DNA of 49,565 nucleotides from an uncultured Verrucomicrobiota bacterium (GTDB lineage: Bacteria; Verrucomicrobiota; Verrucomicrobiia; Limisphaerales; UBA1100), in the NCBI GenBank assembly GCA_902551155.1, contig CACDBG010000007.1, positions 1 through 49,565 of the forward strand, read 5' to 3'. Below, one piece after another: positions 1 through 49,565 of this stretch (position 1 is its first letter; every line of letters starts with the position of its first letter). A program made the position numbers and the translations under genes. The notes under the pieces are model-generated. The model was not told where the DNA came from. It ran no database searches and saw nothing but the letters and a program-made list of their open reading frames with translations.

Positions 1-64
1 AGAATGCTCAATTTGATTTGATAGTGTGGTTTGCACATTTTGTATTATCAGATTAGTTTGACCT

Positions 65-1048
65 ATGAAGTTGAGCTTTAGGTTTTTCTGCGCTTCTCTT
101 GTTTTATTCTTCCTCTCTGGATGTTCCAACGAATCTGAAATAAAAGAGCAGAAAACTAATCCGCGGGTATCAAAGAGCGGAAAGAAATTGGTTAAAGGAG
201 AGGAGGAGGTAATTGCGTCTAATTCTTTATCCTCTTTGAATTCAGAGCCAAAGCTTGTAACTCCTGCCAAGGAAAATGGTGGGTTCTTTGTGGGTGGAGC
301 TGACGTTTCAGAGCCTGCTCAGCCACCGATTCCAAGCCAGCAAGAAATGCAGGCATTGATTCGTCGAGCAAAGGATGGTGATGCCAATGCTCAGGTGGAT
401 TTGGGTAATATTCATTTTGCTGGTCTAGGGGTTCCGGTAAATAAAAAAGCTGCGGAAATCTTTTGGAGGAGTGCGGCCAAGGCAGGGCACCCTTCAGCGG
501 TCGCAAACTTACAGATGCTCTATACTAAGCCTGAGGAAGGTGTGAGCTTTTTTGGGACCTCTAGTAAAGCAACCCGTTTGGTGTTTGTGATTGATAAGTC
601 AGGTAGTATGAAGAGCCGGATAGGTCAAGAAAGTCGGCTCGATAAGGCCAAAATAGAGTTGAAGCGAACTCTTAAAACCTTGTCTCCGGAAATGGAATTT
701 TTCATTTTTTTTTACGATACTGTGGAACTGCCGATGCCCGGCGGTAAACTTCTCAAGGCCACACCTAAAAATATATCAGAAGCTATTAAATGGGTTGATT
801 CGGTCGAATGTGACGGAGGAACCCGTCCCATGTCAGCACTTTACGGTGCCTTTAATCTTAAGGCCGAGGCAATATGGCTTCTGACTGATGGAGCCTTCCA
901 TGAGAGTGTGCCAAATAAGATTCGTACTGCGAATGCTAGGCTCAAAGCTCAAATAAACACGGTTGGTTTTATGGATCGGAGTGGGGAGCAGGCTCTTAAG
1001 CAAATTGCCAATGAAAGCGGGGGAAGCTACAATTTCGTTGAAAACTAG
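65..1048 (+). CDS. Lipoprotein with Sel1-like repeat and von Willebrand factor A domain
   Basis: The 327-residue product begins with a lipoprotein signal peptide; the lipobox LSGC puts the lipidated cysteine at residue 20. A low-complexity linker (about 21-90) leads into one Sel1-type repeat (about 106-145; pattern AQVDLGNIHFAGLGV then AAEIFWRSAAKAGH). A vWA domain follows (about 170-327), with the MIDAS motif DKSGSM at 177-182, a downstream threonine (GGTRPMS) and a later aspartate (LLTDG). Proteins of this type usually act as metal-dependent protein-binding scaffolds at the membrane; the partner is unknown. The start is the ATG after an AT-rich leader, and no strong Shine-Dalgarno is visible. 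The next gene starts 34 bases downstream on the same strand. The fold assignment is secure; the role is not. Confidence 0.85.
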   Translation: MKLSFRFFCASLVLFFLSGCSNESEIKEQKTNPRVSKSGKKLVKGEEEVIASNSLSSLNSEPKLVTPAKENGGFFVGGADVSEPAQPPIPSQQEMQALIRRAKDGDANAQVDLGNIHFAGLGVPVNKKAAEIFWRSAAKAGHPSAVANLQMLYTKPEEGVSFFGTSSKATRLVFVIDKSGSMKSRIGQESRLDKAKIELKRTLKTLSPEMEFFIFFYDTVELPMPGGKLLKATPKNISEAIKWVDSVECDGGTRPMSALYGAFNLKAEAIWLLTDGAFHESVPNKIRTANARLKAQINTVGFMDRSGEQALKQIANESGGSYNFVEN

Positions 1049-1082
1049 CCATTAGGCTCATGTAGCGGTATCTTCATCCTTC

Positions 1083-2124
1083 GTGGATTTCTCTTACAAT
1101 ATCTCTGCCTCTTACCAGGATAATTTTGATCGAGGACCGCAGTTGGGTGCCGTGCCGGAGTTGTCTTCCACTGGTTCATTTGAGTTTCTTGGCCAAAAGG
1201 TGAGCAGTCCTCTTGGTATAGCTGCGGGTTTGTTGCCTAATGCTAAATGGATATCTGGTTATGCTGCGCGTGGCTGGGATTTACTCACCTACAAGACCGT
1301 GCGTTCAAAAGCACGTGAATGTTATCCGGTTCCCAACTGGGTGTTTGTGGATGCAGATGCAGGTGAAGGACCGGTGTATGCGACTAATGATCTTCCTGAA
1401 GATCCCTCTCAGATTAGTTCAGCGGTTTGTTTTGGGATGCCGTCCATGGATCCCTCCTTTTGGCGTGAGGATATTGCCACATCGAAAAATTCACTGAGCG
1501 AAGGTCAACGGTTGATTGTTTCGGTCGTTGCCAGTCCCGAGGCGGACTGGAGTGCGGCACAGGTGGCTGAAGATTATGCAAAGTGCGCAGCGTGGGCTGC
1601 AGAGGCGGGGGCCGATGTGGTGGAAGCCAACTATTCCTGCCCCAATGTTTGCTCGGCTGAAGGTCAGGTGTATATGGATGTGGAGTTGGCTGATTCAGTA
1701 ACCAAGGCAGTCCGATCCGCCATAGGGCAAACGCGTTTACTTTTAAAGGTGGGGGGTGTTTCCCGATACCGATTTACAACGGTCATTTCTGAGGGCAGTA
1801 GCGGGAGTGGCTGATGGGATTACCTTAGTAAATGGAATTTCACGTGAAGTGTTGCACCGTGATGGTCGCCCGGTTTTTGGTGAGGATTATGTTCGGGCTG
1901 GTGTTTTGGGGCGTATTATTCATGAGCCTTGTGTAGTAGCCGTGCGGGAGGCCAAGGCAGCGATTAATGCAGAGGGTTTAAACCTAGCCTTAGCGGCAGT
2001 AGGAGGCGTTTCTTCAGTGTCAGATTATCAGGATTTCATTGATGCAGGAGCTGATGCGGTTTTGTGTGGTAGTTCGCCTATGTATTTACCTGATTTAGCT
2101 GCTGAGATTAAGGCATCACTTTAA
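1083..2124 (+). pseudogene. Dihydroorotate dehydrogenase-like protein, frameshifted (single-base insertion in a G run)
   Basis: Two overlapping frames together encode one FMN-binding TIM-barrel protein of about 347 residues related to dihydroorotate/dihydropyrimidine dehydrogenases. The first frame (GTG 1083 to TGA 1814) carries the N-terminal half, including SSPLGIAAGLLPNAKW, a NYSCPN motif near residue 183 and LLLKVG. The second frame (about 1756-2124) resumes with VFPDTDLQRSF, GITLVNGIS and the phosphate-binding end AVGGVSSVSDY...GADAVLCGSS. The break is at a run of six G (1751-1756); five G would restore a continuous reading frame. This is either a true recent pseudogene or an assembly/sequencing error. 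It is not selenocysteine readthrough, because the two halves are in different frames. The amidohydrolase begins 8 bases after the end, so the two were probably co-transcribed. Confidence 0.8.
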
Positions 2125-2132
2125 GGATTTCA

Positions 2133-3113
2133 TTGGACAAGGCAGGGAGCCTGATAAAGAGTTTGGCCATGCTTTCAAACCGGTTCATTTATTGTGTGTC
2201 TCTATTTTGTGGTGGATTATTTTTTAGTGGTCTTGCCGCAGAAAACGGAGGAGCGACTGGGGGCATTCCGGTCATTGATACCCATATTCATTTGTATGAT
2301 ACCGCCCGTAAGGGAGGGGTGCCATGGCCGAAGCCTTCAGATCAGGTGCTTTACCGGCAGGTGTTGCCCCAAAATTATGATCAAGTCACTAAAGCCAATG
2401 GAATTACGGCCACTGTAATTGTGGAGGCGAGTGATTTGGTGGAAGACAATCAGTGGGTATTGGATATCACGGCGCACAATCCGAAACACTATGTTGGGGT
2501 GGTGGGGAATTTACCGGTGGGCACGCCACAATTTGCCAAACATCTAGAAAGGTTTGCGAAAGATAAACGCTATGTAGGAATTCGGCTTCGCAGTTTCGCA
2601 GAAGGAGTCGATAGCTTTAATGATGCAGTCTGGCGGGATTTGAAGTTTTTGTCTGATAAGGGGTTAACATTGGATGTCTTGATGGCTAATTATGATCTGG
2701 ATGATGTAATGTTGATTGCTAAGCGTCTGCCGAAACTGAAGATTCTCATTAATCACCTGACAGGGCTCATTATTAATGGAGGGGCGACTGAAGCATCTTG
2801 GGCTAAAAAAGTAGAGGAAGCAGCTAAGTATCCGAATGTATCCTGCAAAATTTCAGGTATTTTCCAACGCAGTAATCGCAGTCCGGCTCCGAAGAAGGTA
2901 AGTTATTATGCACCGATTTTTCAAGTGGTGTATGAAGCCTTTGGAGAGGATAGGATTATTTATGGCAGCAACTGGCCGGTAACTGACCGTGGTGGGGAAT
3001 ATGGGGAGCAACTGGAAATTATTAATGAATATTTTTCGGCCAAAGGAAAAGGTGTGGCTGAAAAGCTCTTCTGGAGAAATGCAGCGAAATTTTACGGGGT
3101 AAACATTCATTAG
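2133..3113 (+). CDS. Exported amidohydrolase (Amidohydro_2, L-fuconolactonase-like)
   Basis: This is a TIM-barrel metal-dependent hydrolase of the COG3618 type. An N-terminal signal peptide ends near SGLAAENGG. The metal-binding strand-1 motif DTHIHLYD lies at about 49-56, LINHLTG is in mid-protein, and YGSNWPVTDRGG near the C-terminus matches the family's closing motif with its catalytic aspartate region. Members open lactones or hydrolyse 2-pyrone-type rings; the substrate is not predictable here. Two starts are possible: TTG at 2133, which has AAGGA a few bases upstream, or ATG at 2169, which gives a more typical signal peptide. It lies 8 bases downstream of the frameshifted dehydrogenase-like gene, suggesting a shared transcript. 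Confidence 0.8.
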   Translation: MDKAGSLIKSLAMLSNRFIYCVSLFCGGLFFSGLAAENGGATGGIPVIDTHIHLYDTARKGGVPWPKPSDQVLYRQVLPQNYDQVTKANGITATVIVEASDLVEDNQWVLDITAHNPKHYVGVVGNLPVGTPQFAKHLERFAKDKRYVGIRLRSFAEGVDSFNDAVWRDLKFLSDKGLTLDVLMANYDLDDVMLIAKRLPKLKILINHLTGLIINGGATEASWAKKVEEAAKYPNVSCKISGIFQRSNRSPAPKKVSYYAPIFQVVYEAFGEDRIIYGSNWPVTDRGGEYGEQLEIINEYFSAKGKGVAEKLFWRNAAKFYGVNIH

Positions 3114-3149
3114 AGGAATTCGTCGATCCTTTTTCTTAGTCGGATTCAG

Positions 3150-3248
3150 ATTCTTAACAAAAAAGTTGTCTCGGAATTGGCCTTGTCATTACTGCTGCGG
3201 AGTGCAGAAGGCACTGAAGGGTTGAGAAGGTAAAAACAACTCAAAGCG
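3150..3248 (+). ncRNA. Possible structured RNA or leader upstream of the acyltransferase gene
   Basis: The stretch between the amidohydrolase and the acyltransferase has no ORF but contains complementary segments. AGTTGTCTC near 3163-3171 can pair in part with GAG and ACAAC near 3230-3243. An internal CTGC/GCAG hairpin lies around 3192-3210. It runs directly into the strong terminator at 3249-3279. That layout fits a short independent transcript or an attenuated leader. No known RNA family is recognised, and the pairing was found only by eye. Confidence 0.25.
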
Positions 3249-3279
3249 GGCGATGTCTTGAGGTGTCGCCTTTTTTTTT
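3249..3279 (+). terminator. Rho-independent terminator
   Basis: A 9-bp stem (3249-3257 with 3262-3270, including three G-U wobbles) has the tetraloop TTGA and is followed by nine T. It ends the upstream transcript, or a short RNA, 21 bases before the acyltransferase ATG. Confidence 0.8.
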
Positions 3280-3300
3280 GTAAGGTGGGTTTTAGGTTTT

Positions 3301-4542
3301 ATGCTGCAGTTTGCTGATATTCCCTACAATTATTACCCGCCCAAACCAAATCGGCTGGTGGCTTGGCTGGGCGAACAGGGAAATAAGCGCTTTCATTTAC
3401 CGGGTCCAATGCATTTATTGGAATCGGTTCAAGTGGAGAATTATCAGGCCCTCAAAGATATCAATCGGCAGCACGGAGCGCGCTTGCTGCTACTGCCCAA
3501 TCACTCCACCCATAGCGATCCTCAAATAATGGTGGAAGCCTGCCGGCAGATCGATTTGTGGTCGTTCTTCATGGCTGCTTATGATGTGTTTGAGCGTGAT
3601 AGTAGGGTGGCTTGGGTGATGCAACGAATGGGTGCCTTTTCGGTAAACCGCGACGGGAGCGATCGACAATCCCTCAGGGATGCAGTGGAAACGGTGATTG
3701 ACGGACGTTACGGGCTGACAGTTTTTCCCGAGGGTAATGTGTATCTGATGAATGATCGGGTGACCCCTTTCCTGGATGGCCCAGCTTACATTGCCATGAA
3801 GGCGCAACAGGAATTGAAGGAGGAGGGTCGAATCTTTGCCATCCCTGTATCCATTAAAGTAACGCACCTAACTGATTGTCGTGAAGCGATACAGGAGATG
3901 TTGACCGATATGGCAAAAAAACTGGATGTGGGATTTGATCAGGACGATGAAATTGTTGGGCGGGTGCATAAGGTGGGAATTGCCATGGTGCAGCGTAACC
4001 TGAAGATGCGGGGTTTTTTACCCCCTAATCCGGACTATAGCGATCTACCAGCTCTTTTGCGTCAGTCTGCTGAACTTATTATTGCAGGCTTGGAGGCGAA
4101 AATTGGAATTGAGCCAAAGGCAACCGATGATTTGATGGACCGTTTTCGTGGGGTGCGTCGGGAGATTCACAAGGTTAGATCCGATCCGGACCGTGAGATC
4201 GATCATGCGGTGGCTGCGATTTGGGCGGATGAGGCAATCGTTGCCTTTAGGATTCTCAGCTATGCTGGTAATTACCTGAGTGAAAAGCCCACGTTGGACC
4301 GAGTAGGCGAAACTATTGAAAAATTACAGGAAGATTTATACGGCAAAGTCGTTGCTCCGTATGCGAGGCGCACGGCGTACGTTAGATTCGGCGATCCGAT
4401 TGATGTGTCTGAGCAACTGGCTGCGGCAGCCAAGCCTCGGTTGGCGATGGCGGCTTTGACTGAACAATTTGAGGTGGGTGTGCAAGTGGGGCTTGATGAA
4501 ATCAATCAGGCTAATAATCATCCGGGCGCTAAGATGTTTTAA
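3301..4542 (+). CDS. PlsC-family glycerophospholipid acyltransferase
   Basis: The 413-residue protein has the two hallmark LPLAT motifs. NHSTHSD at 67-73 supplies the catalytic H-x4-D pair, and FPEG at 142-145 binds the glycerol phosphate. The family transfers acyl groups from acyl-ACP or acyl-CoA to (lyso)phosphatidate at the cytoplasmic membrane. It is clearly longer than ordinary PlsC (about 240 residues); the extra C-terminal part from about 220 onwards is mostly helical and unrecognised. The gene starts with ATG just after a terminator, so a promoter must be very close or the leader is regulated. The LplT-like transporter begins 80 bases downstream. In enterobacteria lplT is paired with the acyltransferase aas for lysophospholipid repair, so the same logic is likely here (inference). 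Confidence 0.85.
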   Translation: MLQFADIPYNYYPPKPNRLVAWLGEQGNKRFHLPGPMHLLESVQVENYQALKDINRQHGARLLLLPNHSTHSDPQIMVEACRQIDLWSFFMAAYDVFERDSRVAWVMQRMGAFSVNRDGSDRQSLRDAVETVIDGRYGLTVFPEGNVYLMNDRVTPFLDGPAYIAMKAQQELKEEGRIFAIPVSIKVTHLTDCREAIQEMLTDMAKKLDVGFDQDDEIVGRVHKVGIAMVQRNLKMRGFLPPNPDYSDLPALLRQSAELIIAGLEAKIGIEPKATDDLMDRFRGVRREIHKVRSDPDREIDHAVAAIWADEAIVAFRILSYAGNYLSEKPTLDRVGETIEKLQEDLYGKVVAPYARRTAYVRFGDPIDVSEQLAAAAKPRLAMAALTEQFEVGVQVGLDEINQANNHPGAKMF

Positions 4543-4621
4543 ATGCATCGATTGACTCAATGCTCAGGTACGCCAAATCAATTTTTCTATTTCAATGTCC
4601 CTCCTTTAATGTTTTGCCGCG

Positions 4622-6289
4622 ATGAGTGAGGAGCAACCCCAACGACCTTTGGCCAACAAGGGCTTTCTTTCATTGGTAGCTACTCAGTTTTTTGGCGCCT
4701 ATAATGATAATCTGCTTAAACAGGTTTTGAGTTTTGGTTTAGCGGCAGCCGGAATATGGAACGGAGTTTTGGGCGAGGGGGGGCAAAGTTGGGTGGCTAT
4801 GGCTCTTGTCCTGCCATTTTTGCTTTTTGGTGCAATCGCAGGTCAATTGTCAGACTGTTACAGTAAACAGCTGGTAACATTGAGGGCTAAACAAGCTGAA
4901 TTCCTTATTGTCCTCGTCGCTGGCGCCGGATTTTACTTTAACAATGTATATTTGTGCCTTTTTGCGATGTTCTTGCTGGGAATGCAAAGCGCATTTTTTG
5001 GGCCGGCAAAATATGGGGTGATTCCTGAGTTGGTGCATGATTCTAAAATTAGTGTGGCTAACGCAGCGATCATAATGCTGACAAACATTTCGGCAATCTT
5101 GGCTGTGATCGTGGGAGGAGCGCTATATGAATCTTATCGGGGAACTGCTGCCGAAGGAGCGCCAGATGGTTTGTTGTGGCTCCCTGGAGCAGCACTTTTG
5201 TTATTCGCGATTTTAGGTCTTATATCAGCAAAACAAATGCCTCCTTTAAAGGCATGTGCTCCAAAGATGAAAGTGAAATGGGAGTTCTTTGCTCCTTACT
5301 TGCGGACGGTTAAGAAAATGCTTTCAGGGAAAACACCTATTTTTGTTGTATGCCTTTTGAAGGCCGCATTTTACATGCTGGCATATGTTGCTTTATTAAT
5401 TTTGGCTGACTATACCATAATCCTGGGGCTCTCGGAAAAGAAAGTAAGTGTTTATCTTTTCGGAACTGTTGGCGTCTCCATTGCCGTGGGAAGCGTGATT
5501 GCCGGTATCATTTCCAGAGGAGGAGTTCAGCCTCGTTTGATTCTGGCCGGTGGTATTGGTTTTGGAGTAGCGGGTTTATTGTTGGCTTTGGCGCCATCGA
5601 GTTATGTGGTTATTCATAAGGCAGATTCTGTGCAGGCAGCACGTGGTTTGGAGGCTATAGTCGGTCAAGCCAAGGTGAGTTACTTTTTGGAGCGATCCAA
5701 GGATCGACTTAATGAACTTCGCAGTGATTTAAACTTTCAAAAGGAGGAATTGTCACTCGAGAAACGGTTTGGTCAGGTTAAGAGAGGCGAATATGATGCC
5801 ATGATTATTTCCACAGCCTACCTGAGTACATACAAAAACCGTAAGGTAACTCCAGATAAGGATTCCAATGGTTCAGAATATTATGCCTTATCTGAATTGG
5901 ACGAAAGCGGGAAGGTTGTGAAAGATGAAAGTGGAAAAGTACTGGATAGCGGGATAGTAGCTGTTCCCATTGAGATTCGGCAGAGGGATTTTTGGAAGAT
6001 TGTATTTTATCTATTTATAGTTGGAGCTAGTGCAGGTATGTACGTGACTCCCTTGCAGGCACTGTTGCAAAAACTTTCTCCAGAAGATTTTCGCGGGCAA
6101 TATATCGCTGCTTCCAATGCGATTGATACAGTTCTCGAGATATTAGCAATCGGGTTTTTCTACTTACTTAGAAATATTGGAGTCGGGTCACAGGAGGTTT
6201 TTTATTTGGTGGCGGCGATGGCAACCATCACGGTGATTTTATTTATCGTGAAGATTAAGCCTCATATCCATAAACCTGAATGGAATTAA
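4622..6289 (+). CDS. MFS transporter, LplT-like (lysophospholipid transporter family) with a soluble insertion
   Basis: A 555-residue polytopic membrane protein of the major facilitator superfamily. The N-terminal signature ATQFFGAYNDNLLKQ (about 21-35) and FFGPAKYGVIPEL (about 126-138) are characteristic of the LplT/acyltransferase-associated MFS group, which flips lysophospholipids inward. Between the helix at about 315-330 and the last helices (from about 455) lies a charged, non-membrane segment of about 120 residues (QAKVSYFLERSKDRLNELRS through ESGKVLDSGIV) that ordinary LplT lacks. The neighbouring PlsC-type acyltransferase supports a phospholipid-remodelling role. The last four bases overlap the end of the convergent metallophosphoesterase gene. 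Confidence 0.82.
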   Translation: MSEEQPQRPLANKGFLSLVATQFFGAYNDNLLKQVLSFGLAAAGIWNGVLGEGGQSWVAMALVLPFLLFGAIAGQLSDCYSKQLVTLRAKQAEFLIVLVAGAGFYFNNVYLCLFAMFLLGMQSAFFGPAKYGVIPELVHDSKISVANAAIIMLTNISAILAVIVGGALYESYRGTAAEGAPDGLLWLPGAALLLFAILGLISAKQMPPLKACAPKMKVKWEFFAPYLRTVKKMLSGKTPIFVVCLLKAAFYMLAYVALLILADYTIILGLSEKKVSVYLFGTVGVSIAVGSVIAGIISRGGVQPRLILAGGIGFGVAGLLLALAPSSYVVIHKADSVQAARGLEAIVGQAKVSYFLERSKDRLNELRSDLNFQKEELSLEKRFGQVKRGEYDAMIISTAYLSTYKNRKVTPDKDSNGSEYYALSELDESGKVVKDESGKVLDSGIVAVPIEIRQRDFWKIVFYLFIVGASAGMYVTPLQALLQKLSPEDFRGQYIAASNAIDTVLEILAIGFFYLLRNIGVGSQEVFYLVAAMATITVILFIVKIKPHIHKPEWN

Positions 6290-7197
6290 GGTTTTTGGGT
6301 GGAGATTAACTTCATCTCCCGGTTTTTCTGTCTTCCGATTCCCTTGAGAAAAAGCCGGTCTTTATAAACTTCAATGATCGAAAAGGCATTACTTGTGGTA
6401 TCCACCATGCCCTTGAGGGTTAAATAGTGAATCTTGTTTTTGGTGCCATAATTACCCGCATGGTTGTGTCCGTTCATGTAGGCCGCCACACACGGGTATT
6501 TCCCCAGTAATTCAGTGAGTGCATTTGCGTTCCATAAATTGTGGGTATTTGTGGGGTGGATAGGGAAATGACAAAAAAGAATGACGCGCTCATGGTTTTT
6601 AGTGGCAGCCTTCAGCTTATCCTCAATCCATTTCAACTGCTCATCTCCTACGGCTCCATTCCAGATGGGGGTTCCGGCTTTTAGCCTTCGGTGAAATGCG
6701 GTGGCGGCTTTAGTGCGGGGATCATTTTTGGGATAGGCGTAAAGGCTTACATCGTTTCCATCTAAGGCAAGGAATCGCCATCCTTTATGGGTAAAATCAT
6801 AATAGCGTTTCTTCAAGCCGAGTTGAGCAGGGACTAGTGCTTTCTTATCATCAGCCACCGAAAAATCATGATTACCCAGCACGTGGTAATGAGGTGCTTT
6901 TAATCGATTGTAAATTGGTACTACCTTGCCAAAGCTCTCAAAATCCCGGTCAATAAAATCCCCCAGATGTACCACGAACGCCAGCTCAAGCTTGTTATAG
7001 TATTCCACACATTCGGTGAGTTTTTTTACTGAGAGACTGTACTTTCGGACGGAGCTGGTCTTATTGCAAAATTGACAGTCAGCAACGGCACCAAAACTAA
7101 AGAGAGGTTCCGAAGGTTTTTGCTCAGCAGCTGTTAAAGTGCAGTTTATGAAAATCCAAAGTGAAAGTAGAGTGATGTAATTTAGCATTCTCTTCAT
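6286..7197 (-). CDS. Exported calcineurin-like metallophosphoesterase (ADPRibase-Mn-like)
   Basis: A 303-residue protein with an N-terminal signal peptide (ending near LTAAEQ) and all metal-binding blocks of the calcineurin fold: ADCQF at 39-43, GDFIDRD at 79-85, GNHD at 108-111, FCHFPIHP around 205-212 and GHNHAGNYG around 240-248. The ADCQF version of block 1, instead of GDxH, resembles Mn-dependent ADP-ribose/CDP-alcohol diphosphatases. The actual substrate is not known. The ATG overlaps the TGA of the upstream selenoprotein gene (ATGA), so translation is probably coupled. The C-terminal end overlaps the stop of the convergent MFS gene by four bases. Confidence 0.85.
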   Translation of the reverse strand: MKRMLNYITLLSLWIFINCTLTAAEQKPSEPLFSFGAVADCQFCNKTSSVRKYSLSVKKLTECVEYYNKLELAFVVHLGDFIDRDFESFGKVVPIYNRLKAPHYHVLGNHDFSVADDKKALVPAQLGLKKRYYDFTHKGWRFLALDGNDVSLYAYPKNDPRTKAATAFHRRLKAGTPIWNGAVGDEQLKWIEDKLKAATKNHERVILFCHFPIHPTNTHNLWNANALTELLGKYPCVAAYMNGHNHAGNYGTKNKIHYLTLKGMVDTTSNAFSIIEVYKDRLFLKGIGRQKNREMKLISTQKP

Positions 7198-7439
7198 GTT
7201 TTCAGGCTATTTATTGTGTTTCGAATTTTATCGGTAATTTCACCTTCGCGGGGAAAACTTCCCACTATCGGCCATTTACGAAATATAATTTTACTGTTTA
7301 GTAGCACTTTGAAAGTACCAAATTCGCATTCTTCAAAAGTTACTTTAATTTCCGGAAATTCAGACTTTATTTCAGCCTCCACCCGGGAAGCTTCGGGGAG
7401 ATAGTTTCAACTTTTACAATATTTGATAGCGATTTTCAT
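7194..7439 (-). CDS. SelW/Rdx-family selenoprotein (in-frame UGA at 7407-7409 read as selenocysteine)
   Basis: Ordinary gene calling sees only 62 residues beginning at GTG 7382. The frame continues upstream through one TGA to an ATG at 7437-7439, giving 81 residues. The N-terminus reads MKIAIKYC, then K-S, then UGA, then NYLPEASRV, so the UGA sits in C8-x-x-U11, exactly the redox motif of the SelW/SelT/SelH (Rdx) thioredoxin-like family. The rest fits the family: EIKSEFPEIKVTFEE, then GTFKVLLNSKIIF, and the closing GSFPREGEITDKI. Length is typical of bacterial SelW-like proteins. A SECIS-like hairpin lies 14 bases beyond the UGA (7374-7392). The gene starts 18 bases after the Trx-like/PDZ gene and its stop overlaps the start of the phosphoesterase. 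The biochemical role of Rdx proteins is thiol redox; the partner is unknown. Confidence 0.88.
7374..7392 (-). promoter_or_regulatory. Bacterial SECIS element of the SelW-like gene
   Basis: On the minus strand a 7-bp stem (AGCUUCC with GGAGGCU, one G-U wobble) closes a five-base loop CGGGU. The loop starts 22 nt after the UGA at 7407-7409 and has G at its second position, within the distance range (about 16-37 nt) reported for bacterial SECIS elements. It would recruit SelB with Sec-tRNA. It closely resembles the hairpin behind the second UGA in this window (27508-27522). Confidence 0.75.
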
Positions 7440-7457
7440 GGAGTTAAACCGTATTTA

Positions 7458-8783
7458 TCACTGAAGAGGCCATTGGAATTCAATGCGTTTTCCGTTGCGA
7501 ATGAGTGTGAGTGTGAGTTTCTGGCCACTTTTGTAGTTCAGTTTCACCAGTGCATTAAACTTATCGTGATCTATGGCTTTCAGGAATGGCTTGCCGGCCA
7601 TTGCGATAATGAAGTCATTAAGCTTCAAGCCGGCCTTTAAGGCTGCCTGCCCTTCAGTACTTCCATTATTTATCCATTGTACTTTGAGTGCATGCTGGCC
7701 CGCAGGGAGGTTCAGTTTTTTAAGTTCATTGGGTTTGGCGCTCGGCATATAAACGCGAAGGCGTGGGTGCAGGTTCCAAAGGGAGCCTCTCCACGAGATA
7801 TCAGTCTTTTTCCAGCCGACTCTTGTTCTCAGGATATGCTCGCGGCTACTGTTCCAGGGTCGAATCCGGATTTGCGTGGATGTGTTAGGTAGGTGGTGCA
7901 GGACCCATTGTATATCGGCAATTGAGAGGATTAATTGGTCGTTCATGTAGGCAATGGATTGTCCCGCCTTGAGTCCTGATGTTTCGGCCGGGCTCCCTTT
8001 GATAACTCTACTAATCTTAAGACCGTCCTTCGGGTCAATCACCAACCCGATGTTTTTGGGCAATGGATAGCGCCAGAGTTTATCATTGGTCATTTTGCCT
8101 TCCAGATGCAACTGGTGGTTTTCGGCGTCATGGATGTTATGACAGTGGATGCAATTATTGACCTGTGTTGGTTTGCGATATTGCTCTTTATTTTCTAGGC
8201 CCGGCATTTCCATGGCGGTTTTGTATGATTTGGGTTTCCCGCGCTTGCCGATCAGATATTTTTTGTAATTGGCTGCATTTGCGTGGAGCGTTAGAACCCG
8301 GCGCATGGTTTTTTCAAGAGATTCCACCGAGTTATAAGCATCTGCTCCGGCTTCAGACTGCGTTCCATAACGGCTGTAGATGGTGCCGTCTGCATTCATA
8401 AAGATGGCAGCCCAGTTGAGATCATAATCAAACTGGAAGAGCGATAGGTCCACCCCTTTCATCTCTACCTGACGCAGTGAGATAAAATGTTTCGCGGCCA
8501 GTTCGCGGATGACCTTGCTGTTTTGGGCTACTTCAGCATCAAAGGCTTTGCATTCCTTGCAGGGGACGCATCTGAAAGTTACAAAAATCGGTTTGCCAGT
8601 GCGTTTGGCTTCGGCAAAGGCTTTCTGAAAATCATTGTATATCCATTGGCTTTGGCCGCGTGCATGCGCATCATTCAGCCGGTCGATTAATGGCGGGGGG
8701 GCGGCGGAAAGGGCTAGGGTAACCAAGGCAAAGCCTGCCATAAGGGTTTTCATTAAAACACTCTTATTAATCGGGGCAAACAT
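7458..8783 (-). CDS. Exported thioredoxin-like/PDZ protein with c-type heme motif (Trx7/PDZ family)
   Basis: A 441-residue protein with a signal peptide (hydrophobic stretch about 13-27). A thioredoxin-like domain (about 45-170) has the cysteine cluster C72-V-P-C75-K-E-C78 in the CxxC position. CIHCH at 211-215 is a possible covalent heme c site. Two PDZ-like segments follow (about 245-330, LVIDPKDGLKISRVIKGSPAETSGLKAG; about 375-440, AALKAGLKLNDFI). From memory, this Trx7/PDZ architecture is known in PVC bacteria, and some relatives carry selenocysteine in the cysteine cluster; here all positions are Cys. Two starts are possible: ATG 8783 (used) or ATG 8753 with AAGAG upstream. It is the first gene of an apparent operon with the SelW-like selenoprotein 18 bases downstream, suggesting a shared thiol/selenol redox task. 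Confidence 0.82.
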   Translation of the reverse strand: MFAPINKSVLMKTLMAGFALVTLALSAAPPPLIDRLNDAHARGQSQWIYNDFQKAFAEAKRTGKPIFVTFRCVPCKECKAFDAEVAQNSKVIRELAAKHFISLRQVEMKGVDLSLFQFDYDLNWAAIFMNADGTIYSRYGTQSEAGADAYNSVESLEKTMRRVLTLHANAANYKKYLIGKRGKPKSYKTAMEMPGLENKEQYRKPTQVNNCIHCHNIHDAENHQLHLEGKMTNDKLWRYPLPKNIGLVIDPKDGLKISRVIKGSPAETSGLKAGQSIAYMNDQLILSIADIQWVLHHLPNTSTQIRIRPWNSSREHILRTRVGWKKTDISWRGSLWNLHPRLRVYMPSAKPNELKKLNLPAGQHALKVQWINNGSTEGQAALKAGLKLNDFIIAMAGKPFLKAIDHDKFNALVKLNYKSGQKLTLTLIRNGKRIEFQWPLQ

Positions 8784-8881
8784 GGTGTGAGAATAATGTC
8801 AAGTAGTCGAATTTTGGCGACTATAAATTTTTAGAAAGATTATAGTAGCGCGATTTTAGTTCAATGGCTACATTCACTCCC

Positions 8882-8935
8882 GACACCACTCTTCGCTGCC
8901 TCTTAAGGTAGCGTCACTCCAACGCAACGGGTGTC
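8882..8935 (+). promoter_or_regulatory. Nested hairpin in the flotillin upstream region
   Basis: GACACC at 8882-8887 can pair with GGTGTC at 8930-8935. Inside this, CGCTGCC (8894-8900) pairs with GGTAGCG (8907-8913) around a six-base loop. No T run follows, so it is not a simple terminator. It could be a structured 5' leader of the flotillin mRNA or a DNA operator. Confidence 0.35.
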
Positions 8936-8960
8936 CTGTGCTGTTTGTATTTTTAGATTA

Positions 8961-8992
8961 ATAGAACCTCAACCTTATATATAGAACCTCAA
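8961..8992 (+). repeat. Direct repeat (12 bp, 20-bp period) before the flotillin start
   Basis: ATAGAACCTCAA occurs at 8961-8972 and again at 8981-8992, exactly 20 bp apart (about two helical turns), and ends 15 bases before the flotillin ATG. This spacing suits a tandem protein-binding site. No Shine-Dalgarno is visible in the region. Confidence 0.6.
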
Positions 8993-9007
8993 ACCCAATT
9001 TAAAATA

Positions 9008-11233
9008 ATGATGATTCAACCAGTGATAGCCAGCACCTTACTTTTTATTGGAGCCGGTATAGTTGTAGTAGCAATATTTGCAGCATTTTTGACAATGTTT
9101 TGTCTGAGAAAAGTTAAAGCGGGTGAGGCCGGAGTGCGGACGGGTTTTGGCGGTATTAAGGTTACCAAGAGTGTTATGTTGCGGTTACCTTTCGTGCACC
9201 GGTGGGATATCATGGATATTCAGGTGAAAAAACTGGAGGTTGCCCGTAAAGGTAAGGATGGGTTGATTTGTATGGATAATATCCGTGCCGATATTGAAGT
9301 GGCTTTTTACGTTCGGGTTGGGGAAGCCGATGGTGAAATTATCAAAGTAGCGGAAATGGTTGGTTGTGACCGAGCTTCAGAGATCGATAAATTAAAGGAG
9401 CTTTTTGAGGCAAAATTTTCTGATGCGCTCAAGGCTGCTGGTAAGCAAATGGAATTTGCAAACCTCTATACTGAGAGAACAAAATTTCGAGATATGGTTG
9501 TGGATCAGATTGGCGATGATTTGAATGGTTATCTACTGGAGGATGTGGCGATCGATTACTTAGAGCAAACGGCCCGGGAGGATCATGATCCTAATAATGT
9601 TCTGGATTCACAAGGAATTGAAAAGATTAACCGTATGACCGCCTCCAAAGAGGAGGAAACTAACAAGCGGACTCAGGAGCGGGATGTGGAACTTAAAAAT
9701 CAAAACGTGCGGGCTGAAATGGAGAAGCGCGAATTGGATAAACAGAATGAGGCAGACTTGGCGGCTCAAACTCGTCAGGTAGAGGAAGCCAAAGCACTTC
9801 AATCTGCAGAGGCTCAGAAAGTGGTGCAGGGGCAACGTGAGGTATCTGAAAAGGCCGAGATTGAGGCCAACCAACATATTGAAGAACGCAAAGTGGAGCA
9901 GGATCGTGTAGTGATGAGTGCCACCTATGCAAAGGATCAGGATTTATTGCGACTGGAGCAGGAGAAGATTGAGGCAGGCGAACAGGCGACAGTGGATCGC
10001 GAGCGTCGCATTGGTTTGGCCCAACAAGAAAAAGAGGCCAGAGTTATTGAAGCGGCCTTTGGGGTAGCTGAAAGTAAGGCCGGACTGGAGGCTAAAGAAA
10101 AAGAAGTGACCGTCCAAGCCCAACAAAGAATGGATGCTGAGGCGGATATGTCGGCTGATCGTGCCAAGCGGGTAATGCTTATTGAAGCAACGGCCAACGC
10201 TGAAGCAGAGCAGAAACGTGATACCGTAGCTGCGGCAGCCGAGAAGGAAGTCCGTCAGCAAAAAGCTGAAGCAGCCCAAATTGAGGAGCGCACCAAGGCT
10301 TTGGCCGAGAAGGAAGCAGCGGATCACAATGCTGATACGATTCAGGTCACTGCGGATGCTGAGTCCAAGGCAAGTGAGAAGCGCCGCCACGCAATGGAGC
10401 AGGAGGCTGAAGGAACTGCGGCGATGCAGGCAGCTCCGGCCATGGCTGAGGCTCGTGGCGTGGAAGCGATGGCGCAGGCTAAGAAGGCTGATGCGGAAGC
10501 AGAAGAAGCTCAGGGGCTGGCCGAGGCAACGGTGTTGGCCAAACAAGGTGAAGCCTCCGGATTGGCTAAGGCTGCTGAAGGCGAGGGTGAGGCAAAGGGA
10601 ATTTCAGCCAAAGGTAAAGCCGAAGGAGCAGCTATTCAGGCAGTGAAACTGGCTGAGGCTGAAGGTACTGAAAAGATGGGTCTAGCTCAGGCCATATCGA
10701 AAACCGAGATGGCGAAGGCCATTGAGAAGTTTAATAAGGCTTCTCAAGATCACGAAGAATTTCGCCTGCAACTCGATAAGGATAAGGCGGTGGATCTGGC
10801 CGGAATCGATGTGCAGAAGGATATTGCCGAGGCGCAAGCCCGAGTGGTTGGCGAAGCGCTCAAGAGCGCGAACATCGATATTGTTGGCGGTGAAAACGAC
10901 TTCTTCGAGAAGATTGTACAGTCAGTCGCTCAAGGCAAATCGGTCGATCGATTGGTAAATAACAGTCAGGCTATTACTGATGTGAAGAATACCTTCTTCA
11001 ATGGCGACCCGGATTATTTCAAGACTCAACTCCGTGGTTGGATTGATGATCTCGGTATTTCCTCAGCGGATGTGCAGAATTTGACCACTTCAGCACTGTT
11101 GACCAAGTTGATGACCAAGGCTGATGATAGTGGTTTGAAATCCATTATCCGTCAGGCCCAAGCAGCCGTGAAGGAGACTGGGATTGGAGACATCACAGCT
11201 GGCACATTCCTGACGAGTTCTTCCAAGAAATAG
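9008..11233 (+). CDS. Flotillin-like SPFH/band-7 protein
   Basis: A 741-residue protein with an N-terminal membrane anchor (about 8-32) and an SPFH domain (about 35-210; VKAGEAGVRTGFGG, NIRADIEVAFYVRV). A very long charged, alanine/glutamate-rich coiled coil spans about 215-620, followed by a C-terminal globular part (VGGENDFFEKIVQSVAQGKSVDRL) typical of the flotillin end. Flotillins form oligomeric membrane platforms. It is considerably longer than ordinary flotillins (about 450-500), mainly in the coiled coil. The giant AAA+ ATPase begins 39 bases downstream on the same strand, separated by a strong hairpin. The family is secure; a scaffold role for the ATPase is inferred from adjacency. 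Confidence 0.9.
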   Translation: MMIQPVIASTLLFIGAGIVVVAIFAAFLTMFCLRKVKAGEAGVRTGFGGIKVTKSVMLRLPFVHRWDIMDIQVKKLEVARKGKDGLICMDNIRADIEVAFYVRVGEADGEIIKVAEMVGCDRASEIDKLKELFEAKFSDALKAAGKQMEFANLYTERTKFRDMVVDQIGDDLNGYLLEDVAIDYLEQTAREDHDPNNVLDSQGIEKINRMTASKEEETNKRTQERDVELKNQNVRAEMEKRELDKQNEADLAAQTRQVEEAKALQSAEAQKVVQGQREVSEKAEIEANQHIEERKVEQDRVVMSATYAKDQDLLRLEQEKIEAGEQATVDRERRIGLAQQEKEARVIEAAFGVAESKAGLEAKEKEVTVQAQQRMDAEADMSADRAKRVMLIEATANAEAEQKRDTVAAAAEKEVRQQKAEAAQIEERTKALAEKEAADHNADTIQVTADAESKASEKRRHAMEQEAEGTAAMQAAPAMAEARGVEAMAQAKKADAEAEEAQGLAEATVLAKQGEASGLAKAAEGEGEAKGISAKGKAEGAAIQAVKLAEAEGTEKMGLAQAISKTEMAKAIEKFNKASQDHEEFRLQLDKDKAVDLAGIDVQKDIAEAQARVVGEALKSANIDIVGGENDFFEKIVQSVAQGKSVDRLVNNSQAITDVKNTFFNGDPDYFKTQLRGWIDDLGISSADVQNLTTSALLTKLMTKADDSGLKSIIRQAQAAVKETGIGDITAGTFLTSSSKK

Positions 11234-11238
11234 TTTTT

Positions 11239-11272
11239 GCGTTCCGGCTCGGCTTGGCCGGGCCGGGAACGC
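11239..11272 (+). repeat. Strong GC-rich hairpin between flotillin and ATPase genes
   Basis: A 34-base near-perfect inverted repeat: 7 bp (GCGTTCC/GGAACGC), one bulged G, then 8 bp, around the loop TTG. It ends immediately before the probable ATG of the ATPase gene at 11273. No T run follows on either strand, so it is not a canonical terminator. A second small inverted repeat (ATGGATT, ACA, AATCCAT at 11273-11289) follows directly and encloses both candidate start codons. Confidence 0.75.
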
Positions 11273-14200
11273 ATGGATTACAAATCCATGGCGGACCCTA
11301 CTGATAGCGGATCGACTCCAGAAGGCGCACCTGCTGCGCTTCAAGGCGGAGCTTATGACCTGATCAAACAAAGGCTCAATGATCAGGGGGCACAGTTGCG
11401 TGCCAAGCTCGGCAGTCTGGATGAGAAACGTGCCTCTGTCTTTGGTTCACGCAAGCTTGAGCTAAAAAAGATGGACAGAGTGTCTACTCAGCTCTCGTGT
11501 GAGCCGCGTGACATGGTTCAGCTGGGGCATAACCGATTTCTCTTCGGTTTTAATGTAAATCTCGGGCTTAAGCAGGGTCAGTTGAGTGATGTTTTCGCTT
11601 CCTATAATTACAATGAGGAAGAGCAAAGCTTTGCTGAAAGTGATCTGGGGATGCTTGATGATCCAGATTTTAAAGACTCTTTCGATCGTCTGTTTAAAAT
11701 TAACGAGTCGGCCACCTTTCACCGGTTTGCTTTGGTTGAAAACCATCTCTTTATGGTTTTTCGGGTTGGGTCTAGTGTGGATGATATTCAAGTATTTAAG
11801 TGGCTCTACAGAGACGGGCAGTTGAGTTATGAGGATGATCGTAGTGCTCCGGAGTACCTGCAAACCTTTCCTAGTCAGTATAATTTTCAATGGAACACGC
11901 CCTCGCGCAGTGCCGTAAAGCATGGTGATAACCCTCACGTTTCCATTGAAGATCGTGTGTTTGTAGAGTGTGTGGGAGGGGATCTTACCATTAAGGTCGA
12001 GGACAACACGTCTACCGGCGACGGCATCTACGCGGAGGAAGTGGAGGATCGTAACCAGAAGGTAGACGATGCAGAGATAAAGTATGCGATTCAAGGTTCT
12101 CTGATTCTTCTAAAGGTGACCCCTTTCCGGGAGAAAGCAGCGCGCTATTTTATCTTTAATGAAAAACTTCAGGCAGTGCATCGGGTTGATTCATTGGGTC
12201 AGGCCTGCGTGCTTCTGCCAGAAGAGCACGGATTGATTTTTCCCGATGGTTACTATTTGCAGACCGGCGAGCTAAAACAGTATGAGGGGGATTTGGGTGA
12301 AATGATGCTTGAGCGCACGGTCGTTTCCCCCAATGGAGAGGATTATCTGTATGTATTTTTCAACCGTATGAACGGGCTGTATGCACTGATGCCCTACCGG
12401 TTGATTGAACAGGAAGTTACTGAGCGGATTGCTTGTAATGGTTTTTCCCTTTTTCCCAATGGAGATTTGGTCAGTTTTCGGGCGGAGGAGGAAGCCATAA
12501 AGCATCACATGATTCAACTGCGTCAGTCGCCGTTTTATCAGCCTGGTTTTGAACCGGAGAGTGGAGATCGGGATTCATTTTTGTTTCAGGTGGGCAATAA
12601 GGCAGTGGTCCGGGCGATGGCCGAATGTAATGAGGTGTTGATTCTGATTCAGAAGGAATCTCCCTATGCAGATCTTTATGCGGATATGGCGTCCAAGGCA
12701 CAGAGTGTTCCTGATACTTATACCTGGCTGGGATCTGAGGAAGGTTTTGGAGTGGCCGATATACTGAAGACGGTTGCTGAAACTGCTGAAAAGGCGATTG
12801 CCGAATTTGATAAGGTGCGGAGGTTGCGGCTTGAGGCTAAAGAAAAGACCAGCGAAATTCAAAAGAGAGCTAAGACACTTTTTAATCAGGTAGGCCGGGC
12901 TGACTTTCGATCAGTGGATGATTTTGTTGAGAACTTGGGAGGTCTGCGCCGGATGCGCGGTGAGATCATTACCCTCAAGGATGAGGTAAGGTTTATTGAT
13001 AAGGCGCAGATGGAGACGCTAGAGGCTCAAGTGAAAGAGCAAGTGGAGGAGTTGTCGCAGAAATGTGTGGCCTTTCTTTTGCAACCCGAATCACTCGATC
13101 CATACCGGGAGCGTTCAGAGGAACAGCGGGCTAAGGTCGATACGGTTACCAAAGTTTCTGAGGGTAAGGAGCTGGAAGAGGAAATTACAACGGCTGGGTC
13201 CGATCTTGAGATGTTGATCGATATTGTTCGCAGTTTGTCCATAGCTGATACAACCGAACAAACTCGGATTGTGGAGGCTATTACGGCGATTTATCAGGTA
13301 GTCAATCAGGTTAAGGAAGCGCTTAAGAATAAGATGCGAACCCTGATGACGGCTGAGGGGGCGGCACAATTCAATGCACAGATTCTCCTGTTGAGTCAGA
13401 CAGCAGTGAACTATCTGGACATGTCAGATTCGCCCGAGAAATGCGATGAGTATTTCAACAACATCCTCAACCAGTTAGAGGATTTGGGTGGTGATTTTGC
13501 AGATTTTCCAGAGTATATAGAACAACTTGACCAGAAACGTGGTGAGCTGGAAACGGCCTTCGAGCAAAAACGTTTGCAGCTGGAGGAGACGCGCAATCGT
13601 AAGGCCACCGCCCTTGTTTCTTCAGCTGATAGGATGCTCAAGAGTATTGAGCATAAGCTGGGGACCTTTGAAGATGTTAATGACATCAACGGTTACATGG
13701 CCAGTGACCGGATGATTGACTCCCTGCGCGAGCGAGTAGAGGAGTTGCAGGAACTCGATAAGGCCGGCGAGGCAGAAGGGTTGCTCTCCCAGCTAAAGAG
13801 TGTGCACGAGGAGGCGGTGAGGCAGCTCAAGGATAAGCAGGAACTGTATGTCGATGGTCAGAATGTTATCCAGTTCGGTAAGCATAAATTTGCCGTTAAC
13901 GCTCAGCCTTTGGATTTGACTATGGTGCGACGGGGGGAGGACCAGTTTCTCCACCTCACAGGTACCCAGTATTTCGACGAGGTTTCTAACGAGGATTTTC
14001 TGGCCACCCGTGAAGTTTGGAACCAGCAGGTCATTTCTGAGGATAAGGAAATATATCGAGCCGAGTATCTCGCTTATCTAATTTGGCAAAAGCTTGAGAA
14101 AGAAGGGCTGGAGCGGATGACTGAAGTGGCCGAGATGAAAGCTGAAGACCGCCTGAAATTGGTTCAGGATTTCATGGGCGATCGTTATTCAGAGGCTTAT

Positions 14201-16780
14201 ACTAAAGGTATCCATGATCAGGATGCGGGGAAAATTTTATTGGCATTACTTGACACTCAGGAGGCTCTTAAGTTAGCACGCTACTATCCGCGCTCACGGG
14301 CTTGTGCGGCAGTGTTCTGGCACAAGTTCTGCGATGCTGAAACGCAAAAGCTCATGTTGGCTCGACTTGAGGGATTTGCTGCCCGTAATGAGGTTTTCCC
14401 AGGAGACCCCACCCAGACAGATTATGTGCGGGAACTGCAGGAGATGGTTATTCAGTTTATCGAGCAGACAGGACTGTTCCCGCCAGAGGATGCTGAGCCG
14501 GCTGGGGAATATCTTTTTTATGAACATACCAACGGGCGGGACTGGGTGGTGAGTCAGGAGGCTGATAGCTTGCTTGCTGAGTTTGAGCGTCATCTGGTTA
14601 AGAAGGGTAGTGAGGCTGATTTTGCTAAAGCCCAGAAACCCCTTAAAGCTGATCCTTATAGTCACTATCAACTTGTAAGGGATTGGGTTCGTGGCTTTTT
14701 ACTGGATCGTAATGGGGCTAATAAATATCTCGAGGAAGTTGCTGCTCTGATTTTCTGTGGTCACCACCATAAACAGGCGGTCGTGAAGGCTTCAACCGAG
14801 CAGGTTATTGAGGGTATTCAGGGAGCTCATGATGCAGTGCAGGAAGGGGGCAATTATCCGTTTGATTATTTGTCTTTCCGCGAAAAACTTGGCGACTTTA
14901 CTCGCAACTCAGTTCCCCGTTTTGAACAGTATCAAGATCTGAAACAAAAGCTTATCGAGGAGGAAAAGGGACTATTGCGCTTGCATGAGTTTGAGCCACG
15001 AGTCCTCTCGTCCTTTGTTCGCAATCAATTGGTTGATGAGGTATATCTTCCGATTGTGGGCGATAATCTCGCCAAACAGATTGGTGCAGCTGGAGATGCA
15101 AAACGTACAGATTTGATGGGGCTTTTGCTTCTTATTTCACCACCGGGCTACGGTAAGACGACTCTCATGGAGTATTTGGCTAATCGGATGGGATTGATTT
15201 TCATGAAGATAAACGGTCCGGCTTTAGGGCATGAGGTGTCTTCGTTGGATCCCGAAGAGGCACCCAATGCGGGGGCGCGGGAGGAGGTCAAGAAACTCAA
15301 TCTCGCATTGGAGATGGGTGACAATGTGATGATTTACGTTGATGATATCCAACATTGTAATCCGGAGTTTCTTCAAAAATTTATCTCCCTTTGCGATGCG
15401 CAGCGCAAGATTGAAGGTGTGTGGCGTGGGCAACCCAAGACCTACGATATGCGTGGTCGACGTGTGGTGGTCGTGATGGCAGGTAATCCCTACACTGAGA
15501 GTGGTGAAAAATTCCGGATCCCGGACATGCTTTCCAACCGTGCAGATACTTATAATCTGGGCGATGACATGAAGGGTCGTGAGCAGGCCTTTGGGGGTAG
15601 CTACATTGAAAATGCGGTAACTTCAAACCAGGTTCTTCAACCTCTTGCTAAGGCTTCCCAGAAGGATATTCAGGCCTTTATTCGCATGGCCGAGACAAAG
15701 CAGCGCGAAGGAGTTGAGTTACAGGGTAATTTCTCTGCTAATGAACAAGAGGAACTGCTTACAGTACTTGAGAAATTGATAGTTCTTCGCGATGTGGTGC
15801 TAAAGGTAAATCAGCTTTATATTAAGAGCGCCGGGCAAAATGATGCTGACCGGACCGAGCCTGCCTTCAAAATGCAAGGTTCCTACCGTAACATGAATCG
15901 AATGGCAGAGAAGGTTCTGCCGATGATGAATGAGCAGGAGTTAATGGATCTTGTTCTAGATCATTACAAGGGGGAAAGCCAGACATTGACAACTGGCGCA
16001 GAAGCGAACTTTCTTAAGTTCAAGCAGATGATCGGCGTGATGAGTGAGGAAGAAGAGCAGCGTTGGGAGCACATTAAGGAAACCTTTACCCGAGGGCAGT
16101 TCTTGGGTGGTGGTGATCAGGATGATCCTGTGGGTAGAGTCGTTAAGCAAATTGGGACTCTGGAGTTCGGAATGAAATCCATCCAAGGAACCCTTAAAGA
16201 AGAGCTTTCCAAACCTCAAACTACCAGGCTCGATTTGGGTGAGATGAATGAAAGTCTGGAGGGATTGCGCCAGACTTTGGCAGAAGGTTTGGCAAGCCAG
16301 AATATCGGAAGAACTGTTGCGCAGGGTGATGAGGGTGGGGTTGTTTCCACAGGTTCCGATATGTCTGAAATCAGCGGTGCCATAGAAAAATATCTGGAGC
16401 ATTCCAGCCAGACGGCGGCCCAGTCTGATCAAAATCAAAAGATGCTAGCCGAGCGACAGCAGGCAATGATGGAGTTTATTGGGAAAAGCAATGAGCAATT
16501 GACTAATGCTCTTACTCACTCACAAGCGGCAGTTCAGGCTCAACAGTTGCAAGCAGCCCTGCAGCAGGTGGGTAATCTGTTTACCGATTATCAGAGACGC
16601 ACTCGTGATCTGCAGGAGGAACTCAAGTCTGCTCAGCCGAGTGAAGTGGTAGTAGATCTCAGTGAACAGATGACCGCCAACAGTGATGAGCTTATTCAGC
16701 AGATCTTGGATCAACTACAGGCTGCGCAGCAGGAACAGCAACAGGGGCAAACCCCTGCTCTCGAACAGCCTGAAGAATAG
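11273..16780 (+). CDS. Giant AAA+ ATPase annotated in relatives as DNA repair ATPase
   Basis: About 1835 residues from ATG 11273; a TTG at 11237 would place the hairpin in coding sequence and is less likely, and ATG 11288 is also possible. The N-terminal third (about 60-520) is a beta-rich sensor-like region, followed by long coiled coils (about 520-860). The AAA+ core lies near 1270-1480: Walker A PPGYGKTT at about 1288, Walker B MIYVDDIQH at about 1352, and a sensor-1-like VVVVMAGNPYT. A Gln-rich coiled tail ends the protein. Similar large proteins are named DNA repair ATPase in databases, but nothing here shows DNA repair. Adjacency to a flotillin, and a nearby PLD protein, suggests a membrane-tethered NTP-driven machine (inference). 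There is no signal peptide, so it is cytoplasmic. Confidence 0.8.
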   Translation: MDYKSMADPTDSGSTPEGAPAALQGGAYDLIKQRLNDQGAQLRAKLGSLDEKRASVFGSRKLELKKMDRVSTQLSCEPRDMVQLGHNRFLFGFNVNLGLKQGQLSDVFASYNYNEEEQSFAESDLGMLDDPDFKDSFDRLFKINESATFHRFALVENHLFMVFRVGSSVDDIQVFKWLYRDGQLSYEDDRSAPEYLQTFPSQYNFQWNTPSRSAVKHGDNPHVSIEDRVFVECVGGDLTIKVEDNTSTGDGIYAEEVEDRNQKVDDAEIKYAIQGSLILLKVTPFREKAARYFIFNEKLQAVHRVDSLGQACVLLPEEHGLIFPDGYYLQTGELKQYEGDLGEMMLERTVVSPNGEDYLYVFFNRMNGLYALMPYRLIEQEVTERIACNGFSLFPNGDLVSFRAEEEAIKHHMIQLRQSPFYQPGFEPESGDRDSFLFQVGNKAVVRAMAECNEVLILIQKESPYADLYADMASKAQSVPDTYTWLGSEEGFGVADILKTVAETAEKAIAEFDKVRRLRLEAKEKTSEIQKRAKTLFNQVGRADFRSVDDFVENLGGLRRMRGEIITLKDEVRFIDKAQMETLEAQVKEQVEELSQKCVAFLLQPESLDPYRERSEEQRAKVDTVTKVSEGKELEEEITTAGSDLEMLIDIVRSLSIADTTEQTRIVEAITAIYQVVNQVKEALKNKMRTLMTAEGAAQFNAQILLLSQTAVNYLDMSDSPEKCDEYFNNILNQLEDLGGDFADFPEYIEQLDQKRGELETAFEQKRLQLEETRNRKATALVSSADRMLKSIEHKLGTFEDVNDINGYMASDRMIDSLRERVEELQELDKAGEAEGLLSQLKSVHEEAVRQLKDKQELYVDGQNVIQFGKHKFAVNAQPLDLTMVRRGEDQFLHLTGTQYFDEVSNEDFLATREVWNQQVISEDKEIYRAEYLAYLIWQKLEKEGLERMTEVAEMKAEDRLKLVQDFMGDRYSEAYTKGIHDQDAGKILLALLDTQEALKLARYYPRSRACAAVFWHKFCDAETQKLMLARLEGFAARNEVFPGDPTQTDYVRELQEMVIQFIEQTGLFPPEDAEPAGEYLFYEHTNGRDWVVSQEADSLLAEFERHLVKKGSEADFAKAQKPLKADPYSHYQLVRDWVRGFLLDRNGANKYLEEVAALIFCGHHHKQAVVKASTEQVIEGIQGAHDAVQEGGNYPFDYLSFREKLGDFTRNSVPRFEQYQDLKQKLIEEEKGLLRLHEFEPRVLSSFVRNQLVDEVYLPIVGDNLAKQIGAAGDAKRTDLMGLLLLISPPGYGKTTLMEYLANRMGLIFMKINGPALGHEVSSLDPEEAPNAGAREEVKKLNLALEMGDNVMIYVDDIQHCNPEFLQKFISLCDAQRKIEGVWRGQPKTYDMRGRRVVVVMAGNPYTESGEKFRIPDMLSNRADTYNLGDDMKGREQAFGGSYIENAVTSNQVLQPLAKASQKDIQAFIRMAETKQREGVELQGNFSANEQEELLTVLEKLIVLRDVVLKVNQLYIKSAGQNDADRTEPAFKMQGSYRNMNRMAEKVLPMMNEQELMDLVLDHYKGESQTLTTGAEANFLKFKQMIGVMSEEEEQRWEHIKETFTRGQFLGGGDQDDPVGRVVKQIGTLEFGMKSIQGTLKEELSKPQTTRLDLGEMNESLEGLRQTLAEGLASQNIGRTVAQGDEGGVVSTGSDMSEISGAIEKYLEHSSQTAAQSDQNQKMLAERQQAMMEFIGKSNEQLTNALTHSQAAVQAQQLQAALQQVGNLFTDYQRRTRDLQEELKSAQPSEVVVDLSEQMTANSDELIQQILDQLQAAQQEQQQGQTPALEQPEE

Positions 16781-16790
16781 TAGCTGTGCT

Positions 16791-17591
16791 TTACTTACCC
16801 TTGCCAGAGGGGAATGAGACATCAGGGAAACTGGTCCACTTTTCATCTTCCGGATCCTGAACGGTTGGCTCGATTACAGGTGGTAGAGGGGCTGGTTCTT
16901 CTTCGCCTTTCTGAGTTTCTTCCAAGCGGGTTGGTGCTTGCTCTTCTTGAGCAGTTTCAATTTCCTTTGCTGGTTCTTCTTTTTGAGATGAACTAAATGG
17001 AGAGCTGCTAATAAATGAGGAGCCACCCCCGGTGAAAGAGGAACTGCTTGATGCAAAAGAGCTGGTATTTTTTGAAGCAGTTGAGGGGGTGCTTATTCCA
17101 CTATTAGATTTATCTTCCCATAAAACATGCACTGCAGGAACTAGACCCATCTCGAGGTGGACTTCGCTAAAGGTGAGTCGTCTCAAGTGTACCTTGTCTT
17201 CAAGAGCCTCTGCTTTAAAGAGGGAAGTAAGAACTGTTTTGACGACCTTGTCGTCCTCGTGCTGTTTGAGTAGTCGTTCTTTTTTGCTTACACCCATTTC
17301 CTTTTCCCGTTTTAGGACAGCGACTACTTTGGGGTTAAATCCCATTTCCAATTCTACGGCTTGGAGAAGGTATCCTGCATCCTTGAAAACCCGTTCGGAA
17401 TTCTGGATTTTCTCTAGACTTTGCATCATCTTTTCCTCGCTGTCAGCCTTGAGGTCTTCAACGGTGTCTTCGACGTCTGCACGAATATCACGGATGGTTT
17501 CTGCTCCATCTTCAATCAGGGCGCGAATCTCTTCGGCCTTAGTTTTATAGGTTGTGACTTTGTTTTTCCATTTATCTAGAAATTTTGCCAT
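16791..17591 (-). CDS. Hypothetical coiled-coil protein with Ser/Glu-rich tail
   Basis: The 266-residue product is not recognised. Residues 1-75 are a charged amphipathic helix (IRALIEDGAETIRDIRADVEDTVEDL), 75-165 look globular (YLLQAVELEMGFNPKVVAVLK; HLRRLTFSEVHLEMGLVPAVHVLW), and the rest is a disordered Ser-rich then Glu/Pro-rich tail. It has no signal peptide or membrane helix. It sits on the opposite strand, convergent with the ATPase gene (10-base gap) and divergent from the PLD gene, so it shares a control region with the latter. It could be an accessory of the ATPase/flotillin system, but this rests on position alone. Confidence 0.7.
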   Translation of the reverse strand: MAKFLDKWKNKVTTYKTKAEEIRALIEDGAETIRDIRADVEDTVEDLKADSEEKMMQSLEKIQNSERVFKDAGYLLQAVELEMGFNPKVVAVLKREKEMGVSKKERLLKQHEDDKVVKTVLTSLFKAEALEDKVHLRRLTFSEVHLEMGLVPAVHVLWEDKSNSGISTPSTASKNTSSFASSSSSFTGGGSSFISSSPFSSSQKEEPAKEIETAQEEQAPTRLEETQKGEEEPAPLPPVIEPTVQDPEDEKWTSFPDVSFPSGKGK

Positions 17592-17699
17592 GAGAATACC
17601 TTAGTTTAGGGGTTTGCCTGTAGCACGCGGGTTGTATGACTTTAGACCACGAAAGATTGGTAGGGAATCTTTTTTGTTTCATATTTTTTGGTTTTTCAT

Positions 17700-17727
17700 T
17701 TGCGACTTGAATCCTGAACGATAGAAT
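17700..17727 (+). promoter_or_regulatory. Candidate sigma-70 promoter for the PLD gene
   Basis: TTGCGA at 17700-17705 and TAGAAT at 17722-17727, spaced by 16 bases, lie about 50 bases before the PLD start. A small hairpin (CCCGC, TAATT, GCGGG; 17746-17760) lies between it and the start. Hexamer matches are partial. Confidence 0.35.
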
Positions 17728-17777
17728 TGCCTCCTGCCCAGCGCACCCGCTAATTGCGGGCTAAAAGTATTCATATT

Positions 17778-18482
17778 ATGAAGGATCACGAGGTCAAAAC
17801 CCTCATGCAAAGTACGCTGGAGGACTTCCAGCTTTCCCGTAAAGAACGTGGTGAAATCCGCGACTTACTCGACAAAGTTAAGGGCGATGAGCAAAAACGT
17901 GCTCTTTATCGCAGTATGGCATTTGATGCTGCCCGAGAAGTCTTGGGCAAGGCTGATGCGGGGCAAAGGTATCAAACCTTGGATTGGTTGGAGGATGCGG
18001 TCAAGGCACTGCATCCGGCAGAAAATCTACCTGCGGCAGGAAAGGCCGGGTCCGATCATGCCTTCTTTAGTCCGGAAGATAATTGTGTGGGAAAAATTAC
18101 CGAGATGTTTGGCCAGGCGAGATCCACTGTGGATGTATGTGTGTTTACTATTACAGATAATCGCATTGTGGATGCGATGGAGCGGGCCCATAAACGTCGG
18201 GTTCAAATTCGGGTAATTAGCGATGATGAAAAAGCAATGGATAAGGGATCGGATATTGATCACCTTGATCGTTTGGGTATTCCTGTTCGAGTGGATCGTT
18301 CTGAGCATCATATGCATCACAAGTTCGCAATTTTTGATAAAAGTAAACTCTTAACCGGTAGTTACAACTGGACGCGTTCAGCTGCGTTGCACAATGAGGA
18401 AAACTTTCTGATTACCAGTAATAGGGATCTGTTAAAGGATTTTACACGCATGTTTGATAAATTGTGGCGTGATTTCAGTTAG
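17778..18482 (+). CDS. Single-HKD phospholipase D-like protein (Nuc/PLD6 type)
   Basis: About 234 residues from ATG 17778; a TTG start at 17754 lies inside a hairpin and is less likely. The first 80 residues are helical and charged (KDHEVKTLMQSTLEDFQLSR) with no known match. The C-terminal PLD domain (about 90-234) has one HKD motif, H-H-K-F-A-I-F-D followed by LLTGSYNW and ENFLI. Single-HKD proteins of this size dimerise and act either as nucleases (Nuc) or on cardiolipin-type lipids (PLD6). There is no signal peptide, so it is probably cytoplasmic. The large membrane protein begins 3 bases downstream and is surely co-transcribed. In defence systems, PLD-fold effectors are often joined to NTPase sensors; that comparison is inference. 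Confidence 0.85.
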   Translation: MKDHEVKTLMQSTLEDFQLSRKERGEIRDLLDKVKGDEQKRALYRSMAFDAAREVLGKADAGQRYQTLDWLEDAVKALHPAENLPAAGKAGSDHAFFSPEDNCVGKITEMFGQARSTVDVCVFTITDNRIVDAMERAHKRRVQIRVISDDEKAMDKGSDIDHLDRLGIPVRVDRSEHHMHHKFAIFDKSKLLTGSYNWTRSAALHNEENFLITSNRDLLKDFTRMFDKLWRDFS

Positions 18483-18485
18483 CAC

Positions 18486-21095
18486 ATGAGCCAAACTCGC
18501 CATCGCTCGCGTAACAACCCCAAAATTAAATTGCGGTTGCGGTTGCCGACTGATGGTTCTGTTGATTTAGACAAACTTCGGGCTTCCTTAGAGGCACGTT
18601 TGGAAAATCCACCGGCGCCGCCACAGCCAGCTGTAGATCCACCTCAGCCCGAAGTTGTATCGCCTGCAGAACCTCAGCCAGTATCCCAGCCTCAATCTCC
18701 GTCGGCTTGGTCATGGATTAGTAATAATGCACCCACAACCGTATGCTTATTTTCTGCGGTATTGGCTTTCTTTGTGGGTCTGATATATGTCGGGCAGAGA
18801 AGTGCCGGTGAAGGTAATGCTTCACCAATACTTTTGTGGTTTTTTGTTCTTAGTGTATGTTCCTTTCTCATAGCATTTGGGTTCGTTGTTTTCCGGCAGC
18901 TGAAGCGGGAGGGAACTGCTGCTGCCCATCATTGGACGCAAATCAAAGCCAACCCGAAAAAGATCTATGTGCCGCTTTTGGTTTTTGCCGCAGTGCTTGT
19001 TCTGGTTTTCTTTACTTTAACCTTTCTGCAATCTTCATCCAGTGAGATTGCTCAAGGTCAGGGAAAGACCGGGACAGTCACCCCGGCGCCTTCTCCGGGA
19101 AAGCAACCAGACGAGTCCAAGGAATCACCTCTCCCTCCAGAGATTCCGCCTACAAATAATGCAGTGAAGCCTCTTCCTCCTGACGTTGAAGTTCCGCTGA
19201 GGAAAAACCAAGAGTCAAAAAATTTAGAGAGAGATGAGAAAGTGATCGCCAAATCGTTTCGCCCTGAGGAGGGTTTTGGAGGTCGGCTAGTGGGAGTGTT
19301 CGGTGTAATGGTAATTCTAGGATGTTGCCTATTCCAATTAAAAAGGTTACGCAGAAAAGTATATCCTGATGCGGAGAAGTTTCAGGCGGGCTCAAAGACA
19401 GAATATTTTGAATTCACACGTGGATTTCGCACTTTTGTTGCTTCACAAGGGGCGTATGTATTGGTGTCTGCAGCTGTCGCTACCCCTCTCACTTTTGTGT
19501 GGGCAGGAGGGGTGTTTTCGGATGCGACCTTTTCAGGGTTTTTGCTAGGCGTATTTTTAGGCACTGGAGTTTCACTCTTGATGGTTCTGGGGGCAGGTGC
19601 AGCCGGGTTGGATTTAATGCCTCCTCTCGATAATTACCTGTCACCTTCAAGTGGAGGTTCGGCTACTTCTAGATTTATTAAACGCAAAGTCTGGCAAATG
19701 GTTCTTGGCGGCGTTGTTTTGGGTGGTCTAGGATATGCCTGCTTTCATGCCCCAATTAGCGATTGGTTTGGGTTGTTTTTGAAAAGAAATTTGGTATGGG
19801 GGCAATTGGTTTGTGCGTTTTGGTGGTCTGCAAATTTCAGCAGTCAGTTCAATAAAGATAAGAAAGTCCCTGTTCTGCCGCTGAAAAAGCCGGTTAAAAT
19901 GTTGCCAACAAAGTGGGTTCCAGCGCCGGTTTTTATTTTGTTTAATTTGCCAGTGTTAATTGTTTTGGGATGTCTACTAGCGTTGCTTCCGGTAGCTTTT
20001 GGCGTTTCTTTGAAATGGATTTGGCTATGTTTCCCTCTGGGGGTTGCGATGGCTATCGCCCTTTCCGCTTTGGTGAAGCGTTATCCAAGGCTTTTACGTT
20101 ATTGGCGTGGGGCGTTACTTTTTCCGGCCTTAGCTGCTACAGCTGTAGATTTACTTGTTTGGAGCGGTACGTTTTGGTTCTTTTTTATTACGTTAGCTTC
20201 GATGATGGCAATGGGGCTTAGTTTGAGTAATTCAAAGAAATCTGAGGAATCAATTAATGGAATGTTTATTTTGCCTGAAAAACGGAATGACTATCGTCCG
20301 GTCATTCATCCGGATAAGAATGGAGTGCAGATACGCTGGGGGAGTCTGGTGAGTGTTTCTTCGGTTGTGGTGCTATTGCTGGTTTCCTCCGGATCTTTTT
20401 TGTGGAGTGGCAAGTTGGCTTTGGAAAATCTTTTCCATAAAAAAGATGTAAGGTCTGTTGTTATTCGAGAGACTAATGCCAAGTCGCAGTCAACACCAAC
20501 TATCCCGCAGCCGCCGCCAGATTTTTCCAACCTTTCTCGCGAAGTTCTTAAGGCAGAAATGTCCAAGATTATTTTATCAGATCAATCAAGTGCTTCCTAC
20601 CAAATAGAGCTTATTAATGGCTGGAGAATATTTGCTGCTGAAAAAAGTTTAACTGCTCAGTACAATCTTGCCCTTGCATATTATGATTGGGCTCAGACTA
20701 AGGTTTTACCATATTCAATTAATGAGCATGCTTCTTCATGGGAAAAGGCGACGACCCATTTTCAATGGAAGAGAAACAAATTAATTAGCGAGAGAAATAA
20801 TGCATCTAAGAATGCTCGACTTTGGTTTGAAAATGCTGGTGAGCAGGGCCATGATCTTTCCTGCTACAATGCGGGGGTTTTATTTCTTAACCAGAAATCT
20901 CTCAATGAAGCTATGTTATGGTTTAGTAAAATCAAAGATCCAGAAATCATTGAGAAGTATTCAATATCCGATTTAATCGACTTACATAAGAGAAGAGGCG
21001 AAAAAACAATCGATTTTTTGAGTGAAAAAGGTGTTGGTATGTTTCCGTTGGAGCTGGATCGTTCTGAAGAAATCAAGATTCAGCCATCGCCTTAA
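18486..21095 (+). CDS. Large multi-spanning membrane protein with C-terminal Sel1-like repeats
   Basis: An 869-residue protein of unknown function. An N-terminal cytoplasmic segment rich in basic residues and proline (1-75) precedes two membrane helices (about 80-105, 115-140) and a third near 160-180. After a Pro-rich linker and another helix (about 260-285), a polytopic block of about 8 helices spans roughly 320-590, with a last helix near 620-645. The C-terminal 190 residues are helical and Sel1-like (AQYNLALAYYDWAQ; ARLWFENAGEQGHDLSCYNAGVLFL; LNEAMLWFSKI). It starts 3 bases after the PLD stop. The context suggests a membrane partner or pore for the PLD/ATPase/flotillin group, but this is unproven. 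Confidence 0.75.
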   Translation: MSQTRHRSRNNPKIKLRLRLPTDGSVDLDKLRASLEARLENPPAPPQPAVDPPQPEVVSPAEPQPVSQPQSPSAWSWISNNAPTTVCLFSAVLAFFVGLIYVGQRSAGEGNASPILLWFFVLSVCSFLIAFGFVVFRQLKREGTAAAHHWTQIKANPKKIYVPLLVFAAVLVLVFFTLTFLQSSSSEIAQGQGKTGTVTPAPSPGKQPDESKESPLPPEIPPTNNAVKPLPPDVEVPLRKNQESKNLERDEKVIAKSFRPEEGFGGRLVGVFGVMVILGCCLFQLKRLRRKVYPDAEKFQAGSKTEYFEFTRGFRTFVASQGAYVLVSAAVATPLTFVWAGGVFSDATFSGFLLGVFLGTGVSLLMVLGAGAAGLDLMPPLDNYLSPSSGGSATSRFIKRKVWQMVLGGVVLGGLGYACFHAPISDWFGLFLKRNLVWGQLVCAFWWSANFSSQFNKDKKVPVLPLKKPVKMLPTKWVPAPVFILFNLPVLIVLGCLLALLPVAFGVSLKWIWLCFPLGVAMAIALSALVKRYPRLLRYWRGALLFPALAATAVDLLVWSGTFWFFFITLASMMAMGLSLSNSKKSEESINGMFILPEKRNDYRPVIHPDKNGVQIRWGSLVSVSSVVVLLLVSSGSFLWSGKLALENLFHKKDVRSVVIRETNAKSQSTPTIPQPPPDFSNLSREVLKAEMSKIILSDQSSASYQIELINGWRIFAAEKSLTAQYNLALAYYDWAQTKVLPYSINEHASSWEKATTHFQWKRNKLISERNNASKNARLWFENAGEQGHDLSCYNAGVLFLNQKSLNEAMLWFSKIKDPEIIEKYSISDLIDLHKRRGEKTIDFLSEKGVGMFPLELDRSEEIKIQPSP

Positions 21096-21255
21096 TTCGT
21101 AGCAATTATTCTTCTTGGTTGCTTTTGGGAGAGGGTGAAAAGAGCTTCAGCATAAGCTTCATATTTCTGTAACACCACTTGTTTTTAATTAGATAGTGCA
21201 GAGACGTAACTATTGAATAGCCTTGAAATTTCAGGCATCCAAATAGAGACTGTAT

Positions 21256-23643
21256 ATGCTGATGGGAGTTCGTGCATTTCAATTTTTTCTGGTTATAGCG
21301 CTAGCAAGTGGATTACCTGTGAGCGCGGCTTCAGTTACTCAGCATGATGCCGTTCCCGTGCTGCTACGCCGGTGCGTGATGTGTCATGGGCAGGATTTAA
21401 AAGAGGGTGAGTTGGATTTAAGGACCAAGGCATCAATGTTGGCAGGTAAGGCGTTTGTTTCAGGCAAACCAGATCAGAGCAAAATGATACAACGGATTGT
21501 TTCACGCGAGTGTCCTCCTGATAAAACCATTAGTATGGCTGGGATTGAGCGTATGGGGAGTCGGGAGCTTCAAATATTACGCGACTGGATTAGTTTCGGG
21601 GCTCCGGAAGTTGAGCAGAACTTTGAACGTGTTAAAATTGATCCGGAATCTAGAAAGCACTGGTCGTTTCAAAAGCCACGCCGCCCTGAGGTGCCGGTTT
21701 ATAAGGCAAGCCTCGCAACATCCTTTACGCCGATTGATTCATTTTTGCTTGCGAAGTTGAAGGAGAAGGGCCTTGGATTTACGAGTGAGGCAGAGAAGTT
21801 GACGCTACTACGGCGGGTAACCTACGATCTTACCGGGCTCCCGCCGACCGTGGAGGAGATGAGCCAATTCATCCAGGACGAAAGCCCGAGTGCCTACGAG
21901 AAGGTTATTGATCGGCTTTTGGCTTCATCGGCTTATGGCGTGCGATGGGGACGACATTGGCTGGACATGGCCGGTTATTCTGATTCGGAGGGTAAACGCA
22001 ATGCAGACATGATTCGCAATTATGCATGGAAGTACCGCGACTATGTCATCAAGGCTTTTAATGAAGACAAGCCATACGACGAGTTTTTAATCGAGCAAAT
22101 TGCAGGTGATGAATTGGTGGATTATGCGGATGTGGATGCGGTTAATGAAAACGTCATTGAAAAGTTGGTTGCTACCGGTTTTTTAAGGATGGCTCCCGAT
22201 GGTACTAGTGCTAATCCCGTGAATCGTGTTGAAGACCGGTTGGAGGTAATTAGTGATGAATTGCAGATATTGGCCGGAGGGGTTTTGGGTTTAACTATGG
22301 ATTGTGCGAGGTGTCATGATCATAAATACGATCCTATTAGTCAGCGTGACTATTATTCTTTTGCTGCGATATTTAAAGCAGCTTACGATGAATACAATTG
22401 GCTTACGCCTCAGCCTTTTAGGAATCAGTGGGCTGGTAGTACTCGCCGGCACTTACCGGTTGCCATGCCTGCAGAAAGGAGAGCGATAGAGCTTCATAAT
22501 GAAAAAATCGAATCCCAGCTGAAGCTGTTGGAAGATAAGCTTAAGTCAACCAAAGGGCCGGCACGAAAGGACCTTAAGAAAAAAATTGATGAACAAAAAG
22601 TGAAGATAAGATCAATGCCCCTGATCCGTGCTTTATGGGATCGGGGACAGTCGTCACCTACCTATGTAAACCTAAGAGGCAACCCGGGTAGTCCGGGAGT
22701 TTTGGTTAAACCGGCCATTCCACGCGTTTTTACAGATGAATCTTTTAGTCCTGCCAAAGCTGTTGGAAAAAATAAAACAGGTAATCGTTTGGCTCTCGCA
22801 CGCTGGATGACCGATCCAGACCACCCCTTAACGGCTCGCGTGTGGGTGAATCGCGTGTGGAAACACCATTTTGGAAAGGGTATTGTTTCCAGTCTTGATA
22901 ACTTTGGGAAATTGGGAGCACCCCCTACGCACCCAAAATTACTTGATTGGTTGGCAGTGGATTTGGTTGAGAACAACTGGAGTATCAAGCATTTGCACCG
23001 TCTAATATGTATGAGTAGGGCGTACCGACAATCATCTGTTATTAGTCCGGTTGCTGCTAAGCATGATTCGGAAAATAAGTTGCTTTCGCGTATGCCGATG
23101 CGTCGGCTAGATGCCGAGGAAGTTCATGATGGCCTACTTGCCGTTGCTGGCAGATTGGATATGAGAATGGGCGGTGAGCCTGATGAGGTTCAAGTTTATG
23201 GACGAAGTTACATTACGGCTAAGCCAGGGGAAAGCGGTTGGCGGCGTAGTATATACATACGTCAACGCCGTATTCACACAATGACCCTTCTTCAAACTTT
23301 TGATTTACCCTCAATGAATCCGAACTGTGTCGAGCGAGTCAATTCGACGGTGGTACAACAGCCTTTATACTTACTGCATGATAAAGTGATTCATGGATTG
23401 GCTCGCAAGCTGGCCTCTAATATATTAAATGAGACTAAAGGAATGGAGGAGGCCGTAATATTGGCTTACAAAAAAATTATAAATCGTACCCCGACAAGAA
23501 AAGAGCTCAAAGGTCTGGTTGAATCATTGGATGAACTAGAGCGTCAGTTTGTAATGGCTAAAGAGACTGGTCAAAAAAATAAGGCGTTGGCAGCGGTTTG
23601 CCACGCATTATTTAACTCAGCAGCATTTTTGCACGTGGACTAG
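21256..23643 (+). CDS. Exported planctomycete-type cytochrome / DUF1549 / DUF1553 protein
   Basis: A 795-residue secreted protein. A signal peptide (to about residue 24) is followed by a PSCyt1 heme c domain with CVMCH at 40-44, a DUF1549 domain (about 155-370; FTPIDSFLLAKL, LLRRVTYDLTGLPPT, RWGRHWLDMAGYSDSEG) containing a second CARCH motif near 350, and a DUF1553 domain (about 510-760; NRLALARWMTDPDHPLTARVWVNRVW). This architecture is abundant in Planctomycetes and Verrucomicrobia and is thought to work in extracytoplasmic polysaccharide catabolism or electron transfer; the biochemistry is unproven. The DUF1501 partner begins 5 bases downstream, the standard pairing. The start could be ATG 21256 or ATG 21262. 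Confidence 0.9.
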   Translation: MLMGVRAFQFFLVIALASGLPVSAASVTQHDAVPVLLRRCVMCHGQDLKEGELDLRTKASMLAGKAFVSGKPDQSKMIQRIVSRECPPDKTISMAGIERMGSRELQILRDWISFGAPEVEQNFERVKIDPESRKHWSFQKPRRPEVPVYKASLATSFTPIDSFLLAKLKEKGLGFTSEAEKLTLLRRVTYDLTGLPPTVEEMSQFIQDESPSAYEKVIDRLLASSAYGVRWGRHWLDMAGYSDSEGKRNADMIRNYAWKYRDYVIKAFNEDKPYDEFLIEQIAGDELVDYADVDAVNENVIEKLVATGFLRMAPDGTSANPVNRVEDRLEVISDELQILAGGVLGLTMDCARCHDHKYDPISQRDYYSFAAIFKAAYDEYNWLTPQPFRNQWAGSTRRHLPVAMPAERRAIELHNEKIESQLKLLEDKLKSTKGPARKDLKKKIDEQKVKIRSMPLIRALWDRGQSSPTYVNLRGNPGSPGVLVKPAIPRVFTDESFSPAKAVGKNKTGNRLALARWMTDPDHPLTARVWVNRVWKHHFGKGIVSSLDNFGKLGAPPTHPKLLDWLAVDLVENNWSIKHLHRLICMSRAYRQSSVISPVAAKHDSENKLLSRMPMRRLDAEEVHDGLLAVAGRLDMRMGGEPDEVQVYGRSYITAKPGESGWRRSIYIRQRRIHTMTLLQTFDLPSMNPNCVERVNSTVVQQPLYLLHDKVIHGLARKLASNILNETKGMEEAVILAYKKIINRTPTRKELKGLVESLDELERQFVMAKETGQKNKALAAVCHALFNSAAFLHVD

Positions 23644-23647
23644 GGTA

Positions 23648-25087
23648 ATGAGCTTGAGCAATATCAATAGAAGAACATTTTTTGACCGTGTAAGTGATGG
23701 TTTATACGGGGTCGGGTTATCGACGCTATTGATGCAGGATTTATACGGTGAAAAGCCCCATCACAGTGCTCCTTTACCCACTAATATCAGGCCTCGCAGG
23801 CCGCATTTTGCGCCCAAGGCCAAGGCGGTTATTCAATTTTGTATGCAGGGAGGGCCTTCACAAGTGGATCTTTTCGACCCTAAACCTGCGCTGGAAAAGT
23901 ATCATGGAAAAGATGCGCCTGAAGAGTTTACTAAGGTAGCAGCAGCGGGTCGCAGTATGAAAGGGAAGGTCATGCGGAGCCACTGGAAGTTTAGCCAGCA
24001 TGGCCAGAGTGGAGCATGGGTGAGTGAGTTGCTTCCGCATACGGCAAAGGAGATTGATCAAATTGCAATTATTCGTTCGATGTACAGCGTTCACGAGAAT
24101 CATGAGCCGGCATGTTATAAGTGGCAAACGGGAGAGACTTTTCCTGGGCATCCGACAATGGGGGCCTGGATCACATATGGTTTGGGGAGTGTAAATCAAA
24201 ACCTCCCAGCATATGTGGTTCTTGCTGACCCCGACAATAAATTTGCAGTTAATGGTGTCGAGAATTGGATGAGTGGCTATCTGCCTCCACTTTTTCAGGG
24301 TACTTCCATTAAGAGTGAGGGCACTCCTATGCTTCATTTGAAGCCTGATTACACGGAGCCCGCTGGAGTTACTGCAGCTAAACGCAATCTTATTAATGCA
24401 TTAGACCAGTTACACAAGGTCAAGCGTCCAAATCAACCTGTTTTAGATTCACGGATTGCCAATTATCAAATGGCAGCGCGGATGCAGGTTGAGGCGACTG
24501 AGGCACTGGATGTCTTCGAGGAGAATGAGGCAACTCGTGTGATGTATGGAGTTGGCGAAAAGGTGACCGATAATTTTGGCAAACGCTGTATAATGGCCCG
24601 TCGGTTGGTTGAACGGGGAGTTCGGTTTGTGCAGATATATCCTCAAGGCCAGAAATGGGATAATCATAATGAGATTAAGAAAACGCTTCCGGCTGCTTGC
24701 CGGGAATCTGATAAACCATGTGCGGCACTCCTTCGTGATCTGCGACAACGTGGATTGCTCGATGATGTGTTGGTGCTTTGGGGAGGAGAGTTTGGTCGTT
24801 TACCCATGGCTGAGGGCGATTATGCTAAGGCTGGTCGTGATCATGGGCCAAGTGGCTTTACTAACTGGATGGCTGGCGGAGGAGTAAAAGGCGGAGTGGT
24901 GCATGGAGAGACAGATGATATTGGGTTTGGCGCAGTGAAGGATCGGGTTAGTATTCAGGATTGGCACGCAACGATCCTGCATCTATTGGGAATGAACCAT
25001 GAGAAACTCTATTTTGATCGTAATGGTTTGCATGAGCGTTTGACTCATACCCATCCTACGCGGGTGGTTAGTGAAATTCTCACCTAG
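23648..25087 (+). CDS. DUF1501 (sulfatase-like) exported protein
   Basis: A 479-residue protein of the DUF1501 family, which has an alkaline phosphatase/sulfatase-like fold. The N-terminus has a twin-arginine motif (NRRTFFDRVSDGLYGVG), suggesting Tat export of a pre-folded enzyme. Family blocks include KAVIQFCMQGGPSQVDLFDPKP, NHEPACYKWQTGETFPGHPTMG, LVLWGGEFGRLPMAE and DWHATILHLLGMNH. The gene begins 5 bases after the cytochrome/DUF1549/DUF1553 gene with which this family is almost always paired; the two are expected to function together in the periplasm. The reaction is not established. Confidence 0.9.
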   Translation: MSLSNINRRTFFDRVSDGLYGVGLSTLLMQDLYGEKPHHSAPLPTNIRPRRPHFAPKAKAVIQFCMQGGPSQVDLFDPKPALEKYHGKDAPEEFTKVAAAGRSMKGKVMRSHWKFSQHGQSGAWVSELLPHTAKEIDQIAIIRSMYSVHENHEPACYKWQTGETFPGHPTMGAWITYGLGSVNQNLPAYVVLADPDNKFAVNGVENWMSGYLPPLFQGTSIKSEGTPMLHLKPDYTEPAGVTAAKRNLINALDQLHKVKRPNQPVLDSRIANYQMAARMQVEATEALDVFEENEATRVMYGVGEKVTDNFGKRCIMARRLVERGVRFVQIYPQGQKWDNHNEIKKTLPAACRESDKPCAALLRDLRQRGLLDDVLVLWGGEFGRLPMAEGDYAKAGRDHGPSGFTNWMAGGGVKGGVVHGETDDIGFGAVKDRVSIQDWHATILHLLGMNHEKLYFDRNGLHERLTHTHPTRVVSEILT

Positions 25088-25120
25088 GTCACGGCTTTTC
25101 AGAGCAAACGATAAGACTCC

Positions 25121-25267
25121 TTATTCCATATTGGGCTCAATGTTTTCGTTTATTAGAACGATGCCGCGTTTCAGTTTTGCTTGTTTCAGATCGGCTAAAT
25201 CCGCATACAAGTTTGGCGTAAGTAGAGTGGCGAATGTAAGAAATGAGTAGAGGAGGAAAACCTTCAT
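25121..25267 (-). CDS. Possible small secreted peptide
   Basis: A 48-residue ORF starts with ATG at 25265-25267 and begins with a plausible signal peptide (MKVFLLYSFLTFATLLTPNLYA), then a short charged segment (DLADLKQAKLKRGIVLINENIEPNME). No homologue is recognised. It fills most of the 284-base gap between the DUF1501 and RidA genes. It could be a genuine micro-protein or the N-terminal stub of a decayed exported protein. Confidence 0.4.
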   Translation of the reverse strand: MKVFLLYSFLTFATLLTPNLYADLADLKQAKLKRGIVLINENIEPNME

Positions 25268-25370
25268 AATTTGTGTTTATTCCAGTGGAACTGAAATTAA
25301 ATTATGGATTGCTTTGCTCAAGATGCAACACCTAGATTAATTTCGCTTTGCGGCTTTATTAAAAAAAGAA

Positions 25371-25832
25371 TTAATCATTTACTTCCGCTGTTATCGCCAG
25401 CTGCACCGCTGCGTTCAAAGGCATTTCATTGATTCCTAAGGCCAGACGGGTGTGTATTCCTTTTTCTCCAAAGATTTCAACAATTAGATCGGAGGCTCCA
25501 TTGATCACCTGAGGGTGGCCACGAAAACCCTCTGCGCTGTGCACATACCCTTCGATGCGGACTATCTTTTGTATTTCATCCAGATTGCCGGTGGCGGCTT
25601 TGAGTTGGGCGATAGCGTTCAAGGCACATTGGCGGGCTGCCTGATATCCATCCTCCTTTGATAATTCTGAACCCACCTTACCTTCATAGGCGATCAGGCC
25701 ATCACGGAAAGGCAGTTGGCCTGAGGTAAAAATTAGATTTCCTGTTTGAATCCAGGGTTGATAGGCGGCTACGGCAGTAGGGGCTTCAGGTAAAGTGATA
25801 CCTAATTCTTCAAGCTTGGTTTTAATGCTCAT
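25371..25832 (-). CDS. RidA/YjgF/YER057c family protein
   Basis: A 153-residue protein of the RidA-like fold, in the longer subfamily. Family blocks: AAYQPWIQTGNLIFTSGQLP near the N-terminus, QARQCALNAIAQLK in the middle, and IVRIEGYVHSAEGF with GINEMPLNAAVQLAITAEV at the C-terminus. Classical RidA uses a conserved Arg to hydrolyse reactive enamine/imine intermediates; this subfamily often lacks that residue, so deaminase activity is not assured. It is cytoplasmic. It is transcribed alone on the minus strand, divergent from the DUF1080 gene. The 295-base divergent region contains only a weak plus-strand ORF (to 26037) that I do not consider real. Confidence 0.88.
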   Translation of the reverse strand: MSIKTKLEELGITLPEAPTAVAAYQPWIQTGNLIFTSGQLPFRDGLIAYEGKVGSELSKEDGYQAARQCALNAIAQLKAATGNLDEIQKIVRIEGYVHSAEGFRGHPQVINGASDLIVEIFGEKGIHTRLALGINEMPLNAAVQLAITAEVND

Positions 25833-26127
25833 AAATTATTTGCCGGAGTCAGGGCTGGAACTGCAGAGCGTTAAGGTTCACGTTATTTCAATGGGGCTTC
25901 AGGGTCATATCCCACATATCGATATGAGAGGATTCTCCGCTAATAATAAGAGAATATTGGATTTGGCGCGTTTTTTACGCCCTTTGGCTGTCTTGCTAAT
26001 TGGTGGAAAGGCCATTACTCCGAGGTTTGTTCTTTAGCAGTCAAAGAAAATGCACGCCTTATCATGTAGAAATAATGGCATTCTCTTCAGGCTAGTCAAC
26101 TTTGGATATACCGTTTATTTTTTCTCT

Positions 26128-26889
26128 ATGAATTCAACGTTTAACTCGATTGCCCTCTCCTTGTTGTTTGCTGGAATTATTTTGGCTGAGGATTCTGTCC
26201 CTAAAGCATTTATTAACGGAACTGGGCCCGGATGGCGTTCGTTAACAGAAAATGATTTTACCAATGTTAATTGTAATGAGGACACGTGGACTTTTGAGAA
26301 AAACGGTTTGATAAAGTGTACGGGGCGTCCGGTGGGAGTAATTCGTACTAAGAAAATGGTTACTAACCTTGAACTTGTTGTGCAGTGGCGTCACCTAAAG
26401 CATGCCGGTAATTCAGGCGTTTTCCTTTGGGCAATTCCAGAGAGCATAAAAAACCTTGAACAAGGCAAGGGGCGTTTGCCTGCCGGTATTGAAGTGCAAG
26501 TATTGGACTTAGGTTATGAAACGAATTGGGAAAAAGGTAAGGGTAAGCCTTCAGACTGGTTTACCAGTCATGGCGATGTATTTCCCACAGGCGGAGCAAG
26601 AATGAAGGCTTTCACCCCGCAGATTACCTACACTAAGGAGGATGGATCCAAGTACACCGTTGGTAAGCCTAATAGTAGCAGGAGTTTTCCAACTAAGCGC
26701 CTCACCAAGGGCGTAGGTGAGTGGAATCATTATTATATCCGTGCAATTAATGGTGAGGTTCGCCTTTGGGTAAATGGAGTAGAAGTTTGTGGAGGAACAG
26801 GTTGCAAACCAGCAACGGGTTATCTATGCCTTGAAAGCGAAGGGGCCCCCATTGAGTTTAGGGGTTTACGTATACGAGAGTTGCCTTAG
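26128..26889 (+). CDS. Exported DUF1080 (3-keto-disaccharide hydrolase-like) protein
   Basis: A concanavalin-like beta-sandwich protein of the DUF1080 (PF06439) family, about 253 residues from ATG 26128. The upstream ATG at 26050 would add 26 residues ahead of the signal peptide and is unlikely. Signal peptide to about residue 20. Family blocks include GTGPGWRSLTENDF, WTFEKNGLIKCTGRPVGVIRTKK, NSGVFLW and the C-terminal YLCLESEGAPIEFRGLRIREL. Some members hydrolyse 3-keto-glycosides; others only bind sugars. It is secreted and fits the polysaccharide-degrading setting of the PSD1/DUF1501 and sulfatase genes. Confidence 0.87.
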   Translation: MNSTFNSIALSLLFAGIILAEDSVPKAFINGTGPGWRSLTENDFTNVNCNEDTWTFEKNGLIKCTGRPVGVIRTKKMVTNLELVVQWRHLKHAGNSGVFLWAIPESIKNLEQGKGRLPAGIEVQVLDLGYETNWEKGKGKPSDWFTSHGDVFPTGGARMKAFTPQITYTKEDGSKYTVGKPNSSRSFPTKRLTKGVGEWNHYYIRAINGEVRLWVNGVEVCGGTGCKPATGYLCLESEGAPIEFRGLRIRELP

Positions 26890-27080
26890 ACAAAGATATC
26901 TTTGGCTAAGATTCCGGATTCATCGATTAGCCTGAAATCCCGGCTTAGGTGTTGGTATGCTAAGCGTTCGATGTCTATACCCATGATGGGAAGGAGGGTG
27001 CCATTTAAATCATGGATGGTGTAGAAATCTTTAACTGCGTAATAACCAAATTCGTCAGTTTTAACTGCTAGGAAGGAGAT
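26886..27080 (-). pseudogene. Protein-coding remnant without a start codon
   Basis: A 64-codon open frame on the minus strand ends in TAA at 26886-26888 and is preceded by TAA at 27081-27083 with no ATG, GTG or TTG near its start. The composition is protein-like (VKTDEFGYYAVKDFYTIHDL, then PIMGIDIERLAYQHLSRDF, then LIDESGILAKDIFV), so I read it as the 3' part of a decayed gene. No family is recognised. It overlaps the last bases of the DUF1080 gene and lies 3' of the deiodinase-like selenoprotein. Confidence 0.4.
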
Positions 27081-27153
27081 TTACCCAAATTTGGAATCTG
27101 TAGGCGGAGCACGCTGACTGGAAGCTTTGAAAAAGGTTTTTTACTCAATTAGC

Positions 27154-28146
27154 TTATTTATTTTTTGCAATTAGTTTTTTCAGCTCTTCTTGCATTTCTG
27201 GAATGTTAAATTCATGTGGGCCCCGACCGCCTTTGTAGGCAATGCGCCCATCCTTACTGATTATGTACATTCGGTCAGGCATAGCGTCAAAGCTCCGAGA
27301 GACGGTGTCATCAATATCGTCCACTAAAAGAGGGATGGTGAGGTTGAGTCCAGCAGAGCAGGTTAGGGCTATCTGTTGTCGCTCGCCGTAGGTTGTAGGT
27401 TGTGCGATATTTAATGGTGAAGGACGCGATGATCCCAATGGGTGTGCTTCCCGGATATACACCCAGTAGAAGTCAGCCTGTTTTCCATATGTTTCGTATG
27501 CTTGTTGGAGGCGCCCGGCCTCACGAGAGAAAGGGCCTCACGTATAGGAACCGAAAATAATTACTGATAGCCGTGTAATCTTGTCAAATTCAAGCGACCC
27601 TTTTTGGGTTATGAATTCAGCTGACACCTTCGGAGCCGGGGTTCCTACTTTGGGTCCACGATCTGGGCGACCACTAGAGGAGCGTTCTTTGCTGCGCCTC
27701 CAAGCTTGCCATTCCTCAGCACTTACGTTGCCATCTTTATTCGTGTCGCTTTCATTTAGAATTGTGTCGAAGAATTTTTGCCATTCCTTGGAGTTAAGTG
27801 ATTTGTCTTTGTCACCGTCTATGGCCGAAAACAGCTGTTGAGCTAGGTTGGGACTGCTTCCTTGATTCGGTCTTCGGAATCCCCCGCCTGAACTCCCTCT
27901 TCCTCCTGACCCACCGCGCATTCTGTTCTGGCGCATATCTTCACGTTCCTCAGGGGAAAGAAAATTGTTCTTATCTTTGTCGAATTGGTCGAACATTTCC
28001 TTGGGGCCCGGAAATTCTTCACGAGAGATTTTGCCATCTCCATTAGCATCCATTTGACGTCCAAATCCTCCCCCTCTTTGCTGTTGGGCATGCAGGATCG
28101 AAGATCCTATAATCAGTACCAACCAAAATTCTAATACTCGGCGCAT
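27154..28146 (-). CDS. EF-hand + iodothyronine deiodinase-like selenoprotein (UGA at 27538-27540 read as selenocysteine)
   Basis: Gene calling splits this into a 202-residue and a 102-residue ORF. They are in the same frame, separated by one TGA and 25 open codons, giving one protein of 330 residues with Sec at 203. Signal peptide 1-20. Four EF-hand calcium loops lie at about 33-44, 56-67, 110-121 and 134-145 (e.g. DANGDGKISREE, DTNKDGNVSAEE). A Gly/Ser/Arg-rich linker precedes the redox domain (about 165-330): VIIFGSYT, UGA, GPFSREAGRLQQAYE, then FYWVYIREAHP, PLLVDDIDDTVSRSFDAMPDRMYII and GRIAYKGGRGPHEF. These match the deiodinase family, where the active-site Sec follows FGSCT and is followed by PPF. 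A SECIS-like hairpin follows the UGA. Iodine chemistry is not implied; bacterial members are probably thiol/selenol oxidoreductases. Confidence 0.88.
27508..27522 (-). promoter_or_regulatory. Bacterial SECIS element of the deiodinase-like gene
   Basis: On the minus strand GAGGC (27518-27522) pairs with GCCUC (27508-27512) around the loop CGGGC. The loop begins 21 nt after the UGA at 27538-27540 and has G at its second position. Position and loop match the hairpin of the SelW-like gene (CGGGU, 22 nt), which supports both. Confidence 0.7.
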
Positions 28147-28205
28147 GCTTTTATTTGGCCTTTTTTTGGTGGCTTGGCTAGATAATTCAATGAATAATTC
28201 GCTGT

Positions 28206-29699
28206 ATGAACCGTGCGGTTTCTTTCTTTATATTCGTTGGGCTGGGTTTTGGTTCCTTCTCGGCTGAAAAGCTTTCCAGTGGATTAATTGCCAAGGGAAC
28301 TAAATGGGAAACTTTCTACTATCAGCGTGACAGTGGAGTTAAAGGGCCGGTTGTTTTTATTACCGGAGGTGTACATGGAAATGAGCCAGCAGGTGCCCGT
28401 GCAGCCGAACAAATTCGCCATTGGAAAATCAAAAAAGGGCGTCTTATTGTGGTTCCCAAGGTAAATAAGCCTGGGTTAATGGCTGATATTCGTTACTTAC
28501 CAGGTAAGCCAAAGGATCTCAGGGATTTAAACCGGAATTTTCCCAAGACCAATCAAGAGCCTACAGCTAAGGACATGCCAGCTTCCGCTTTATGGGAATT
28601 GTTGAAGACCTCACAGCCGGATTGGTTTATAGATTTGCATGAAGGGTATGATTTTCATCAAATTAACTCTGATTCGGTTGGCTCGTCCATTATCGATGTA
28701 AAAGGAGAATTGGCTGATGCAATTGTACCCAAGATGTTGGAGGTAGTGAATGCCACTATAACTGACAAGAAGAAAAAACTCGTGCGTTTGCGTTACCCGG
28801 TCAATGGAAGCGTGGCACGGGCGGTTTATGAAAGACTCGGGGCGGCTTCCATGATTCTAGAGACTACAAAAAAAGATCAGCCAATTTCCAAGCGTACAAG
28901 ACAACACCGACTTATGGTTCATACACTTTTAATGCACTTGGGCATGGTTAATAAGGAAACTGCACACGTTTTTGTGCCCTCAAAAACTGAAGGTATAAAG
29001 ATTGCTGTTTATGATGCTGGTGGAGTGGGTGGGAGTGGTCCGCGAAATTTGGATAAGGTTTTTACCGGTAAAAAAGTCATCATAAGACGTGTGGGAGCAG
29101 TTGATATTAGAGTCGGGGTTCTGGATCAATTTGACTTGGTGATTTTCCCGGGGGGTAGTGGGAGCAAGCAGGCTGCGGCACTTGAGGTAGAAGGTCGTGA
29201 GGTGGTAAAGAAGTTTATTAATCAGGGAGGAGGGTATGTTGGTATATGCGCTGGAGCTTATTTAGCGGCTTCCAATTACCAGTGGTCCTTAGGTATCAGT
29301 AATCATAAGACCTTTTGTGAATCGATTGATTTGCCGGAGATTGGGCGCAAGAGCATGTGGTATCGTGGTGCATCGGCGCCAGTAAAGATGGAGCTTACGG
29401 AGGAAGGCAGGAAAATACTAGGTAATGTAAAGGGGGTCTTTGATGTTCGTTATCACAATGGTCCGATTATGTCTGCTATGGGTAAGGAAGGGGTGGGACA
29501 TTTTCGTAGTTTGGCAACTTTTCGTAGTGAGGTCTCGAGGTACAAGCCGCAGGAAGGAACGATGGTCAACACGCCAGCGATTATTGTGGGTGAATTTGGT
29601 AAAGGGCGGGTGCTCTGCATTAGTCCACATCCTGAATCTACACCTGACCTCTACAAGCTAGTTCGAAATGCGATTCGATGGACGGTTCCTAACAAGTAA
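28206..29699 (+). CDS. Fusion of M14-type deacylase (AstE/AspA-like) and BPL_N glutamine-amidotransferase-like domain
   Basis: A 497-residue exported protein (signal peptide to about residue 20). The first domain (about 25-255) is an M14-family zinc hydrolase of the succinylglutamate desuccinylase/aspartoacylase type: Zn ligands H57-x-x-E60 in GGVHGNEPAG, the third ligand H145 in DLHEGYDF, RDLNRNFP, and a catalytic Glu in MILETTKK (about 218). The second domain (about 265-495) resembles BPL_N, a class I glutamine-amidotransferase-like fold: VIFPGGSGSKQAA, then GGGYVGICAGAYLAA with the nucleophile-elbow cysteine, and a late HPES. The two domains are rarely expected in one exported protein. It is divergent from the deiodinase-like gene (59-base gap). 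Confidence 0.85.
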   Translation: MNRAVSFFIFVGLGFGSFSAEKLSSGLIAKGTKWETFYYQRDSGVKGPVVFITGGVHGNEPAGARAAEQIRHWKIKKGRLIVVPKVNKPGLMADIRYLPGKPKDLRDLNRNFPKTNQEPTAKDMPASALWELLKTSQPDWFIDLHEGYDFHQINSDSVGSSIIDVKGELADAIVPKMLEVVNATITDKKKKLVRLRYPVNGSVARAVYERLGAASMILETTKKDQPISKRTRQHRLMVHTLLMHLGMVNKETAHVFVPSKTEGIKIAVYDAGGVGGSGPRNLDKVFTGKKVIIRRVGAVDIRVGVLDQFDLVIFPGGSGSKQAAALEVEGREVVKKFINQGGGYVGICAGAYLAASNYQWSLGISNHKTFCESIDLPEIGRKSMWYRGASAPVKMELTEEGRKILGNVKGVFDVRYHNGPIMSAMGKEGVGHFRSLATFRSEVSRYKPQEGTMVNTPAIIVGEFGKGRVLCISPHPESTPDLYKLVRNAIRWTVPNK

Positions 29700-29759
29700 A
29701 CTTGTTGGCATTGTGAAAATGCTCGCAAAATAGTTGATTTTGTTGCATGAAGTAGACCG

Positions 29760-30524
29760 ATGGACGCGGAGATTCGGAACGCGCAAGGAGAAAAACTCGA
29801 TTATTCTTTTCATGCAGCGGCGAGTGAAAGCCCTTTTACGGTGATCATTGGACATGGGGTGACCGCCAATAAGGATCGATCCTTTTTGGTTACTCTTGCA
29901 ACCGGTCTGGCAATGGCAGGTATTCCGACTTTGCGGTTTTCTTTTTCGGGTAATGGTGATTCAGAAGGTCGATTTGAGGATTCCTGTATTACCAAGGAAG
30001 TGGAGGATTTGGGGACGGTCATAGATGTAGTTCACGGGCAGGGCCGGAAGATTGCGTATATCGGTCATAGCATGGGTGGTGCAGTCGGAGTAAAACGTGC
30101 GGCAACGGACCCACGGATTGAGCTTCTGATTTCTTTGGCAGGAATGGTTCATACCAAAAAATTTGCTGAGGTAGAGTTTGGCGAGGAAACTCCTGGTGAA
30201 GGGTGTATGTGGGGTAAGGAGGAATGTCCTTTATCTGAATCCTTTATCGCTGATATGAATTCTATCGACAGTGTCTTGGATCTCGGAAGCCAAGTGAAAG
30301 TTCCGTGGTTTCTAGTGCACGGAATAGTTGATGATGTGGTGCCGATAGAGGAATCACGTGAGATATTTTCTCTAGCCAACGATCCCAAGGACCTGTTGGA
30401 AATCAAGGATTGCGATCATGTATTCGATCCGGAGACTGACCCAGATTCTTTACCGACGATGGTGAGTGCGGTTAGCTCTTGGTTGATGCCTAGAACTATG
30501 CCGGGAATGGCACCCCCAGCTTAG
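29760..30524 (+). CDS. Alpha/beta hydrolase (dienelactone-hydrolase-like)
   Basis: A 254-residue serine hydrolase with an oxyanion motif (GHGVTANKDRS, about 31-41), nucleophile elbow GHSMGG (Ser104), an acid-bearing loop VHGIVDDVVP (about 186-195) and a catalytic histidine in DCDHVFDP (about 220). There is no signal peptide, so it is cytoplasmic. It looks like a YfhR/FrsA-type small esterase or acylpeptide-type hydrolase; the substrate is not predictable. It starts 60 bases after the M14/BPL_N gene on the same strand and may be co-transcribed. Confidence 0.88.
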   Translation: MDAEIRNAQGEKLDYSFHAAASESPFTVIIGHGVTANKDRSFLVTLATGLAMAGIPTLRFSFSGNGDSEGRFEDSCITKEVEDLGTVIDVVHGQGRKIAYIGHSMGGAVGVKRAATDPRIELLISLAGMVHTKKFAEVEFGEETPGEGCMWGKEECPLSESFIADMNSIDSVLDLGSQVKVPWFLVHGIVDDVVPIEESREIFSLANDPKDLLEIKDCDHVFDPETDPDSLPTMVSAVSSWLMPRTMPGMAPPA

Positions 30525-30589
30525 TCATACTTCTATAAAATAGGGATTGTTGACAACTTTTCGCTCTTTTATCCTTTGTGTCATATTCT

Positions 30590-30605
30590 TGGCACATTCT
30601 ATGCG
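30590..30605 (+). promoter_or_regulatory. Candidate sigma-54 promoter for the prepilin gene
   Basis: TGGCAC, five bases, then ATGCG: GG at 30591-30592 and GC at 30603-30604 with exactly ten bases between, the invariant -24/-12 geometry of RpoN promoters. The expected transcript start is about 130 bases before the prepilin ATG. Type IV pilin genes are commonly RpoN/PilR-driven, which fits. Confidence 0.45.
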
Positions 30606-30747
30606 ACACCCTTGGCATTATGTTTGAGTAAGATCGGAAAACCCCCGAAAACTCGGATAAACTTGGCCTATATGAGTGATAATTGCGCAATGTATGAGTG
30701 AGACTCACGCATAAAAGCCAAAAACCCAACAAAACAGGAGACAAATC

Positions 30748-31770
30748 ATGAAATTGATGAAAGAAATTCGGAAACTGGTCCCCACTCATAAGGCTGGTTT
30801 CACGCTTATTGAGCTCTTGGTAGTTATTGCTATTATTGGCATTTTGGCTTCCATGCTGCTTCCCACGTTGGCTAAGGCCAAGAAAAAGGCAAACCGGATG
30901 AAATGTGCGAGTAAACTCGGCACAATCGGTAAAGCTTACGCAAGTTATGCGACTGATTCAGGCGGCTTCTACCATTTGGATGACCCCGCACTGGCCCAAC
31001 GAAACGCAAATCTTTTAAGAGCTAAAGGTTGGCGTGATTGGCAAAATCCATACCAGATATGTGGATGGTTCCGCGGTTACTCCTATGTTGATAGTTTGCA
31101 ATCTACGGCAGCGTTGAGCTCACCTTCTGATGCCAGAGCTGATGCTAATAATCAGCGACGTTCTTATGGAAGCGGTCGGGATGATTTGAAACTGTGGGGC
31201 TGGAATCAGCGTCAAAATAATGATCATGGTTCTTGGATTGATCCAAATCGCATGAGTTATGCCATGAGTCAGGGTGCTGATGCATTGCAGCCAGAGACTG
31301 TGATTGCTAATACCCGCAACTTTGCCACTACAGACGGTGTTAATACCGTTACCTATTTCCGCAAATTCGGTCATGGCGATGGCTGGGGCGGTGGCTGGAA
31401 GTACAGCGGCACCGAGATGTATGGTAATGACTGGCGCGGCGAAGCTATTATGGCTGTGGATAAGGCTGCTTTTGACGGGTATGCCGACAAGAGAGATGAA
31501 GGATTCCAAGCTGAGACGCTGGTTAACCCTCATTTCTACGGAGCTGCAGAATCCAAGGATTACGCTATGAGTGGTTTGGATTCAGAACAGGGCAACATCG
31601 TCCTTTCTGATGGTTCAACTTCTCAGGTTTCAGGTGATGCCGACTTCAAGGCTATTATCATCAAGCATGCTAATGCCTTCAAGGCAGGCGGTCACCAGCA
31701 GAGACAGTTATATGGTGGACCTAATCTATGTTGGATTCGCCCTTCCCAAGCTGGAAATCGCTGGAATTAA
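30748..31770 (+). CDS. Type IV prepilin/pseudopilin-like protein (N-methylation motif)
   Basis: A 340-residue secreted filament-like protein. The leader ([17 protein letters not shown]) is followed by the class III cleavage site G/FTLIELL with Glu at +5 of the mature protein, then a hydrophobic helix ([20 protein letters not shown]). The prepilin peptidase would remove the leader. The large C-terminal domain (about 60-340) is rich in Gly, Asn, Asp, Trp and Tyr and resembles the DUF1559/H-X9-DG proteins abundant in PVC bacteria; near the end it has a degenerate version (GNIVLSDG). The start is supported by AGGAG at 30736-30740, 7 bases before the ATG, one of the best ribosome-binding sites in the window. 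With its own promoter and a strong terminator it is probably a highly expressed single-gene unit. Confidence 0.87.
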
Positions 31771-31797
31771 AAAGCTGGCACAAAATTATAACAAAAA

Positions 31798-31825
31798 GGG
31801 CGTCATTAACTTGGCGCCCTTTTTT
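31798..31825 (+). terminator. Rho-independent terminator after the prepilin gene
   Basis: A 7-bp stem (GGGCGTC with GGCGCCC, one G-T wobble) with an eight-base loop is followed by six T. It lies 28 bases after the prepilin stop. Confidence 0.85.
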
Positions 31826-31851
31826 ATGAAGAAATTTAATATAATAAAAAA

Positions 31852-31872
31852 GCTCCCCACTTGGTGGGGAGC
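31852..31872 (-). terminator. Rho-independent terminator for the small lipoprotein gene
   Basis: A perfect 9-bp stem (GCTCCCCAC with GTGGGGAGC) around a three-base loop. On the minus strand it is followed by six T, so it ends the small lipoprotein transcript coming from 32111. Confidence 0.8.
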
Positions 31873-31898
31873 GTGAAAAAAATCAAATATGATTAATA

Positions 31899-32111
31899 TT
31901 ATCTAGGATTAGGGCTGCCTTGAGAATTGGATTCTTCGCTTGAAGGATCGATGTCTTTATCGTGCTTCTGGCCTTCTGGTAGTGCACCCACATTGCCTGC
32001 TTCGGCATCATCAGCTGCAGTGGGTTCAGAGGCTACTTCTTCACCGCAGCCTATGCTTAGGAATGCGCCTACAGTTAGGGTTAGTAAGCTAGTAATAATA
32101 GTTTTTTTCAT
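31899..32111 (-). CDS. Small hypothetical lipoprotein
   Basis: A 70-residue protein from ATG 32111; a longer reading from 32159 would add 16 residues before the signal peptide. The signal peptide MKKTIITSLLTLTVGAFLSIGC ends in a lipobox (SIGC), so Cys22 would be lipidated. The mature part is short, acidic and unstructured (EEVASEPTAADDAEAGN...). No family is recognised. It is divergent from the first of the four tandem lipoprotein paralogues and has its own terminator, so it may be expressed independently and strongly. Confidence 0.75.
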   Translation of the reverse strand: MKKTIITSLLTLTVGAFLSIGCGEEVASEPTAADDAEAGNVGALPEGQKHDKDIDPSSEESNSQGSPNPR

Positions 32112-32127
32112 GTTAGGTTGAGTTTCT

Positions 32128-32156
32128 GTTATAATTCTTGTGTAACAGGTTCTTAA
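32128..32156 (-). promoter_or_regulatory. Candidate promoter of the small lipoprotein gene
   Basis: Minus-strand TTAAGA (32151-32156) and TATAAC (32128-32133) are spaced by 17 bases, 17 bases before the ATG. The upstream hexamer overlaps the 12-bp palindrome AACATTAATGTT (32155-32166). Confidence 0.4.
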
Positions 32157-32166
32157 CATTAATGTT
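32155..32166. repeat. 12-bp perfect palindrome in the divergent promoter region
   Basis: AACATTAATGTT is a perfect inverted repeat between the small lipoprotein gene (minus) and the first tandem paralogue (plus). It overlaps the -35-like hexamer of the former and a -10-like TAATGT of the latter, so a dimeric regulator bound here could control both. It may also be chance. Confidence 0.4.
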
Positions 32167-32203
32167 CTTCAGAGTTTCAAGCCAGAAAAAATTCATACAT
32201 TAA

Positions 32204-34867
32204 ATGAAGGACATTAGGTATTTTTTAGCAGGATTCACCGTCTTGGTAGCAATGATGGTTATGTCTGGTTGTGGCAAAAAAAAGGATTCTTCATCAACAG
32301 GAGCTAGCGAAGAGAAAATCACCGCTGCTGATCTGATTAGGCAACCTGATGGGAGATTTATCCTTAAGTCTACAGGCCAAGCTTTTACAGGGATTCAAAA
32401 AGAAAATTGGCCCGATTCTACCCCCAAAATAGAATTCAATTTTAAGGATGGGCGGCAGTCTGGTCGCTGCCGGGCATGGCATGAAAATGGCCGATTAGGA
32501 ATGGAAGGAATGTGGGAGATGGGGCAACCCGTTGGAGTGGTTCACGAATGGTCTCCAGACGGGATGTTGATGCGCAGAATGGAATATCGTAATGGCACAA
32601 AGATAAGCGATGTAACAGGGCCTTCAGCTCAAGCCCAAACACAGATCGATAAGAAATTAAAAGAGCGCGAAGCTCTGGATGGGCAGGAATGGAAAGCAGA
32701 AGTGGATGCACAGGATTATGAGCGTACCTTTGTTTATTTGTGGGACCGACTGCGAGAGACAAAGAACGATTGGTCGGTATGGCAGGGGTTTTCATTTAAT
32801 CAAATCGTTATTCCGAATTTTGAAAATACGGAAAAGATAAATCACCAATTGAAAGTAAAGGAATCACGGTGGCTTGAAGAGGAAAAACGGCCGCTTGATT
32901 TTTTATCTTGGGGAAGGTTTTTAAAACAATGGGAGCAATCCTATTTGATAAAGGAAACAGAATGGCATCAACAGGAATTTGATTCTGACGCGCAAGGCAA
33001 AAGATCACTTTTTAAGTTTGTCATTCATGCCATGTCAAAAAAAGATGCCAATAGGTATATCCTCAGGGGAGCAGTTAGAGTGTATTGGTCAGACAAGAAG
33101 GATTCGGACGGCCTTTGGTTGCCAGACAAGCTGGAGGTGGAAAATCTTAAAATTTTACAAAGACAAGGAGTTGTTCCGTTTGTGGATGTCGGTGAATTGA
33201 AGCCACGTCGAGACAATACCCACTTCACGCGTGAACAAATTCCCAATAGTATTGATCCTTCACCTCTTTTGGTTCGTGATTTAAATGGTGATCTTTTGCC
33301 TGAGATCATTCCCACAGGGGCAAATTTAATTTATTGGAATCAGGGGAATATGCAATTCAAGCCTGAGCCAATGCTTAGCGGAGGACGGGGCCAGTTTCCG
33401 GACGCTGCAGCTATTGTTGACTTTACCAATGATGGGCTGCCGGACCTGTTGACCTTTGGGCCTGATGAAAAACCGATGGTTTTCCGGGGCAACAAGGAAG
33501 GCCGGTTCGAGGTTCCCCCCATAATTAGTTTAAATGAGATCAAAAGAACACAATTGAGTGATCCTTCAGCAGTTGCGGTGGGAGACATAGATGGCGATGG
33601 AGACCTTGATGCATTTGTTCCTCAGTACCTCAACCCTTATGCTGCTGGTCGCGCGCCTACACCTTATTATGATGCGCTGGATGGGTTGCCAGCGTATTTG
33701 CTTATTAATCAAGGTGGCGGAAAATTTTTAGATGGAACTGTTGCTGCTAATTTATCTAAAAAGAGAAATCGAAGAACATATAGCTCCTCATTTGTTGATC
33801 TGGATAATGATAATGATTTGGATCTTGTTGTCGTAAGTGATTTTTCTGGTCTAGATCTTTACCTGAATGACGGTTCAGGCAGGTTTACCGACATTACTGA
33901 TCGCTTGGGTGATGATCATTACTCATTTGGTATGAGTCATGCCTTTGCTGACTATAATCAAGATGGATTGATGGATCTTTATATGGTGGGGATGGGTTCC
34001 ACCACAGCTAGAAGACTGGAACATTTGGGGTTGGGGCGAAAAGGATTTGAACCGATACAGGCTGCTCGAATGAAGATGGGCTATGGTAACCGGCTTCTTT
34101 TGGGAGATGGAAAAGGAGGATTTAAGCAGGCCGAATATAACGATTCGGTGGCACGAACCGGCTGGGCTTGGGGGTGTACTCCATGGGATTTCGATAATGA
34201 CGGAGACCGGGATCTATACATTGCAAATGGGCATATCAGCGGTACATCTGCCAAGGATTACTGCACCAAGTTTTGGAGGCACGATATATATACCCCAAAA
34301 ATTAAGACTCAAAGTGTGGTCATGGCGGGAGTGTTCAAAGAGTGTCAATCTGATTTGGGTAAAACTGAATCATGGAATGGATTCGAGCACAATGTGCTTT
34401 ATCTGAACGAAGGTGAAGGGAGATACACTAATATTTCCTTTTTGATGGGGCTTTCCAATGAAGCTGATTGTCGTTCGGTTGTTTCGGCTGATTTAGACTT
34501 GGATGGCCGTCCGGATTTGCTGGTAGTGGAAAAGGAGCCGGGAGATGACCGTACTCGAGATGGTCAAATTCGCTTGGTCCAGAACAAGATGGCCGCCGAA
34601 AACGATTGGATTGGAATTCATCTCCAGATTTCTGCAGGCAAACCCTTGTGGGGAGCTTTAGTGACTGTTAAACAAGAGGGGTATTCGCAATCTTTACCTA
34701 TCGTCACGGGGGATTCGTGGAAGGCGCAACATTCGACTAGTATCCATTTTGGGCTTGGAAAATATGGGCCCGTTAAAGAGATAATAGTACGTTGGCCTAA
34801 TGGTGTACTTACAAAACTAAATTCGCCATCAGTGAATTCTTACCACATCATCAAGGAGGGCAAATGA
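32204..34867 (+). CDS. Lipoprotein paralogue 1: YwqK/MORN-like + FG-GAP/VCBS + ASPIC/UnbV (CRTAC1-like)
   Basis: An 887-residue lipoprotein (lipobox MSGC, Cys23). A MORN/YwqK-like segment (about 50-135; FTGIQKENWPDSTPKIEFNF, GRCRAWHENGRLGMEGMW) is followed by an unrecognised Trp-rich domain (about 150-330; ETEWHQQEFDSDAQG, YILRGAVRVYW). An FG-GAP/VCBS-type propeller (about 345-760) has calcium-loop motifs such as DIDGDGDLDAF and DFDNDGDRDLY, and a C-terminal ASPIC/UnbV domain (about 800-885; IVTGDSWKAQHS, HFGLGKYGPVKEIIVRWPNG). Proteins of this type are surface-exposed binding or adhesion modules in PVC bacteria; the ligand is unknown. It is the first of four tandem paralogues; its stop overlaps the next start (ATGA). 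Confidence 0.87.
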   Translation: MKDIRYFLAGFTVLVAMMVMSGCGKKKDSSSTGASEEKITAADLIRQPDGRFILKSTGQAFTGIQKENWPDSTPKIEFNFKDGRQSGRCRAWHENGRLGMEGMWEMGQPVGVVHEWSPDGMLMRRMEYRNGTKISDVTGPSAQAQTQIDKKLKEREALDGQEWKAEVDAQDYERTFVYLWDRLRETKNDWSVWQGFSFNQIVIPNFENTEKINHQLKVKESRWLEEEKRPLDFLSWGRFLKQWEQSYLIKETEWHQQEFDSDAQGKRSLFKFVIHAMSKKDANRYILRGAVRVYWSDKKDSDGLWLPDKLEVENLKILQRQGVVPFVDVGELKPRRDNTHFTREQIPNSIDPSPLLVRDLNGDLLPEIIPTGANLIYWNQGNMQFKPEPMLSGGRGQFPDAAAIVDFTNDGLPDLLTFGPDEKPMVFRGNKEGRFEVPPIISLNEIKRTQLSDPSAVAVGDIDGDGDLDAFVPQYLNPYAAGRAPTPYYDALDGLPAYLLINQGGGKFLDGTVAANLSKKRNRRTYSSSFVDLDNDNDLDLVVVSDFSGLDLYLNDGSGRFTDITDRLGDDHYSFGMSHAFADYNQDGLMDLYMVGMGSTTARRLEHLGLGRKGFEPIQAARMKMGYGNRLLLGDGKGGFKQAEYNDSVARTGWAWGCTPWDFDNDGDRDLYIANGHISGTSAKDYCTKFWRHDIYTPKIKTQSVVMAGVFKECQSDLGKTESWNGFEHNVLYLNEGEGRYTNISFLMGLSNEADCRSVVSADLDLDGRPDLLVVEKEPGDDRTRDGQIRLVQNKMAAENDWIGIHLQISAGKPLWGALVTVKQEGYSQSLPIVTGDSWKAQHSTSIHFGLGKYGPVKEIIVRWPNGVLTKLNSPSVNSYHIIKEGK

Positions 34868-37503
34868 ACCGTTGTTTATTTATTGTTCTATTGGGATTTG
34901 CGGTTGCGTGCGGTAAGTCACCGGCTCCTCCGGGAAATAAAAAGTCTGCTCTTACCATTGTAATTCGATCCAGCGGGGAAGTGACTTTCAGGGATAGCTT
35001 GGTATTCGATAAAGAGACAGGGAAATTGTTTACCGGTTTACTTCGTGATGTTGCTGCTTCAGGAGCCGGCTTAAAGGCTGAAATCTATTTCAAGGATGGT
35101 CGACGTCATGGTTTAAGTAAGGAATGGCATGACAATGGGTTTAAATCGCTGGAGGGGGAATGGCAAGAGGGATTGCCTAAGGGTGAAATATCGGTGTGGA
35201 CGACTGATGGGTTATTAAAAACAACAACCATCTATGACTCGAGGGGCAATGTAATTAATCGTAAAACTGTGCCTTCTGAAAAATTGCAAAGCAAGGTGGA
35301 TGCGGCTGTTGAGAAGAGAGATGCAATGGACAAAACTGTGTGGAAAGGTGAGCTGCAGGCACAAGAATACGAAACAAAATTTATTGAATTATGGGACGAG
35401 TTGAGAGGGGCTGAAAAACCTTGGCAAGTGATTAAGAATTTCTCATTTGGAAAGATATCTTACCCCGAATTTGAACCTGAAAAACAGTTAGGTTGGGGGG
35501 TTCGTCAAGCTCGGTCATCAATGGAAATGCGTACGGTAAAATGGAAAGAATGGCTTGAGCAGATTAAGCGTTGGGAAGTATCTGGTTGGAGGTTAGAAGA
35601 ATCTGAATGGCATCAGGAATCGTTTATCCCGAAACAAGATGGTTTTCCTGTATCGCTTTTTAAGGCAGTGGTTCATTTGTTTGATAAAACCTCTGAACGA
35701 AGAGTGATTTATAGAGGAAGACTCAGGGTTTTGTGGGGTGATGATTATGTCCCTGTTGAGATTATGGTTGAAAACTTAGAGCGGCTTAGCCGTGTAGGAG
35801 AAGTTCCTTTTCGGGTAAAAAATGTTTTTGATTTAACCATTGATGATCCTAAGTCTCAGGATTTACGTAATCAATCGGGTCCCAGTATTTTTCCAACACC
35901 GCTGGTCGTTCAGGATTTAAATAAGGATGGTTTGCCGGAGGTTATCTTAGGGGGTAGTGGATTACTCTACTGGAACAGAGGGAATTTCCAGTTTGAGAAA
36001 TCGCAACTTATTTCGGGCCATTTTTATCGCTTTAAGGCAGGTGTTCTAGGAGATTTCAACGGGGATCAACAAGTTGACTGGTTTTCAATTGGTTCGGTTG
36101 ATCGATCTCCAGTATCACCCGTTTTATTTCCCGGAAAAACAGATGGATCTGGGTTTTTCTCCGAAGCAATAATCTCGCGTAGAACCTCTGGGCCGATTGA
36201 GTTTCCTCAATGCATTACCAGTGGTGATGTGGACGGAGATGGAGATTTGGATGTATTTGTTGCCCAATATAAAACTCCTTATGGAGGCGGTCAAATGCCT
36301 ACGCCCTATTATGATGCTAATGATGGTTTTCCTTCAGTGCTTTTATTAAATGATGGGACAGGTAGGTTTGTTGAGGCAACAGTTGATGCCGGATTGGGTG
36401 ACAAACGTTTTCGTCGTACTTATAGTGCTTCTTTTGTGGATTGGGATAAGGATGGTGACTTGGATTTGATGGTGGTAAGTGATTTTGCAGGTATTGATCT
36501 GTATTTGAATGATGGCACAGGAAAGTTCACTGACATTACAAGCCATCTTGGTAAAGAGCGTTACAGTTTTGGGATGAGTCACTCCTTGGCTGATTTTAAT
36601 GGGGACGGATTTCTGGATATCTACATGGTCGGAATGGGTTCAACAACTGCGCGTCGTCTAGCCAGTTTGGGTTTGGGTAAAAAAGGCTTTGAGCATTTGG
36701 ATGCTGCTCCTGATATGGGCTATGGTAATCGTCTTTTATTGGGTAACGCAAAAGGGCGGTTTAAACAGGCCTCTTACAATGATCAGTTGGCTAGGACCGG
36801 ATGGTCTTGGGGGTGTACTCCTTGGGATTTTGATAACGATGGAGACCGAGATATTTATGTGGTAAACGGGATGTTAAGTGGTCGCTCCGCTCGCGATTAT
36901 TGTACTACTTTTTGGCGGCACGATATTCGGGACGGGGCCTCCAACGAAACTTTATTAATGCAGGAGGTGTATAATCAGTGCATGAAGGGTTTGGGCAAAG
37001 ATATTTCCTGGAATGGTTTTGAACACAATTCTTTTTTAATGAATGAGGGGAGAGGGAATTACCATAATATTGGCTATCTGATGGGGGTAGGCTTTGAGTT
37101 TGACTGTCGTTCTGCCGTAGGGGCCGATTTGGATTTAGATGGCCGTACAGATTTGATGGTTGTTCAAATGGATCAACTGACCAATCGGCATAAAACTGGC
37201 AAAGCAGAGCACTACCTCCATTTGGTGCAAAACAATCTATCTACTCAGGGTAATTGGGTAGGTTTACACTTAAATCCAGGGTCTAATCCTGTTGGGGCCA
37301 TGGTAAGTGTTCGGGCTAATGGTAAAACGCAAACGTTGCCTGTAGTTACTGGCGACTCATATAGTTCGCAGCATCCCAATACTCTCCATTTTGGATTAGG
37401 GAAGGTTAATCAGGTTGAAGAATTACGTGTGGAGAAGGCTGGTCGCCAAATTCTTTTGTTAAAAAATCCAGAGATAAATAAGTATCATGGAGATAGTCGT
37501 TAA
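34864..37503 (+). CDS. Lipoprotein paralogue 2 of the tandem CRTAC1-like array
   Basis: An 879-residue protein with the same plan as its neighbours: lipoprotein signal (AVAC, Cys16), MORN/YwqK-like region (about 60-130; YFKDGRRHGLSKEWHDNGFKS), EWHQE-containing middle domain, FG-GAP/VCBS region (DVDGDGDLDVF, DWDKDGDLDLM) and ASPIC/UnbV end (VVTGDSYSSQHPN, HFGLGKVNQVEELR). Conserved signatures include PTPYYDANDG, GMGSTTARRL and WGCTPWDFDNDGDRD. A strong Shine-Dalgarno, AAGGAGG (34853-34859), lies in the end of paralogue 1 just before the overlapping ATGA, so translation is coupled but also independently primed. Confidence 0.87.
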   Translation: MNRCLFIVLLGFAVACGKSPAPPGNKKSALTIVIRSSGEVTFRDSLVFDKETGKLFTGLLRDVAASGAGLKAEIYFKDGRRHGLSKEWHDNGFKSLEGEWQEGLPKGEISVWTTDGLLKTTTIYDSRGNVINRKTVPSEKLQSKVDAAVEKRDAMDKTVWKGELQAQEYETKFIELWDELRGAEKPWQVIKNFSFGKISYPEFEPEKQLGWGVRQARSSMEMRTVKWKEWLEQIKRWEVSGWRLEESEWHQESFIPKQDGFPVSLFKAVVHLFDKTSERRVIYRGRLRVLWGDDYVPVEIMVENLERLSRVGEVPFRVKNVFDLTIDDPKSQDLRNQSGPSIFPTPLVVQDLNKDGLPEVILGGSGLLYWNRGNFQFEKSQLISGHFYRFKAGVLGDFNGDQQVDWFSIGSVDRSPVSPVLFPGKTDGSGFFSEAIISRRTSGPIEFPQCITSGDVDGDGDLDVFVAQYKTPYGGGQMPTPYYDANDGFPSVLLLNDGTGRFVEATVDAGLGDKRFRRTYSASFVDWDKDGDLDLMVVSDFAGIDLYLNDGTGKFTDITSHLGKERYSFGMSHSLADFNGDGFLDIYMVGMGSTTARRLASLGLGKKGFEHLDAAPDMGYGNRLLLGNAKGRFKQASYNDQLARTGWSWGCTPWDFDNDGDRDIYVVNGMLSGRSARDYCTTFWRHDIRDGASNETLLMQEVYNQCMKGLGKDISWNGFEHNSFLMNEGRGNYHNIGYLMGVGFEFDCRSAVGADLDLDGRTDLMVVQMDQLTNRHKTGKAEHYLHLVQNNLSTQGNWVGLHLNPGSNPVGAMVSVRANGKTQTLPVVTGDSYSSQHPNTLHFGLGKVNQVEELRVEKAGRQILLLKNPEINKYHGDSR

Positions 37504-37504
37504 A

Positions 37505-40156
37505 ATGCGCTTAATCGTGAACATTTTGATTGGATTGGTGTTTTTATCCGGTTGTAGCAAGAAAGCAGATTCTGAGAATATAACAGGGGATGTTCGGGTT
37601 GGGTTACAGGATGTAGAACAAAAAGGATTAATAGTTGTATTGAAATCATCAGGGGAAGCTTTTACCGGCATGGTTGAAGAGCAATGGCCAAACGGTGAAA
37701 AGAAAAGTGTGATCGAGTACAAATCAGGGCGGAAAAATGGTAAATCATTAGAATGGTATCTTGGCGGTCAAATGAAATCAAAGGGGCAATGGCTAAATGG
37801 AAAGCGCGAAGGTTTATTTTTGATTGTTTCTCAAGATGGATTGGAGCAGTACGAAGAGGTTTACCGCGATGGTGTGTTGTCTTCACGAAAAGGAAGTGCC
37901 TCAGCCAAATTAAAGGCACAGATCCGGGATGCGACTTTGACTCGAGACCAAATGGATAAGGACGTATGGAAAGATGAAATGGCTTCTCAGGATTATGAGT
38001 CGACGATTGTCCGGTTATGGGACGATTTACGTGCTGCTAAACATGATTGGCAGCCTCTACATGATTTCATTTTTAATAGTCTTAAAATTGGAGATCCTAA
38101 AAAAACAAGCAACCACCAACATTCAGTAAAGAAGGTGATTTTTGGGGCACCCGAAAGAATCTTGAGCCGAGCTCAGTGGCAGTCACAATTGGTCCAGTGG
38201 AAAAAATTGGGTTATCGACTGGTGGAAACCGAATGGCATCAAGAGATTTTTGAGCCGTCGCTTGATGGAAAACCAGCCTCTTCCCAGTTTAAAATTGTAG
38301 CCCACGTTGAACATAAAAAGAACGAGGAAAGATATATTATTAGAGGCCGGCTGCATATTCGTTGGAGTGGTAAACGCGATGTGTCGGGTCGGCCAATTGT
38401 TTCAGATATGAGGCTGACGGAGATGCTGCTTTTGAGGCGTAATGGGGTAATTCCTTTTTCAAAATCGGCTGTTTTGGATGTATTAGTTGAAGATCCTCAG
38501 AAGCGAAGGAGGTTGCAGCAGAGTGCTAAAGCAGGTTCTCCAGGGAACGCATTGGCGGCACCTTTATTGGTTGAGGATTTGACCGGGGATGGCCTGCCAG
38601 AAATTTTATTGGCTGGTGCGAATCGTTTGTTTTTGAACCGAGGAGGAATGAGTTTTGAATCGAGAGTTCTAATTCCAGAGTTGCAGCGTGAATTGATGGC
38701 TGCATCTCTTGCTGATTTTGATGGTGATGGGAAACTGGATCTATTTGGGGTTGCTAACGGCGCTGTTCCGGCCTTGTTTTTAGGGAAAGGGGAGGGTCAT
38801 TTTGCGTTTCCTCCAAAAACGGTTCAAATTGCCCCGATTGATTTTCCCCAATCTGTTAGTGTGGGGGATATAGATAATGATGGCGATTTAGATGTGTATC
38901 TCGCCCAGTATAAACCTCCATATGGAGCCGGCCAAATGCCAACCCCTTATTACGACGCAAACGATGGGGCTCCGGCTTTGCTGCTCGTAAATGATGGCAA
39001 GGGTACTTTTACTGATGGCACTCAGTCTGCGGGATTGGATAAAAAGAATCGTCGTCGCACATTTAGTGGGTCGTTGGTGGATCTTGATGCAGACAAGGAT
39101 TTGGATTTGGTCGTGGTGAGTGATTTTGCTGGAATCGATATTTACCTGAATGATGGGGTGGGCAAATTTAGTGATGTAACCGATCATCTAGGAAATCATC
39201 GCTATAGTTTTGGGATGAGCCATGCCCTGGCAGATTTTAATGGCGATGGAAAGATTGATATTTATATGACGGGAATGGGGTCGACCACAGCGCGACGCTT
39301 AACCCGTTTGGGACAGGGGCGTAAAGGGTTTGAGCATCTCAAGGCAGCACCTGATATGGGTTATGGAAACCGTTTATTGTTGGGGCAGGGCGTTGGGCGA
39401 TTTCAACAGCCCGAATATAATGATTTATTGGCCCGTACTGGTTGGTCTTGGGGGTGTACTCCATGGGATTTTGATAATGATGGTGACCGCGATTTATATA
39501 TAGCCAATGGGAATTTAAGCGCAAAGTCAGCTCAGGACTATTGCACTACATTTTGGCGTCATGACTTGCGCGATGGGACATCGAAAGACAGTTTTGTAAT
39601 GAGTGGGGTATATATGCAGTGCATGTCCGGTTTAGGGATGGATATTTCATGGAATGGATATGAGCACAATGCATTACTCATTAACGAAGGATCCGGGAGC
39701 TACTTAAATATTTCATTTTTACTTGGATTGTCTTTTGAGTTTGACAGTCGCAGTGTGGTTTCTGCTGACTTGGATATGGATGGTCGACCGGATTTATTGG
39801 TTATTGAGCGGGATCGCCTGCGTAATGTTCATCAGACTTTTGGTTTTGTAAATTATGTGCATTTGGTTCGGAACCAAATGCCAGCTAACGGTAATCATTG
39901 GATTGGGGTGCAACTTCCGTTGGACCAACCTGATTATTCACCTTCTGGAGCAATGGTTTGGGTGCATACTAAAGATGGCAAGCAGTGTTTGCCTGTGGTT
40001 TCAGGAGATTCTTATAAGGCGCAACATCCTGCTGCACGACATTTTGGATTGGGTAATACTGATAAAGTTGCAGCTATTGAAGTGCAGTGGCCCAATGGGG
40101 AAATAACAATGGTTAAAAATCCGCTTGTTGATAAATACAACATCATAGAACCATGA
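37505..40156 (+). CDS. Lipoprotein paralogue 3 of the tandem CRTAC1-like array
   Basis: About 883 residues from ATG 37505, one base after the previous stop; an in-frame ATG at 37487 would add six residues before the signal peptide. Lipobox LSGC (Cys17 from ATG 37505). MORN/YwqK-like region about 35-125 (EAFTGMVEEQWPNGEKKSV, KGQWLNGKREG), middle domain with ETEWHQEIFEPSLDG, FG-GAP/VCBS motifs (DFDGDGKLDLF, DIDNDGDLDVYLAQY) and ASPIC/UnbV end (PVVSGDSYKAQHPA, IEVQWPNGEITM). It keeps the same PTPYYDANDG and MGSTTARRL signatures. A GGAG about 12 bases before ATG 37505 may serve as ribosome-binding site. The TGA overlaps the start of paralogue 4. Confidence 0.85.
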   Translation: MRLIVNILIGLVFLSGCSKKADSENITGDVRVGLQDVEQKGLIVVLKSSGEAFTGMVEEQWPNGEKKSVIEYKSGRKNGKSLEWYLGGQMKSKGQWLNGKREGLFLIVSQDGLEQYEEVYRDGVLSSRKGSASAKLKAQIRDATLTRDQMDKDVWKDEMASQDYESTIVRLWDDLRAAKHDWQPLHDFIFNSLKIGDPKKTSNHQHSVKKVIFGAPERILSRAQWQSQLVQWKKLGYRLVETEWHQEIFEPSLDGKPASSQFKIVAHVEHKKNEERYIIRGRLHIRWSGKRDVSGRPIVSDMRLTEMLLLRRNGVIPFSKSAVLDVLVEDPQKRRRLQQSAKAGSPGNALAAPLLVEDLTGDGLPEILLAGANRLFLNRGGMSFESRVLIPELQRELMAASLADFDGDGKLDLFGVANGAVPALFLGKGEGHFAFPPKTVQIAPIDFPQSVSVGDIDNDGDLDVYLAQYKPPYGAGQMPTPYYDANDGAPALLLVNDGKGTFTDGTQSAGLDKKNRRRTFSGSLVDLDADKDLDLVVVSDFAGIDIYLNDGVGKFSDVTDHLGNHRYSFGMSHALADFNGDGKIDIYMTGMGSTTARRLTRLGQGRKGFEHLKAAPDMGYGNRLLLGQGVGRFQQPEYNDLLARTGWSWGCTPWDFDNDGDRDLYIANGNLSAKSAQDYCTTFWRHDLRDGTSKDSFVMSGVYMQCMSGLGMDISWNGYEHNALLINEGSGSYLNISFLLGLSFEFDSRSVVSADLDMDGRPDLLVIERDRLRNVHQTFGFVNYVHLVRNQMPANGNHWIGVQLPLDQPDYSPSGAMVWVHTKDGKQCLPVVSGDSYKAQHPAARHFGLGNTDKVAAIEVQWPNGEITMVKNPLVDKYNIIEP

Positions 40157-42804
40157 TGCGTGATCTTTTTATTTGCTTGAGTCTGTTATTTTTCACGTTT
40201 GGCTGTGATAAGAAAGAGTCGAAAGTTCAATCTTTACCAGTCACGACCATTCCTGTTCTTACGGCTAATACTTCGGAAGTCCAAATGAATGAAAAAGGTC
40301 AGGTAATACATCGAGCTAATGGGGAGCTGTTTACAGGAGTGCTAAAGGAATTAGCGGAGGATGGTGGTTTGCTTGCGGAGATAAATTTTAAGGATGGGGT
40401 TCGACACGGGCTTGCAAGGGAATGGCATGACAGTGGGGAGATGGCTCTACAGGGTAAATGGGATAATGGAGTGCCGATCGGAATAATAAGTGAGTGGCTT
40501 GAAGATGGCTTGATCCGTCGTAATACCACTTATCAAGGAGGCCAGATTATCAAAAGAGTAGAAGAACCGTCAGAGAAGGCGGACTACAAGGTAAATGAGA
40601 TTGTTGAAGAACGTAAGAAGCTAAATCAGACCGTTTGGCAGGATGAGGAGCAGGCACAACAATTTGAGGCTACCTTTGTGGAGTTGTGGGATCAGCTTCG
40701 CGAAAAAGATCATGATTGGAATGTCTTCGGATTGTTTCCATTCGAGTCCATAAGATTGGGGCACAAACCTACAACCAGTAAATACGATTGGGGTATAGAG
40801 AAGACGACTATGGAATTTGGGGGGAGAGAGTTAACCTGGAATGGTTGGAAAAAAAGACTAAATGATTGGGAGGAGGAATATATTTTAAAAGAGAGCGAGT
40901 GGCATCAGGAGAGTTTTTCTCTCGATAAAGGGAAAAAAAATTATTCATCGCTTTACAAAATTGTTCTTCATTTGCAGAAGCGCGAGGGTAATGAGCGTGT
41001 AATTGTTCGTGGCGCAATAGATGTAGTCTGGGGTGATAAAAAAGCTGAAGGCTTATTCTTGCCAAAGAAAATTATAGTAAAACATCTTGCTCTTTGGAAA
41101 AGAGAGGGAGCGATTCCATTTCAGCGTGCCAAGGTTTTTGACCCAACAACAGACGCAACTAATCATCGATATATCAATCCAAGCGGGTCGGGCGATCTTC
41201 AGGTGGCACCGTTGTTGGTTTATGATCTAAATGGAGACCATCTCCCTGAGGTAATATTAGCCGGGGCCAATCTAGTTTACTGGAATCAAGGTGGGCTTAA
41301 GTTTAAGCCGGAACCTCTGGTTGCGGGTTCCAGATATGCCTTTCAGTCAGCAGTTATGGCAGATTTTAACGGAGATGGATTTTCTGATATGCTTGCTGTG
41401 GGGCCTGGGGGTAAGCCTCGAATGTATCCCGGAACCAAGACGGGCCATTTAAAAAATGAGCCGGTGGTTAGTTTGGCTAATGAGAGGGATGTGTTTATTC
41501 ATGATCCTCAATGTATTACCAGTGGAGATGTGGATGGAGACGGGGATTTGGATGCTTTTATAGGGCAATATGCGGCTACCTACCAATCAGGAAAATTGCC
41601 AACCCCCTATTATGATGCCAACGATGGGCATCCGGCTTATCTTTTAATTAATGACGGTTCTGGTTTTTTTACAGACCGGACGGTCGAATCTGGATTGGCA
41701 TCAAAGCGAAATCGGCGGACCTACAGTGCTTCATTTGTTAATTTGGATTCAGACGATGATTTGGATTTAATGGTGGTGAGTGATTTCGCTGGGTTGGACT
41801 TGTATCTAAATAATGGTGGAGGCCGATTTGCTGATGTTACTGATACTTTGGGGGAAGCTCACTATTCATTCGGTATGAGTCATGCGCTGGCAGATTTTAA
41901 TGGTGATGGTCAACTTGATATATACATGGTTGGAATGGGTTCCACAACTGCTCGTCGCTTAGAGGGGCTGGGTTTGGGCAGAAACGGATTTGAAGGCATT
42001 CAGGAGGCTCGGATGAAGATGGGGTATGGGAATCGCCTTCTGCTTGGGCGCGGCGACGGAATGTTTACTCAGGCAACATACAATGATCATGTAGCGCGGA
42101 CGGGCTGGGCATGGGGATGTACTCCGTGGGATTTTGACAATGACGGGGATAGGGATCTTTACGTGGCTAACGGGTTTCTAAGTGCAAAATCAGCGAAAGA
42201 TTATTGTACAGAATACTGGCGGCATGACATTTATTACGGGGAGAAAAAATCAGAGACACTTATGCAAATGGTGTTTGATAAATGTCATTCAGGATTGGGT
42301 AGTGAAATATCCTGGAATGGTTTTGAACATAATGTGTTATTGCTTAATTCGCCTGAAAATAATTTTCCGAGTTGTGGTTTTTTAATGGGTGTTGGTTTTG
42401 AATTTGATAGCCGGGCGGTGGTCTCTGCTGATTTGGACTTAGATGGAAGGGCAGATTTGTTGGTGGTCGAGCGTATACGTAATGAAAAGCTAAAGGCCTA
42501 TACCAATAGGGTGCATCTTATGCAGAATAATTTGGTCAGTCAGAACAACTGGATTGGGTTTCATTTTTCCCCTAAAGATAGACCATTCGGCCTGGCTGTT
42601 AGCCTGAAATCAGGTCAAAAAACACAGTTATTACCGGTCGTATCTGGTGATTCTTATAATAGTCAGCACCCCTTAAGCGTTTGTTTTGGATTGGGAAAGG
42701 AGTCTCTTGTCAGTCGAGTTGTTTTAAATTGGCAATCGGGAGAAAAGCAATTGATTGAAAAACCTAAAATTGGGAAATATCACGTCATTTTGCGTAAAAA
42801 GTGA
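40153..42804 (+). CDS. Lipoprotein paralogue 4 of the tandem CRTAC1-like array
   Basis: An 883-residue protein: lipobox TFGC (Cys18), MORN/YwqK-like region (about 55-135; INFKDGVRHGLAREWHDSGEM), the EWHQE middle domain, FG-GAP/VCBS motifs (DFNGDGFSDML, DVDGDGDLDAFIGQY) and an ASPIC/UnbV domain (VVSGDSYNSQHPLSVCFGLG). The motif GMGSTTARRLEGLGLGRNGF is nearly identical to paralogue 1, while the N-terminal region is closer to paralogue 2. It starts by ATGA overlap with paralogue 3. A prepilin-like gene begins 55 bases downstream. Confidence 0.87.
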   Translation: MMRDLFICLSLLFFTFGCDKKESKVQSLPVTTIPVLTANTSEVQMNEKGQVIHRANGELFTGVLKELAEDGGLLAEINFKDGVRHGLAREWHDSGEMALQGKWDNGVPIGIISEWLEDGLIRRNTTYQGGQIIKRVEEPSEKADYKVNEIVEERKKLNQTVWQDEEQAQQFEATFVELWDQLREKDHDWNVFGLFPFESIRLGHKPTTSKYDWGIEKTTMEFGGRELTWNGWKKRLNDWEEEYILKESEWHQESFSLDKGKKNYSSLYKIVLHLQKREGNERVIVRGAIDVVWGDKKAEGLFLPKKIIVKHLALWKREGAIPFQRAKVFDPTTDATNHRYINPSGSGDLQVAPLLVYDLNGDHLPEVILAGANLVYWNQGGLKFKPEPLVAGSRYAFQSAVMADFNGDGFSDMLAVGPGGKPRMYPGTKTGHLKNEPVVSLANERDVFIHDPQCITSGDVDGDGDLDAFIGQYAATYQSGKLPTPYYDANDGHPAYLLINDGSGFFTDRTVESGLASKRNRRTYSASFVNLDSDDDLDLMVVSDFAGLDLYLNNGGGRFADVTDTLGEAHYSFGMSHALADFNGDGQLDIYMVGMGSTTARRLEGLGLGRNGFEGIQEARMKMGYGNRLLLGRGDGMFTQATYNDHVARTGWAWGCTPWDFDNDGDRDLYVANGFLSAKSAKDYCTEYWRHDIYYGEKKSETLMQMVFDKCHSGLGSEISWNGFEHNVLLLNSPENNFPSCGFLMGVGFEFDSRAVVSADLDLDGRADLLVVERIRNEKLKAYTNRVHLMQNNLVSQNNWIGFHFSPKDRPFGLAVSLKSGQKTQLLPVVSGDSYNSQHPLSVCFGLGKESLVSRVVLNWQSGEKQLIEKPKIGKYHVILRKK

Positions 42805-42858
42805 GAGGGCATAGCTCGGCAATATTGACTTATCCTCATATTAATATAACTTGGCTTT

Positions 42859-43536
42859 GTGTTACCCAACCTGCGTTTTCAGCGTTTTTCGTGTCGTAAA
42901 GCGTTCACTTTAGTTGAACTTTTGGTAATCATGGTTGTGGTGGGGGTGTTGACGGCAATTATTCTTCCGTCCTTAAACAAGGCCAGGCTAAAAGCAAATG
43001 CGGTTCAATGTGTCGATCAATTCCGCGAGTTAGGTGCTGTTTATACCAAATATATCTCTGAAACAGATGCAATAATTCCCGTCAGCGATGTAAAAAACAG
43101 TAAAAATCCTACGTGGCAGCGTACGTTGAAATCTTACTCAGATAGTGATGTGTCATGGAGTTGTCCTGGTTGCAAGCAAGGACACCACGGCATAGGATAT
43201 AATCACTTCATAGGTGAAATCGGTTCTATTGATAATGTTCGTAAGCCTTCAGCGACAGTTGCTTTTGGTGATGCTGGGATTATTCGTAATCCATTACAGG
43301 TAAATCCAGATTTGTGGATTGAGAGGAAAACACTAAAAAACAACGGCTTTGGTTCGGGGGTTTTTTTGGTTCCTTCAACGAAAGATTGGAAGAAATCCTC
43401 GCGACGGATGGTCAATAGGCATTTAGGTCGGTCTAGTGTTATTTTCGTTGATGGACATGCGGATTCTATTCCGGTAAGTGCTGTTGGTTTCCAATATAAA
43501 AAAGGGCATGTTCGTGCCCTTTGGGATAATCAGTAA
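42859..43536 (+). CDS. Prepilin-like protein with H-X9-DG motif
   Basis: A 225-residue protein with a class III prepilin leader: CRKA/FTLVELLV with Glu at +5 of the mature protein, then a hydrophobic helix (VMVVVGVLTAIILPSLNKARL). The C-terminal region contains H-x9-D-G (H in NRHLGRSS followed by VIFVDGHAD), the hallmark of the H-X9-DG-CTERM pseudopilin-like proteins that are massively expanded in PVC bacteria. GTG 42859 is the most plausible start given the leader; no clear Shine-Dalgarno is seen. It lies directly after the four lipoprotein paralogues and may belong to the same transcript. Confidence 0.82.
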   Translation: MLPNLRFQRFSCRKAFTLVELLVIMVVVGVLTAIILPSLNKARLKANAVQCVDQFRELGAVYTKYISETDAIIPVSDVKNSKNPTWQRTLKSYSDSDVSWSCPGCKQGHHGIGYNHFIGEIGSIDNVRKPSATVAFGDAGIIRNPLQVNPDLWIERKTLKNNGFGSGVFLVPSTKDWKKSSRRMVNRHLGRSSVIFVDGHADSIPVSAVGFQYKKGHVRALWDNQ

Positions 43537-43578
43537 ATTATTCTTTGCTGGTTCCTTTTCGTAAGTAAAAATCATCAG

Positions 43579-45339
43579 GTGAGAATCGTATTTTGCCTGT
43601 TAACTTTTACGCTTTGTTTTCTTCTTGAGGCTGCAAAACCTAATGTAGTGGTTATTCTCACCGATGATCAGGGCTGGGGTGATCTTAGTCTTAATGGAAA
43701 TCGTGATCTTGATACTCCAAATATAGATTCATTAGCGCGAGATGGGGCGAAGTTTGACCGATTCTTTGTTTGTGCGGTGTGTTCGCCCACACGGGCAGAG
43801 TTCTTGACCGGGCGTTATCATGTTCGCGGAGGGGTTTATAGTACCTCCGCTGGTGGTGAGCGTCTGGATCTTGATGAACTGACCATTGCTGATACTTTTA
43901 AAGCGGGAGGGTATGCCACAGGTGCGTTCGGTAAATGGCATAATGGGATGCAGTATCCTTATCACCCCAATGGTCGTGGTTTTGAGGAATTTTATGGTTT
44001 TTGTTCGGGGCATTGGGGCGATTACTTTAGCCCACCGCTGGAGCACAATGGCCGGATCGTGCAGGGCAAGGGGTTCTGCATCGATGATTTCACCGACAAG
44101 GCGATGGCGTTCATGGAGCGCAGTCACAAGGCGGGTAAACCGTTCTTTACCTATCTACCGTACAACACGCCACATTCGCCAATGCAGGTGCCGGATCGTT
44201 GGTGGAACAAGTTCAAGGGCAAGGAGATCAAACTGCGTAACCGCGATCCGCGTCGGGAAAATTTGCAGCATCTGCGGTGTGCCTTGGCGATGTGCGAGAA
44301 TATCGACTGGAACGTCGGTCGGCTTCTTAAGAAGCTTGACCAACTCGGCGTGGCCGAGGACACCATCGTATTGTTCTTTCATGATAACGGCCCGAACGGC
44401 GTGCGCTGGAACGGCGGCATGAAGGGGCGTAAGGGCTCAACGGATGAAGGGGGAGTGCGTTCACCCTTGGTCGTCCGCTGGCCGGCGCGTATTCCGAAAG
44501 GCACGTTTGTGAAGCCCATCGCCTCGGTGATGGATTTGCTCCCCACGTTGGCTGATTGCGCGGGTATTAAGGTGGCCAGTCAAAAGTCGCTCGACGGCCG
44601 CAGCCTCAAACCCCTTCTGATCGGGCAGAAGGTGCAATGGCCCGATCGCACAATTATGAATTGCTGGAGAGGAAAGGTCAGCGCGCGCACGCAGCGATAT
44701 CGCCTTGGGCATACGGGACAACTCTTCGACATGGTGGCGGATCCGGGGCAGCGCAAGGACATCAGCAAGGACCAACCCAAGGTGGCCGCGCAGTTGCGGG
44801 GTGAAGTAGAGCAATGGAAAAAGACCGTGCTCACCGAGTTGGGCGAGGACAGTCGGCCCTTTGTGATCGCTCATCCGGATTCCGAGTGGACGCAAATTCC
44901 TGCGCGTGATGGTACGGCTCACGGCGGCATCAAGCGTTCCAACAAGTTTCCCAATTGCTCCTACTTTTACAACTGGACTTCACTGGATGATAAAATTACT
45001 TGGCCCGTGCAGGTTGGCGCCAGTGGCAAGTATGAAGTGACAATGCATTACGCCCTGCCCAAGGGCGATGAAGGCACGGCGGTACAGATCTCCTATGACA
45101 TGGGCTACTACGCCAGCGCCACGACGGTAAAGCTCAATAAGGCGCATGATGTGCCGGTGCGCGGACAGGAAAATGATCGAGTCAAGCGCATGGAATCGTA
45201 TGTTAAAGATTTCAAGCCGATATCCATGGGCATGCTTAACCTCAAGCAAGGTAAGGGTATTCTCACGCTCAAGGCCCTTGAGATTCCGGGCAAAACCGCA
45301 CTGGAATTCCGGTTGTTGATGTTGAAGCGATTGGAGTAA
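43579..45339 (+). CDS. Exported sulfatase (Cys-type formylglycine)
   Basis: A 586-residue sulfatase from GTG 43579, with a signal peptide ([18 protein letters not shown]). Metal ligands are DD at 29-30 ([10 protein letters not shown]). The maturation motif is C68-S-P-T-R72, whose Cys would be converted to formylglycine, followed by GRYHVRGG; later blocks are GKWHNG and FFHDNGP. After the catalytic domain a C-terminal beta-rich part (about 440-586; [19 protein letters not shown]) looks like a carbohydrate-binding domain. It probably desulfates algal or host polysaccharides in the periplasm. From about 44030 to the end the gene is clearly GC-richer (sample lines 53-62% GC) than its 5' part (48%) and its downstream neighbour (27% at the start), suggesting a mosaic origin. 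Confidence 0.9.
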
Positions 45340-45371
45340 TATTTCGTCTTATCAATGGGATTTTGAAAATA

Positions 45372-48300
45372 ATGAAACTACTTGTCTTTGGTTTAATTGC
45401 ATACCTTTCTTTTGATGCTTATGCGGGGACTCCTGAGGCGATGATTATTCTCAAGTCTAATTGCTTTTCCTGTCATAATCCTGATAAAGAAAAAGGAGGT
45501 TTAGACCTTACAACCCGTAAGTCTCTGCTTCGCGGTGGAGATGAGGGGAAGGTTATTATTCCCGGAAAGGCGGCTTCTAGTAGGCTGATTCAATCACTGC
45601 AACCAGGTGCAGATCCCCATATGCCTCCCAAGGCTCAGCTCAGTCCGAGATCTATTTCTGCCCTGGAGGCATGGATTAATAATGGAGTGCAATGGGATGA
45701 CAACGCTCTAAAAGATCGGCCGAGTCCAGTGAGAAAACAATTGAAACAATTACCGTCGGGATATTTGCCTTCTCTTGCCGTGGCTTTGTCACCCGATGGA
45801 AAACGCCTTGTGGTTGGAAGATCTAATTTACTGATTGTTTATAATCTTGAAGAGGAAAATAAAATTTCTGGTCGTCTTGAGGGTCATCTCGATTCGGTTC
45901 AGGCAATAGCTTGGAGTCCAGATGGAAATTGGTTGGTATCCAGTGATTACAGGTCGGTGTTTTTATGGAGTAGTGAGCTGAAATTGGTTCGTCAAATTAG
46001 TGGGTTTGAGGGGCGGGTTACTGCGCTGGCTTTTTCAGCAAACAGTCAATTCGTATTTGCTGCTGACAGTAAGCCTTCAAATAAGGGAGTAGTCAGGCAG
46101 TTTGCTCTTTCTGAAGGCAAACAAATTGCTGAGTGGGAGGCTCATCAGGATTCTATTTATGATTTATCAATCAGTAAAGATGGGCAGAAAATTGCTACTG
46201 CTGGCGGGGATGAAGTTGCACGGGTTTGGGGTTTAGGTGATCAAAAACCGATTGCTACTTTTGAAGGACATCAGGGTCCTGTTTACAGTGTCGCTTTTAG
46301 TGGAGATGGGAAACAGTTGGCGACGGCTAGTGCGGATCATCAGTTGCTTGTTTGGGATTTAAAAACAAAACTTAAAATGACTGAGGTTCGGACGCATAAA
46401 GGGGGGGTTACGAAATTGAAGTGGGTATCTGAAGGTAAGACTATCGTTACGGCGTGCGAGGATGGTATTGCTAGGGTTTTTACTGAGATTAAGACTCACG
46501 ATGGAGCCTCACGTTCTAGTACTGCAAAAGAGCGCAAGTTAACGGGTGGAGGCGATTGGATTCATGCCATTGATGTTTCTTTAGATGGAAACATCATAGT
46601 AGCGGGAAATCATTCCGGAGAGGTTATTATTTGGAAGAATAACAAACATATAGCTACCTTGAGTCCTAAAATAAAAAAGTCTCAAGCGTTTGGCGAGATG
46701 AGTTTTTTGAAGGACGTTTTGCCAGTTCTTAACAAGGCAGGGTGTAGTGCGGGTTCCTGTCATGCAAAACCTGAAGGTCAACATGGTTTTAGTCTTTCTG
46801 TTTTTTCTTACGACACTCGTAAGGATTGGAAGGAGATTACTCATGATGCATTTGGTCGGCGGGTTTTTCCGGCGTTTCCGGAAGAGAGTTTGATATACAA
46901 AAAGGCTACTTTGGCCGTGCCACATGAAGGGGGGCAACGTATTCGGCCGGACTCAGAGTCGGCCAAGGTGCTACTGCAGTGGATTCGGGAAGGTATGGTT
47001 TACCAGCATGAGGGTGAAGCTACGGTAGAACGTGTGACAGTGAGTCCTGCTGCCGGGATTTATCGAAAAGGTGCCAGGGAAACACTCAGAGTTACGGCAC
47101 ATTTTTCTGACGGTAAAATTCGAAACGTGACCGACTTAACTGATTTTGTTTCAAATGACGGGGAAATTGTTGAGGTTTCAAGTAATGGAGCTTTTACCGT
47201 TGGGCAGATAAATGGAGAAGGCACTATTGTTGCACGTTACATGGGGCAAGTAGCTATTTCTCGGGTTGCGGTTCCTGCAGAACGAAAGGTTGATACATCA
47301 AAGTATGCAGACCTTCCGGTTAATAATTTTATCGATAAACTCGCCTATGCTCAGTTTCAGCGCTTGGGGCTTATGCCTAGTGAACTTTGCACTGATGAAG
47401 AGTTTCTTCGGCGGGCTTCACTGGATACCGTTGGTCGCTTACCGATCTTAGAGGAGGTAGAGGATTACTTAGCCGATAAGAGACCCGATAAACGTTCTCA
47501 CTTAATAGGCAGACTATTGAGTGATCCGGCTTATGCCGATTATTGGGCCAATAAATGGGCCGATTTGGTGCGTCCAAATCCAGATCGTGCGGGGCTTAAG
47601 AGTGTGTATATTTTAGATCAGTGGTTGCGTGATGCCTTTCGAAGGAATCAACCGATGGATGCGTTTGCGCGTGAGATGATTGCTGCCAGTGGAAGTACTC
47701 ATCGTTTCGGTCCAACGGTTGTCTATCGGGATAAGCGCACTCCAGAGGAGATGGCGAAAATATTCAGCCAAATCTTTTTGGGTACGCGCCTTGAGTGTGC
47801 TCGTTGCCATAATCATCCCAACGAAAAATGGACCCAGAAGGATTTTTACTCATTAGCCGCATATTTTGCTCAGGTTAAACGCAAGGGTGCGGGGGTTTCT
47901 CCTCCCATTTCCGGGGGGACTGAGTGGTTCTATCACGGAGGAAGTGGCTCGGTCAGTCATCCTGTAACTGGTGATACTCTCCTGCCTAAACCGCCCGATG
48001 GACCCGTGATTGATTTAAAGGGAGAGTCAGATTTACGTTATCAGTTGGTGGATTGGATTGGCAAACCTGATAACCCTTTCTTTGCGCGTGCTATGGTAAA
48101 TCGTGTTTGGGGTGTTTTCTTTGGGCATGGATTGGTGGAGCCAGTTGATGATATTCGAGCATCCAATCCAGCGGTTAATGAACCTTTGTTGGCTGCGCTA
48201 GCAAAACATTTTGTGGAAATAAAATACGATCAAAAGGCTTTAATTAAAACAATTCTTCAAAGCCGACTCTATCAGTTAAGCTCACGACCAAATCAATCCA

Positions 48301-48806
48301 ATGTAAGTGACACGCGAAATTTTTCTCGTAGCTATCGGCGTCGGTTAGGGGCTGAAGTGTTAATGGACGCTGTGAATGATGTTACCGGAACTCCTTCCAG
48401 CTTTTCTGCTACTTGGAATGGTGCTCGGGCAATGGAAACATGGAATTTTAAGATTGGGTCTGAATTTATGGATGCCTTTGGTCGGCCTAATTCAAGTAGT
48501 GACCCTCCCTGCGAGCGCAATTCCAAGGGGACTATTGTTCAAGCACTACATTTAATGCATGCAAAAACACTGCATGAGAAAATTATCCATAAGGAAGGTC
48601 GGGTAAAGAAATTGGCTGATAGCAAAAAAAACCCGGGTCAGATCGGTGAGGAGATATATCTTGTCGCCTTAGGGAGGATGCCAACCGACCAGGAGAAAGC
48701 AATAATCTTAAAATATTTTGAGTCGAATAAAGAGGATCGAGAAGCTGCAGCACAGGATTTGGTTTGGGCTGTGATCAATTCAGCTGAATTTTTATTCAAT
48801 CATTAA
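45372..48806 (+). CDS. Giant exported cytochrome c / WD40 / DUF1549-DUF1553 protein
   Basis: About 1144 residues from ATG 45372; TTG 45363 is the longer alternative. After the signal peptide, a PSCyt1 domain (about 18-120) has the heme motif CFSCH (HMPPKAQLS downstream). A WD40 propeller follows (about 125-430; repeated GH..V..IAWSPDG..L.S / AFSGDGKQLATASADHQLLVWDL). A second cytochrome-like module (about 445-550) has CSAGSCH in the heme position. A short bacterial Ig-like domain (about 555-635) leads into DUF1549 (about 650-870, with a CARCH motif) and DUF1553 (about 880-1140). This architecture occurs in Planctomycetes/Verrucomicrobia and probably works at the cell surface in polysaccharide turnover. 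No DUF1501 partner follows directly. Confidence 0.88.
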   Translation: MKLLVFGLIAYLSFDAYAGTPEAMIILKSNCFSCHNPDKEKGGLDLTTRKSLLRGGDEGKVIIPGKAASSRLIQSLQPGADPHMPPKAQLSPRSISALEAWINNGVQWDDNALKDRPSPVRKQLKQLPSGYLPSLAVALSPDGKRLVVGRSNLLIVYNLEEENKISGRLEGHLDSVQAIAWSPDGNWLVSSDYRSVFLWSSELKLVRQISGFEGRVTALAFSANSQFVFAADSKPSNKGVVRQFALSEGKQIAEWEAHQDSIYDLSISKDGQKIATAGGDEVARVWGLGDQKPIATFEGHQGPVYSVAFSGDGKQLATASADHQLLVWDLKTKLKMTEVRTHKGGVTKLKWVSEGKTIVTACEDGIARVFTEIKTHDGASRSSTAKERKLTGGGDWIHAIDVSLDGNIIVAGNHSGEVIIWKNNKHIATLSPKIKKSQAFGEMSFLKDVLPVLNKAGCSAGSCHAKPEGQHGFSLSVFSYDTRKDWKEITHDAFGRRVFPAFPEESLIYKKATLAVPHEGGQRIRPDSESAKVLLQWIREGMVYQHEGEATVERVTVSPAAGIYRKGARETLRVTAHFSDGKIRNVTDLTDFVSNDGEIVEVSSNGAFTVGQINGEGTIVARYMGQVAISRVAVPAERKVDTSKYADLPVNNFIDKLAYAQFQRLGLMPSELCTDEEFLRRASLDTVGRLPILEEVEDYLADKRPDKRSHLIGRLLSDPAYADYWANKWADLVRPNPDRAGLKSVYILDQWLRDAFRRNQPMDAFAREMIAASGSTHRFGPTVVYRDKRTPEEMAKIFSQIFLGTRLECARCHNHPNEKWTQKDFYSLAAYFAQVKRKGAGVSPPISGGTEWFYHGGSGSVSHPVTGDTLLPKPPDGPVIDLKGESDLRYQLVDWIGKPDNPFFARAMVNRVWGVFFGHGLVEPVDDIRASNPAVNEPLLAALAKHFVEIKYDQKALIKTILQSRLYQLSSRPNQSNVSDTRNFSRSYRRRLGAEVLMDAVNDVTGTPSSFSATWNGARAMETWNFKIGSEFMDAFGRPNSSSDPPCERNSKGTIVQALHLMHAKTLHEKIIHKEGRVKKLADSKKNPGQIGEEIYLVALGRMPTDQEKAIILKYFESNKEDREAAAQDLVWAVINSAEFLFNH

Positions 48807-48856
48807 TTTTTCCGTAGTTGCTTCACGCAGTCAGCTGCGTAGAATCTCTTCATTCT

Positions 48857-49565
48857 ATGAAACGAATCACGCTTTTCTTGGCGACTTTTATTTTTTTGCC
48901 GCTTTTTGCTGGCAAATGGGATGAGATGAATCATGGCCCCTATCTAACCACCTCGCTTGAAGTGAGTGGGGCGGGCATCGTTAACAAGGGAATTGCTATC
49001 CGCCTAGATAAGGGCGAAGGCGGTTTTTCACAAGGCAAGGCGTTTATCCTTTATGATACTGATTTGATGAATTTAGCAGCGGCTTGGACCGGGGATTCCA
49101 TTGATTGGCGGGGAATTGCTTTTGACGGCAGGCATGGTGCACACGCTTCCATCCGTGGTGAGCAAACCTTTTCCAATATTGTTGGGCCCGGTTGGTTGAG
49201 TCCTAAAGGTAAATGGCAGGATGATGTCCGTATCCGAGGTTTGGATAACAAGCCTTATGGGCCGCTTCCGCGTGATTGGGTGCATTATAAGGGCCTTTAT
49301 GTTCATGGGAATCAAGTGGTCTTATCCTACACCGTTGGTGTCCGTGGAGTTTTTGAAATGCCTTCGTTGCAGGGAGGAAACGTTTTTATTAGGAACCTTC
49401 ATATTGCACCGGGGACCAAGGAAATCGTGATGCAGGTTGTCAGAGGGAGTGAAGCAAAGCATCTAGCTGGGAGTAAAAATATTGTTCTTTTAAAGTCAGC
49501 TGACTCGGTGGCTTCGGTGGATCCATCCGGTCAGTTTGAGTTTGGCAGAGCAGATACAACAATTA
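48857..49565 (+). CDS. DUF6797-like secreted protein, N-terminal part (runs off the window)
   Basis: An open frame from ATG 48857 continues to the end of the window (236 complete codons seen, no stop). A signal peptide (MKRITLFLATFIFLPLFA) is followed by GKWDEMNHGPYLTTSLEV, a pattern that I associate from memory with the N-terminus of DUF6797-type large PVC proteins that often continue into a heme-binding domain. IVNKGIAIRLDKG, AAWTGDSIDWRGIAFDG and YKGLYVHGNQVVLSY are also consistent. The gene is incomplete here, so the C-terminal domains are unknown. It lies 50 bases after the giant cytochrome/WD40 gene on the same strand. Confidence 0.75.
   Translation, partial: MKRITLFLATFIFLPLFAGKWDEMNHGPYLTTSLEVSGAGIVNKGIAIRLDKGEGGFSQGKAFILYDTDLMNLAAAWTGDSIDWRGIAFDGRHGAHASIRGEQTFSNIVGPGWLSPKGKWQDDVRIRGLDNKPYGPLPRDWVHYKGLYVHGNQVVLSYTVGVRGVFEMPSLQGGNVFIRNLHIAPGTKEIVMQVVRGSEAKHLAGSKNIVLLKSADSVASVDPSGQFEFGRADTTI

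Follow-up and report, generated by a model that had tools for sequence, protein, structure and literature searches.

A very probable EF-hand/deiodinase-like selenoprotein with one selenocysteine and one conserved cysteine in a marine verrucomicrobial lineage

On the minus strand of the window, the whole stretch of 49,565 nucleotides of uncultured Verrucomicrobiota DNA that was analysed, two open reading frames (27538-28146 and 27154-27462) share a frame, with one TGA (27538-27540) and 25 open codons between them, which raises the question of whether this TGA ends a short EF-hand protein or is read as selenocysteine (Sec) within a longer redox protein. At this base composition, and with conservation not yet counted, the chance of finding 127 open codons after a stop is about 0.001. 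The features of the complete gene, in which the internal TGA is residue 203, are collected in Table 1; as read from its N-terminus, the encoded protein is apparently exported.

Table 1. Features of the EF-hand/deiodinase-like gene, in window coordinates
Feature	Position	Strand	Basis
Complete gene, 330 aa + TAA stop, one internal TGA	27154..28146	minus	Homologues match over full length
Signal-peptide-like N-terminus MRRVLEFWLVLIIGSSILHA, residues 1-20	28087..28146	minus	Read from sequence; hydrophobic start shared by homologues
EF-hand loop 1 DANGDGKISREE, residues 33-44	28015..28050	minus	Pfam EF-hand families and loop alignment
EF-hand loop 2 DKDKNNFLSPEE, residues 56-67	27946..27981	minus	Pfam EF-hand families and loop alignment
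EF-hand loop 3 DGDKDKSLNSKE, residues 110-121	27784..27819	minus	Pfam EF-hand families and loop alignment
EF-hand loop 4 DTNKDGNVSAEE, residues 134-145	27712..27747	minus	Pfam EF-hand families and loop alignment
Deiodinase-like thioredoxin-fold domain, residues 168-324	27175..27645	minus	Pfam PF00837; Dio3/Dio2 by sequence; fold of low-confidence model
UGA codon, selenocysteine 203, catalytic position	27538..27540	minus	Invariant in Sec-form sequences; Cys in two genomes without SelA
Candidate bacterial SECIS apical hairpin GAGGC-CGGGC-GCCTC	27508..27522	minus	15 nt 3' of UGA; loop CG[G/T]GC
Cys263, sole Cys of the protein	27358..27360	minus	Invariant at +60/61 in EF-hand Sec forms

The C-terminal part of the protein is deiodinase-like, given that T4_deiodinase (PF00837) matches residues 168-324 with 74.8 bits against a Pfam cut-off of 27. 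A six-sequence profile aligned FGSYT-U-GPF, the context of the TGA, with FGSCT-C-PPF in the Sec-to-Cys mutant of mouse Dio3 that was crystallised (4tr3; E = 2e-20) and also matched Dio2 (E = 6e-17), and no AhpC-TSA or Redoxin Pfam match was obtained in the window protein at E 0.001. In a fold search with a low-confidence model of the domain (pLDDT 54; the full-length AlphaFold model has pLDDT 50) Dio2 and Dio3 were the top two matches, followed by peroxiredoxins and DsbE/ResA-type proteins, and at this confidence the fold matches serve to corroborate the sequence result. The NCBIfam profile NF038285 (deiodinase_rel), which like the window protein spans both an EF-hand and a deiodinase part, was matched over positions 45-340 of 347 with 183.6 bits (E = 7e-54), below its curated cut-off of 250, so that the window protein stands outside the curated equivalog. 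In the N-terminal part, four loops of 12 residues, forming two EF-hand pairs, carry ligands at positions 1, 3, 5, 9 and 12, as in canonical EF-hands, and the EF-hand families score above the Pfam cut-offs. An earlier note on this DNA, made from the letters alone, had described a single frame with the same coordinates, ORF pair and gap, four EF-hand loops followed by a deiodinase-like redox domain, a UGA at the active-site position of the family and matching motifs on both flanks, and all of this agrees with the present results. From these features we infer calcium binding by the loops and an oxidoreductase activity of the domain.

Whether the TGA is decoded was examined in relatives drawn from the same genus, the same family, other families and classes, and phylum-level relatives. 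The TGA was invariant in the approximately 23 Sec-form sequences examined, the window included, where it occurs as FGSYTUGPF, FGSHTUGPF, FGSYTUPPF or FSSFTUPPF, and together with both flanks it is kept across genera and families. SelA scored over its cut-off in 19 relative genomes with the TGA form, and nearly all of the SelA-positive TGA-form genomes scanned also gave a tRNA-Sec score of more than 60 bits and a SelB match exceeding the cut-off. Only two relatives (L034 in genome G044 and L126 in G584) have FGSCTCPPF, with Cys at the UGA position, and SelA was not found in either genome; since these two sequences group as one clade in the tree, the Cys replacement may count as one evolutionary event. 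Another family member without SelA, G010, has no copy of the gene either. In the closest relative (G005), whose protein is 95% identical, a tRNA-Sec(TCA), selD, selA, a transglutaminase-like gene and selB are contiguous, selA and selB being profile matches and selD and the transglutaminase-like gene being labelled from sequence and position. In genome G017, a SelA match (C26:86621-87922) itself contains one in-frame TGA.

Downstream of the TGA, pairs with unsaturated synonymous sites gave dN/dS values of 0.03-0.15. Complete synonymous identity was observed in only 5 of 172 codon columns, four of which are codons +1, +6, +7 and +8 after the TGA, and synonymous constraint is extreme at codons +1 and +6 to +9. 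The candidate hairpin of Table 1 has all five positions paired in 13 of 13 sequences (65/65 cells) with one double change, a modest covariation that was reached by 39 of 500 shuffles, and a longer alternative fold, in which the UGA itself is paired, shows 93.6% pairing. A candidate SECIS is thus predicted, which may fold either as the hairpin or as the longer UGA-including structure. An Rfam search of the candidate stretch gave no match. Relatives consisting of the deiodinase-like part only show CCAGGUUGG, which looks similar to the upper stem-loop in SECIS elements known from bacteria. It is reasonable to suppose that a coding-region hairpin placed just 3' of UGA203 would help its decoding as Sec.

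A true stop at this position would mean that the EF-hand protein is truncated and that a small independent ORF or the remnant of a pseudogene lies after it, a reading that finds some encouragement in the window's own bin (G000, only 50% complete), which shows no Sec machinery: neither SelA nor tRNA-Sec was detected there, and SelB and SelD did not score above their cut-offs. Two candidates from this bin were set aside, a tRNA-Sec candidate of 47 bits that is a tRNA-Ser(TGA) according to ARAGORN, and a SelD candidate that lies below the cut-off (60 versus 125 bits). Against a stop stand the conservation of the TGA and of both flanks across genera and families, and the fact that the downstream ORF begins only at a GTG located 25 codons further into the domain. 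The earlier note had also pointed to a Cys at the UGA position of relatives and to purifying selection 3' of the UGA as the observations to look for; the former is present in the two genomes lacking SelA and the latter is strong, and both argue against termination. The true-stop reading is therefore strongly disfavoured already and we consider it scarcely credible; it is almost certain that the internal TGA encodes selenocysteine. Sequence analysis shows the domain architecture, the conserved UGA, the replacement by Cys in Sec-less lineages, selection 3' of the UGA, a candidate SECIS and the single origin of the fusion described below, and it is very probable that the gene product is a selenoprotein of the EF-hand/deiodinase-like type, with Sec encoded by the UGA. 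Gene callers taking the TGA as a stop split this protein in two, and the active site is lost.

All EF-hand fusions fall into one clade (support 100/98), which includes L119 from another family of the order, and on this tree the fusion arose once among the sampled relatives. One sequence nesting in the verrucomicrobial clade, L012 (contig PBOG01000215.1), is labelled Planctomycetaceae and is probably mislabelled or mis-binned. In L028 (G017, C5:285943-286870) the EF-hand and deiodinase parts are in different frames, owing to a frameshift or an assembly error. Genome G011 has tandem deiodinase-like genes without EF-hands, both with a TGA (L046, on C109), and carries an EF-hand fusion on another contig. 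Lipobox-like signal peptides were read from the sequences of L031, L032 and L046b, which are among the relatives with the deiodinase-like part only. A plasmid search returned one distant match, a deiodinase-like protein of Mycolicibacterium (L143, 2420-3235 of NZ_CP126902.1), whose gene adjoins one of the carboxymuconolactone decarboxylase family and one with a glutaredoxin domain, a possible clue to redox partners. In the window, a divergent neighbour located 60 bp away (28206-29699) encodes an AstE/AspA-type catalytic domain and a BPL_N domain. This neighbour is kept beside the gene in L009-L012 and is absent from that place in L013-L016; given that the pairing is confined to the former, it provides no operon argument, and a functional linkage to the neighbours was rejected.

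The distribution of Sec and Cys residues bears on how the active site could be recycled. All Sec forms have a distal Cys, at +60 to +66 after Sec, and in none of them is the proximal position (two residues before Sec) a Cys, this residue being Tyr, or His in L119, whereas in both Cys forms a Cys is present at the proximal position and none at the distal one. That Sec forms have only the distal Cys and Cys forms only the proximal Cys suggests that Sec203 is resolved by Cys263, conservation being the evidence for this step. In such a cycle the Sec selenolate would attack a small substrate, oxidised or halogenated, within a Dio/peroxiredoxin-like pocket. Cys263 would then resolve the oxidised Sec, and an envelope thiol donor would carry out the recycling after that step; taken on its own, we regard this cycle as plausible but tentative. 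In the Dio3 alignment, Cys263 does not coincide with the classical distal Cys and falls in the helix that precedes it. The distal Cys of human Dio1, which occupies a different position, showed no catalytic role, and the proximal Cys is required for Dio1 recycling with glutathione (PMC9141512).

Vertebrate Dio1-3 (4tr3, 9h48) resemble the window protein in fold, in the FGSxTU motif, in YIxEAHP and in the Arg275 equivalent, but their proximal Cys is Tyr here, residues Phe258, Trp207 and His219 are replaced, and in place of their membrane anchor the window protein has a predicted exported form with EF-hands. In the alignment with mouse Dio3, with residue roles taken from PMC7506546, the equivalents of Ser167, Thr169, Sec170, Tyr197, Glu200, His202, Arg225 and Arg275 are kept, while Phe258 and His219 are changed to Pro, Glu259 is changed to Asp and Trp207 is missing. 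Because several substrate-pocket residues differ, the protein is unlikely to be a thyroid-hormone deiodinase.

A related possibility is that of an exported Sec dehalogenase removing iodine or bromine reductively from marine aromatics, as vertebrate deiodinases do with thyroxine. Membership in the deiodinase family and the retention of much of the Dio3 active-site anchor network, including Arg275, are in line with it, but the three replaced Dio3 residues are not, and the family naturally carries Phe258Pro, a change that lowers Dio3 activity (PMC7506546). Moreover, the proximal Cys needed for Dio1/Dio3 recycling is lacking, and the neighbouring genes, encoding a sugar hydrolase, the AstE/BPL_N protein and an alpha/beta hydrolase, include none for dehalogenation; we therefore consider a dehalogenase rather unlikely. 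The presence of exactly one Sec and one conserved Cys would instead suit a peroxiredoxin-like exported peroxidase or a thiol-disulfide reductase in which Sec203 is peroxidatic and Cys263 resolving, as would the rank of peroxiredoxins and DsbE/ResA-type proteins directly after Dio2 and Dio3 in the search with the low-confidence fold model. The sequence is clearly nearer to deiodinases than to any peroxiredoxin, which speaks against this assignment, and we give it not quite an even chance. A broader proposal is speculative and we judge it quite unlikely as a whole: an exported selenoenzyme, stabilised by calcium, would dehalogenate marine compounds reductively or reduce them in some related way, and would be recycled by a new scheme in which a distal Cys resolves Sec, whereas Sec-less relatives have the resolving Cys beside the active site.

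The EF-hands could in principle be a calcium switch turning the redox domain on and off, with a logic comparable to that of SELENON, the animal EF-hand selenoprotein. SELENON likewise has EF-hands and a redox centre with selenocysteine in a single protein that is exported or luminal; its redox domain and motif are different, and the resemblance would be one of logic only. Four loops with good ligands, retained by most homologues, would fit a switch. Such a role is difficult to reconcile with the apparent export of the protein, probably into sea water rich in calcium, and the first EF-hand pair is missing from the homologue L029 while the fourth loop is degenerate in relatives of genus g5; a calcium switch thus appears improbable. 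Extracellular EF-hands exposed to sea water are probably loaded with calcium constitutively, which makes a structural or docking role likelier than a switch, and the EF-hands probably act as a module for stabilisation or docking.

Fusions of this kind were already known, and the window protein is a well-supported new example. A fusion of an EF-hand domain (PF13499) with a deiodinase-like selenoprotein was reported in 2021 from Global Ocean Sampling metagenomes (Fig. 2B of PMC9402790) and, by its description, it has the same two domains, belongs to marine microbial selenoproteins and also has an extra conserved Cys. The host lineage, a SECIS and a mechanism, which the portion of that source considered here does not contain, are provided or proposed in this work; what is added is the host lineage, the single origin of the fusion among the sampled relatives, the candidate SECIS and the layout of one Sec and one Cys. 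Deiodinase-like selenoproteins had been described in 2008 from an earlier part of the same survey (PMC2398784), and the bacterial members (PF00837; PMC2398784, PMC9312934, PMC13188914) are like the window protein in their domain, catalytic Sec and occurrence in marine bacteria. Recent reviews list UxxC as a motif of the family (PMC9312934, PMC13188914), but the window protein has UGPF, its sole Cys lies 60 residues downstream, and EF-hands are added. Because PMC2398784 lists no motif for the deiodinase-like family, we did not treat UxxC as defining.

A fusion known from ocean survey reads is now tied to a marine Verrucomicrobiales family, in which nature provides a Sec/Cys comparison where the partner Cys appears to move. 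Given that a 2026 review (PMC13188914) describes what bacterial deiodinase-like selenoproteins and similar ones do as largely unknown, a search for a substrate could well begin with an exported form that has many close relatives.
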